Shown here piece after piece: positions 1 to 64,000 of a stretch of 64,000 nucleotides of DNA. The DNA lies in contig NC_133227.1 of assembly GCF_040436345.1 (NCBI RefSeq), positions 27,420,171-27,484,170 of the forward strand. Direction: 5' to 3'. The stretch comes from Pagrus major (lineage: Eukaryota > Chordata > Actinopteri > Spariformes > Sparidae). The translations under genes and the position numbers were made by a program. Position 1 is the stretch's first letter. Each line of letters starts with the position of its first letter. The notes under the pieces were generated by a model that saw only the letters and a list, made by a program, of their open reading frames with translations, made no database searches and was not told the DNA's origin.

Positions 1-212
1 GCTTTTCATTTAGTCACCCGTCGCTATAACTTCCAGGGAAGCATCAGATGATACGTCAGATAATAATGAAGGAACCTGACGCCACTTGTGTAAAACTTTA
101 AAACATTATCCCGGCCATGAACATATCTGCCGGAGAAAACAAAAACAAGGAGGTTGTGTTTTGATAACTCAAATTAACCCTCATATTAACTGATATAACT
201 CACGTCCTACAG

Positions 213-859
213 GTTTCGGTCCTCTACCGAGCTGTCCCGTCTACACAGCCACCAAGCACGGAGTGGTCGGCTTCACTCGAGCCATGGCGGTAAGAAAGGT
301 TTCCTTACGATGAAGTACAAGAAGATCAAGCAAACATCTGTGTAGAAGAATGTGCAGCGGAAAAATAGAAACAAGGTGTTAAAGGAGACATTTCCTTCAG
401 TTTGCTATGTATAGTAGGTTCTTGTGCATGTAAAATATTTAAATTATGAACCTGGAACCCTCTGAGCAGCTGAAGCTTGACGGTACGTCTTCTTAATATT
501 TTACCAGGCTAACTCGACCCTCTCTGGCTACGGCATACGAGTGAACGCCCTTTGTCCGGGTTTTGTCAAAACTGATCTCTTCACTGAAATTCCAGCTCGA
601 CTGGCACGACACTCCCACCTGGTTGATGCAACCCAACAACTGTTAGACAAGCTGGGGACGATAACGTGAGTCTTTGCCTCACAAACACAAACAAAGTACA
701 TGTATAGTCATTGGAGTCACTTCCCCCCTTTTTGTTTCCAGTGTGTCTGAGGTAGCAGAGAACATCCTCGAGCTGGTGACAGACGAGACGAAGAACGGAG
801 AGGCCCTCCTGGTGATGCCGACTGGAAAAAAATACATGACTTTCCCTTCATTGAGTTAA
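213..859 (+). CDS. hpgd: 15-hydroxyprostaglandin dehydrogenase-like SDR, last three exons (5' partial)
   Basis: Three exons are visible: 213-289, 508-665 and 742-859, each bounded by AG acceptors and GT donors (gtaag at 290, gtgag at 666), with the stop at 857-859. Joined, they give about 117 residues, the C-terminal part of a family of about 266. The first exon carries the catalytic YTATK (Tyr at 242-244, Lys at 254-256) followed by HGVVGFTRAMA. The second has GIRVNALCPGFVKTD, the classical SDR strand and PG motif after the active site. The third encodes an amphipathic helix and an NGEALLVMPTGKKY tail. HPGD oxidises the 15-hydroxyl of prostaglandins with NAD+ in the cytosol. The assignment to HPGD rather than another SDR rests on YxxxKHGxVGFTR and the NALCPGFV context, from family knowledge. 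The N-terminal Rossmann half lies before the window. The tail after the last exon motif is shorter than in mammalian HPGD. Confidence 0.82.
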
Positions 860-2390
860 TCGATCTGTGTACAACAGACAGGGAGCTTCAACTAAAACAT
901 CTTCCTGAGTAGCCAGTACAGTGTGTGGAAGGTCTAAGCTGTCGGCTTTCTGCACTCTCCACTTATGTTCATTTACTTTGCTAGTGGTTTGCTTTAGTAG
1001 TTTAACTATCGCTAAATTATATCAATCGCTTCTGCCAGAATTAATGTTGGCAATGTACGTTGTGGGAAACCAAAGGTATGTTGAAACTTCTTCAGTTTTC
1101 GATGTTATGTTGTGTTACGCTGTGCTTATGGTCGGGTTTCGGTTAACGCCTCGTTTCCTTTCTATAAGTTCTGTTTTATGTACAGAATTAGACACATAGG
1201 GCCTATTTAAATGATGTATGGCGCCTGGTCTACGGTGCATAGCACTCGTACGTTAAGGGTGTGTCCAGCTGTCCAACAGCAAAGTCAAGGTTGTAGTTAG
1301 GCTCTGAATTAGTCATGGGTGTGTTTTGGGTGTAACATCAATTAAACCGATCGGAGCGTCATTCCCTGTAAGAGCCAGGTGCGCCAGGACCTGGAGCGTT
1401 GATATTACACGGCGGCACTTGATGGTCCTCGGCCCGCTGGACCCTCTGCCCCGCCATTATCCGTCCCACTGCATATGAAAAATACACTGATATTCAACTG
1501 AGGAGCGCTGCTGTGCGTCAGTTCAGTCAGTATTCATGTGAATTAATGTTGTGCTTTCTTCTACACAACAAAAGGACACACAAAGTCCAAAATCATGCAG
1601 TCAAACAGTTTGGCGAAGCTTAAAGTTTCCTCTGTCAAGTTTCTGACGACAGCTATTAGTGTTTTGCATACACCATTACTGCATACGTGGAAATGTTAAC
1701 ACACCCGGGGGCGCACAGTACTTTTGCTATATACACAACAACGTGGGCGCTGGGCTTGAAAATGACAACTGTGTCGGCCTGAAATTAAACTTAACGTATC
1801 CATGGTTTGCAGAAGTGTACCATGTCAACATTTAACAGACTGAATCAAAGCCTGTCTGAGCTGAATTAAAACATGAAATATTCCTGTCACCTGAATCAAA
1901 ATCCAGTAAATCCTGAATGTAGTTTTGTATAATAATCATTGGGATGTCACTATGTAATAGTAACACTTTTCCCCAAAAAACATTCATATGATTGTGAATC
2001 AGTAGTAATAATAAAGTGTTTGTTGGGTTAAAAAATGATTTGTTGTTTATCTCTGTGTAAGAACTCTCTCGGCTATTCTATCAAACAATTTATCACAAAA
2101 CGAAAGCAATAAATGAATGTACTGCAATAATAGTCAGCTCTAGCTGAAGCACCTTGGGCGTTGTACTGATCATTGTGAACAAAGCGGTTGTCGCATTTCA
2201 GGTTTTGTAGTCGTTCCTTGTTTGTACAGTGGTGATCATCCCCGCCTGTCACGGTCGATTATAATCGATACATCTGAATAATATTCACGCAGTATACAAA
2301 GTACATTTATGCTTTCTGGCATAAAGCACTGGCTGTCAGACGACAGGACATTTCCGGTTTTAGTATGCACTTGAACGCCACATGCATACA
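860..2390. other. Intergenic / probable 3' UTR of the dehydrogenase
   Basis: No coding sequence is supported here. Two AATAAA hexamers (2010-2015 and 2108-2113) could serve as distant polyadenylation signals for the upstream gene, but 1.1 kb is a long 3' UTR and nothing else confirms it. The 92-codon open frame at 921-1199 has no recognisable protein features. Confidence 0.4.
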
Positions 2391-2463
2391 GTTTCCGTAG
2401 TGTAGTGGTTATCACGTTCGCCTAACACGCGAAAGGTCCCCGGTTCGAGACCGGGCGGAAACA
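2391..2463 (+). tRNA. tRNA-Val (anticodon AAC), copy 1
   Basis: A 73-nt gene folds as a complete cloverleaf. The acceptor arm GTTTCCG pairs with CGGAAAC, discriminator base A at 2463. The anticodon stem TTCGC/GCGAA encloses loop CTAACAC with anticodon AAC. The T arm is CCCCGGTTCGAGACCGGG. The internal A box (GTGTAGTGGTTA) and B box (GGTTCGAGACC) for RNA polymerase III are intact. A TTTT terminator lies at 2471-2474. There is no intron. It is identical to the second copy at 3529. Confidence 0.97.
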
Positions 2464-2556
2464 ATCTTTATTTTCCCAAACACGGCAGAGTAATACTCAT
2501 ACAGCGTCTACACATAGCTACAGACCGAGTAAACTGCTTTTTACTGGAATTATTTA

Positions 2557-2632
2557 AAAGCGGAATTTCCGATGCGTACCTGAAAGCGCCCCTCACCTGT
2601 GTGTGGAGGCGCTGCAGCCTCTCAAACTTCAC
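2557..2632 (+). repeat. Short coding-like fragment, copy 1 of 3
   Basis: A stretch 94 nt past the first tRNA-Val resembles sequence at 3684-3742 and 11055-11120. The shared core contains ATGCGTACCTGAA and GCTGCAGC. Read in one frame, it gives SGISDAYLKAPLTCVWRRCSL, close to the frames in the other two copies. It has no intact gene around it. It may be a relic exon or a duplicated 5' untranslated segment. Confidence 0.5.
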
Positions 2633-3528
2633 GACCACCGACCTCTTCACCCACCCAGGTGTTTATCCCCGCTCAGGTAACACGTTAGACATGCACCTCT
2701 ACGGACATGAAGAGTAATATTTAATAAAAAGGCACATTAATGTACAAAATGTACGAGTGTACCTGTGTGCAGCCCACCGACTGTATCTGACTGACATCTG
2801 GTGGTGAAGGCTGTGTACTGCATCACATTGCATGAACTTTTAGCTGTTTATGACACAAAGTGACCCACTGAACCCTGATTTTTCTGTTATTTCCCCCATT
2901 TTTAGGAGCTTTAAAGTGGAAAAAGGCACCTAGTATGACAGCATCACATCTACCTGTTATATTGTGTATCTTCTTTTTTAAAAGGATCTCATATTTCAGT
3001 ACTTTAATCTCTGCAGACTTACATATTCATATGCTTTTGTGCAGCGTATATAAAGTGTCAGAGATATTTGTTTTTTGAGAAATGTTGGTGGTTTTTCAAA
3101 AGCATTTGGCTGCTTTGTTTTGTTCAAAAAGAAGCTTGATGATGTTCTCTATAATAGCAGTAACTTCTCTTTGTTAGGAGGAAGATAAAAAGACTATTTA
3201 AATTACATTTAACTGAGCTTTCTGCATGTTTCTGTCACAATGTGTGCAGTGCTGTACCACTAGAAGTTGATATCCAGTATCCATGGAGATTTGTAGTCTA
3301 TTTACTTATTTTTTAAAAGATTTAAATTATATTATTGCTTATTTTACACCGTGTTGCATTCAGGGAAACAGCATAACTTAGGGACTAAATGTTTAATATT
3401 GAATTTTTGATTTTTTTTTTTATTTGAGAACTTCAAATACAAACAATTTATAAAAGTTTAAGAATCCAGTCCCTCGTCATCTACATCTCATTTTTCCAGG
3501 GGGAATAGGAACATGAACGCCCCACAGG
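2633..3528. other. Intergenic between the two tRNA-Val genes
   Basis: AT-rich sequence with no supported gene. The spacing of the two tRNA genes (about 1,138 bp) and the matching flank TGAACGCC just upstream of both suggest that this is the spacer of an old tandem duplication. Confidence 0.4.
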
Positions 3529-3601
3529 GTTTCCGTAGTGTAGTGGTTATCACGTTCGCCTAACACGCGAAAGGTCCCCGGTTCGAGACCGGGCGGAAAC
3601 A
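3529..3601 (+). tRNA. tRNA-Val (anticodon AAC), copy 2
   Basis: This is a second 73-nt tRNA-Val, identical base for base to the copy at 2391 in the mature region, with anticodon AAC and intact A and B boxes. A run of T (about 3609-3618) supplies the Pol III terminator. The flanks differ mostly, except for TGAACGCC upstream and a related fragment about 83 nt downstream. So the two genes have been kept identical or duplicated as a unit. Confidence 0.97.
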
Positions 3602-3683
3602 TTGCTTTCTTTTTTTTTTCTCTTTCAAAATAAAATGAAAAAAAGAAAACTGGTTTCTTGTGAGATCATCCAACCTAATAGAT

Positions 3684-3742
3684 GAAAGCGGAATTCAATG
3701 CGTACCTGAACGCAGCCTTCAGAAGGTGCAGCCTCTCATGAG
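3684..3742 (+). repeat. Short coding-like fragment, copy 2 of 3
   Basis: The sequence GAAAGCGGAATTC followed by ATGCGTACCTGAA repeats the fragment at 2557. One frame reads KAEFNAYLNAAFRRCSLS and then stops at TGA, so it is not a functional exon. It lies 83 nt downstream of the second tRNA-Val, the same relative place as copy 1. Confidence 0.5.
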
Positions 3743-4007
3743 GAGCTGTGGTGTCCGAAATACAATTATTTTGGACTTTTTTTTACTGGATATAAGAAGT
3801 TTTAGACTACTTGAGTTTGGAGATATAAAAAAGCTGAACTATCATTATATTATTATTGTCTTTAAGATGATTAGAGTACGGTTTAGAAGGGTACATTCAT
3901 TTATAATTTAAATTTTTGAGTCGTCGTGTTTTATTCTGAAAGGTCCGTACTGTACAGAGCGGAGGGCGTTTTCATCAAAACAGAAACTTAAAACGACATT
4001 TTCTCTG

Positions 4008-4069
4008 ATTGGACGCTGATACCTGCGAGCACTCGGGCCAATGAGCGAACAGCAGGGGGGCTATATAAA
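4008..4069 (+). promoter_or_regulatory. H2A promoter: two CCAAT boxes and TATA box
   Basis: An inverted CCAAT (ATTGG, 4008-4012), a direct CCAAT (4038-4042) and TATATAA (4063-4069) precede the H2A start by about 65-126 nt, the usual arrangement for replication-dependent histone promoters. Confidence 0.85.
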
Positions 4070-4091
4070 GGTGGAGTCCGCCGATGTTTGA

Positions 4092-4517
<426 letters not shown>

Positions 4518-4547
4518 AGACCTGAACCCGGCTTCAACCAACACAAC

Positions 4548-4563
4548 GGCTCTTTTAAGAGCC
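4548..4563 (+). terminator. H2A histone 3' stem-loop
   Basis: The sequence GGCTCTTTTAAGAGCC forms a 6-bp stem and 4-nt loop 31 nt after the stop. It matches the SLBP binding element. A purine-rich stretch at about 4571-4585 (AAACTAAAGACGA) is in the right place for the U7-binding downstream element. Confidence 0.95.
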
Positions 4564-4599
4564 CCCCACCCGAAACTAAAGACGACATTTCCTTTATAT

Positions 4600-5861
4600 T
4601 AGTGTGAGATGGTGTTTAGTTTAATTGTAACGCAGTGACATTCAACTAAAATCTTAATTAAACGATATATAGTGTCTTACAGATGTGTTTCAAACAACGT
4701 CGGAGGTCCACTCCTTTTTTATTAAACGTTCATCCAGGTGCCTTTTTCTATCACAAGTGAACTTAAATGTGTCCCCGAGGTTACAGACGCCATTATACAT
4801 CGTATTTCCCGGCACTTTTATCCTCTAACGTCCCTAAACATCACACTTTACTCCGCAAACACCCACTTCCTGCTTCACATGAGTGCCACCATCAATTGTG
4901 TCCCCCTCAGCGCTGGAGTAACGCCCCTTCCGGTTTCCCTCACAGCACCTTTTTTTATTCAATAACTAAACAGTTTAGAGGTCTGCTAATTAAAAGGAGT
5001 GCATTTTAAATATGTAGTCTAATTGTTTTTGCTTTCGAGCCAGTTTTTATGAATGTAATATTTTGCTATAATAATAAATGAATCATGTACATTTCATCTG
5101 GGGAGAAGTGAGTAAAGTATTTGTCAGTGACATTTCTGAAAGGTATTTGTAAATCAAGCCAAAAGGCAGTAGTATGGAAACAATCTGTAAAAACATCACA
5201 GTCACAAAAAGATAAAAATAAATTATTTGTCTCACTTTATTCACTACCAAACAAAGTTTTTTCTGAAATAAGGTCAACAGGAAGAGGCCTCCAGCCTTGG
5301 CTCTCTGTTTACTGCCCACTTGGACACTCACACAGTTTTGTTTTGTTTGTTTTTTTGCAATATTCCTGTACATTATTCTGTTGTTTGTAGCATTTATTGC
5401 CAGTTATTACAGATTACAATATTATCTATGCTGAAGTTAAAGTGTAAGTAGGCTACAAAGCAAATCTCTTTGCATGTCTTGCTGGTAGTGTTCATATAAT
5501 TTATATTATTATTTTATTAATAAGAAAATACACTAATACACACTTCTCAGAGTTAGTTATTGGGTTATTTTTGCTTGTCACCTGATTTTTTATTTTGTGT
5601 TTTGTGAATACTTCTGGTCACAAATGCATAAACACACACATGCACCCATATCCCTAACTAATTATGAGTAATGTAGATTTAATGCACTTTTTTCTACAAT
5701 CTATTCTTATCTCTATATATTCTGTAGTTTTGTTTTGTTTGTATTCTGGAAGGAGAATAATAAAACCAGAGGGAACTTCAGTATTTGATATTTTCATTGA
5801 TGTTTTAAACCAGTATTGTTGTGGTTGTTTCGGACATGTTACTCTCATAGTGTCGGTGTGT
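4600..5861. other. Spacer between H2A and H3
   Basis: No gene is supported. A weak match at about 5259-5300 to a dispersed repeat also present at 36.7 and 57.7 kb (TTCTGAAATAAGGTC and GGAAGAGGC) suggests that a transposon remnant sits between the histone genes. Confidence 0.4.
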
Positions 5862-5877
5862 GGCTCTTAAAAGAGCC
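5862..5877 (-). terminator. H3 histone 3' stem-loop
   Basis: On the minus strand the sequence is GGCTCTTTTAAGAGCC, identical to the H2A and H4 elements, 30 nt past the H3 stop. It is the SLBP recognition hairpin. Confidence 0.95.
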
Positions 5878-5907
5878 GTTGTGTTGTTGAACAGGTGCGG
5901 GGTGAGT

Positions 5908-6324
<417 letters not shown>

Positions 6325-6383
6325 TCAGCTGTCTTCTCTGTGTCACAGATCAGGACTCGATGCTGACTGACGGCCAACAGCGG

Positions 6384-6453
6384 CTTTATAAAGACACCGC
6401 TGGAGTGACGTCAGCACAGAGCGACTCCCGCGCTGCAGCTGATCAACTATTGG
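6384..6453 (-). promoter_or_regulatory. H3 promoter: TATA, CRE and CCAAT
   Basis: Reading toward the gene on the minus strand there is a CCAAT box (complement at 6449-6453), a perfect palindromic cAMP-response/ATF element TGACGTCA (6406-6413) and a TATAAAG box inside CTTTATAAAG (6384-6393). The TATA box is about 70 nt before the start codon. Confidence 0.8.
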
Positions 6454-6767
6454 AGGGAAACATTCAAACTAACCAATCAGACACAGCGACTGTTACAAGG
6501 ACCCATCTGACAGGAAATGATTAACTGACACTTTTTTACAAGGAAAGAAAAATCTTAATGTTTTGTACTTAATGCCGAATTTACAAGAAGGCGCCAATTA
6601 TATGAAATGTGCCATAGCAGTTTCACAAAGTTGGTTAAGTTTCTCCTCACGATGCGACAACTCTTAAAATTACTCGATTTGTAAGGGACACTGGGATAAT
6701 GACGTTACTAGTGACTTCACTTTATTACGTGCCCTATATCCATGACTTCTGATACCCGCTTTGTTCA

Positions 6768-6842
6768 GCAGGATAATCTTCACAGATAAACACCACTGGT
6801 GTGATTTTTGAAGCGTAAATTAAATCTCTAGCAGTAAAAAGC
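6768..6842 (+). repeat. Dispersed repeat family A, 5' fragment
   Basis: This segment, containing AATTAAATCTCTAGCAGTAA, matches the start of long copies at 29.94 and 34.25 kb. It is truncated after AAAAAGC, so only about 75 bp remain, lying between H3 and H4. Confidence 0.7.
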
Positions 6843-7566
6843 ACAAGGAGAAGAATGAACTTGCTGTTGCACATTGTTGCCTCAGTGTGTAAAGAACAAA
6901 ATGCAAAGCTCCTTGATATTTATGTGCCACCATCCAGATCTTCAACCCGCATCACCGAGCCAAAATGGGGCGAAAATTAGCGTGCCCACCCCAGTGTGAT
7001 GTTTAAATTTGAAGGACTGTTTTGTACTTTGTTCCTTGCTGGACTGATATTATGTGTAACCTTCGTCCTCACAGTAGTAGGCCATACCATCATGGTGAAT
7101 ATTAGATATCCTACTATGCTGTGCCACCAGGGTGCATGTTGTATTTTTGATGCATCGCACGAACAATGCATTCATAGTGTTTCACTTTTTGTGCAGATGA
7201 CATCCTGCCTCGCCTCCATCCTGCTATCAATAACCTTAGGGTCCAGTTACAAATATGTGAAATCAAGCAAATGACCATCACCTGCCGGTGAGGCACACAA
7301 AAATCAGTTTGATGGTTTACAGTCAATTTGAGGGGGGGTCAAACACACATCTTTATGTTTTTGGTCGTGTCATTGACTTCACTGGTTGAAGTTCACCAAT
7401 GTTGAAGTCAGCAAAGCAGAGACACCACTGTGTTTAGCCACCGGATGCAAATGTTTATTTTGTCCATTCGCTTGTCTAGAATTGAACTTGCCACTGATGT
7501 TTATGTGTATGTGTGACCGTATCCTGAAAGCTGGTTTATAGATACATAACCTCTGAAATTACGGTT

Positions 7567-7753
7567 ACATACCGCCATTCCGACATACCGCCATTCCGAC
7601 ATACCGCAATTCCGACATACCGCAATTCCGACATACCGCAATTCCGACATACCGCAATTCCGACATACCGCCATTCCGACATACCGCCATTCCGACATTG
7701 TACTATTCAGACATACCACTATTCCGACATGCTGATGTCCCGCCATTCCGACA
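7567..7753 (+). repeat. 16-bp tandem repeat (GACATACCGCCATTCC unit)
   Basis: About eight near-perfect 16-bp units followed by degenerate ones. The main variation is C/A in CCGCCATT versus CCGCAATT, with the two forms grouped in blocks. Because 3 x 16 = 48, the minus strand reads open as a 16-residue peptide repeat (GMSEWRYVGMAVCRNC). I regard that reading as a by-product of the repeat, not a gene. Confidence 0.93.
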
Positions 7754-7941
7754 AGGCTAACCCTAACCCGTAACCCTTTTAAAAGATTTGTCGGCATGGC
7801 AACACGTTTAAACAAGAAAAAAATACCACCATTCCGACCTTAGGAGGCAAAAATTGTCGGAACGATGGGATGTTTAATTAAAGGTTTAAGTGTTGCCATT
7901 CCGACAATTAGGGCCTAATGTCGGAATGGCGGTCGCCTCCT
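7740..7941. repeat. Nested inverted repeats built from the 16-bp unit
   Basis: The CCGCCATTCCGACA core recurs downstream in both orientations. At 7895-7930 GCCATTCCGACA and TGTCGGAATGGC face each other across a TTAGGGCCTAA centre, giving 17-bp arms with one bulged base. A wider pair, TTAGGAGGC (7840-7848) and GCCTCCTGA (7935-7943), brackets it. The layout suggests a small hairpin-ended mobile element whose end was amplified into the tandem array. Confidence 0.75.
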
Positions 7942-8079
7942 GAAATTACACCCCCAGAACACTGATTGACGGTGGGCTTTATGTGACCTACATCAACTCC
8001 TCTTGCAAAATGTATCACAACTGTTCAAATGACGACATTCAAAAGGTATTTTCACTTTCAGCTGCTGAACATGTAGGAA

Positions 8080-8153
8080 GGACCGTCGAGTCTGGCCCCG
8101 CCCACCAAACCGAACACGCGTCTTCCTTTACGTCCGCAGACAGGCTGTAAATT
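8080..8153 (+). promoter_or_regulatory. Probable H4 promoter (GC box, weak TATA)
   Basis: Upstream of H4 are GGACCG (8080-8085), a GC box CCCCGCCC (8096-8103) and a poor TATA-like TGTAAATT (8146-8153). There is no canonical TATA or CCAAT box, unlike the three neighbouring histone promoters. Confidence 0.5.
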
Positions 8154-8198
8154 CAGAGTGTCTGCAGCGCGCAGGCAGTTGACTTTGTTGAAGACTAA

Positions 8199-8519
<321 letters not shown>

Positions 8520-8553
8520 ACCTCGTCCTGACCCGCTGATACCGAAACCCAAC

Positions 8554-8569
8554 GGCTCTTTTAAGAGCC
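8554..8569 (+). terminator. H4 histone 3' stem-loop
   Basis: GGCTCTTTTAAGAGCC, a 6-bp stem with TTTA loop, is the SLBP-binding hairpin. It is identical to those of H2A and H3. Confidence 0.95.
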
Positions 8570-8584
8570 ACCCACCCGCTCTGA

Positions 8585-9252
8585 AGAGACGGTTCCTGAG
8601 TTATAATGTTTATCATGTGGTTGAAACACTTATAATCTGTGGTAGTTCATTAATTAAGCATCTTAAAGTAAGCAAAGTGAAAACATCCCTCTACAATCAT
8701 TCAACTTGTTCTGCAGGGAATGTAAAGATGTAACATGTTACTGGTACTGCTGATAGTCACCAGATAATACACCCCTGAAATCACAATGTATTACATTGGT
8801 TAAGGGTGTTTCAGAGTTTCACTTGACATCTAAATTATCTTCTTTGGCCACCAAAAACTATGCAACACATTTATTGCACCCATACCTATTTTATTTCTGG
8901 AACAATAACAGCCCCCCTCAACCAAAGAGAGTAAACTAGTAAATATTGCAAATAGAAAAATAACTTTATATTCCCATTGTGGGAGTATTGGCTACTGTTG
9001 GTCTTCCAAAATGATCAAGATGTTCGGTGAATTATTAAACGAGAATCTGAATGATTAATTTAAACCTAAACCAGAGTCAGTCGTTGTTCTGTTAACTGGG
9101 CCAGTCTCTACTTCATCCCAGAAGTAATTCATAAATTATCTTGAGATTATGTTGAATTGTGACAGTTAAACATTAAAGTAAAATCCACCTGGGTTTGTTA
9201 TAAACACCAGTGTTATAATAAAGGGAACGAGCTCTTGGTAGAAGCAGTGTGT
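8585..9252. other. Spacer between H4 and H2B
   Basis: AT-rich sequence in which I see no gene, strong repeat or regulatory motif beyond the flanking histone 3' elements. Confidence 0.5.
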
Positions 9253-9268
9253 GGCCCTGAAAAGGACC
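9253..9268 (-). terminator. H2B histone 3' stem-loop, divergent form
   Basis: On the minus strand the sequence is GGTCCTTTTCAGGGCC, 25 nt past the H2B stop. The 6-bp stem is kept by compensating changes (C-G for T-A, and a T-G wobble) and the loop is TTTC instead of TTTA. It still fits the animal consensus GGYYYTNYTNARRRCC. Confidence 0.85.
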
Positions 9269-9293
9269 TTTGTGTTGGCGGGTATCAGCGGGT

Positions 9294-9665
9294 CTACTTG
9301 GAGCTGGTGTACTTGGTCACGGCCTTGGTGCCCTCGGACACGGCGTGCTTGGCCAGCTCCCCGGGCAGCAGCAGGCGCACGGCGGTCTGGATCTCCCTGG
9401 AGGTGATGGTGGAGCGCTTGTTGTAGTGGGCCAGGCGGGAGGCCTCGCCGGCGATGCGCTCGAAGATGTCGCTCACGAAGGAGTTCATGATGCCCATCGC
9501 CTTGGAGGAGATGCCGGTGTCGGGGTGCACCTGCTTCAGCACCTTGTACACGTAGATGGCGTAGCTCTCCTTCCTGGTCCTGCGCCTCTTCTTGCCGGAC
9601 TTGCTCACGGCCTTGGAGACGGCCTTCTTGGAGCCTTTCTTCGCTGCTTTGGGTGCATCAGGCAT
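9294..9665 (-). CDS. Histone H2B, replication-dependent
   Basis: An intronless gene of 123 residues. The frame is open further upstream, but the start at 9663-9665 is chosen because [16 protein letters not shown] is the expected H2B tail and the TATA box lies only 54 nt before it. The fold is canonical: [33 protein letters not shown], the [49 protein letters not shown]-terminal half, and the ubiquitin-acceptor lysine in AVTKYTSSK. The tail is a few residues shorter than the usual 124-126 and reads [22 protein letters not shown] has Ser where Asn is common. It pairs with H2A. Confidence 0.98.
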
Positions 9666-9718
9666 GATGAGTTTGTTCTGTATGTCACAAAACGAGTACC
9701 TACCCTGCGAGCTGACCG

Positions 9719-9775
9719 CTTTATATTTCCGTGTCTGATGCAAACACAGCTGTGCCCTCGCTCTCACGGGATTGG
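9719..9775 (-). promoter_or_regulatory. H2B promoter: CCAAT, near-octamer, TATA
   Basis: On the minus strand there is a CCAAT box (complement ATTGG at 9771-9775), GTTTGCAT (complement at 9738-9745), which is one base from the H2B octamer ATTTGCAT, and TATAAAG (complement at 9719-9725). Confidence 0.8.
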
Positions 9776-9829
9776 CTGAGTGTTGTGCTCCACACTGCGC
9801 ATGCACGGAAATGAAACCCTCCTGAACTC

Positions 9830-10332
9830 TGACTGTGACACTGTGTGAAAATCACTGTTAGGTTTCAATAAGCTCAGACAGGAAGACCAGTTTGTTAAAA
9901 ATAATAATTAGTACATATAATAAGTAAATATTTACACTTCAAGACAATAAAGGCTACTTTACGATACGCATATTGAATTAGTTTCACAAATGTCATAGAA
10001 ATATGCTGTTTATTTGCGTTAAAAGGGCGCTATGTAGTTTCGTAGAAGAAATTCAAACACTGAATTTTAATATTTACAATAATAATGAGGTAATACGTGA
10101 ATAAACAAGCTGTTCTCAGAGGAAAAAAGTGTCCCCAGAAAACAGTTTGATGCTAAAAGAGTGGCAGGGTCCGCCACATATAAACAAAGTAAAACAATAT
10201 GAAATTGTGTTGTCCTTTAAGGTCTGTTTGTTCATCCAGTTTATTCCATCATGAAAACGTAGAGAGTTTGTTTATTTAGACGTCTCTTCCCCAAAACTTC
10301 ACAGGGCTCCTTTCAGAAAATAGTTGCAGAAG
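9830..10332. other. Spacer upstream of H2B
   Basis: AT-rich, no supported gene and no fifth histone. No H1-like lysine/alanine-rich reading frame is seen. Confidence 0.5.
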
Positions 10333-10495
10333 TTAAAGGTGCTGTTTGTAAGAAAAGTGGATTTTTGAGTTTCATTCCCAACTCGTCAAATAATGAAAAA
10401 ATGACACTCTGTCCTACGATCCCAAGGCATCAGTTTTTGACGAGTTGGCAATGAGACTCATAAAAATCAACTGCTCTTACAAACAGCACCTTTAA
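10333..10495. mobile_element. Short foldback MITE with TTAA target duplication
   Basis: Terminal inverted repeats of about 17 bp (AGGTGCTGTTTGTAAGA and its complement) are flanked by TTAA at 10333-10336 and 10492-10495. Inner arms AACTCGTCAAA (10380-10390) and TTTGACGAGTT (10436-10446) also pair, so nearly the whole 163 bp can fold into one imperfect hairpin. It has no coding capacity. TTAA duplication is typical of piggyBac-type transposition, so a non-autonomous relative is likely. Confidence 0.8.
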
Positions 10496-11054
10496 AAGTC
10501 TGTCCTGATATAACAACACATCAACCACGGATACAACCAGGTGTAGTTTCACCATATCCTGGATGTAGAATAGGCCCAAGCCATTTGCAGCACAGTAGGC
10601 AGATACAGTGTCCTAACCACTAACATTGCCCCTGTAGACACACATAAAGCAGCCTGTCAGCTGTTCTGTGGTCAGAGAGGTTTTCAAAATTTCCAAATGA
10701 AAGCAAACATGTTCAAAAGCAAAATTAAACCAATTTGTTTACAATTAGGAATGTGAAATATGTACGAATTTTTCGTCCTGTATTTGGAAATAAGATTATC
10801 TGCTACTTATCGATGTATCAGTGAAATGATAAATAGAGCCAATATTATGAAGTCAAATTGCTTTAACTGACTGAAAAAGCATTTATAATCTCCGATACAG
10901 TAAATAGATGTTTGCACCTTGAAACACAGAGAAGAAGAAGAAGAATATGGATTATGTAACTCAAGATTGCCTCAAAAGAAATCAATGCAAAAGCGCTTAA
11001 TAAGCTTCATGTGTCATTTACACTGCTCATTGCTGGTGGACTTTAACGCTGGGG

Positions 11055-11208
11055 TGTCCGATGCGTCCCTGAAGGCGGCCTTCAGAGGAAGTTTGGACGT
11101 GTTGCAGCGCTGCAGCTTCACACACGTTTCTGTCCACAAACACATCGACACAACACACTTCACCAAACTCGTCCACCTCCAGGTGACCGCCGTGTGCTCC
11201 GGTCGTTG
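11055..11208 (+). other. Putative noncoding first exon of the five-module gene (contains fragment copy 3)
   Basis: The sequence ends at a good donor, TTG|GTAAGT (11206-11214). The next good acceptor upstream of the 880-residue frame is TTTCTGTACACAG at 12719-12731, giving a 1.5-kb intron. Joining these creates an in-frame TGA in the only long frame through this exon, so the exon is untranslated if real. It carries ATGCGTCCCTGA, a three-codon upstream frame, and its 11055-11120 part resembles the fragments near the tRNA-Val genes (SDASLKAAF versus SDAYLKAPL). The true 5' end is unknown. Confidence 0.45.
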
Positions 11209-12731
11209 GTAAGTGCTCGTATGTTGTCACTCTCTGCCAAATGATTGATTAAACTGATTAATTGAACCGCTTCTGTCCACATGCTAACGTTAGCTTTCCT
11301 TTGAGGGGCTAATGTTAGCTTCAACGCCGATTTCGGTGTATTTTTTGGTTTGGAAAACAAGTGTGCAGGTTCGCTCTCAGCAGACAACACGGTCACCAGC
11401 GGGCGGTGGTGCTGTTTCACGTATTAAGCCGCAGGTTTGATATAAACTGAGTATTTTTGGACTTTAAAACAGAAGTTGTGTTTGCATGCGGCGGCCATTT
11501 TGTTGCATCCAAGTCCAGCTGGGAAAAATGACACTCGGAAATAAAGCGCTTTTAAAACTTAAATCATACTTTTAATAGAAAAACACGATGCAAGAGTGTT
11601 AGAGGTGAATGTACTCAGAAGAGGTATAGTTGAAGATGAAATTAATTTAAAATGAGTTACCAAATCCAAATGGAGTGAAAGTAAACAAATGGACTGAGAA
11701 GAAATACAATAATACAAACAATATGTGTGTTTTGTTTAATCTTGAGAGTGTTAACAACCTTTTTATTCAAAGACAAATAGGTTGTCTCGGTATAAAGTTT
11801 CTGAGGTGATTCATGTAATTAAATATGGGTTTAATTCTGTGAAATTGTTATTTAAATTGATAACAAAAAGAGTCACCTTCAAATTGTCAAAGAGTAGGAA
11901 ACAGACAGGATTGTTTTTAATGTTTGGTTTGTGACTTGTGAACAATATCTATCTATTACAAATGCACAATTTTGCTGTAGTGGTTTTTACTTGAGCAAAA
12001 GTACAGAAGTGTTATCAGCAAAATGTGTTTAAAATGTCACAAATAAAATTACCTTTTTTATATAAAGTGATCCAGTAACCCAGTATCGGTGACACACTAT
12101 ATTTGAAATGCTCGTTAATATTGTAAATGCTAATTTATTGATATGTTATATGTGTGTGAATATATTGTAGATGCTTGAGGTTTTAACTACTATATATTGA
12201 TAATAAATATATCAGTACATCTGAGCGATAGTGAGACGATTAAGAAGAAACAATAAAGCTCTGCGGCACAAATTTGTCTAGACTTCCTTAAATCACAGAT
12301 ATCTTAACACATGAGTGGCCTCAAACAGACGCTGCTCTCTGTCAAGGTTTAATCTTTAGCAACCTTGTGTTTTTCATATGTTCTGACCAACAATCAAAAA
12401 GCCAAAGATAAAAAACTTGAAATGGTATTAAACTTGAATAAAAAAGCAACATATCCTTGCACTTCAGAAGCTGGAACTGGAGAATAATTGACATTTTTGC
12501 TTATAAACGACTTCAACGATAAACAGATTTGATATTCCTTTTAACTGTCATATTTTGGCGACAGTGATTGTAGCATGGACATGTTTATACCAACACATCC
12601 AAAGAATGAGGCATCATAAATCTAGCAAGTTGATCCCACAGCTCCCATATTCAAAGGTTTTAGGATTATAAATAATAATGCCGTGTTAAATAACTTAACT
12701 CACTCAAGCTCAATGTTGTTTCTGTACACAG
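11209..12731 (+). other. Putative intron
   Basis: This is the interval between the GTAAGT donor and the pyrimidine-containing TACACAG acceptor. It is AT-rich and lacks long open frames. GCTAACGTTAGC near 11283 is a perfect 12-bp palindrome. Confidence 0.4.
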
Positions 12732-12819
12732 ACTGAGAAGATGCTGTGGTGATGCAGTAACAGTGGCGGTTGCTTGGACTCTGTTCTGAGGACTCTTTGG
12801 GGGATATTTGGATATCGAC

Positions 12820-15462
12820 ATGGATGGCATCGATGACTACATCTGGCAGCGCCGCATCCACCATGGCGTCAGGTATCAGAAAGGCGCGGTCCCGTTCCCA
12901 CAGTCGGTTGAAATTGGGCTGGAGTTCAACGCGGCACTGGAAAGGAAGGAAAAGTTAGATGAGAGTCTGCTGACGAATGGCGTGATGGTGGATATTTGTG
13001 ACTTTGCCAAAACGGTGACTAAGTCCGAGAAGTACTTCTTATTCGAAATGCTAGAGTTCAACTTTGACCTCGGCGTGGACATGGACAATGACAAGCAGTG
13101 CTATGAATACGCAACACGTATTCACGGTAAAATAAAACTTTTGAAGGAACAAATCAAGTTCAAAACTCAAAGATTTAGAGAAACGTTTCTGCTGCCTGAC
13201 CAAAACGCTATAATGAGGCTTAGTCAGTCAAAGAAAGGACGAGACTACTGCCCTAAAAGGAACAAAATCGTGGATGCGTCGGTCCTCACTGACGGCAGCA
13301 AGAACGGCCAATCTTCAGAAAATCAGATGACGGCGAGTAACGGAGCTGTGAGCAGTTCGTGCGTCATAAAGAGACGAGGAAGAGCAAAGCTAACGGGAGA
13401 TGCTTACCCTTTCTGTAAAGAACTTGGTGTGACTCTGATTTTCCAATCAGACGATCCACTGAGACAGAAACTGGACCGAAGTCTGGTGACCAACATTGTG
13501 ATGATGGAGCTGTTAGACTTTTCCAGAGTGCTTTGTGGAACTCACACTGGGATAGTTTGTGACTTAGTCAAGCAAAACTTCGGTCTTGAGTTGGATAAAA
13601 CGGTACTCCGTATGTGCGTGTCCAAGCTGACGGAGCGACGGTATACCTGCATAACAGCCGAGGCCAGGGACGCTTTCAGAAAGGAGCCTTTTAAAGTCAC
13701 AACCAAGAAACCGGAGCAGAATTGTAGAAAGAGGAAAAAACCTGACACCAATTCTAAAGAAGTGGAAAGACTAACAAAAGCCAGTGAGAGATGGGGAACG
13801 CTGACAAACGGGGACGACGATGGTGACCTTTCGTACATGTGTCCCGTTGATTTTGAGACAGAAATGCAGTCAGGAACAGAAGCAAAACCAGAAAAAATGA
13901 TGATTGTTTCTCCAGCAAAGTCTGCAGTGTCCATGGACGTAAAGCAGGAGGAGGAGGAAGCTTTTGTCTCACCTGTGCAGCCTTTAACAAACGGCCACAA
14001 CTCTAGTTCATTTAACCCTCGTCCAAAGACCACAACAACCCTCAGAGCAGTCTCAGATCTGATGTCTGAAGATACAAATGAGGACATAAATGTAAAAGAT
14101 CTGAAACAGAAGCTGTGGAGGAGGCGTGCACCTCGCTCGAAACAAATCCTGAAGTCGAGCAAAGTGAACGACTTGTTTACCCACTGCAGGAAGATCGCTT
14201 TAGACTTCAACGTCGGTTCAGGGAACAAACAGAACGTGGATCTGAAGCTGCTCACCAACCACGTGTTGTGGGAGATTTATAGGTTTGCAAACTTGTTGAA
14301 AAAAAGTGCACAGAGTTTCTTATTAGAAATTCTGGACGTCGGCTTCAACTTTGTCCTCCAAGATGAGACGCAGCAGCGCAATTTTATATATTACATGATA
14401 ACAAAGGAGAAGATTCTTCAGAGCAGCCCTGATAGATGGAAAATGGAGTTTCTCAACAGTCCTGTTCGGTTCCCCGAAGTTTACAACACGGTTGACATGA
14501 CAAGCGAGAGTCAAACGGTGGCGGAGCAGGAGCCCGGCGTGGAATCACCGGCCTCGGCTACAAACCAGCAGACCGACATGGAGCCACACCAGTTCTGTAA
14601 CAAGTTAGGGCTCAACCTTTGGTCGACAAAACAACGTCAGGCGAGCCAGAAGCTTGATCTGAACACCCTGACCACGGGCGCCACGCTCGAAATATTCAGC
14701 TTTGTCAGAGAGCTTTGTGGAGAAGTCCGTGAGGTAGTTAACGACATCCTTGAGCACAATTTTGATGTTGATCTTCAAAGTGGTGCGACAGAGGCTGCAA
14801 AGGTGATCCAGAGATGGTACACAACACAGAGATACTTGATAAAAAATCACTACAGAACACCAAAAGCAAACAGGTGGTTGAACGCGGTTGTCCCACTGAA
14901 GGGTCATGTGAAGCTTGGTCCAAAACCACCGACTCACAACCACCCGGAGGATCTGGATACAGAAGACGTGAAGCCGATCAGAGAGGCTTTGGATGCAAAA
15001 ATGCAACAGGTGAAAAAAGTCAACAGCTACTGCATCTGCAAAGAGATTGGACTGGACCTTGAGATCAGTAGAAAGTCAGAACCCAAAAAGAAACTCGATT
15101 TGCGATTGCTGACGAGAGGAGCCCTCCTGGAGATCCACCAGTACGTAGAACAAAACTCCAAGAGGTACGTTCCCAGTCTGTACGAGATTCTGGAGTACAA
15201 CTTCGATCTGAGCCCTCTGAAACACGGGAAGGTGGAGTTCGCCTGGTCCATCGCATCTAAGGCAGTCGTTATAGCAGACAAAATCAGCAGAAAGGGGGAT
15301 TATCTGAACAAAGTGTTTGAGTTGCCCTTCGAGGTCTCGCAGTCCCCGCAGATCAAAGAGGAACCGGAGGACGACTTCAGCGAGCCGGACCTTCACGATA
15401 ACTCGGACGTCGTGTTTGTTCGAGAACTGAAGGCCGTTGACATCGAAGTCGAGATTGAGTGA
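12820..15462 (+). CDS. Unrecognised 880-residue protein with five ~80-residue repeated modules
   Basis: One uninterrupted frame starts at the first in-frame ATG (12820, context gacATGG); an in-frame TGA lies at 12787. Two tiny upstream frames (12740, 12752) follow the putative acceptor. The protein contains five diverged copies of a module at about residues 30-115, 198-277, 455-533, 592-673 and 737-822. The shared pattern is C-K-x-(I/L)-G-L-x-L, a basic spacer, KLDLxLLTxGxLxEIxxF, then about 12 residues and (L/V)xEILExNFDL, predicted to be mainly helical. Linkers are Lys/Arg-rich (RKRKKPD, WRRRAPRSK) or acidic. Two SUMO-type sites, VKQE (Lys375) and IKEE (Lys846), the latter near an acidic tail with DVVFV, suggest a nuclear protein. 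No enzyme motif, zinc finger or membrane segment is seen. I do not recognise the family. The length and preserved repeats argue for a functional gene. Confidence 0.85.
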   Translation: MDGIDDYIWQRRIHHGVRYQKGAVPFPQSVEIGLEFNAALERKEKLDESLLTNGVMVDICDFAKTVTKSEKYFLFEMLEFNFDLGVDMDNDKQCYEYATRIHGKIKLLKEQIKFKTQRFRETFLLPDQNAIMRLSQSKKGRDYCPKRNKIVDASVLTDGSKNGQSSENQMTASNGAVSSSCVIKRRGRAKLTGDAYPFCKELGVTLIFQSDDPLRQKLDRSLVTNIVMMELLDFSRVLCGTHTGIVCDLVKQNFGLELDKTVLRMCVSKLTERRYTCITAEARDAFRKEPFKVTTKKPEQNCRKRKKPDTNSKEVERLTKASERWGTLTNGDDDGDLSYMCPVDFETEMQSGTEAKPEKMMIVSPAKSAVSMDVKQEEEEAFVSPVQPLTNGHNSSSFNPRPKTTTTLRAVSDLMSEDTNEDINVKDLKQKLWRRRAPRSKQILKSSKVNDLFTHCRKIALDFNVGSGNKQNVDLKLLTNHVLWEIYRFANLLKKSAQSFLLEILDVGFNFVLQDETQQRNFIYYMITKEKILQSSPDRWKMEFLNSPVRFPEVYNTVDMTSESQTVAEQEPGVESPASATNQQTDMEPHQFCNKLGLNLWSTKQRQASQKLDLNTLTTGATLEIFSFVRELCGEVREVVNDILEHNFDVDLQSGATEAAKVIQRWYTTQRYLIKNHYRTPKANRWLNAVVPLKGHVKLGPKPPTHNHPEDLDTEDVKPIREALDAKMQQVKKVNSYCICKEIGLDLEISRKSEPKKKLDLRLLTRGALLEIHQYVEQNSKRYVPSLYEILEYNFDLSPLKHGKVEFAWSIASKAVVIADKISRKGDYLNKVFELPFEVSQSPQIKEEPEDDFSEPDLHDNSDVVFVRELKAVDIEVEIE

Positions 15463-17640
15463 AGTCGTAACTCCTGTTTTCATTGTAGAAATTGGTGCTC
15501 GTGATGATTTATAGGGCTGGGTTTTAAAAAAAAAACATTTTGATATCTATTCATATAATCCTGAGATTGATCGTTAATTTCCCTTTTCACCCGCCAAGCA
15601 CAAGATGTGGGTAGATCCTTCTTTGGTCGCACACTGACGGATTAATGTTTGTATTAAAACAGTCCTGTAATTACAAAAAAAGTGCTTCATGGTGCATTCA
15701 GGCGCACCTTGTAAACTCTGTAATGTACTCGAATGGCCACAAAGGTTGTTAAAACGGAGAAACTGACATTTTTGGATCACGTTTTGAATTTTTGCATTAA
15801 AAATGGATTTGATCTCTATAATTAATAGTTCTTTACATCTTTTTTTTATTTTTATATATGCGTTATTGAAAGGTTATTGTATTCAACTGCATTAGTTATA
15901 GCTGAGTGGAGCCAATAACAAACTGACAACTGAATGTAAATATTTGATTTTTACTTCCTACTTCTGTCTCTGGAAGCGATTTCAATGGAAATGTTTTCTC
16001 CAACTCACATTATTTACATTAATGTTAAACATTATAGATGACGTCCACTTGATCTCTTTCGTTCTATTGAAGCTTGTAAAAAAAGAAAACTCTTCATCGC
16101 AGCTAAACTGAGGTAATACAAGGATAAATTCAGCCGGTTACTCCGGTTTGACAGTGTAATCTCATTTATACACGTTTTGTTTCTGCAGCGAGTAAAACAA
16201 AAGAAGTCATCGCATCATCTAATAAAGACGGTCGGTTATATCATTGGCTATATATCTCAGCTAGTTTACCATTGGTATATAAATGTGTCGTGTCTTATTT
16301 TCTTTCTGTTTTGTTGCCTTAAATCGTCCACACATTCGACACTAACACACACATCCACAGTCCTTAAATAACAAATCAAAAAACTAGGTAGGAAGCGTTT
16401 TGTACAATTACATCTTCATCTACAAAAGCAGCTCAGTAGAGTCTTGATGATTGAGCCTCATGTGACAAAGTTAAAGGTGGATTTGTTCTTGATTTGTGGA
16501 TGTTTGCATAAAAAGATGGATGTTCTTGTAAAAACAAGCTGCTGAATGTCATTTTATGGCCAAATACTTGTTTTTTTTTTTACAAAAGTGGATGGGAGCA
16601 TATTTTCCCACCTTGGTTGTTTTTGATTTAATTATCATGTTCTGTTGTTTGGACTTTTCTTTCGACTGCACATTAAAGCGTCTTTAATCTTCATTAAATG
16701 TTTGTTTCATTTTTTCCCCCTTACTTCCTCAGAGGGCATATTGTTTGTACTTCTTACTGTGCTATAATTTTGCAACATTTTGCAGGTTGTTTTGTTTATC
16801 TATCCGACATTAAATGAACAGAATCAGCAGCGTGCCATCCCATAATAATAATGACAGACTTCACTTCCTCATTATAATTGATTACATCACTAATACTGCA
16901 CATTAAGACTGAGTTAATGAAGTCAGCGTGCATTTAAATGATTCAATTTAAACATCAGCAATAATTACAAGAGACTAATTACGTTTCATTAGGCTGATTT
17001 TGCTTTTTGTCTTCCCATCGTGCTCTCTGTCACGACTCGTTTGTCTCCTGCCGGGCCGAACCACATTAAACAGGTGTTGATAGAAAACATGATTCTGATT
17101 CTCAGATAAACGAGTTGTTTCCGTTCGGCGGTCACTAGATGGAGCCAGAGACGTTTAAATGCAGCTCAGAGCTTTAGAGACTTATTAGAGAGAGATTAGC
17201 AGTATCTGATACATGTAAAAAGGTCCAATCGTGTTTTAATCAGCTACATAATTTTGCAAAAATCAGGTAATTTCTGTCATTCAATGATTATTTCATCTCT
17301 CCTTGACTGCTGTAACTCTGTAAGTCTTTCTCAAACATCCCAGCTTGACATTTAACAGGTTAAAAAAAAAAATGTGACCATGACGCATCTATTTTTAGCA
17401 TCTTCACATTGGTCACCTGTGTCTGTCAGTGCCTCACTTTAAATCACTTATTAAAACATTTATATAAAGCTGCTTTTAACACCTGATTTAGATGATTTTA
17501 GCTTTGTTTTATTAATCCAGGTTTTACTTATTTCATTTCCCTGTGTCACACTGCCGGCTGTTTATGTTTATATTTGCGATAACGACCGCGATTACTTGCT
17601 TTTCTGTGATTTTGTGATTCCTTGTTGATGAGTTGCATGT
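15463..17640. other. 3' flank of the five-module gene
   Basis: No further coding exon is supported. AATAAA at 16221-16226 and ATTAAA at about 15796 are possible polyadenylation signals. A run of ten A at about 15527 follows GGGCTGGGTTTT and may belong to an inserted repeat. Confidence 0.4.
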
Positions 17641-17677
17641 CGAGCACTTCTGTATTTAATAGTGCTATATAAAGGAA

Positions 17678-17714
<37 letters not shown>
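17640..17714 (+). repeat. Retroelement-like 3' tail ending in (ATT)n
   Basis: GAGCACTTCTGTATTTAATAG, then GTGCTATATAAAGGAAGTT, runs into about eleven ATT units (17680-17714). The layout of a 'GCACTT ... GTGCTATATAAA' end followed by a simple repeat is that of teleost LINE/SINE 3' tails, by recollection of the family. Confidence 0.6.
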
Positions 17715-17715
<1 letters not shown>

Positions 17716-17879
17716 ATGTATCATATGTATCAAAAGTGCAAGTACAAGTAAATTATACATGTATTTATATGTATACTATGGGTTGATCGATTATTAGATC
17801 TAATATTCAGCATTTTTCTGATCATCTGAATCAGTTTTTTGTTTGTTTTTTTCATGTTTTTTTTTATCTGAATGCTGAA

Positions 17880-18095
17880 AAAATAAATTAATTCAAATGC
17901 AGCATGTAATCTGTAAAGTAACTAGTAACTGAAGTTATCAAATAAATGTAGTGGAGTAAAAAGTGCAAGATTTGCCTCCAAAATGTAGTGAAGTGGAAGT
18001 ATAATGTAACAGAAAATGAAAATACTCATGTAAAATCTCAAAATTGTACTTAAGTACATTACTTGAGTAAATGTACTTAGTTACATTCCATCACT
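17880..18095 (+). repeat. AGTAAAAGTA-type dispersed repeat B, left arm of an inverted pair
   Basis: Contains AAGTAACTAGTAACTG, TTGCCTCCAAAATGTAGTG, TTGTACTTAAGTAC and ACTTGAGTAAATGTACTTAG. The same motifs recur in reverse complement in 18175-18370. Confidence 0.85.
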
Positions 18096-18174
18096 GAGTA
18101 GTTCAAACTGTCTCCACCTGCAGCAGCTCCAACAGTAAATTGCTGCTTTAACATTTATGCATCATTTTCAATCT

Positions 18175-18370
18175 AACTAAGTACATTTACTCAAGTACTG
18201 TACTTAAGTAGTAGTTTTGAGGTACTTTACTTGAGTATTTCCATTTTCTGCTACTTTACACTTCCACTCAACAACATTTTGGAGGCAAATATTGTACGTT
18301 TACTCCACAATGTTTATTTAATAACTTACTATAAGTTACTAGTTACTTTGCAGATTACATAAATTATTTC
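18175..18370 (-). repeat. Dispersed repeat B, right arm of the inverted pair
   Basis: The reverse complement of the element at 17880-18095: CTAAGTACATTTACTCAAGT, TTTTGGAGGCAAATATTG and AGTTACTAGTTACTTTGCAG appear in mirrored order. About 80 bp separate the arms, so the pair can form a large hairpin. Confidence 0.85.
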
Positions 18371-18489
18371 CTCAGCAATCGGATAAAAACAAAAAACAGT
18401 GATTCCTTTAACAAACAACTAAAAAAAAGCTGTATATCAGATCTCATAATCAGTCGTCCTACAGTTTACAGATATAATTACATATATAT

Positions 18490-18660
18490 TTTACTTTTAC
18501 TTGTACTTTTGATACTTAAGTAGATGTAATATCAGATACTTTAAGACTTTTACTCGAGTATTATTCATATGAGTGACTTTTACTTTCACCAAAGTAATAT
18601 TTCAGTACGATACTATTTTAAGTATGATTTCAGGGTCGAAATACTTCTTCCACTTCAGCT
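18490..18660 (-). repeat. Further minus-oriented fragment of repeat B
   Basis: TTTACTTTTACTTGTACTTTTGATACTTAAG followed by GACTTTTACTCGAGTA and ATACTTCTTCCACTT (quoted in parts) is the other end of the same family, in the same orientation as the arm before it. Confidence 0.6.
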
Positions 18661-21244
18661 TCGTCTCTTCAGGAAGTTATTGATTATTATTGTTGCTGGT
18701 TTTATTTCACATCACCTCCCTCTCAGTCTGCGAAGCTGCCAGCGCTCCCAGTCGTAACCCAGTTTGTTTCTCTGTGATGGATCTCGTGTTTCCTCACAGT
18801 TTATTATGAGTCTTAACCGAGTTTGTTCCTCTGTTTTCTGTTTTTTTTTCTTTTTCTTCCTGCTCGCTCGCTCCATCCCGGCTTTAATTCATCCTGTTTT
18901 ATAGGCAGGATGTTCACTTCAGAAAGCAGAGCAACCGAAGCCTGGAAACACAGGGGGGAACGTATTAAAGCGAAGCCAAATCACAGTAAATACCTGCCTC
19001 TCTCTCTCCTCACAGTGAGTCAGCCCACTCAGACTGGCAGAGTGCTGCCCTTGTTATCCCTCTTCACACACTTGTTTAACACACACACACACACACACAG
19101 ACACACACAGAAGTGACAAACCTCGGCAGGAAGAGACGGAGATGAACTGCAGCGAGACAGAAACCAATAACAAGGAGTGAGACTGTCAGCCAGACTCACT
19201 CTTTATACTGAAACATTTATTTTTATGCTCATTTTGAGAGGTCGATCCAGTACAGAGAAGATGTTGGAAACAGATTTTTAAATAAATAATCACATTAAGG
19301 CACCTGCTGCACTTCTTCTTCTTCCTCCTTTATTTCCTGCTGTCACCCTCCGTTACGTTCCTCGACTCCACCGGAAGGACCTAAAAATAAAGAATAAAAA
19401 TAGTGGCTGACAAGAGGAGATCCGGCGGTGTAACATCACTGTCGTATTACTGCAGGTGGCAAGCAGAAATGAGATGTCACAAGTTTCTTGAGTTACTGAC
19501 TAAAGAAAAGAGTAACTGGAGCTCTTTCTGTAGACTGAAACATCTGAATAAATGTTTATACAGATATTGATGATCTGAAGGGGATGAAACTTTCTGTCTG
19601 TGATGATCAAATACGTCCTGTCATTAAATAAAAGTAGCAGTAGCGTACCGTTACCACGATTACTTCATCACATATTGAAGTCCTATTAAAATTAGTTTTA
19701 ATCCATCTTATTAAGAATTTATCAACCAATTTTCACTGCAAATCCACTTTTTAAGAAATTGTAATCAACTTTTTTTTATAATTGTAGTATTGCCACAATC
19801 ATTTCTAACTTTTTTATGATCACCAACAGAATGTGGATAAACAGCAGTTTTGACGTTATGATTTCTGTGTATTGTGTTTGCCGAGGTATCTACCAAAGTT
19901 AGCATACTAATCAGCTACCACCACCTGTCTCCGGTAGGTAGCAGTTTCTCAATAGGTGTGTTGAAATCAATCTGTGATCTGACTGCAATGAATGGATCCA
20001 AAGGACGCCGAAATAACAACATCATAATGCCGCCTTGTAAAAAGCCCTAATTCATGCTTTGTCAAGTTCGTCGGCCAGACGACAAGAAAACAACTTTTAA
20101 AATGCTTGTTCCCTGAATGGAGTCCGGGTCGATCTGAGCTATGCTGTGCTGAGACGTATTTCCATGACTTACCATGTTGTCTGACTTCCTCGCTCACTTC
20201 CCTCCACGCCAGCTCCTTTTTCGTCCTGATTCGGTACGAGTAGATGCGTTATCGTACAGCTCAGGGTGTCCTCAAACAACTCACGATTAGTGATTATTAT
20301 CCTCTCCTCCATTAGCGAAGTTAACGTCATAACGTCAGTGTGAATGACAGCGCTGATAGGCTTTCATGATACAGCGTCACGAGAAATCCTCACTTGAGTT
20401 TTTCAATGTTTTCAACTCGCGCGACTGCGGTGGAGGTGGTGTGAATTTTCGCATGTTCACGTCATTCGCACTGCCCAGAGTGAATAAACACAAATTTGTG
20501 TTATTTCGTGATATGCTGCCCCTTCTCTGTTTTTACTTATTGCACCATAAAATCCATTTTGTGATAAAAACCTTTGTACTTGTAGTAAATGTGTCCTTTT
20601 TTTGAAGGATTCCTCATGTTTTTCCTCCACAAGAGTCAATAATTAAAGAGGAAAATGATGAATGAAAGTGTTGACAGCATTTTAAGATGCAAATTCAGGA
20701 GGCTTATCCTGCTTTTGATTGGCTGCTGTTATAAACTGGGATCAGACGATGAAGCACATGTTGCCTTTCACTCCCGTCTGGAGATAATTCTCAGGATCTG
20801 AACCTGTAAATGTGAGCGAAATGAAGACACGGTGGAGTGAATCTTTAAATCCCACGAGCTCTACGTGCAGGTAGCGGTGAGGCAGAGCGAGCCGTGCAGC
20901 TTCTGATACGAATAAAGGTTTTTTTTTTTTTTAAATATTTGGACGTGCCGCAGTGACAGACATTGGTCCCACCGGATTATGTCGGAGCTGTGCGGTGAGA
21001 CGGGAGAGTCTCTGAGCAGATTATGAATCAGGGTGAAAATGAGTGGGAGAGCAGCTGGAGAGGTGATGTGTGTGTCTGTCTGTGTGTTGTGTGTTGTGTG
21101 TTGTGTGTGTGTGTCCATATGTCAGTGCAGATGAGGCACTCTGGGGACTGAGTGTGTCGTGCCCGGGGAGTTGAATTTTCTATGTGTCAGTTTGTACTGT
21201 ACATCAAATATATAATATTTATCTGACCTGATGTCACACACACA

Positions 21245-21286
<42 letters not shown>

Positions 21287-22029
21287 GGTGAGGTGAAGAG
21301 AGGTCATATTAAAGACTCTGGTGTCAAAAATGTCTTTTGCAGCTGATTGTTGGAGCTTATTTTAATCTTTTTATATATATTGTGAGATAGTTTTTGATGT
21401 ACGGTGATGCAGCATGGCTTTGTGGGCTGAATCTTAAATCTTCTCACAAAAAGTTTCCCTCTGAAATTAACTGAAGTAGATATATAAAGAGGAATGAATG
21501 GAAATATGAAAGTAAAGTAAGTTCTCCTCCAGAACAGAGCGTACTGCAGACTACAGTCAGGACAGATTAAAAACAGACGACCTCTGGAGAGAAATCACAG
21601 CGGTCCGACTCATACTGGTCCGCTGAGAAAAAGGCTTTTCTAATATCCATAGTGACATGAAAGGAGTTTGAGACGGCTTCGTTTCCTCCATCAGCAACAT
21701 GGTGAGCAGCCTGTAAGGAGGTCAGGAGTCAGAGTCTGTCACAGCATCTCCACAACATCCCTTAAAATGATCAGAGGATCATTTCGCAGAGGAACCGCAC
21801 GAAGAAAGAAAAAGACAGCTGAGTCGAATGTTTTTCTTCTGAAGGTCCGACTCATTAAATCTGTGTTTCAGTGTCCTCAGGCTGCTAGTTACTGTGGTTA
21901 TGGCTAGTTGGCTGATGTTTTTTTTTTCCCCCGTTGTAAACTGAATTCATCGGCTTTGTTGTTGTCATTGAAACTGGACTTCAGGCAAAAAGAAAAAAAA
22001 ACAAGAAACTCTTTCATCTGGCGCTCGCA
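18661..22029. other. Gene-poor stretch with CA/GT microsatellites
   Basis: No gene supported. It holds (CA)n at 19080-19110, an imperfect GT array at 21067-21114 and (CA)n at 21235-21282. Open frames here are short and either pass through simple repeats or lack protein-like composition. Confidence 0.5.
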
Positions 22030-22215
22030 GCGTTAAAGGCACAGTCCAACATTTTGTGGAATCAGCTTGTGAGCCGTCTGCCCAAGAGCCCGAAGAGTAG
22101 ATCAGTTTTTGCTGAATGTATGTATGAAAGATGAGTTTAGTCTAGCTTAGCACGATGACTGGAAGCAGGGGGGAAACTTTTAGCCTGTTGCTATCTTCCA
22201 ACAGACTGTCAGAGT
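22030..22215 (+). repeat. Degenerate teleost dispersed repeat
   Basis: TTAAAGGCACAGTCCAACAT then TCTAGCTTAGCACGATGACTGG and AGCAGGGGGGAAAC follow the order of a repeat I recall as common in fish (a 'TTAGCTTAGCATAAAGACTGG ... GGGGGAAAC' family). Only one copy is seen here. Confidence 0.45.
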
Positions 22216-22704
22216 TACATGTTTAGTCTTTTTCGTTGGAAAGTTGCAAACATCAGTGATGTTTTTCTTGGTTTTTAAAATTTCAGTCCCGTTTTTCAGT
22301 GGATCTTTTTAAGTTCTTAGTCAGGTTACACAAATCATGGGTTTGTTTTGCTTTTATCCTGTCACTAAATAACCCACAAACACAAGAAAACTGATTCAAT
22401 CCAACATAAAACATGCAGGGAGACAAAAGAAATCAAAAATGTAGCTGTAAGCGACAAGCACGAGGCATAGTTTTAGAGAAGAAAGCTTGAAGGAGTTTGA
22501 TTACACCAAAATATATATTTTTTTCTCTCACCTGATTTTTTAAATTAAAAAATAAGCCTGCAGATGAGCTTTTACTGCCACTATTAGCTGGAAAACACAG
22601 TGGGTCCTATCATATAGTCTTACATGGTCCAAGTTTGTTTTGTGTGGGTACAATATTACTGCGAATGAACACTTAACAGGTTTTTCTGATTAAATATTCA
22701 AGTA

Positions 22705-22830
22705 CTTGGCAAGAAAATGCCACTTTGTGACCTGAAAATACTCTGCATGAGAGGAGCAGGAGCATAAAACTCAAAGTTCATTATCTTTTCAAAGAGCAAA
22801 GCACACAAAACTACATAAAAATTCCAAGTT
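22705..22830 (+). repeat. Dispersed repeat F, copy 1
   Basis: GGCAAGAAAATGCCACTTTG, TGACCT, GAGAGGAGCAGGAGCAT and AAAACTACATAAA match the sequence at 61390-61590 in the same order. A teleost-type fragment with CACCACCTATTGGCCAAATT follows at 22869-23000. Confidence 0.65.
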
Positions 22831-23834
22831 AAGGCTATGGAAAACAAAGTTTTCTGATGATAAGTACACCACCACCTATTGGCCAAATTGCACCAAATTT
22901 GTTCTGATTACTTTGACATCATACCCACACACGTCCACCAAAGTTGGCTCCAATAGCACAAAGTGTTTGGGAGCTATGACAGAAAGAAGCAGAGGGATCT
23001 TATCGGCTGGACTGTGTTTTGCAGCCTCAGTCAGCAGATTGTGATCACCTGTGTGCATCTGCAAATTTGTTTCCACCTTCAGCTCTACTGAGTGCTGCCC
23101 TCAGCAGGGTTTAATCACAACCTTTGGGTCCAGAAGAGGCTTCGAGTCCCCGGAGAGGCTGACATACTGACTGCACCACTTGGGATTTTTGTTTTTTCCA
23201 CACACCTACTGACAACGTGAGGCGATGACATCACATGTGCCAGACAGGGTTATTTTTGTCCGTTTAAAATTGGAGCATAACAGTGAAAAGGTCGGTGATA
23301 CAATCATTTTGCTGGTTTTGGGGCGTGTTGTTAAGTACTTTTTTCGTGACATTTGATTAAAAAAATGACAAATTATAGAAGACACTGAGTATCAATGAAC
23401 CACATTTGAAACACTAATGTCTGTGTCTGTTTTGGCAGCATTTTAATGGAGACTTGTAGCGATTTAAATGTTGATTAATTTGGCATATTATTAAAACACT
23501 TTGTTGAATTGACCAGATGTTGCAGGGAGGCAAACGTTTGTCACAATTTAGTGGATAAGCCTATCAAACTAAATACGGTGGCCCTGAAGGTCAAAACGCG
23601 AAAACATTTCAGAAAATACAACATTTCACGTTCCTCAAATACTGTTGTGTTTTGTGCAATGTTCAGTTTCACTCGGTGGAGATTGTTTTAACCCAGTTTG
23701 GATCAATTAAACTGTGTTCGGACCGGTTTGACTGGTGCCGAGGCTTTACTTTATCTTCACTTCGTCTTTGAGCAGCCAATTAACAGGAGGGAGGGCAGGG
23801 GAAGCTGTTGTCATGGAGACAGAGTTTTGGCAAA

Positions 23835-23857
23835 GTGTGTGTGTGTGTGTGTGTGTG

Positions 23858-23911
<54 letters not shown>
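23835..23911 (+). repeat. Compound (GT)n(GA)n microsatellite
   Basis: About 12 GT units pass directly into about 28 GA units. Confidence 0.97.
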
Positions 23912-23913
<2 letters not shown>

Positions 23914-23984
23914 AGGAAGTTGAAGTCAGTTTTTTTTTCTTGTCTTCATGTCCTTTCTGTCCTCTTCTCTGCTTTTGTGTCCTC

Positions 23985-24295
23985 AGGTTTCCTTTCCTCT
24001 CCTCTCTTGTCTCCTCTTGTGTTTCCTTTCCTTTCCTTTCCTTTCCTTTCCTTTCCTTTCCTTTCCTTTCCTTTCCTTTCCTTTCCTTTCCTCTCTTGTC
24101 TCCTCCATGTTTCCTTCCCTCTCCTCTCTTGTCTCCTCTTGTGTTTCCTTTCCTTCCCTCTCCTCCTGTCTTGTCTCCTCTCGTCTTTCCTTCCCTCTCC
24201 TCTCTTGTCTCCTCTCATGTTTCCTTCCCTCTCCTCTCTTGTCTCCTCCATGTTTCCTTCCCTCTCCTCTCTCCTCCTCTCTTGTCTCCTCCTGT
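23985..24295 (+). repeat. Pyrimidine minisatellite with embedded (CTTTC)n
   Basis: About seven units of a ~33-bp motif containing TCTTGTCTCCTC and GTTTCCTTCCCTC, interrupted by thirteen or so CTTTC pentamers at 24026-24090. The strand is almost pure pyrimidine, so all frames stay open. The apparent 100-200 residue proteins (Ser/Leu/Phe-rich or, in reverse, Arg/Glu/Lys-rich) are artefacts. Confidence 0.93.
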
Positions 24296-24419
24296 TATAT
24301 AAATCGTCTTGTCTTGTGGAGGCGTCTTATATAAGCACAGAGGTTTAATTTGTCTCTATTGAGACCGCGGACAACAGTATAGTGCAGTGTGTGTGTGTAA
24401 ACTCACCTGTTTCCTACTT

Positions 24420-24520
24420 CCTTTCATTTAATTTCTATCTTCCTTCCTTTCTGTCCTTCCCTGCTCCCCTCCCTCCTACCTCCTTCCTTCCCTCCCTCTC
24501 TCCCTCCCTTCCTTCCTTCG
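24420..24520 (+). repeat. (CTTC)n/(CCTT)n polypyrimidine tract
   Basis: Degenerate CCTTCC repeats with no gene content. Confidence 0.8.
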
Positions 24521-24654
24521 AAATTAACTTTCACGCCTCTTTTTTCTCTCTATCCTTATCTTGTCGTCCTTCGTCTCATCCTCTCTGCTCACCTCACGTT
24601 TAGTCTCTTCGCCTCCTTTCTTCTTCTCCTTCCTTGTCCCAACCCAACTACCAG

Positions 24655-24880
24655 AATAAATGTAAGCTAAGTACGTTTATGCAAAACCACAGATAACTCT
24701 GAAACTGAAACTTTCCCTATGTTGCAACTGAATTTTCTTTCTTTCTTTTTTTTTTCTTTTTAGGTTTAGCCCGAATAAAACCACTTGATTAGGGGTTAGG
24801 AAATCATCGTGGTTTGGCTTAAAATGCTTGTTTTGGTCACCGCAAACACAGATGGAGACGGTCCAACTTCCTTGGTTTCG
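24655..24880 (+). repeat. Dispersed repeat C, copy 1
   Basis: Contains AATAAATGTAAGCTAAGTAC, GCAAAACCACAGATAA, TATGTTGCAACTGAATTTTC, GTTAGGAAATCATCGTGG and AAACACAGATGGAGACGGTCC. The same ordered blocks occur at 31.7, 32.2, 37.9-38.2 (reverse) and 60.35 kb. Confidence 0.75.
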
Positions 24881-25718
24881 TGCCCAAAAAAACAGCTGGA
24901 AATGTCGGCAGTTCTCCTTAAATCACACCCATACATCACAAAAAAAGGAGAGAAATGTCTCCAGGTGTCCTTAAAAATATCCAGCGGTGTCACTCAAAGT
25001 GTGCTCGTCTGTTTGACAGCCTTGTGTAGGCTGTATTAACTCCACCACCGTCCTCTAAGTATAACCTAACTGAACTCTCCTGGCGATAATTACTTCTTCG
25101 TTCAGCTGCACAGAATTTAGTCGAATCAGCCCAAAGAAATTCAACCAATTTAAGCTAAATATGTGAGTACACCTGAAATTAAAATAATTACACGTCCCTC
25201 CTTTTAAGTTACAGTTAACTTCTCCTGCACCTGTGCAGGTTTCACAGCCTCAGGTGAGATGACAGCTCACTGAGATGATTGATAGGTGCAGGGGGAAGAT
25301 GGTGAAACCAACTGAGGTGAGAAGAACACCAGCCGAGGGAGAAAAACATGCATTTATTACATTTTATACACTCTCCAGGACGGATAAAAGATGCCGTGGG
25401 TTAAAACTTTAATTTAATTTAACCGAGAACAGCCACAAAGCATCAGTCGCCGTCTTAATCTGCGCCTGAACGACTCGCACGTGAACCGTTTCCTGTCGAG
25501 GTTCGAGCCGCGCTTCAACCGGAGCGTACGGCAGTCAGATCCCGTGGACGTTCGCCGTCACACCTGCGAGGAAAGTGTGTGAATTTAAACTTTGTGCTTA
25601 ACTCTGCGTTGTAACTCACCTGCTTACTGACCCAGTTTACCTCAGGTCAGCTGAGAGCCACGCTGAGAAATAAACCATGATGGTGTTTTTTAAGCAGAGA
25701 CAGAAAGTCTTTGAATGA

Positions 25719-26040
25719 GTGTGTGTGTGTTTGTGTGTGTGTGTCTGTGTATGAATGGAGTTACCAGGTTGTTCCCATATTCCTCTTTGTGTGTGTGTGT
25801 GTGCGTGTGAGAGAGAGTGTGAGTGTGTGTGTGTGTTAGATGGTTGGAGGGGTGTTGAATGATGCGGAAAGCAAATGTGCTCTGGGAACCAAAAACACAC
25901 CACAACACACACACTGGAGGATAGTGTGTGTGTGTGTGTGTGTGTGTGAGGCAGGGGAACCCAGTGTGTTGGAAAGTTGAAAGATTTCCCTGTGGAAGGT
26001 CACACACACACACACACACTCACACACTCACACACACACT
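25719..26040 (+). repeat. Cluster of GT and CA microsatellites
   Basis: GT tracts at 25719-25751, 25788-25836 and 25925-25949 are followed by CA at 26000-26040. The opposite polarity of the last tract makes a potential hairpin. Confidence 0.93.
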
Positions 26041-26791
26041 CAGAATAAAGAAAAATAACCTTTTTTCCACATGGGTGAGTCTGAGGTTGGCGATGTCGTT
26101 CTGCTTCTCCAACACTTTCGATGAATCCTGGCGCTTCGTGCAAAAAAATCCAGGACTTCAGTCACGACAACAAAACATCCAAGAAAACATTTGTGTTTGT
26201 GTCGTAACGACGGGTCGTCTAGTTTGAAGTTTTGTGAAGTGTCGACGTTCCCGTGACCTCTTACAGAAGCTGCAGAAGGTTGTTGCAGTGCTTGTTCTTG
26301 AGTCGTCTTGTTGACAGACCTGACTTTGGATTGAAGAAGGAGAAGGAAAAGGAAAAGCTCCAGAGATCTCGACGCATACGATCGTACAGAAGCAGCTACG
26401 TGTCATATAGTCACCAATTTGACCCATGTCGACCTCTTTTGTCTCTTTTGTCCTCCTCGTTTACGCTTGTTTGACACTTGAATAAAAGTGTCAGCTCAGA
26501 TCGATGACACGATGACACGTATCTGTCACCAGTATACATTTGCAAGTTCAAAGTTCAGTAAATTTCGATTTAATTAGCTGATTTCACAGTCACATTTTTA
26601 CTGTTTTTAGTTGCTGGTGTTTTCGAGCTTTCGGTCTGTTTCAGGCTGAAAATGCGTCGATGGTGAAAACGCTGACAGACAGACGTCGCTCAGTTTCAGG
26701 CTCGACATATTGTTCGTTTGATAAGCATGCACATGTTTCACTGGTCAGCGCCGATCTGCTCCACATTCAGCCCGACCTTCTCTGAGGCTTC

Positions 26792-26792
<1 letters not shown>

Positions 26793-26861
<69 letters not shown>
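26793..26861 (+). repeat. (AC)n microsatellite, about 34 units
   Basis: An uninterrupted run, the longest pure dinucleotide array in the window. Confidence 0.98.
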
Positions 26862-26973
26862 ACCTGTCTCGTATTTCCTAAATCTGCCCAAGTCATCTGG
26901 AGTCACAGCTTAACCTCCTACAGGGTTCAGTGTGTGTGTGTGTGTTAGATTGGATTAGTTCCAGTTTGGTTAA

Positions 26974-27291
26974 ATGGATGGATGAATGAATGAATGAATG
27001 AATGAATGAACAGTTGGATGGATGGATGGATGGATGGTTAAATTGATGGATGGATGAATAGTTGGATGATGGATTATTGGTTGGATGGATGGATGAATGA
27101 ATGAATGGATGGTTGGATGGATGGATGAATGGATGGTTGGATGGATTGTTGGTTAAATGGATGGTTGGTTGGATGGATGGATGGATGGATGTTGGTCAGT
27201 TGGTTGGTTGGATGGATGGATGGATGGTTGGATGGATGAATGAATGAATGAATGAATGAATGGACGGATGGACGGATGGATGGATGGATGA
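26974..27291 (+). repeat. (GGAT/GAAT)n tetranucleotide array
   Basis: About 318 bp of GGAT, GAAT and GTTG tetramers mixed in blocks, e.g. GAATGAATGAATGAAT and GGATGGATGGATGGAT. Such tails often follow teleost LINE 3' ends, but no element is clear upstream. Confidence 0.93.
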
Positions 27292-28249
27292 AGTTGGTCC
27301 AAAGCTCCTGCTCCTTGGTGTAAACGCCAACACTCCTCTGGTCCCTGAACTTCCAGTCCAGATCACTAGCTGCACAGCTAACTGAGCTAGCTAGTTAATG
27401 GCAGCTTTAGTTAGCAGTAAGCGGTTTGCGTTTGTTGTGAGTCTGTAGCCGTGTTGCTCGACTGGGAATTTTTTGGCACTACTTTTTACGGTATTTGGCA
27501 GGTAAGATTTGTTTTGGATGGGTTGTGATAATTTTAGCTACTTTGACTGTTTTTAGCCAATGAAAATATTTTTTATTGTTTATATTCCAATAAAATGGCC
27601 CGTCATCTCATCAAGTTCACGCGGTTCGACACACTGATAACTGATGACCATCAGTTCATTACAATTATCTATTATTATGTCACGTTCTGCGATTAAAAGA
27701 CTGGAAGAAAAGCTGGTGTCACACAGTCGCTCGTTTCATCACAGGTAGTGAGTCACTGTGGATGCCCACCAACACCACGTCTGGGTCACCCGATGATGAT
27801 CGAACGTCACAGTTATTTCTTCTTTCGTTTATTAAGCATTTCAGCACAAGAAAAAATATTTTGATTTAAATCGAGAACATCTCTACCTGCGAGTCATGTT
27901 TTTATGAGAAGCAAAACTCCAAACTGTGATTTAGAGGAAAAGATTTAGAGAGCAGGAACAGGAATGGAGGGAAAGTCAAGGTGCAGGTGTGTATGTGTTA
28001 TCTAACTGGATGGACGTGTGTGTGTGTATGTGTGTGTGTGTGCGTTGCGTTGGCTGGTAAAGAGCTTAGTGAGCATGAAGCAGCTGGACAGACCTGATAA
28101 CTGGCCCACTACCTGCCAAACACACACACATTTAGTGTACCGACTCTATACGTTAACACATAAACAAACATATAAACAGATTCAAACACAGTCACTCATC
28201 ATGCAAACACAGAGAGGAGCAACAGGGAGGGCTTTATGTGTGACAGAGG

Positions 28250-28795
28250 GAAATGAAACAAAAGGAAAGGAAATGAAAAAGGAAGGTTATGATAGAACGG
28301 GAGATACTCAGGGAAAGTAAAAGACAGCAGAGGAAAGGAAGTGCAGGGAGTGGACAGAAAAGGTAATAGGAAAGGAAATAAAGGATGGATAAAAGAAGGG
28401 AAAGGAAATAAAAGAAAAAAATGCTGGAAAGGAAAGGGATGAATGGATTGGGGGAAAAAGAAGAGAAGGAAAGGATATACATGAAGGAAAGTAAGGAAAG
28501 GAGAGGAAAAGGATGGACAGGTAAACAAAGAGGAAGGAAAGTAATGATAAAGGGGGAAAAAATCAAGTCAAAGGGAAGGAAGAGGAAACACAGGAACAAA
28601 AGGTAATAATTAGAGAGGGTAAGAGAGGGAAGACACAGGAAAGGAAAGGAAAGGAAACAAATGATGAAATAAAAAAGTAAGGTAAAACAATGGATAGTAG
28701 AGAGAAAGAAAGACTGAGAACAATGAGAAGGAAATAAGAAGGGGAGGGAAGGAAAGACATTAAGGAAAATCAAGGAAAAGTAACCGAAAAGGAAA
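28250..28795 (+). repeat. Degenerate (GGAAA)n polypurine tract
   Basis: About 545 bp in which the plus strand is overwhelmingly purine with recurring GGAAAGGAAA. It may adopt triplex structure. Apparent reading frames rich in Phe/Ser/Leu on the minus strand result from the composition. Confidence 0.85.
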
Positions 28796-29514
28796 GAAGA
28801 AAAGCCAAACCATGACCGCGGCCCCATTCACACAGTCTAGCTTTACCTGTTGTCCTCTGGTAATTTGTAATAATTGCGGAGGACATCTGTGATCTTAATC
28901 CTCTGTGAATCCGCCATGTTTGTAATTTGTAAAAATGTAAGAGGTGCTGCGATGATATTCGTCCGGTTAAATGGTTAAATACAGACTTTGTTTATCTCGT
29001 GAACACGAAGCAAAAACGTGAGGTGGTCATTTTTAAATCACATGACGTCACCTGGTAAAATTAGTCCTCCGTGGATCAGGTTTTATTCTGGTTTCTGTGT
29101 GTGTTAATGTCCTGAAAGCTGCTGAGAACTGCGAAACTGTGAAAGTCCTCGTATGTGTCAACAAACGTTGTCAATAAAGTTAATTCTGATTCAAAAACAC
29201 ATTTATGTGTCTGTGTACAGCAGAGTCAGATTTAACTGCTGTGAGTCTCACACGTTGACCTCACCGTCAGTGTCAAACATGACTGAAGATCAGGATCAAA
29301 GTTTCAAAAACACACATCAGCGTTTCTCTTCGCTTCCTCGCTGCCATTTTTCATGCGGATGCAGTTTTTCCTCCGTCTCTCCTCAGAGTCGCTATTTTGC
29401 CAAAAGCAACAGTGTGAATTAACAGGCGACTCTAATCCAGACAGACGTGAGCCGGTGGATCCTGTCGTCCACAGGTTAGCTGAAGGCTAATCAGTAAATT
29501 CAAACTGACTGCCG

Positions 29515-29542
29515 GGGAGAGAGAGAGAGAGAGAGAGAGAGA
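29515..29542 (+). repeat. (GA)n microsatellite
   Basis: A run of about 13 GA units. Confidence 0.9.
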
Positions 29543-29599
29543 TTTCTTTTAGCCACCTTGTTACCAGATAGATGATAGTGGAGAAAATATTCACCACCA

Positions 29600-29785
29600 C
29601 ACTGTAAAAATACTTTAATTCAAGCAAAATCCTGCATTGAAAGTGTTATTTAAGGAAAATGTACCTTAAATATTAAAAGTAAAAATACTAGACTATTATA
29701 TATAACATCATTAGATTATTATGACTCAGTCATGAATGTAAAAGCAGGATTTTACTGCTGTTGTAGTTGGTTGAGTTCATTTTGA
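29600..29785 (+). repeat. Dispersed repeat B (AGTAAAAATACT type), partial
   Basis: TGTAAAAATACTTTAATTC, AAATCCTGCATTGAAAG, TTAAAAGTAAAAATACTAG and AGCAGGATTTTACTG are characteristic blocks of the same family seen at 17.9, 34.1 and 48.7-49.7 kb. Confidence 0.6.
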
Positions 29786-29937
29786 AGTATTTTGTATACA
29801 GCGATGTAGCGTTGACGTATTTTTGTAGGCTAACCCAGAAGTTAGCATCGCGCTGGTTCCCTCCACAAAAAGCCTATCAGAGTTCTGAACTGGATTTTTA
29901 ATTATCGAGTAAAATAATATTAAGTTTATGACACTGA

Positions 29938-30420
29938 CACGTTTTGCTCATCAAGATAATCTCCACAGATGAACTCCACTTTTGTGATTTCCGAAGCGTA
30001 AATTAAATCTCTAGCAGTAAAAAGCTAACGTTAGGCTACAAACAGACGACATCACGGTCACATGACTTAAACGTCACCACCACTGAGCGTCTTACTACAC
30101 AATTACTATACAGGTTTTCTCTAAACTGATCAATGTACACGTTGTAAAGTTAGTTTGTGACTAAAATCGGCCTGTAAAGACGGACTAGTGAGTAGATGAG
30201 TCTCCGAGTTTGCTGTGATGACGTTTAATGTCTAGACACTTTAGACACTTGTTGGCGACCGTCGTTTTTAACACACATAAGCATTTTATAATTAAATTAT
30301 GAGACATTTAATGATGTATTTTATTTTGCTAGAACAAAACATGCAAATACCTTAAGCCTATAATAACAACAGATGTTGTTTCAGACATTTTAACTGAAAA
30401 CCATTGACTTCAAGATGAGC
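29938..30420 (+). repeat. Dispersed repeat family A, long copy 1
   Basis: About 480 bp align with 34250-34690. Shared blocks include AATCTCCACAGATGAAC, AATTAAATCTCTAGCAGTAA, AGCTAACGTTAGGCTACAAA, CAGACGA, CACGGTCACATGACTTAAA, CGTCACCACCACTGAGCGTC, TGATGACGTTTAA and ACATTTAATGATGTATTTTA. It is noncoding. A fragment lies at 6768 and a diverged copy at 51625. Confidence 0.9.
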
Positions 30421-31460
30421 CAGAAGTTTAAAAATGCGTATACGTATTTCTGGGTTTTAGGAATAATTTCTACAGCATGCTATAGAGAGGGACATCTGGT
30501 CTGGTGTGCCTTTATACCTTATTTTGGATTTATTTTTGCAAGTCAAGAAATTTGTCGTAAATATAGTAAAATATCATCTAGTTTTGTGTTGACGCGCTCA
30601 GTGAGCAGCTCTACAAGGATTCGGTTATATCCTATAAATACATGACCAGAACACAGAAACTATGAATGAATGCCAAACTAAAGATCAGCAAAAATACATA
30701 CCTACATTTAATTTTTGAGCCGAATAATAATAATCACGTTGAACTTGAGCGATCTTGTTTGTTTCCTTTAATAGGGCCGTTATAACTGTACATTTGTTTC
30801 AGAAGGCTAAAGGTCACATTAACTAAGAATTTCCCGAAATAACAAATGTACAGATTTGCGTCACGCAGCCCACTTTTCTGATTTCCAGTGGGAGGATCCA
30901 GTGTAGAAGCTCATATCCATGTCAGCTTTCAGAGCTGACTTCGTCCTGACAGCTCAACATGGTCCACTCTGTTTGTTTTCCTGAATTTGAGGGACATAAA
31001 AACAAATGTTTTTTTTTTTAAACTTCAAATCCACTGAGTGCCTTTGTTTAGACTGATACCATTTGTCTTTCCTGAATATATGCTTGTTGTTTTTTTTGTG
31101 TATTTGGTGGTAGTTTCCCTCGTAATGATCAGAGTCTGGAGGTCAGCGAGCTTATTAATTCACAGCTGCGTGGCCCCCGGGCAGCGAGGAGCGACGAGGA
31201 GGATGAAGATGTGGAGGGTTCGTAAAACAGAAAGCGATGGCTGGAATAACTGCAGAACACATGTGACCTCAGGGGAGAGAGGAGGAACGGATTAAATGAA
31301 AAAGATGGACGGAGGAGCAGAGGATGAAAGACAGGAGGAGAGAGCGGAGGAATAAAAGAAGTGGAGACGAAGGAAGATGAAAGAGGAGCAGAGTTGGAGT
31401 CCAGCTGCACTCGCTTCATTAATCCAGATGATCTAAATGCACCACCTGAGGACATACAGA

Positions 31461-31463
<3 letters not shown>

Positions 31464-31504
<41 letters not shown>

Positions 31505-31515
31505 TGTGTGTGTGT
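31464..31515 (+). repeat. (GT)n microsatellite
   Basis: About 26 units with one GTCT interruption. Confidence 0.97.
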
Positions 31516-31664
31516 TATTGTGATTTATGTTGTTCGAGGAATCATCTGTATCATTTTTGTGCTTGTACAAACTAATTGTTTTTCCAACACAATTATCATA
31601 ATAAATGTTGGCAAAGGATATGATTTATGTTTCACCTTTAAGTCTCTTTAGGTTAATTTTTCTA

Positions 31665-32290
31665 CTTTATATTACGACCACACTGCGCTTATGCTCTGCT
31701 TAGGTTCAGGCACAAAAAACACTCGCTCAGGGTTTTGGAAAACATCACGTTTTGGTTTTAATTACCTGGTTTTGGCGCCACAAACACGGCTGGAAAGTGT
31801 CCCATCTTCTCGTTATAAAAAACCCTAATGTTTAAACACAGTCTCAAACAGTAGTCACTGGCTTGACGGCCTTACTGTAACATCACCAGCATCCCCTTCA
31901 CCTCCAGACATGAAAGTCATGCCAACATTTTATCCTGGCGACTGGGCTGTGACTTTGTCAACCATCAAATAAAGGCAAAATAATTCCCCGGAAAACAAAC
32001 AACTGTGCTTCAATGATAACAGCTTTAGTTTTTTAAGTACTGAAGGTGTGCTATCCACTATCAAGTCACAAATAATTCATTTTCACATTGTTGTTCTTGT
32101 TGGATTAAACAAACAATACTCGAAAAGGTACAAGGTATAAAATATAAAGATCAAAAAAAGATGTGCTGTGTCTGGTTGTAAGCTTACAACCCAATCACAA
32201 GAATAAATGTTAGCTAAGTACGTTTCTGCAAAACCACAGACAAGTTCAAACTTAACGTTTATTATGTTTATAACGTTTACTGCTAACATA
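31665..32290 (+). repeat. Dispersed repeat C, fragments
   Basis: TTATGCTCTGCTTAGGTTCAGG, GGTTTTGGAAAACATCACG and CACAAACACGGCTGGAAAG (31690-31800) and AATAAATGTTAGCTAAGTAC plus GCAAAACCACAGACAAGTTC (32203-32250) are blocks of the family at 24.7 and 60.35 kb, here in shuffled order. Confidence 0.65.
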
Positions 32291-32299
32291 ATAACCCGG

Positions 32300-34000
32300 T
32301 GACAGAAGCAAACTGGCTTCTGGCTGTTGCTTCACACTTAGCTTACAGACATAAAAGTGGTGAAAAAAGCAAATGAGTGTATTTCCTAAAATCATCAAAT
32401 CATTGTTTTGGTTCTCTGAATTACAGCTTTACAGGTTTGGTTCACTTTCACCACACTTATGGTTTCATTTTCAGAAAAAGAGGCTGTATTAAATCACTAC
32501 CCATTGAAAAAAACACTGTGTTGCCACGGGCCCTCAAAGATTAGCTGCTGAACATAGTAAGATGGAGCGTACAGCAGCTAAAGACTCAGACGTTTCCCTC
32601 AGGAGGTGGCAGAGACCAAAAACAGAGCTAAAAGAAGGAGAATATTGGATTGACATTCATCAGATGGACATACACACAACTCCAAATGACTGATATATGA
32701 TAAAAGTCAATAATACGTTGATGATGTTTGATTGTTCACATCTTGTTGTGCTGCCCCCAAGTGGCCAAAATGGAAATAAATATGTAAAAATAACATCGTC
32801 AGGGGCCTGAAAGCATCAGTTTTGTGAACACGATGACAGTAATGTAAAGTTTTCTCTGAGGTGACAGCTGCATGACTGGTGTTGGAGTTGATGTGTCGGG
32901 ACACTGCAGGGGGCCATTACGAGGGGAGGACTCAGAAAAATGTGTTTTTCATCAACGTTGTTTAGCAAAACAGAAACTCAGGACATCCGGCCATGTGACC
33001 CAGTTAGAGTGTTTAGATTCAGTTTATCCAGCCCGTTCCTTCACACTTCCTCCTCCCTCCTCCCAGCTATACTTAGCGTTCCTCATCCATGTTTGTAAAC
33101 TGCCACAGATTCAAACGGGGATTTAGCAGCAGACGGTTTTCGGTGTGTCACTTCCTTCCTGTCCCCTGCAGATCTATTTCCCTTTTTCTTCCCCCCCCCC
33201 AATTATCAGAGGAGGATCGAGAAGCTGGTCGGGCCTAACAGCGCTGCCCAGTGGAGCGTTGGAGCCAGACGGACAGATTGGACACAACGGGAGACAAATG
33301 AGCAGGGACTCGTGGGTAATTTGGCGTGATGATATGATTTGATGCAACGTCTGAGACCATTTTTTGAAAAACTGATTCTCCGTCTTTATCCGTCCTGTAA
33401 TCGAGGGATGGATAAATGACGGATGGATGAAAGACTGCTTAGATTAACAGATAGCGGGGATGGACGAACAAACAACGAGCGGATAGATGGATGGATTAGT
33501 CACTCTGAGGCGTAACTTCCCTTGCGTAGAGGGGAAACACATACCCTGAGGGGTTTCCAAAAATATTTGACCCAGAGTGAAACAAAAAAACTCAAATTAT
33601 TCCGGACTCGATTCTGAGGAGAAATGTGGGAAAACACGAATGAATAAATAAAAAGTACAGGAGTCTAACTGAAGTCGGCACGCTGTCACAAGCATGTGTG
33701 AGAGTGTGTTTATTCAGAAGGAGTGAACGTTGTGTTGTGATTATTCATTCTGCCTTCAGGGGGTCTTAATCGCTCTGAGATATTATTTTTCAAACAGAGG
33801 CCAAAAGAGATAAATTCTGTTGATTAAAGGCGTCACTCTGCATCTATTCATCTGTTTCCTCTGAGTACCGTATTTAAATTGTTCCTCGATTTTACGACCA
33901 GGGTCCAGCGAGTCCTCGACTGAGACCAGAACCTTTTACGGGCAGTGATCGAATGTAACTGGTGTTAAAAGTAGATGAAATGTTCAGTAAGTATTAAGAA
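32300..34000. other. Gene-poor stretch
   Basis: No gene supported. It holds a weak GGATGGA tract at 33405-33495. Open frames at 32872 and 33145 lack recognisable features. Confidence 0.45.
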
Positions 34001-34004
34001 AAGT

Positions 34005-34245
34005 GAGTAAGGATCTCATGAAAGTCAGTGAGTAATCCAAAGTAAAAAAGACTTTGGATTAGTGAGTGAAATTTAAGATAAAGACAGAAAATTGCACGTA
34101 AAGGTGACTTCAGTACTTTTGATCGAAACAACTGCAAGTAGAGTTTACTTGAGTATAACCCTCGTTATACTTTAATTTCTGTGGAAAATGAAAGTAAATT
34201 TCACTTAATTTTTTTCAGTGTAAGTACATTTACTCAAGTACTGTA
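34005..34245 (+). repeat. Dispersed repeat B, fragment abutting repeat A
   Basis: GTAAGTACATTTACTCAAGT and CTGTACTTAAACGATAATC show repeat B running straight into repeat A at 34250; the junction suggests that one inserted into the other. Confidence 0.6.
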
Positions 34246-34249
34246 CTTA

Positions 34250-34690
34250 AACGATAATCTCCACAGATGAACAACACGTTTATGATTATCGAAGCGTGAA
34301 TTAAATCTCTAGCAGTAAAAAGCTAATGTTAGGCTACAAACAGACGATGTCACGGTCACATGACTTAAATGTCACCACCACTAAGCGTCTTACTACACAA
34401 CTACTATGCAGGTTTTCTATAAACTGATCAATGTACAAGTTGTAAAGTAAAGACAGACTAGTGAGTAGACGAGTCTCCGTGTTCGCTGTGATGACGTTTA
34501 ACGTCCCCGACAACTTCTGTGGTCTCATTTAGACACCTGTTAGCAACCGCTAACCGTTTTTAACACACGTAAGCGTTTTATAATTCAATTCCAGGACATT
34601 TAATGATGTATTTTAAGTAAACGTGTAAATATCTTCAGCCTGCGGTAACAACACACCTTATTTCAGACATTTAACTGAAAAAAAAATGTA
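34250..34690 (+). repeat. Dispersed repeat family A, long copy 2
   Basis: Aligns along its length with 29938-30420, but has lost about 20 bp near 34448 and gained CCCCGACAACTTCTGTGGTC near 34504, which is also present in the 51.6-kb copy. Confidence 0.9.
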
Positions 34691-35279
34691 AAAACTCAGA
34701 CGAGGGAACCGGATGTGCAATAAAGCAAACTGATTTCTTGGTTTTAGGACTCATTACTGCGACACTCTCGAAAGACTGTTCAGTTTCACCTGGGGATACA
34801 ACTTTTAAGCAGTTTACACTCATCAAACCCAAAATGACTTCACCTGTTTGTCTCTGCTGCCGTCTTTGTGTTCCTTCAGGTCGTCAAGCTGTTCTCTGAA
34901 TAACATCCCTGCTGTCACCAAAAGCTTCCAGCGGCTCATAACAGACTGATCGAGGCAGGAAATGTTGGTTCAGTTGTGGTTATTTTTCAGGCCAAAGCTT
35001 TCAAATGATTCATGGTTTATTCTGTTTGTGAGGTTCTGCTGGCAAACTCTCCGTTCTTGTTTGCCAGAACAGCCTGATGGGGTTTGTATTTTTTTTTTTT
35101 TAACACATTAAGCCAACAAGCCGGCGGCATAATAACACGAAGCCTTTGACAGGACTGTTCATAAATATTCTGGATATATAAACGTGGTTCTGGACAGTGT
35201 TGTTGTTAGAAATGCTTCCCCCAGTGCTGCAGGAAAAAAACATAACCCTGGTTATCATGCTGAACTCAGACGGTGAACA

Positions 35280-35380
35280 TAGTACTTGCCTCGCATTTAT
35301 ACTTTATGATTGTCACTGTGAGCATGTTAGCATTTAGCTCAAAGCACCACTGCCTCAGTACAGAGCCGCTAGCATGGGTG
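35280..35380 (+). repeat. GCTAACATGC-type teleost repeat, fragment
   Basis: GAGCATGTTAGCATTTAGC, TCAAAGCACCACTGCCTCAG and TACAGAGCCGCTAGCATGG follow a fish repeat that also appears near 37680 and 60720. Confidence 0.5.
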
Positions 35381-36639
35381 GAGACATCTTTTTCAAAACT
35401 TTATTCCTAATGGAGAAAATGGAGACAATTAAACTATGAACATATGAAATGTGTCCACAGACAGTCAATCATATGTTTTCGTACCATGTTACATTATTCT
35501 TTGACGGGCAGTACTGCGACAACGTGGACACTGACGCGATGTCCGGATGAAACTGTCCTGCAGTTACCCGTCGTCGCCGTGTGGGTGTCGCCGGCGTGCA
35601 AAACATTTCCCACAGCTGACGTCGTACAACCTTCTCCTGCGTAGCTTCCTTTTGATTTTGCTTCACTTACTTCAAAGTCCTTTTTTACAAGAGAGAAGGA
35701 GAAACCACCTGCAGGGCTGTCTCACCACGAAAACTGTGTGTGCGTGAGAGTGTATAAATTCATATTAGTGTGAGTTAGAGACAGTAAGTGTGTGTGTGTG
35801 TGTGGAAACTCGCTCCTCATCTCTGACATTTCCAGGTCAGTCAGTTATAAAATGGCTTCTCTTCCTCCCGCCCCCTCTCTTCCTCTTTTTACCCTCTCCT
35901 TCCTCCCCCTCTGCTCTTCTTGTTTTTTACCTCTCACCGTCTCTCAGAGGCGGCGAGGGGGAGAGAAAGAGGGAGAGAGAGGGGTGGATTAAAAAAACCA
36001 GACAAAGAGGCAGAAGAAGGAATAAGAGACGTGACATCAGAGGAAGTCTGGTGTCTCATCTTCACCTCACAACTAATTTCACTCAGTTTCTTTCACTTCG
36101 AAATTAAAGTGATGATAAGAAAGATATCAGCGTTAAAACGTCTTAAAACAACAACACCTTTGTTCTGTATTTTATAGAGTTGCGTACTGACATTATCCCG
36201 AGTATTTCCAATGTTCAAACCAGAGAAATCTGCAGTTTTATTCAAGGTAACGATGTGTTTCATTTAATCAGAGAGTCAGAGAGTGAGGAAGGAAGTCTGC
36301 GTACGAGACTAAAACTAAAACGTGAATAAACTTTAAACATTAACTCATCTTTGAACATTTCTGTCTGAGTCACATCAGATTTTTTAAAACGGTAAACAAA
36401 CCATGCAGCCACACGTTAACAACAAAAAACACAAGCACAGACGTCTGAAAAACAATTTAACAGACAATGAAAATAATTAAGGATGTAGCAATTAAAATAA
36501 AAAAATGTCGTACTACGAGTAAGTAAACAAAGGAAAAGCTTTAACTATAATATGAGACTTTTAAAACACTAGTGTGGTAAAAATCAAGAGAGTACCTTTG
36601 TCGCACAGAGCTGTTTTATAAAGGTATATTACACCATTT

Positions 36640-36860
36640 TTACACTTATTTGAAACTTTAGCTTAAATTGTCTTAAGTCCAATGAAGTCAATACTTACGC
36701 AATACAGAGCCGAAGTCACGCCCCTTCCCGTTTGCCCCATGGGACCTTATTACAAATAATTTATTGATCCTATTTAAATAGTGTCATGAATCACACATAT
36801 GACGTTTGCCAATTTAAAAGATCACTTTTCAAGTCGATAAAGTCTCAGTTGTGTCCAGGT
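36640..36860 (-). repeat. Dispersed repeat G, minus copy
   Basis: In reverse complement this reads TGTGTGATTCATGACAC, AATTATTTGTAATAAGGTCC and AGGGGCGTGACTTCGGCT, matching 57700-57830 in order and spacing. Confidence 0.8.
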
Positions 36861-37368
36861 TTTTAATTTAACGTCCTTGGCTACATCGTGCTAAAAGGCT
36901 GAGCTAAATTAATCAATTAAAAATAACCTAAAATTAAGAAATAATAAATAAACTAAACTCAAAACGCATCGCTGACTGTTGAAGCTTTCAGGGAAACCGG
37001 CTGAGGATCACTGTCGTCGTCGCATCGACAGAATATTCAAAAAACAGACAAAGCTGCTGCTGATTTCTGTGGATGTTGAACAGTGAATGAAAACCAGAAC
37101 ATACAGCCGAGATCTTTACATTACGCATAAACACATTTCTATCGAGGTGAAAGTCAGAAAGAGTGTGTGTCAGGGAAACCGGTTGGAGGAGGGGGGAATA
37201 CACAATTTGTTGTGCTTCGAGCCGAGATGCTGAAATCAGCGAAAACACTTTGCATCAGAAGAGTTTTGCTCCCATTTACGGCTGCTTTCACTGCACATTC
37301 CCTCTGAAACAGCTGAGATGGACGCAGGCGAGAGCGGGGAGGCTGTAATTGGTTTGCTTCACCTGCTG

Positions 37369-37397
<29 letters not shown>
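37369..37397 (+). repeat. (AC)n microsatellite
   Basis: About 14 AC units. Confidence 0.95.
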
Positions 37398-37401
<4 letters not shown>

Positions 37402-37679
37402 ACAGGTAAACAAAGCTGTCATGATGATGGGGCGAGCCTGTTTAAGCAGCAGAGTCAAACACTCGGAGCTGGATTGAGACTCTGGAGGGGGTGAAGGTGA
37501 TGAAATATTCAGCCACGCTGCATTTCGGCTCAATAACAAGAGGCGGTTTGTAAAACCGTCTTTGTTTCAACCCTCACGAGTTTTAGGAAGTGACCTCGAG
37601 AATTTATTGGTGGTGGGATGTGGGGTCCAGTCTGTGTTTGAGCGTTTCCCAAAGCACAGCGGTGATTTGAGCTCGATGC

Positions 37680-37790
37680 TGACATCAGCATGCTAACATG
37701 CTCACATTGGCAATGTTAACATGCTGATGTTGTGTGTGTAACATTTGTAACGATCACCATCTTAGCTTAGCATCTTAGCATGAGCCAGTT
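37680..37790 (-). repeat. GCTAACATGC-type teleost repeat, fragment
   Basis: Alternating CATGCTAACATGC, CAATGTTAACATGCTGATG and CTTAGCTTAGCATCTTAGC blocks, related to the pieces at 35.3 and 60.75 kb. Confidence 0.55.
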
Positions 37791-37929
37791 TTAACTACAA
37801 TATACATTCAAGGCTGATGGGACGTCTTGAGTTTTGCAGATATTTGGTCAAACTGAAGTGTCGGTTGTTACAAGACAACAAGGCTGCCTGACGGCCAACC
37901 GCAGTTCAATTTTTAGGGACAGCAGGGGC

Positions 37930-38210
37930 CATAACCAGCCATTTGTGTTGCAACAAAAGCAGGTGTTTTTTTTAAGGAGATTTGGAGATATTTCCATCCG
38001 TGATCGTCACAGCTTAAAAAGGTATTTTAAGCCAAACCGTGATGTTTTCCGAACCCTAACCAGTAGTTTTTGTGCCTGAACTTAATCAAACCATAAGCAC
38101 AAACTAAACAAACATAAAGTTGCAACACAAAGAAACGTTCAGTTTCAACGTATCTGTGGTTTTGCAGAAATGTAACTTACTAACATTTATCCTGCAGATT
38201 GGGAAACGAA
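37930..38210 (-). repeat. Dispersed repeat C, minus copy
   Basis: The reverse complement carries ATAAATGTTAGTAAGTTAC, TTTCTGCAAAACCACAGATA, AAACTGAACGTTTC, TTGTGTTGCAACTTTATG and the TTAGGGTTCGGAAAACATC block, in the family order. Confidence 0.75.
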
Positions 38211-39789
38211 AGTCTCTTCATCGGTGAGTTGGCAAAACTTTGTAAACACTTTTTCTCGGCTAGCTTTGTTTGTTTGCTGATTGTACCTTGGTAATGTAGT
38301 TTTATCTTGAAATGGTTTGCATGAACCAAATCACAACAATCTAAGCTTTCTAACGATGTATTGTACTGTTCAGCTGAACAGCTGGCCCCTGAATTAAAGT
38401 CCCGTCCTTGTTATTTGTCGCTTTTTTACACAACTTCTCTTCACTTCCTCCTCTACAGCTGTAATACCTCCTCCAATCGCTACGAGGTCGCCACCTGACA
38501 ACTAACATAAATATAAGTCATAATAATCTGCTTTAATTGTCTTTCTAAATATTTCTATACAAAGAAAGGAATAACTTAATGTATTACATATGCCGAATTT
38601 ACAAGAGGGGGAAAATAAATAAGGATTTGTCGCAGGCATTGTTTGACAAAGTTTATAAATGTTCCCTGAAGTCAACAACTCACAAACTTCAGTGATTTTT
38701 TAAGGGAGTCTGGAGCTGATTTCCTCAAATTCCTTCCTTCCAAAATCAAAGAGATCGGGTCCTGATGAGGAAAACAGGATCAATTAAAAATACCATTTTT
38801 TTTAACCCTTTAAAAATGCCTCATTTTCTTCATCTGTGCTGTGACAAACTTCATCATACAAACAAAATGTTACGGTGATTTCTGAAGGCAGTCACTGACA
38901 TGATCCGTCTTTCAGCGCTCGTCAGCTCCTCTGAGGCCCGAAAACAGATCAGACGACACTTGCGGACACAGGAAGTGCATAATGAAGCTCGACACATCCT
39001 GAAAGGTTTTTAATAGCCTGAAAGACATTGATCTGTGTGCTAATAAAACAGTCTGCTCATATTGCTCCTGTGAGTCCAATATTCAGCTGCAATAATAAAA
39101 CCAGTTTCACAGGGATGTAGGGGCATCTTATTTCCTGATGCAACCCTGTTTAAGATCAAACCAGCTGTACTGCTTACTGTACATGTATGTCTCACTGATT
39201 TAACGGTTTAATTACGCTCTTAATAACAGTGCTCTGAAAGCAGCTGGCGTCATTAGTCGTGCTCAAAACTCCCCCAAACTCTACAAATAAACGGGTCATT
39301 TATAACACGTGAACTTTACAAGAACAGCGAAAACAAAATGCCTCCGCTTTCCACAGTTGAAACTCATTTTCTTAGACTCGATAACCAACATTTTCAAACT
39401 GTATTTTAAAGACGATTTTGATTATCGTTCGCACGTTCGAGTGAGAAGTGAAGACAACACTCTGCGAGGATTTTCTTTCCTCCAGCTGCGCTTGAAGCCA
39501 TCGTTAAAAATTGAACAGACGCTGAAACTCTAACTCACAGTTTGCCGTCTGCACTCGGCCCTCGGACCACATCCGAACCCCCCAGTATCCGATCCAAAGC
39601 CCCGAACGCTGTTTGTTAGCAGCTCACATGTCAGCGGCGTTCGGCTACACAGAAACCTTCATCTGAAGATCTTTGTTCTTATGTCTCCAGCTGTTTTTTC
39701 TGTGTTGTGAAATGCTGTACAAACGCTCATTACGTACAATTTGCTCATTGGGTTTATTCAACCCACCATCTTGCTTCGGAGGCTTTCTG

Positions 39790-39990
39790 GGCTTCGTTGA
39801 ACTGGTAGAAGACCCCCGGGTAGATGCAGAACACCCTGGAGGGATTATATTACTCATCTGGCCCGGGATTGGTGCTGGAAAACGTTGCTGAGGAGAGAGA
39901 TATCAGGACTACTTTGTGAAACCTGCTGCCACCATGACACCACCTCTGGATAAACGACAGAAAATACATAGATTGATGAATGAATTTAAG
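39790..39990 (+). mobile_element. Decayed 3' end of a teleost non-LTR retroelement
   Basis: GAACACCCTGGAGGGATTAT, CTGGCCCGGGATTGGTGCTGG (in parts), GCTGAGGAGAGAGATATCAGG, CTGCTGCCACCATGACACC, CTCTGGATAAACGACAGAAAA and the closing GATGAATGAAT follow the order of a LINE 3' end I recall as widespread in fish. The 72-codon open frame across its start is a relic of that element, not a gene. Confidence 0.5.
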
Positions 39991-40339
39991 GATTCAAGTC
40001 ATTTTCTTGACCTCAATTTTTGCATTTAAAGTCAGAGAGGGTGAGGAGGGAGCAACCAAAGTCCTTCAGCAACGTTATTCTCTTCTACTGACACGACAAT
40101 AAAACACACTGTAGATTTAAAACCGGCTTTACCACACAAAAACATTCATATTTTTCTATTGTGTACTGCGAGTTAATATTTCATCGTCAGAGGAAGTCCC
40201 AGCGGCTCTGTGAATCTTTAAACACGACGTTCATAATTCATACCGCTGATCAATAAACCATAACGGTTTTATATGGATCAAATCGGCCGTTTATTCACAG
40301 CAGAGGCGGGAAATCAGGAGTGATAGGAGGGGCGGCTGA

Positions 40340-40528
40340 CCACACACACACACACACATATGAACACACACACGAACACACACACATACATGCAAATAAG
40401 CTGACTTGTACAGAATCACACAATAGCATAGATGTGTGTTTGTGCTTGAATAGTTTATAGGCGGTGGAAAAAACTGGCACAATGTTAATAGCAGTAAAGT
40501 TACAAACACATTCAGATGCACACACGCA

Positions 40529-40560
<32 letters not shown>

Positions 40561-40705
40561 CAAATATTAATGCATATACATGTGTGCGGTTGGATGATTT
40601 TAATCCACATTAATCACGAGAAAGTGAACACACACACTTTACAAAAACACTCATAAATAAATCTCACATACTGTACCGGTGTGCCAGTACACACACAGGT
40701 CAAAA

Positions 40706-40742
<37 letters not shown>
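40340..40742 (+). repeat. CA/CACG microsatellite cluster
   Basis: (CA)n at 40340-40391, a CACG tetramer run passing into CA at 40519-40562, and (AC)n at 40709-40742. Confidence 0.95.
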
Positions 40743-40744
<2 letters not shown>

Positions 40745-41055
40745 CCAGCAGTGTCTGTGATGTTTTGTGTGTGTGTTTAAGCTGCTGTGTTTCTTCCTGC
40801 ATTATAGATGACTGACACAGCGCACGTATCATATCTGAACCTCAACACTCGAAATTCCTGCTGATTCCCGCGTTTCCTCTTCCACCGCGAAAAAACATGC
40901 TCACAACCCCTTCGGTTACGTCTCAGGAAGACTCCCGCATGGTTTTGTACTCTAAATCCTGAAATATTGAGCTCTTGGAGGTAAGGTTGTGACTTTTAAG
41001 GTGTGATTTTTTCATCTCCAGTCCTGTAAAAACATTGCTCATCATTTTCTACAGA

Positions 41056-41621
41056 GCTTTGGGCTAACAGCTCCCTTAGATTTGGCCTAACATCTCCCTT
41101 AGCTTTGGGCTAACAGCTCCCTTAGATTTGGGCTAACAGCTCCCTTAGCTTTAGGCTAAAACCTCCCTGAGCTTTGGGCTAACATCTCCCTTAGATTTGG
41201 GCTAACAGCTCCCTTAGCTTTGGGCTAATATCTCCCTTAGCTTTGGCCTAACAACTCCCTTAGCTTTGGGCTAATAGCTCCCTTAGATTTGGGCTAACAG
41301 CTCCCTTAGATTTGGGCTAACAGCTCCCTTAGATTTGGGCTAACAGCTCCCTTAGCTTTGGGCTAATATCTCCCTTAGCTTTGGCCTAACAACTCCCTTA
41401 GCTTTGGCCTAACAGCACCCTTAGCTTTGGGCTAATAGCTCCCTTAGATTTGGGCTAACAGCTCCCTTAGATTTGGCCTAACAGCTCCCTTAGATTTGGG
41501 CTAACAGCTCCCTTAGATTTGGGCTTAAACCTCCCTTAGCTTTGGGCTAACAGCTCCCTTAGCTTTGGGCTAACAGCACCCTTAGCTTTGGGCTAACCGC
41601 TCCCTTAGCTTTGGGCTAAAT
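41056..41621 (+). repeat. 23-bp satellite array, about 25 units
   Basis: Head-to-tail units contain TTTGGGCTAACAGCTCCC and are joined by TTAG(C/A). Variants are frequent at a few sites: AGCTTT or AGATTT, GGGCT or GGCCT, AACAG, AATAT or AACAA. The marker GCTAATATCTCCC followed by GGCCTAACAACTCCC recurs at 41224 and 41362, exactly 138 bp (six units) apart, showing a higher-order repeat. It begins and ends abruptly in unique sequence. Confidence 0.96.
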
Positions 41622-42464
41622 GCAGTGTGAAGATGTCCTTAAAATGTCTTCCAAACAACAACGTAACAACATGACCTTTCCGACATCTTCATCCAACATC
41701 ACATTTGTTGCCCCAGCGGTGGTAAAGATTGAACGAAGGTGAAGCTGTCGCTGATAATTGAATTTTCTGGTGTGTGAGGAACATTTGAGCCTCTCTGAGA
41801 AGTCCACAGATTTTCCTTTTGTTTACTGGAGTAATTGTACGTAACCTTTTGTTACCGTGTGATAGAAGAAGCTGCTTTTGTGCTTCAAAGGTGTGAAAAT
41901 GTTGTTTACTTCAGTCGTTGGCGTCGACTTCTGATTCTCTGCTGCTGCTGCTGTTGTAGCAAAGTTTAAAGTAGGCCAGCTAAAAGGCAGAACAAAGCAC
42001 GCAGAACGCCTGGGTAACTTTTCCTTTAAAAATACATGAGGCAGCGCCCGCCACTCCCCACCTATCAAACATTAAGGAGCAATGGAAAAGACGTTTAACA
42101 CACACACACACTCTCACACACTCATAAGCACCTGAAAGACACACTTTGGTAAATATGTACGCGCAGAAATGAAAATATGTTTCATTTATAGTTAATACAT
42201 GTTCGTACAAATATTCAGAATTAAACCTCAACAGTCCTTTAAAGTCTGAAGTCGTTGTTCCCGGCTGTCAGCTGCCTAATCACCCTTAAAGAGTCTTAAC
42301 GAGTCTTTTAGGAATTGATGTCAGATCACACTGTACTTTAGGGCTAATTAGCCATAGTTGTCAGCAACTGGTGTTTATACTTCTTAGATAATACAGAAGT
42401 GTTTTAGGGTACACTTTACACAACAGTGGGTGACACGTCAGAAGTTTAAAGATCAGTGTCTTTG

Positions 42465-42745
42465 GAGGAAGCAAGATTTTTGTGTTACTTTTAGCGCCGA
42501 ATGTCCCAGAAGACACAGGCAAATAAAAAATTAGCTGTTAACAAGGTTTCATTAGATATGTAGTCTTTTCTTCTGGTATGAGATCTTTAAAATGCAAGAT
42601 TTTTGAACTAAGTTTGGTGCATCTCTCTTCTACGAGGAAGAAATGAATCAGGATTACTGTTTATAAGAACTGTGAATGTTTTATGACATCAAAGAGGAGT
42701 AATATTTTTAAAGAGTGATGCCTGTTTACCCTTTTAATCAACTAA
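42465..42745 (+). repeat. Local duplication D, copy 1
   Basis: Aligns with 42865-43100. Shared ordered blocks: CCGAATGTCCCAGAAGACA, AACAAGGTTTCAT, ATGCAAGATTTTTGAAC, AAGTTTGGTGCATCTCTC, GATTACTGTTT, and TTTTAATCAACTAAG. Confidence 0.85.
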
Positions 42746-42864
42746 GTGGACATTTATTTATATATTATATATTTTAAAAAAAGCCCAAAACACGTAACCA
42801 TTACAAAAGGAGGCATCACGGACGATAAAGTCATTGAAATGCATCAATGAAAATCTTTGTGCGT

Positions 42865-43100
42865 TACTTTCAGTGCCGAATTTAACGGAAGACAAAAAAA
42901 AATTAAAAAGAAGTTGTAAACAAGGTTTCATATAACATGTCGTCTCTGCTCCTAGTATGCCGACTTTAAATTGCAAGATTTCTTAACCAAGTTTGGTTAA
43001 TTTCTCTCCTGAATTGGGATTACTGTTTTATGAGATAAAACATGACTAAGAATTTTGAAAACGATGCCCGTTAACATTTTTAATCAACTTAAAATAAACC
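42865..43100 (+). repeat. Local duplication D, copy 2
   Basis: CCGAATTTAACGGAAGACA, AACAAGGTTTCAT, TTGCAAGATTTCTTAACC, AAGTTTGGTTAATTTCTC, GATTACTGTTT, TTTTTAATCAACTTAA repeat copy 1 about 400 bp downstream at moderate divergence. A shorter relative (GTTTCACAAAGTTGGTTAAG, 6620) lies beside H3. Confidence 0.85.
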
Positions 43101-44495
43101 CTGGATGGAAAGATCCATCCAAGAAATCACTGCTTGGAAGAAAGAAAAGGGTAATTTTGCAATTAACGACAAAACCTCAGTAATTATCTCTGATTCTCAG
43201 CAGGGATCCAGCCTGACGGAGCCTGTTGCGTGTCATGAAGCCAACATGATCCCTGCTGTCTCACTGAAACAATCCCCTCAGGCAACATGAGACTTAAAGC
43301 TCAGGAGAAATTAACAGTCATATGGTCTAAGTGCTGCTCCTCGGGCGGAGAGGGGAGGTTTTCTGCAGCGAGAGCGCCGACGTCGAGCCGACATAAGTTC
43401 GGCAGGAAGTGGATTTTCATGTAAACCGCATGGTGTATCAGTACGAGAGAGGACTCCTTCGCTGTGGTTTGCAGAGCAGTTTGTGAAACTGGTTTGACGG
43501 CAGAGGAGCTGTGGTTAACAGACTAAACAGCACTCAGAAAACCACTTGCTTTGAGGTCCTGCTTCATGTATTCACCCGTGTTTTAAGTGCTCTGTCGTGC
43601 ATTTATCCCGCAGCTGTCTGGCAGAAGTAGTGGGGAACATTCTTACTTAATGAATGAATAATGAATGAATTATATTTTAATACAGACCTCGCGAGCTGAC
43701 CTTTTTCTTCTCACCTCACACAGCAGAAAACAGCAAAGCTTACTTTTATTTATTTTTTTCTATCAGGAGGAATCTGCCAGCCTGCATTAGGAAAACATTT
43801 CTCTCCGTGGGGGCTGAAAGGGGGCCAGTATTTGTGTTTTTGTTGTGACTACATGGACGTTGTGGTGATGCTGTAACTGTCGTGTGCATTTTAAACCCTG
43901 TTAGCAGCCGGACCATTTGGATGGCAGCCTGCTTGGTCAACCGACATTCATGGTCCTCAAAAGCTGATGACTCCTCCAGCACTAGTTTTACCAAGCCGAG
44001 CCAAGCCGGCGGTGGACCTGCTCCTGAGTAGGGCCAAGCTGTGCCGCCCCGCCTCCAAGCAAGCCGTGGTGACGTCTCGCAACTTATGCCAACTCGTAAC
44101 AAACACCCGTCTCCCCCTCAAATCGATAATGAACTCATGTCTATGCAGGAAACCTGAGAAAAAGACGTTTCGCCAAGTCAAACCGAGTAGAGCCATGCCG
44201 GCAGATGTGATTGAAAAACGTCATCAGTGCCGTTGTTGTGTTTTTATTCTCACCTGCTTAAAACAAACCTGAATAAACGGAAAGGGTGAAGTAAAGCAGC
44301 AGGTCAGTGAACGCACCTCACTGTGGTAAACAGGTGAACAGAGCGGTGGTCATGGTTACCACGAGGGACTCATGTAGGTGTCGGCAGGTTTTCTTGTTGA
44401 GTTTCATCTGTTGTGTGATGGGAGAGAGACACTGCTGCATCACTCCGTCAGATGGAAATGAAAATAAAAGCTCAGCCTGAGGACACTGCTGTCAC

Positions 44496-44498
<3 letters not shown>
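43100..44498. other. Gene-poor stretch with a GC-rich patch
   Basis: No gene is supported. At 43990-44200 a GC-rich patch with CCAAGCCGAGCCAAGCCGG and GAGTAGGGCCAAGCTGTGCC leaves several frames open on both strands. The word pattern looks like a decayed transposon terminus rather than an exon. Confidence 0.4.

Positions 44499-44527
<29 letters not shown>
44499..44527 (+). repeat. (GT)n microsatellite
   Basis: About 14 units. Confidence 0.95.
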
Positions 44528-44529
<2 letters not shown>

Positions 44530-45470
44530 ATGAAGCCGTCAGTGTACATTAGGTGTGTGTTGGCAGTGTCACTGTGATCATTAGGGGCGCAGGATGTGTG
44601 CGTGTTTACTGTCAGCAGTGATGTATTGACAGCTGTGAGGATTTGATTACACCGACGAGCCGCGAGGAAGAAAAAAAAAATCAACATCTCAATTAACTTC
44701 TCGCCTCTTCTTCTTCTTTTCGTGTGAAGTGGAGGAGACGCATTTAAAGGGCTTTCCTGTAAACGTTGATGAATCACCGCACTGTTTGTGTTTTAGCTGC
44801 GTCATTACGAGATCGATTCGATTCGATTTAAACTTTTAGTTTAGTACAACACCTGGATTTATAAAGATCAACACTCTTCGGTTTTATGTCCTGGAAGCTG
44901 TTATTTACATTGTCAGGGGGACTTTATTTTATCCTGCTATGTTTTTCGCAGGTGAACACATATTCACCAAACATAAAACAACAAATACCAGCGCTCAGTG
45001 ATTCACCAATAACAAAAGATAGAAAAATTTAGTTTGTTACAAAGTTCAGTTCCTCAAATCTGTCCAGAGTGAACCCTCCTCACAAACAAATCATACATTA
45101 TAGTATATTATATAACAATAAATACATACATAAATATAGAATAATAATATCAATTATAATAATATCAATAATAATAGAAAGAAAAAAGGATATATACATA
45201 AAAAACATAATATAATAAAACATAATATGTATGTATATGATTTCTTTTTCTTTCCACACCTTTTTCACTGTTCCCGTCCTCCTTTCTCTTTCTCTTGTTC
45301 GTCTCTCCCCTCAGAAGTTTAAATAATAAAACTGCTAACGAGCTAAAATTCACTGTTTTAAATGTGACTGCAGGTGTGAACGACGATCTGATGGTCTGAG
45401 TGTCTCTGCCGGGCTTTTAAGAGAAAACTGGCTGAAGAAAAAAAGTTTCCTGCCAAGAAACTGAGCGGAG

Positions 45471-45504
45471 GAGGGAGAGGGAGAGGGAGAGAGAGAGAGG
45501 GAGA

Positions 45505-45555
<51 letters not shown>

Positions 45556-45581
45556 TGTGTGTGTGTGTGTGTGAGAGAGAA
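45471..45581 (+). repeat. Compound (GA)n(GT)n microsatellite
   Basis: Imperfect GGGA/GA tract of about 80 bp, then about 10 GT units, then GA. It is the mirror order of the compound array at 23835. Confidence 0.95.
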
Positions 45582-45909
45582 GAAAGAGGAAGCCTCTGCA
45601 GACAGCTGGAGACAGATGACTATACTGGAGACAACTCACAACTACAGATAATTATACACAGCCTGCAACACACTGACACACACACACACACACTTGTACT
45701 TGTGTATCTTTCTGAGGACCTTCATCTACACAATGCATACCATAGCCCCATGTAACGACCGTAACCATGACAACTAAATGCCTAACCCCTAACCTAATCC
45801 GAATGCTAACCACGCCGAGGAAATGCCAAAATGTCTTCCCTTTCCAAAAATATCCTCACATTGATGGTATAAAAAAAACCTGCGATCCTCACTGTGTAGC
45901 AAGTAGTGA

Positions 45910-45943
<34 letters not shown>

Positions 45944-45980
45944 ACACACACACAGACACACACACACACACACACACACA
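45910..45980 (+). repeat. (AC)n microsatellite
   Basis: About 35 units with two ACAG interruptions. Confidence 0.96.
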
Positions 45981-47780
45981 AAAACACGAGTCACATCGTG
46001 CTCATTGCAGAATATCAGACCTCTGATTGGTCCACAGATGACGCTGTGGCCTCGTCAGAGAGGTGAAGTCCTGACGTCACTTCCTGTCTAATAACAACGT
46101 ATGAGCAAAGGTAAATGTAGTCAATATGCTGTATGGCCCTTTTCAGAATGATATATATTATATTATTTGTTACTGATGCATTAATGATGAATAATCAATA
46201 ATGTTGATTACTTTTGCTTCCTGAATTGTAAAGAAACTAGTGACTTATATCTCTACAATATTTGGCTTCAAAATAGAGTACAAGTACCTCAAAACTGTAC
46301 TGAAGAACAGTAGTTGATTAAAAACACTTACTTCCCATAAATTCCTCCATAACTCAACGTAGTTTGAAGTCATTTCCCGTCAGTGGGATGCGAAGATGCG
46401 GTGCAGCAATATGAAAAATGTACAGGAACCAAGGTTATGAACTACCGAGCAGAAAATATTTCACCGAAAAAGCTTTTTCAGCTCTTTATGATGAGACGAG
46501 AGGAAAAGTGGAAGATGTACTCCAGTCTGCCGAGAGAACAGACCCGCACCTGCAGTATAACAGATAAATTATTGAGAATTATTACATTTTAATGGAGCGT
46601 TTCGATATTAACTGGTGCCACTTTTCCAGCCTTTACAGTTCTGGTTTAGCGACCCACGGAAACCCACAGAACCCAAGTGCATGCGCTGTAAATCATTACT
46701 CTTAAAGGGAAAAGTAGACAACGAAAACAGAGCTTTTAATCGAGAACGGACTCTAACATGTTGATTCTTCCCACGAGCAGTTCGTCTCATGTGATCTGAC
46801 ACCGTGGCGATTATTAAAAGCAGCCACGGCGAGACGAAGCACAAGTCTTTGAGCAAACATACCCACTCAAATCCGAATAAAGGGCGCCAAAAACAAAGGC
46901 AGCTTTCTCCACTGTGAACATTATTTAAACAAAATATCGTTCCAGGCTCGCATTGAGCGCCTACGCACATGTATGAGGACACGGCCGGACACCTTTACAG
47001 CCCAGATTTTTAAAATCCTGGCAGGAAAAAAGCTGAAGCTCACCTCTCTCACTGAACGAGAGAAAGTGGGGGAGTGAGGGCACAAGAGGGAAACAAAGAC
47101 TGTTCAGTTGTTAAGAGGTGCTGAGATTGTTTTGATACAGTTGGTTGAGAACGTAAAGATGTGAAATGGAGTTAACAAAAAAGCACGTTTTTCAAAAGCT
47201 CTCTTAAAAATGCAACCCTTATTGTACCTGCAATGAGAAAATAACATTTATTTATTATGTCAGTACTTATTTACAGTCCCTCCAGTTCAATGTGAAAAAA
47301 CATTGCTGAAATATTTCAAATCTAGAAGAAAATATAGGATTGTACTTGAGGACATTTTTCTCCAACTGGACCTCTTTGAATTTTAACTGAATACCCCTGA
47401 TGTGTGTATATGTGTGTGTGTGTGTCGCCTCCTGCCATCGTCATCTTTGATGCCTGTTGCCATGGTTACACCTCCCCTTCGGTGTATAGATATCCCAAGT
47501 TTTTTTTTTTCCTCCCACCTCGACACTTTCTGTGACCTGCAGGGAGCGAGAGAGAGAGAGAGATCGCGATCGCTGTAATCTCACTTTCCCCTCCAGAGCT
47601 GACTGAGCTGATCTGAAGCCTGCAGGTGTGTGAAGGAGCCACGCTGACCGTCACGTTCTTCACGTTCTCCGAAGATTAAATGTTTTTTTAAGTGGCTAAT
47701 GTTGACGATAAGAAAGCTCCTGAAAACCTTGATTTAAATGTTTTCAGTATTTCTGTGTGACAGTAAATTTTCCACCCACT
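45981..47780. other. Gene-poor stretch
   Basis: No gene supported. A weak repeat B trace (CAAAATAGAGTACAAGTACC, 46268) and short GT (47415) and GA (47555) runs are present. Confidence 0.45.
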
Positions 47781-47880
47781 CTCCCCAAAAACATGCCCAA
47801 TTACCTGTAGACTGACTGGCGACCCGTCCGGGGAGCACTCCGCCTCTCGCCCACTGGCAGCTGGGACTGGCTCCAGATGG
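47780..47880 (+). mobile_element. Teleost retroelement fragment
   Basis: CCCCAAAAACATGCCCAATT, ACCTGTAGACTGACTGGCG, ACCCGTCCGGGG and CCGCCTCTCGCCCACTGGCAG then GGCTCCAG (in parts) follow a fish repeat I recall as very widespread. It is a short isolated piece. Confidence 0.55.
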
Positions 47881-48679
47881 CAAATTTTTTTATTTTTTTA
47901 TCTGTTCATTTACTTTGAGAGCTAAATATCCAACAACTACCAGCTGACAGCACCACAGCACCTCCAGCGGATGATCACAAGACTTTTAATCCGGTTTCCA
48001 GATGTTCCTCTTCAAAAAAACATTTTTGCAGCACAGTCTCCTCTGCAGCCGTTATGCTGCGTTCATGTGCCGGTGGGAAGGTCCGACACCCAGGACTTTA
48101 AATAGAAACCTGACATCGGGTCGGCTCCACTCTGACTCGCTGTGAATGTGGCTGGATGATAGATAGATGGTGTCCATCATCAAGGAGATGGTCCACCGAC
48201 TATAGAAGCTGTTTGTTCAACCAAAATTATTTATATTCACACTGATGCTGCGAGTAGTTTTAGGTTCCTCTTCTTGTTACAGTTTCTTTTTAACCCAGAA
48301 GACAATCTTTTCCTGACTTTACCCAAGAAGTTTCAGTTGCTTTAATTTTTTATGAAGTGCTGCTGGTGCGACTTTGTCCTGCCATGTTGGCACGATCACC
48401 GTGTAGTCCAGAGAGACGTCCAAGTGTTGGTGGTGGTGCGACTGCCAAAATGGGGAAAAAAGAAAAGCCACATTTCTGAGTTCTTTTGAAAGCTTCAGCT
48501 TTGTTGACTTGTTATTTGCTGTAGCATTTCGGGACACATAGAAGAAACTCAAACTCTTACAGTAAATTGAAGTAAAAATGTGCCACAGTCCTGCACACAG
48601 ACGAAAACTTGTGAGGGTTCTGGTGCAGAAAAGACCACACTGATGAACGTCCAGCATCATAGACAGGGCTGTAAATCAA

Positions 48680-48710
48680 CAGTGGTGAAAGAAGTACTCA
48701 TATCTGTTAC
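48680..48710 (+). repeat. Repeat B, left part of a copy split by a foldback element
   Basis: AGTGGTGAAAGAAGTACTCA and CTGTTAC end at the TTAA insertion site. The right part resumes at 49307 with GTAAAAGTGG. Confidence 0.75.
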
Positions 48711-49306
48711 TTAAAGGGATAGTTCGGATTTTTTGACATGAAGTTGTATGACATCCTCACCATCAGTGTCGTGCATCAGCAGTGACTTTTCCCCCACTGC
48801 GTCCTGTGAGCCGAGGTCTGTCCCGCTGTTGTTGCTGAAGAAAGTAGTTACGGCTAGTTTGCGGGGCCACGAAGATAAAGCGTTTTGCTTCAAAAAACAA
48901 TATCCGTTCAAAAGAGTAAAACATTTGCATCACAAAATCGTTTACGACAAAAAAGTCAAACACCGTGAAACAGCTGACGGAGCGGTGCCGTGTGTCAACA
49001 GGCGGAAGCGCGCAGTGATACGAAGGGAGGGGAAATAGTGCCAGGTGATCGTGAGGTCTGACTTTTTTGTCGTAAACGATTTTGTGATGCAAATGTTTTA
49101 CTCTTTTGAACAGATATTGTTTTTTGAAGCAAAAGGCTTTATCTTAGTGACCCCGCAAACTAGCCGTAACTACTTTCTTCAGCAACAACAGCGGGACAGA
49201 CCTCGGCTCACAGGACGCAGTGGGGGAAAAGTCACTGCTGATGCACGACACTGATGGTGAGGATGTCATACAACTTCATGTCAAAAAATCCGAACTATCC
49301 CTTTAA
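48711..49306. mobile_element. 596-bp foldback element with ~245-bp inverted arms and TTAA duplication
   Basis: Arms 48711-48958 and 49059-49306 are near-perfect reverse complements, starting TTAAAGGGATAGTTCGGA. The loop of about 100 bp is GC-rich (48959-49058). TTAA flanks both ends (48711-48714 and 49303-49306), and repeat B is continuous across the site if the element is removed. The element has no transposase, so is non-autonomous. Few arm mismatches imply a recent insertion or conversion between arms. Open frames inside are mirrored on the two strands and not genes. Confidence 0.93.
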
Positions 49307-49745
49307 GTAAAAGTGGACATACTGTTTTGTTAAAATACTCTACTATAATAAAAGTCAAAGATTTAATTCAAGTGAAAGTCCAAAAGTATTAGCAGCAAAA
49401 TTAAAAGTACTGGTTGATAAAAATGTCTACAAAGCGCATAACATACGTCTGTATTTTGGTGCAAAACGCTGACAATAAACAACTACTGGAAAAAAGAAAT
49501 TAACAATAAATTATCTGTAGAGTAAATCTGTGAGGGGGAAAAAGAGCTGCACAGTGTTTAAAGCAAAGACGATGTAATGTACAAAATATCGACCACATCA
49601 TCAGCAATATTCACAGTAATGAGTGAGCATCAATTAAGTAACTAGTTACTCCAGCTGTTGGATAAATGTAGTGGAGTAAAAGTAACAATATGTAAAACTG
49701 TAATCCTCAGGTGAAGTGAAACTGCTTCATGTGTGTACATGAGTC
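49307..49745 (+). repeat. Repeat B, right part of the split copy
   Basis: GTAAAAGTGGACATACTG, AAAATACTCTACTATAATAA, AAGTGAAAGTCCAAAAGTA and ATAAATGTAGTGGAGTAAAA belong to the family seen at 17.9 and 29.6 kb. Confidence 0.8.
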
Positions 49746-50705
49746 CAGTGGTCGAGTAAAAAGCAGCACTTAGAAATCAAAGTGAAACTAAAACCATGAC
49801 GATTGCCACTTTAATGAGCCGCAGAAAGCTGCGAGGAATGAAAATTAAAACCGAGCCGCTGGAGACGTTATGTGGGCCACATGGAGTATGTGCAGCCTAA
49901 TCTAATTACACACAAGGAGGTGTGTAGGAGAAAGAGCATTGTATGAGCTGCCTGAGGAGGAGGAGGAGGGGTGGAGGCGCTTCCTGTCGGCGACTTTCAG
50001 AGGTTTATTGGATGACAAATATAAGTCGTCAGGACGCCATTCACCGCCGGACAAAAGGGATCACTGCGTCAACAGCAACAATAACTTCACTTACACAGAA
50101 TGGATACGACTCTATAGGAGCTATTATTAATGATTGATTACTGTTGTGGCAGACGGGAGGAAAATATTGTTTCACTGCAAATATCCTCTTAGTTAAAATG
50201 TTGCATAGATCGATGGATGTAGAGGAAGCTGAAGGGAGGATGGATGGAAAACCAGGTCATTTAATAGGCTATTGTGTGTTTTGCTGGTGTTTGCAGATTG
50301 TTTTAAAAAAAAAAAGAAAAAAAGACAGAGGTGGGAAAGGTGTGTGTGTGTGTGTGTGTGATTTGTTGCTGACATCAGGATTAAAAATGCTTCCTTTCCT
50401 TCTTTCTCGTTTCCTCCCGCTCCTTGGTCTTTACAATATCTCCGATCCATTTTCTCTTCGTCTCCTTTTCAGTCAGTAAATTTAATTAATTGCTTGTTCT
50501 AAATTCCTTGTATTTGACAATATTGAGTAAATACAATGTGAAGATGGCTCAGCGACTCAACTAACCTGAGGGCTGTCGGTCTAAATCCCTGGAACAGATT
50601 TAAAACACAATTTGATTAGCATTTTACAGTGTTTCTGATTTAAAGCCTGAAATCACTTGTGAATGTGAAATGAAATAATGTACTGATGCTCGATTTGATT
50701 TGTTA
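49746..50705. other. Gene-poor stretch
   Basis: No gene supported; it contains (GT)n at 50340-50360. Confidence 0.45.
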
Positions 50706-50709
50706 CTGA

Positions 50710-51095
50710 AATATTGACAAATGTGTTGCTGTAACACTAGTTTATATGTAAAATGACAGTATTTTACATAGTAAATTTGCAGTATACAGTAAAAAAAAAT
50801 GTTAATACTGTGATTAGGGGACAGCACCATACAGTAATTTAGCAATAAAATATTGTAGTGTTACAGTAATGGTTTGGTTGGGTGACTGTGAAAGCACAGT
50901 GAATTGCTGTAATATTACTGTAAGTTGTTGTGAGAATAATTATCCCATATCATATTGTATTTTTAAATCATAATACTGTATTTTCACAGTGTGTCTGGTT
51001 ACTTCAGAAACACTATATATTACCACTTTTTATGATTTTTTATACGCTATCGGCAGAAGTCAAAAGCTAATGTTAGGCTATAAAGGAACTATTCC
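50710..51095 (+). repeat. Tandem segmental duplication H, copy 1
   Basis: Aligns with 51305-51670. Shared ordered blocks: GAAATATTGACAAATG, ATACAGTAAAAAAAAATGTT, AATACTGTGATTAGGGGA, GTGACTGTGAAAGCA, ATTACTGTAAGTTGTTGTGA, CATATTGTATTTTTA, CTGTATTTTCACAGT, and AGCTAATGTTAGGCTATAAA. Confidence 0.88.
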
Positions 51096-51304
51096 CATTA
51101 CTACGTTACTTATGTATTTTCAGTTCTGAACATATTGTAATGTAACGCAACAAAACATAACATGTTCAAAATATATCACAATATGAAACATGGCATGTCT
51201 TCCATTGCATTTTTTAATTTCTATATACAGTTTTAAAGATAATGTCTTCAAATGTATGTAATTAATGTGAATTCACATTAGGAATAGACCAATAGAAAAA
51301 TATT

Positions 51305-51670
51305 GACCAATGAGTTGCAGTAAAACTAGTATATATGTAAGATGACAGTATTTTAATGTAGTGTACATTCTGTATATTTGTATTATACAGTAAAAAAAAA
51401 TTAATACTGTGATTAGGGGAAAGCATCCTACAATAATGTATTAATAAAATAATAATAATAATAATGTTGTGGGTGGGTTACTGTGGAAACAGTCAATTAC
51501 TGTAATGTTACTGTAAATTGTTGTGAATTTACAATAATTAAAGCCGATTACCCCATCATATTGTATTTTTACATCAAAATGCTGTATTTTCACAGTACAA
51601 TCGTGTCATTACCACTTTAAGGATTTTTTCGCCAGAAGTCACAAGCTAACGTTAGGCTATAAAGGAACTA
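51305..51670 (+). repeat. Tandem segmental duplication H, copy 2
   Basis: Second unit of the duplication, offset about 595 bp, with an (AATAAT)n expansion at 51448. Both units end in AAGCTAAYGTTAGGCTATAAA, which is also the core of repeat family A. Confidence 0.88.
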
Positions 51671-51930
51671 CAATGTGGTTGCATGACTTCAACATCACCA
51701 CCACTAAGCTTCTTACTACACTTGAACTCTACATATAGGAATATAATAGTTTACCGTGAGTGAGTGAGTGTAAACACAACAAGGACGATGGCGAACTAAT
51801 GTCGACGAGTCTCTGTATTCGGTGTGCTCAGATTTAATGTCCTCGACGACCTCAGTAGTCTCATTACGACACTTATTAGCAACCGTCGTTTTAAGATGCG
51901 TAAAAAAGCTTCAAAATTCCGATAAAAACT
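51625..51930 (+). repeat. Dispersed repeat family A, diverged copy 3
   Basis: AGCTAACGTTAGGCTATAAA, GCATGACTTCAACATC, ACCACCACTAAGCTTCTTAC, GACGAGTCTC, CTCATTACGACACTTATTAG and CAACCGTCGTTTTAA match the 29.94 and 34.25-kb copies in order. Confidence 0.8.
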
Positions 51931-52614
51931 TGAGATGTTGCTACAAAGTAAAGCAAGATATGATTTTTACTGCCATTTTTCCTTAAAAGGACACGAGGAG
52001 AATATAATTTTGCCGAGTTTTGCCAGCAGCACTTGTGTTATAAAACAAAAGTAGGATGAATAAAACAGTGTGGACTCACTGTTGGACTCATATTCCCATA
52101 GAACTGGAGGGAAGATGGAAATATTGACTTTTATTCTGAACCCCTGTAACATTTATAAAAGCTTGCCGCTGCTCTGACCACGGAGTCGTTCTCGATGCTC
52201 CCTCGCCTCTCTAACCAGTTTAGTGGCAATTTCCTCCCCCTCTCCGAGAAAACCATATACAGTATATCAAGTCACAATGATGAAGCAAGCTGGGAAATAA
52301 TAATGTTTTAACCTACTTATTAAACTTAATTTAATTTGCAAGTTATGAAGAAAATAAATTAGAATGTGGGAGCCTGAAGCACCATCTGCAGTCCTTCAAA
52401 GGCCTCAGCGAGCGTTCAGATAATGTGACATTCAACTCAGTGAAGTATAATCAGTTTTAAGGCAAACGTTCACATAAATTATGTAACTCGAAGACCTTCA
52501 GCAGTACACGAATAACTTAACGTCCAGTTTTCAGGTCATTGTGTTCAGCTATATGTTCAGCGGCACTCTGTCTTCTCTTTTACGGCAAGAACGAGGTTAA
52601 TAGCAGAGCGAGTT

Positions 52615-53020
52615 AAGTAATTTGGGGTGAGTCAAGTCTTAAGTCATTTTAAGAAAGTCTCTCAAGACAGGCACAAGTCAACTTTCATGTCAGCAAGTCC
52701 ATATCAAATCTGAGGTAATTTAAAGGTAGGGAAGGTGATTCTTCTCATTCCCAAGTCGTCAAATATGCTTTGGGCCATTCAGTCATTCGAGACGCGTCAG
52801 AGAAAAAACTCAAGTGTAAAGTCTGAAGACATTAAAACAAATTGAAGTTGAGCCTTAAGTTTATTGAGAAATGTGTAAGATACGTCTCAAACCATATTCA
52901 GAATCAAGTCTTAAGGTCCAAGTCAAGTATCAAGTAATTATAAATTTGTCTTGTCAATTCCTGAATCATTTGAGAAAGTTACCAAATCAAGTCAATGGAA
53001 ATCTCAAGTCATTTGAGAAG
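52615..53020 (+). repeat. Degenerate AAGTCAAGTCTCAAGTC repeat
   Basis: Recurrent GTCAAGTCTTAAGTC, CTCAAGTCATTTGAGAA and GTCCAAGTCAAGTATCAAG words, with further traces at 53460-53540. Simple internal repetition explains the 67-codon open frame. Confidence 0.7.
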
Positions 53021-56000
53021 GCCCATTTTTGCGGACTTTTTATTCCGTCACAAGACGTTACGATGCAACGATAATGGAGCAGAGCAGCGGTCAGCAGTAA
53101 CAAACGAGTCCAGCCGACAACCACTAACATGATAACAAACACACACCGCAGCATTCAACACGTTAACAAACTGTGGTGAAGAAAATAACTCTCGCTGCTG
53201 GACTTGCAGCATTAATAACACAGCAGAGCACACCCCCTTTGTTGATCCTCATACACACATGCATGCTTTCAGATTCATTAATTCATTAATTATTGCTGTT
53301 TTACCTGTATTTCAGCAGGTTAAGGAGCCCAATTAATGGTTCAGCACACAGTAAACTGGAGCAAAAGACTGGAAATAGTGTCCCCTTTTCTATTCATGCA
53401 ATCAATAATCAATCTTGAATCCAGAATCATTTATTCTGGTGATTTTATTCTGGCGAGTTGGTTGCATGTCCAAGTCTGAACTCAGTGAAGAAAATGTTAG
53501 CGTCAAGTCAAATTTTAAGGGTAGTTTCAGAAACTTTGAATCTTTAATCCCTCCAATCAGTCCAGCTGGAAGCTTTTTAAAGAGAGAAGTCTCCTCACAG
53601 ATGTTTACCTAATTTGAAATGGAGGAGCCTCCTGGCCAATCAGAGTCCAGGATTATGACTCTGCCTGCCTTCAGGAAACACATTTATTCAATCAAAACTA
53701 TTTTTTAAACTTAATTCCATTTATTTACAGAAACACCATGACGAGCAGTTTTCCTGTCCTCGGGGTTTGTTTGAAAACTTAAAAAGCTGAATAATCTTGT
53801 ATCTTTAAAAAAAAAAAAAAAAAAAAAGAAGAGTCCAGAAGAAAATCACACGGGATCTGAGTGCATTCAAATATTTTGACACTGAAGCAGCCGATGAAAA
53901 CTACTACATATGCATGAAATCGCCCTTTGGAGCAAATACTTTCACATTTACATTTAAAGCCATCCAAGGGGGAAATTTAAAGGGTGAGTTGAGTTCAGGG
54001 AGCGTTGAGGAAGGGGCTCCTCTGTTTGGGTGTGTTGGGGAACTCCCTCGGGGTGAAAGTGCTGGATTTGGCAGCAATTAAGCCGATCCACTCAGAGCTA
54101 TGAGACCGTGTCGAGTGTTAATTCCTCCTTGTAGTCTTTTGAATATAAAAGTTCACCTCAAATCTGCACCGTGGTGAACTAAAAGTAAAAAACTTTAAAC
54201 CTATTCATTAGCAACAGGGATCCTGTTAGTGTCGAAGGAGCTGCCAGTGAAGAGGGAAGATGGAGAGAGGAGGAAGAAGGACAAAGAAGGCTGTGCAATA
54301 ATGAGGCCAAGTAAGCAAACATGACCTCAGCCAAAATATATCTGCATCATCACTGCCTTATTAAAGCTCGCTTCAGGGAAAATACAAACAAAGGGCAAGA
54401 AAGGCGAGGAACAAACGGAAAGCTCGAGAAGAGAAGAAAGGAAAGGAAAAGAGAGAGGAGTAGGGAGGTGAGCGGACAGAGGAGCCACCAAAATGTCCTC
54501 TGGCAGCCGAATTTCATCCTCGCCTCCTCTCATTTTAAGAAGGACAGGCGTAGAAAATGTTGTTGAGAATTCTGGGAAGGTGGGCGTCGAAATTTCCGAG
54601 TGTGACTGCGATTGGAGACGAGTCAAAACCGGAGCTCAAGTTAACTTTCTGTAAAAGTTTTGACAAATGGAAAGCCAGGTGTTTGTTCCGCTGATGCTCC
54701 TGCGACAAAAATATCCTCGTCTGAATTCAACCGATACATCAAGGTGACACTGATGATCCACTTCCTGTGATCACGGTGGGTGTATGGAGCTCCTCTATCT
54801 CGAAATTTACACCTGAAATGATCACTAGGAGTTCGTGGAAGACCTTCAGCCTGGTGAATGTGTGAGAAGGGCAAAACCCATCAAGTCATCACCGCACAAA
54901 GCACCTAGACTCAGTAAAAAGCAGTAAAAAAGTTGGGCTGAGACATTTAAAATGAGAAGGTTAGGATCAACAAAAGGTTGCCATATCCATACAGCCAGAA
55001 AGCATCTGTTACTTGATCTAAATGAGCTGCGTGTGTGTAGTTACACTTGTAACACATACAGAAAGTCGTCAAAACAACTCTAAACTATATTATTAATGTG
55101 GCTGCTGAAGAACAGACCCTCTGCTTCTGTAACATTGATGATATGCAGAGACTTGACATCCATATACGAGGGAAAATTTCAGTAAATTCGAGTAAAATAC
55201 AGATTTTGCTTGTCTCGTGTGTGTGAATGCACAAAACACAGATGTCGGTTTGTAATTTCTAATTCACATAAGGTCCTCTGGTGCCTCTGTCTCTGACTCT
55301 GAAGCTGAAGATGGTCCAATATTGAACTAAGAGAAATGAGAAGAAACGAGAAGAACAGTGTTCATAAGCCGGTTTTATGATTTTATTAAAACGCATATGT
55401 TTAACCATCTGAGCAATCACTGGTGAGAACATCAGCTGGATATACACCAAGTCTCTTCTGAATATACTGCAAGTGTTTAGATTCATGAAGAAAGCCTTTT
55501 TTATTGATGACTGACACTTTAATCCACACTGCCAGCTTTCTCTGAAGCGTTGTATCAGCAGCCATCACTCGCGTTTCTACAAATACACAGCTTTAATCCT
55601 CCTCTGACCAAATGAATTATTAATGCTTAACAAGGTGACTGTACGCTGTCATCCTGTCAGCTGGCTTTATTCCTGTTATTACAGAATCCAACAACAGTCA
55701 ATCCACGACAACAAATATGCAACCCACTCCTTTTTTTCTTGCGTGCTTAGAGAAACATAATCTCCCCACACAGCCTCTAAAATCCTACATATCTCCTTCT
55801 ATTTATATGTTGTCAACCTGCAAACTATTGTCACCCATCGAGCCCTCAGTTTCATTATGAGCTGTCTGGTTTAAAGAAGTGGATATGAGCTTTAGAGGGC
55901 GAGGGGAATAAGTGAAATGACTGAAAAACTATTTCTGTCCATCGGATATGTTATACTGCTGTTCTTTCAGCCTCTCAAAAACAGCTCTGATGACAGGACA

Positions 56001-57690
56001 GCGATGTTCAGACCAGAGAGTGGAGTAAATGTAGATTTAACAAGTGGACGCTTCAGTAGCGCTTGTGCCCTCACTTCGGGTATGAATCAATGTGCATCTG
56101 ATTGTGTACACATCGAACCAGAACACAGACATGTCTTGGTTGGGTGTGGAAAATGTCTTTTTGATCCAGTGGTTAAAATTTATATTAACACTATATTGTT
56201 TAAGAAAACCTCCTTCATGACCAGCAGAGCTATCAAGGCCTTTTGAGCTGGAGCAGCTCTCACGTAACTCCTTACGTTAATCTTTCCTGTGTTTTTAAGC
56301 TAATGTCTTCCCATCACTTGTTCTGGTTTGTCCTCAGTTTTTAATGTATCTTCAGTCTTTTCCTTGGACTTTCCTTTGCCCACCTTTTTGACGCTTGCAT
56401 TTTGAATGTTTGGACTTTTGACATCAGCTTTTCATTAAAGCTCGCTTTTGTTATTTTACCTTCCTTCCTCTGTGTTTTGATAAACTTGTAACATAAGTTA
56501 CTTAGATAATGTAGGTACATTTGTAACCTAAATGTATTTCAACGCAAACCACAATGTTTTCCTAAACCTGACAAAACTGCAACCATACAACTAAGGTCCA
56601 GTACGTGCTGTTATGCTGAACTGGCCTATTCAGTCTTTTAGGTATACGGATGCATTGAGTTCAGGGTTAGGGTCACACTGGCTGAACATCAGAGCCATAA
56701 AGTCTGACTTTCTGCATGATAACCCCACATTATAGACATGACTTTAGTCTGCATGTGGACAAAACTCCTGTGTTCATGTTCTATATTCAGATGTTACTCA
56801 AACTATGCAGGTCAAGTCAGTCTAATGAAGTCCTGAGATATAAGTCACAGTTCTGACTCAGACTTTGCTGGCTCATTCCCTGCATATCCTTTGCAAATAA
56901 AAACCTGTTAGAGACCCATTTAGGGGTTTAGGTAATTAGGTTTCTCCAGCAGTAATCTGGCTTTGTTAAACAAGGTTATTTTTGGTCTCTTAATCTGAAA
57001 AATGAAAGCTGATTTCCTGCTTATATGGGCATTTCTAAAATCAGGCCGGTGCCAAAAACTGAATGGTAATCAGATTATCAAAGTGCAGCTTTATCAGTGG
57101 ACCTTCACTGTCAGGACGGCAACGTGTTAAACAGAGCGTCTGAGCTTAGTTTTCGTTTGTAAAAATCTGTTTAGGTACTTATTACTGTAAATCCTCTCGT
57201 CTTCCTCGTCCCTTACCTTTCCACTTCTTATTCTGGCTTTTTTTTTCAATTCATTTCATCGTCACCAACGTAGGTTAACAGTGAGGCTGACAGGCGTGAA
57301 AGGATTTTTAACGTTTTCCACTGCGGTGTCGTCACAGATGACAGCTGTTATTACCCGGTGAACAATAATGCAACAGTCAGCGCTCCTGAGCGGTGCCTAA
57401 TATAGCTGCTGTTTCACTGTCGCTTCTACAGGAGGAGGAGGAGGAAGAGGAAGAGGAGAGGAAGGTAGAAGAGGAGAGGAGGATATTAAGTGACAGGAGG
57501 CAGCAGGAAATATTATAATAGAAGAAAAGAGCAGGAAGCAGGAAGGAGATGAGCGATGAAGCGAGTTTGCACCCTGGTGGTTTAATTGGATTAAGATTAA
57601 ATCATTAATGTTAACAGGAGGATAATCCCCCTGTATGTGTCGACACAAATAGCTGCCTGCAACACCAAAACTATTGCGTAAAATATTATT
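53020..57690. other. Gene-poor stretch
   Basis: No gene supported. A poly-A run of about 25 lies at 53808-53831, and polypurine tracts at 54240-54480 and 57430-57560. The 109-codon frame at 55917-56246 has no domain, homology or splice context that I can see. Confidence 0.45.
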
Positions 57691-57870
57691 GTCAAACATC
57701 ACGTGTGATTCATGACACAATTCAAACAGGATTGAAATATTATTTGTCTTTCTCTAAATTTTTCTGAAATAAGGTCCCACGGGGTCCACCGGAAGAGGCG
57801 TGACTTCGGCTGTCTTCTCAGTGTAGCTTCACAACCAGGAAGTAAACCCAGAAGATAGAAAGGTATTTTT
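57690..57870 (+). repeat. Dispersed repeat G, plus copy
   Basis: CACGTGTGATTCATGACACA, TATTATTTGT, AATAAGGTCCCACGGGGTCC and GGAAGAGGCGTGACTTCGGCT (in parts) match 36640-36860 reversed. It continues with GCTTCACAACCAGGAAGTAA. Confidence 0.8.
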
Positions 57871-58111
57871 TTTTGCATATGTGCCAGGCGAGAAGACGTG
57901 CCCCACACACTCAAACAAGTACGTGAACGCAGCATTTTTACAGCCTGCTATCGAATTAAATAACAAAAAAAATGAAAGTTGTCACAGCAGAGATTTAATA
58001 TAATTGAATATTATAATGATTTTTTTACTTTCGCTAATGCTAATCATGAACTGTAACTGAAAGGTGTTGGCAAGACGAGTACGCCTACGTGTCTGGCACA
58101 CAGCTGCTACC

Positions 58112-58113
<2 letters not shown>

Positions 58114-58158
<45 letters not shown>
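58114..58158 (+). repeat. (GT)n microsatellite
   Basis: About 22 units. Confidence 0.97.
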
Positions 58159-58160
<2 letters not shown>

Positions 58161-58704
58161 AAAGGGACTCCTGACAGGTGTGTGTATGTATGTGTGTACA
58201 TTTTGTGTGAGTGTGTTTCTGCAGGTGAACTGCTTAGAGGGTTGCTGACACTACTGTTCCAGCTGAGAACCCCACTTGACTCCAAGGTGTAGACACACAC
58301 ACTCTAACACATTTCGATATGAATGTGCTGTCAACTGAACCCAAACTGAGAGAGAACACACACTTCATAACACGCACAGACTAATGTGTGTGTGTGTCTG
58401 TGTGTGTAAGTAGCACAGTGTCGGATGTGAAACGGCCTCTGGACAGGTGTGGCTGTGAGGCATCATGGGAGCTCGAGGAACAGAGTTTGAGCGCAGCGTG
58501 GAGAGAAAAGCAGGAAGAAACGGAGAGGAAATAAAAATACTAATGAGACAGACGACAGGGAGGGAGAGAAAAGACCAGCGGTGGAGGAAATACTGAAGTA
58601 AAACTAGCAACACTACAAATACTTTGCATTGCAGCTGGTAAACGTGGAGGTAATTTTAGTTATTTTGCACGATGTTGGGTAGTTTCACATATAATAATAA
58701 GACG

Positions 58705-58795
58705 TCTCCTGTCTAGGCGATCCCTCATTGGCTGTTGTAGGCTCTAGTGAGGCCATATAAGCTCCTGACTAACTCGTATTTGTACGTCGTTACTC
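58705..58795 (+). repeat. Short dispersed repeat J, copy 1
   Basis: GTCTCCTGTCTAGGCGATC, ATTGGCTGTTGTAGGCTCTAG and TAAGCTCCTGACT recur at 61690-61765. Confidence 0.7.
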
Positions 58796-58799
58796 AACA

Positions 58800-60330
58800 C
58801 TTCAGCAATTTTGTTCCTAAGACTGTCAGAAATCGGGACGATTGATTCAAGATGCAAACCTTGATCACCACACTTGACTCAGTATGTACAGGACTATCAC
58901 TTCTAATATTCAAGGCTTCTATAAAGCGAGTGAGATTTTGTATTTCCGTCTTTTTCCTCTCATCTTTTCTCATTTAGTGATCTAACCTTATCTCTCCCAC
59001 TTCTATTTCATCTAATATAATCTAGCCTTTTCCAATCTCATCTCACATTATGATCTTTCACCGTCTCGTCTCATCTAATTAACCCTAACCTGATCGAGCC
59101 CTGTCTAATATAATTAAGCGTTTGTCTCATTTTATTTAATCCAAAAATCTGATGAGGTTTTGACTTCTGTCATTTAATCTTTTTTGTCTTCTCTTCTCTA
59201 ATATAATCCTGTGTAATTCAATCAGAAGGAGAAAAAAAAAATCATCTAAGTGTCTCGCAGTGTTCATACAGAGGAGTAACACACACAAAAAAAACAGCGC
59301 TAATGAGCTTTCTAATTGCCTCCAGAGTTGCCATGGTAACTAACAAAGAGCACCTGGCTGTGTACTGTGACGGTCCGTTCACTCACGCTGGACGTCTGAT
59401 CGTGCAGATCGGTTGTCTGAAGCTATCTGCCGTGTGATCGTTAACCATTAACTTTCATTTCATTTCATAAACATTTTCCTTCCTCCTTCCTTCCTCTTCC
59501 TCCTCCTCCTCCTCAATCCCTCTTTCCCCTCATTCATTCATCTCTGGCGATGAGACTCAGAGCAGATTAAACCCTGAAACCCCGCTGATTAAACACTGAA
59601 CACACATGCACACACACACACGCCTGTCAGTCCTGCTGGGTGTCTTATTAACCCTCATTAGCCATTTCTCTATGATATTAATGAGATGGTCTCATGACTA
59701 ACGCTCCCCGCTGAGCAGCTCAGTGTACGTTTGTGTGTCTGTGAGAGAGCGTCAGAGGAAGACGGGAGGTCGGGGATGAAGAAGGGAACAGATGGAAGAA
59801 GTTGGACGGGCAGACGAAAGAAAGAGGCTGAATATGAGCCAGAGCACTGAAGAAAAAAAAAAAAAAATCACCTTAATGGTTCGTTTGGTGTTTAAAATCT
59901 GGATCAGGACTAAAAAACAGCGCAGTAGCCAGATAAAATGTTGGCATGGGACATTTCTGGAAACCACACTTTTAAAAAAAATGTTATGATATTAAAAGTT
60001 CTACACTACCTGTCCTGTCAGGTACGGATAATTTGAGTCGGTTTTCATGTCAGGAGGAGGATAAGGTTCGTCCAAGGTTGCTGCTGGATCAGAGGACGCC
60101 ATTTTTTCGCACCACAAATCTGAAGTTTTACTTGGGCTTGATGTGTTTTGTTCTTGGTAGGCGTATACGCAGTCGCCTTGGGCCATGTCTGATTGATGAG
60201 CGTGATTAGTACACAGCACTTCTGATTGTCGAGCATGACTGTCACACTGTAAAAAAGTATCGACGTGTTTAAACGTGGGTCAGACGAGCATCCCGCAGCA
60301 AAATTAATGCCAAGCCAGAGACTGTTGTTT
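58800..60330. other. Gene-poor stretch
   Basis: No gene supported. A TCTCATCTAATCTA-type degenerate run occupies about 58960-59220. Confidence 0.45.
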
Positions 60331-60339
60331 GAGCAACCC

Positions 60340-60540
60340 GATCACCAGAGTAAATGTTAGATAAGTGCATTTCTGCAAAATTACAGATGAGTTAAAACTT
60401 TACGTTTCTTTATGTTGCAACTTTACGTTTGTTGAGGCTGAATTTTCTATTTCTCTCTTGTTACAACAGTGTGCTTATGCTCTGGGTAGGTTTAGGAAAA
60501 CATTATGGTTTTGGCTGTTTTGATTTGGTAAAAATGTAAA
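60340..60540 (+). repeat. Dispersed repeat C, copy near the right end
   Basis: AGTAAATGTTAGATAAGTGC, TTTCTGCAAAATTACAGATG, TATGTTGCAACTTTACG, GCTTATGCTCTGGGTAGG and TTTAGGAAAACATTATGG are in the family order. Confidence 0.75.
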
Positions 60541-60714
60541 AGTTATTACTTAACAAGTATAAATGTAATCAGCCAAAACAGATATTCTGATGACAAAGAT
60601 TAGTCTCATTAGACGCTGATAAACCCTGTAGGTAATCGAGACTGTGGCCACAAGGACAAATGACAACATTTGGAGGACTTGACGAGGGAAACTGGGTCAT
60701 TTCTGTCACTAAAT

Positions 60715-60865
60715 TATCACAAGCTAGCAGCTCTGTGAGGCTTTACTTAGCATTCAGCTCAAAGTACTGCTGTTTCCGATGTCAGCATACTTAAAATGCT
60801 CACAATGACAACGCTAACATTCTGATGTGTATAATGGATAATGTTTAATTTTGACGATCTAAATT
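60715..60865 (-). repeat. GCTAACATGC-type teleost repeat, fragment
   Basis: TTAGCATTCAGCTCAAAGTAC, GTCAGCATACTTAAAATGCTC and AACGCTAACATTCTGATG (in parts) relate to the fragments at 35.3 and 37.7 kb. Confidence 0.5.
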
Positions 60866-61389
60866 TATGAAGATGGATGGATGATGGATGGATGGATAGG
60901 ATCGCCTCAGCTCGTATTAATTCCTGCTAATGAATACACACAGCACACAGACTGGGTCGTTTCTGGAGCTCCAGGATTGGCCAACGGATGTGCAGAAGTG
61001 TCCCCCAGCTGCGAGGCCCTCGGGCTGGGCAGCTGACAACGAGAGCAGCTCCCTCTTCCTCTTCCTCTGCCTCTGCCTCCTGATTCCTGGTTCCCTCTAT
61101 CTTAATGAGAAATGAGGCAATGAAGGAAACAGAGGGATGGAGGAAGATGCTGCTGCTGTTCATCTGGTCAAAATAATAAATCTAAACAGACAGACAAATA
61201 CATTAAATGCACAAAATCCACATCATAAGACCCATTCCTGAAAATGTATGTAAAATTATACCAAAACGTCTATCCCAGTCAGGCCCATCTAGGCCCGTCA
61301 TTGATCCGTAGGTTGAACACACTCAATTATTGTTTTACTTATTTAGCCTGAATTTATGAATGCAAAATAATTAATCTTTTTTTAGGAAA

Positions 61390-61590
61390 TATTCAGGCAA
61401 GAAAAAGCCTTTTTGTGACCTCTGCTTGAGAGGAACAGAAGCATCAACTCATTATAGTTTGTTTATTTCCTCATTTACACAGCGTTGTGCATGTAAAATA
61501 GTCAAAAACAAGTGCTTAGGTTGGAAAAAAACAGCCTATAAGAAGAGTAAAATGCATAAAACTACATAAACTTGCGTAATTATCAGATTT
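61390..61590 (+). repeat. Dispersed repeat F, copy 2
   Basis: GGCAAGAAAAAGCCTTTTTG, TGACCT, GAGAGGAACAGAAGCAT and AAAACTACATAAA match 22705-22830, with about 75 bp of extra sequence in the middle. Confidence 0.65.
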
Positions 61591-61689
61591 ATGCCTGAGA
61601 AAACCAATAATGAATGAATTTGAAATGTCATTGGCTACATGATGCGTCAATCAGTGGCTCAGGAGAGACAGGAGGTAACAGAGAGTGGG

Positions 61690-61765
61690 TCTCCTGTCTA
61701 GGTGATCACTTGTTGGCTGTTGTAAGCTCTAGGGCGGGCATAGGAGCTCATATCTGGCTGGAGTC
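61690..61765 (+). repeat. Short dispersed repeat J, copy 2
   Basis: GTCTCCTGTCTAGGTGATC, TTGGCTGTTGTAAGCTCTAG and AGGAGCTCATATCTGGCT correspond to the copy at 58705. Confidence 0.7.
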
Positions 61766-62539
61766 TGATGGACTTTGCAAGAGCGACATAGTGGATGTTT
61801 CTGGTTAAATCTAAAAGGGTTTTACTCTTTTACAAAAAGATTTTTGTCGATAGGGATCCTTCCTATAATGTCGTGAGACAGTTACAGTAAAAATCTCCTG
61901 CCAGTGACAAAAAAATAGCATTTTAAGTGGACTTAACTTTTAACCATTCTTACATCGCAGGAGGCCAACTACTGGACCGTTTCCAAAACAGTTAATGCTT
62001 ATTTAAACACCAAAATATGTAAACATAGAGCCCAGGTTCAAAGATATCAGCATTTAAAATGATTGATCAGAGAAACAGAGCAGAGAGTTCTTAACCTCTG
62101 ACCGTCACTGAACAGCTTATGCCATCGTTTTGGAAAAGCTCAGATTTCAGCACCGAGTTAACGAGTTTCACGATTGCCTTCTCCTCCCCTCGCTCCCCCA
62201 CGCTAACAGTGGCAATACCAATGAAAAGACTATGTTAACGATGACAAGGTTACTCTGTTATTAAGTGTTGGGTAACAACAGCAGTCCAGACAATCACAGA
62301 CAGGCTGAAAGGGAGCGGCGAGACGAAGCGTTCGCCGCCCTTGAATTTCCTTTCTGCTGCAGGCGACGTCACTGATGTTTGACCCTGCAGGAGAGCGGAG
62401 ATGAAGTGTGAAACTGGTCACAGTCAAGAGGATGTGGGGGAGAAACCAGAGCAGTCAGCTGTTCTGAGCACATCCAGAATCAAGGAGCTTAAAACACGTC
62501 TGAAAACATCAAATCGACCATATCAATACATACAGTACA

Positions 62540-62702
62540 GTGTGTGTGTGAGTGTGTGTGTGTGTGTGTGTCATAAAGCCTTCCATGTATTTCTGAACAT
62601 GTTGCAGATCAGCGGAGCATGAAAGGAAAAACATGCTTATACAGTACATCACACGCACATACGCTCTCATCATACCAATGTACATGCAGTCATGGGTTAT
62701 TA

Positions 62703-62745
<43 letters not shown>

Positions 62746-62849
62746 TACTGTGTCTTACTGTATATCTGCTGTGGTAAATTAAGCTTCAGGAGATGATGCT
62801 CTTTACTTTTACAAATAAGATATTTGTTACAACGCATAAGAATCATCAG

Positions 62850-62901
<52 letters not shown>
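62540..62901 (+). repeat. GT / AC / GT microsatellite cluster
   Basis: (GT)n at 62540-62571, (CA)n at 62706-62743 and (GT)n at 62851-62901. The alternating polarity makes inverted repeats of simple sequence over about 360 bp. Confidence 0.95.
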
Positions 62902-62902
<1 letters not shown>

Positions 62903-64000
62903 GTACCGTGTAAGCATGTTTCTCCATTAATGCTCTGTTGATCTGCGGCATGTTCAGAAATACACGCAGCCAGAAGCCTTTTACTTTGAGGTACCAACTG
63001 AAACTCTACTCCGACATTATAACCACAAAACAAAAAAATACAGCACTATAAATTATGTAGCTTACAGGCGAATCCTAAATTAAATATATATCAGAGATGA
63101 TTACAATTTAAAAAAATAAAAAATCTAGTTGGTTTGTCGGATGACCTGAAGAAGTGGGCTGGAAGAAGTCTTTGTTTAATTTTTCTTTATTTAAGAAATA
63201 ATATGAAACATTTCTCCATTAAAATGTCCAAAAACAACTAGAGTTGTGTTTCCAACACTAGCTGCATTTACATGGAGCCCAAACAGAATAAAATGCGCTA
63301 TATAAACACCTCAAAACTGGCCCACCATCTTGACGTAAATATGCAGTGATGTACGTTTCTCTACTGACCAAAGATGGAGGCTTCGTAGGTGAACTGTTCG
63401 ACTTCGGAGAGTATGTTTTTCACAAACTCTTAGAGAACTGAACGTAGACGGACCCCAGATATCCATATACTTTTGTGCATTTCACTGAGCTGTTCAGATT
63501 AAATTCTGTGTTGCATGTAATCACCAGACCTTATTAATCCCATCTCATGTTAACAGTTGACCCGAAATCTCTCATCAGAATAAAGAAATATCGTCCATTC
63601 AGACGTAACTATTGATGTTGTGGATCCACACTGAGCTCAGAATGTCTGCTGGTCTGAGGTCAGTGGGTGAAAAGGAGGTTAACATTCAGGGCAAATTTCA
63701 TTGAACATTACGGTCGACTCCTATTAAGATAAGTGCAAACACAACCCTCAGAGGACTGAGCTCAGTGCTGCTGCATCAGGAAACACACAGCTGAACCTCC
63801 GACCCTTCACCTCCACCTGAGACTCCACCAGCAGGGAATTGTTGCCCTATAGGGGAAAAAATGTTTATGTATTTAGATGTGACAGGTATGGTTTTAGTCA
63901 AGACAATGACAATAACCTACTAATATCTACTACTATGTTTATAACTGTAGCTAAACATAGGGTGGGTCAAAACAGCTGGAGATGGTCCGCCCTCATGTAA
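62902..64000. other. Right end, gene-poor
   Basis: No gene supported up to the window edge. CAAAACAGCTGGAGATGGTCC at the very end (63968, in parts) resembles part of repeat C, so another copy may continue beyond. Confidence 0.4.

Follow-up and report, generated by a model that had tools for sequence, protein, structure and literature searches.

The HSR domain of the Sp100/Sp140/AIRE class is a small helical self-association domain found in SUMO-linked nuclear proteins. Here we describe a gene of Pagrus major whose protein also carries small helical modules, but whose resemblance to the HSR proteins (PF03172) is an analogy in how the protein may work only; no Pfam domain scores above cut-off in it. 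The gene lies in a stretch of 64,000 nucleotides (the window), and its product has five copies of one module. Small helical modules on flexible linkers make up a known kind of protein; what is new here is the domain family.

The preliminary description of this locus reported a 2.6-kb uninterrupted frame, and that frame is exactly as claimed: at 12820–15462 on the + strand, 880 codons run without an internal stop from the ATG at 12820 to the stop at 15460–15462 and encode the five-module protein of 880 residues in one long single coding frame. The open frame extends upstream as far as 12790, and the ATG at 12820 is the first in frame. GC content at third positions is 0.57, compared with 0.41 across the whole window. 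Reading by eye, we found an acceptor-like stretch ending at 12731, 88 bases 5′ of the ATG, and another 49 bases 5′ of the ATG of a paralogue described below; a scan of the paralogue's locus with a strict acceptor pattern, which performed at chance level, did not list the latter site. These stretches at most suggest that both genes consist of a non-coding first exon followed by a single coding exon.

The five modules are diverged copies of approximately 85–110 residues, placed at residues 21–132, 191–287, 448–554, 587–682 and 734–844 of the window protein. On the + strand they correspond to 12880–13215 (module 1), 13390–13680 (module 2), 14161–14481 (module 3), 14578–14865 (module 4) and 15019–15351 (module 5). 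The pattern common to all five is approximately C..GL.L.V......KLD..LLT.G.L.EI..FA..L......ILE.NFDL..Q. In local alignments all 10 module pairs outscored every one of 1000 shuffles, with scores of 55–113 against shuffle means of 23.6–27.1; the tightest pair, P2-P3, scored 59, where the best shuffle reached 57. A profile made from the five modules returns five domains in the window protein at 109–118 bits, as it should by construction.

Searching the window's own genome (786 Mb in 25 contigs) revealed one further locus, an open frame of 2629 codons on chromosome C22, whose ATG frame encodes 2625 residues (L011:1303–9180, + strand; G000:C22:22824302–22832179). Run on this paralogue, the profile made solely from the five window modules detects 12 domains at 47–70 bits each, and because the paralogue sequence was not part of the profile these 12 matches are independent. 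Together with the pair scores they bear out the five diverged repeat copies that had been described. Used as a query, the whole paralogue gave 4 rows in the genome, all from the paralogue and the window gene, and a single paralogue module gave 15 rows, 10 from the paralogue and 5 from the window gene; because the search tool scores best candidates only, exon by exon, distant or split relatives may escape it. Identity is 27–41% over six module pairs, each matching a window module with one of the paralogue. The paralogue is like the window gene in its module types and their order, its one long frame, the leader before type A modules, and the tail motif IKEExED; it differs in having twelve modules rather than five, and in a later internal duplication. 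Judged from sequence, the window gene and the paralogue are old duplicates of one another and, as the two members detected in this genome, define a small family.

A tree of all 17 modules (5 from the window gene, 12 from the paralogue) resolves three types, A, B and C, with supports of 98/94 for the type C clade, 91/90 for type B versus the rest, and 91/90 for type A; among these splits the C clade alone attains the tree tool's star level, and 4 of the 5 window modules sit on long branches. On this tree we assign modules 1 and 3 to type A, modules 2 and 4 to type B, and module 5 to type C, giving the order A-B-A-B-C in the window protein; the paralogue reads AB + ABABC + ABABC. In the paralogue a leader, WKLRxNxxxQIxS, stands ahead of each of the five type A modules. 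In the window protein the resembling leader LWRRRAPRSKQIL (14113–14151, + strand) stands ahead of module 3, and a weaker version with WQRR, recognized by eye at 12844–12882 (+ strand), precedes module 1. Every one of the seven type B modules, those at 13390–13680 and 14578–14865 of the window included, keeps the same two cysteines, the second lying within LCG; this pair may be a metal site, a disulphide, or simple core packing. In the acidic, KxE-rich tail of the paralogue we also observed that one part (PELDTEE with its flanks) is repeated between modules 2 and 3, and this recurrence suggests head-to-tail fusion of gene copies.

The two genes have been diverging for a long time. With five module pairs pooled, the window protein compared to the paralogue's two ABABC units gives pS of 0.77 and 0.78 and pN of 0.45, with 95% bootstrap intervals for pS minus pN of 0.23–0.40 and 0.26–0.41, in contrast to a random-codon control (one random pairing) with pS of 0.80 and pN of 0.72. 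Silent sites have almost reached saturation, yet the amino acids are conserved, which indicates an old split and modules under selection. Such constraint is expected neither of a chance frame nor of a fresh pseudogene, and, with 880 codons free of stops, it makes a decaying pseudogene or functionless open frame scarcely credible; as far as sequence can tell, the window frame is a true protein-coding gene. Between its own two ABABC units the paralogue shows much smaller differences (pS 0.31, pN 0.17), from which we infer that the paralogue array grew later. The earlier proposal of long selection instead of recent expansion therefore applies to the window gene, but not to the paralogue.

Within the paralogue, dN/dS over nine module pairs ranges from 0.31 to 0.93. 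Its two highest values (0.70 and 0.93), together with the one long coding frame in each gene, would fit a capture of the window gene from a transposon or virus, after which it would have been retained for defence while its long paralogue evolves rapidly. The remaining seven pairs, however, lie at 0.31–0.47, and only two loci were detected in the genome. Scans of viral and prokaryotic contigs, whose reach is close relatives only, found no relative, and predicted viral structures offered no convincing relative of the module. We consider such a capture distinctly improbable.

Domain libraries place the module in no named family. In Pfam no domain passed the cut-off, whether the query was the window protein or the paralogue, any of the 17 modules, one of four consensuses, or one of the three submitted stretches of linker and tail; NCBIfam gave no match, PHROGs a single row with E of 3, and PDB sequences either no match or single rows with E above 1. 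The preliminary description's statement that the modules match no named domain is thus upheld across Pfam, NCBIfam and PDB sequences, and the family may already be present in databases as uncharacterised entries. Pfam DUF6739 (PF20524) matched the type B consensus only, with E of 0.0034 and a score of 15.9 bits where the cut-off is 27, and matched none of the 17 real modules.

AlphaFold models of two modules agree with the helical module proposed earlier, as a prediction. The type C module (module 5) is modelled with helices at 5–10, 33–46, 50–61 and 71–91 (pLDDT 74.6), and the type B module (module 4), in a query starting six residues earlier, with helices at 11–16, 39–53, 56–67 and 78–97 (pLDDT 62.8). 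Helix order and spacing are equal in the two models, an agreement that is not independent because the same five modules were used for both. The module is accordingly predicted to be all-helical with a four-helix layout, at moderate confidence for type C (74.6) and low confidence for type B (62.8).

We tentatively favor a reading in which the window protein is a multivalent, probably nuclear scaffold with docking modules and a SUMO-linked tail. Each helical module would be a small docking domain, the five being joined by linkers that are flexible and either basic or polar, and SUMO would be both attached to and bound by the acidic C-terminal tail, which carries IKEExED and a VVFV patch; the scaffold would have its place in the nucleus. 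The main rival to this scaffold reading is that the modules are HTH-like DNA-binding domains, and the protein a multi-domain DNA-binding factor. We think this unlikely. The modules show no sequence match to HTH domains, that of DnaA (domain IV) included, and no HTH protein is among the matches listed for the second (type B) AlphaFold model.

A further alternative returns to the HSR proteins, and would make the modules diverged HSR domains of the Sp100/Sp140/AIRE class, self-associating in nuclear bodies. The modules bear what we take to be a likeness to the HSR pattern LxTN...E...VLxxLExxFxL, and HSR genes do exist in the window's genome (4 matches over cut-off). The HSR profile (PF03172), run up to E of 10 within HMMER's filters, nonetheless matches 0 of 17 modules and 0 of 4 consensuses, and when profiles were compared using one HSR sequence of the genome, a weak test as it uses a single sequence, only one column aligned, with a probability of 0.2. 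No HSR protein is among the matches listed for the module models, which does not exclude an HSR fold. An HSR origin of the modules seems to us very unlikely.

Three things underlie the scaffold reading: how the protein is built, its basic clusters (RKRKK among them) and the shared tail motif IKEEPED/IKEEHED. A motif scan listed 4 basic clusters in the window protein, of which RKRKK, in the longest linker (13726–13740, + strand), is the longest. The tail motif is IKEEPED in the window protein (15352–15372, + strand) and IKEEHED in the paralogue, an identity of 6/7 that 3 shuffles in 1000 also reached, the limits of the tails having been fixed after the motif had been seen; it provides a ψKxE motif conserved between the paralogues. 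In number, ψKxE sites show no excess over chance in either protein: the window protein has 2, at residues 374 (VKQE; 13939–13950, + strand) and 845, compared with a shuffle mean of 3.2, and the paralogue has 7, compared with 7.1 expected. SIM-like patterns are common in the window protein. DVVFV, at residues 863–867, is one of 10 listed SIM-like four-residue patterns, and its VVFV (15409–15420, + strand) is a candidate SUMO-interacting motif. The two ψKxE sites and DVVFV pointed out in the preliminary description are therefore present, but the sites are fewer than expected and DVVFV is one pattern of ten. The nuclear SUMO scaffold proposed there persists in a weak form, favored by the tail IKEExED common to both paralogues, and not by ψKxE numbers at chance level in both.

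A wider reading would have an undescribed helical family of two array genes, one kept at five modules and the other expanded to twelve while changing in a partly relaxed or diversifying way, both encoding multivalent chromatin or nuclear-body scaffolds; as a whole we hold this to be unlikely. If the module is truly missing from domain libraries, it represents an unlisted family of animal proteomes, present here as 17 copies spread over two genes, and proteins that carry it would be without any domain annotation. The five-copy gene and its later-grown, twelve-copy paralogue offer an internal comparison for probing the role of the array.

The window gene lies beside a cluster of core histone genes, named by eye as H2A (4134–4517, + strand), H3 (5908–6318, − strand), H4 (8208–8519, + strand) and H2B (9294–9665, − strand), the last being the nearest, with its end 3.2 kb from the window gene. 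Scanning 3800–16500 revealed four histone 3′ stem-loops, one per histone gene (one passing Rfam's cut-off and three falling short of it), and none of this type at the five-module gene. We also took the open frames of at least 40 residues from about 50 kb surrounding the paralogue and compared them with the frames of the window and its preceding 20 kb; none of those lying up to about 20 kb to either side of the paralogue matched a window histone. The lack of a histone match there indicates that the histone proximity is most likely incidental, and the link to the core histone cluster that had been raised is not supported. Other features of this neighborhood include a tandem array of a 16-base unit in 10.2 copies between H3 and H4 (7567–7730), and two tRNA-Val (AAC) genes on the + strand 5′ of the histone genes (2391–2463 and 3529–3601), 1.1 kb apart and with equal scores. 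H1 was not noticed among the frames listed for the window, and the N-terminal start of the window H2A is, we presume, slightly unusual.

Further from the gene, the window has a 23-base tandem unit in 24.6 copies with 90% matches at 41055–41619. A stretch at 10070–10251 of the window is shared with the C22 locus (L019:8450–8607) at 76–83% identity in translation on both strands, and is probably a dispersed repeat. Downstream of the paralogue, a frame of 358 residues (L018:1288–2361, + strand) encodes a Tc1-type transposase with HTH_Tnp_Tc3_2 and DDE_3 above cut-off. Another frame (L021:2097–2666, − strand) contains PPPKVNPWTRKMNAVTVVSVNGQ; Pfam gave no relevant family for it, and it appears to us reminiscent of LARP1.
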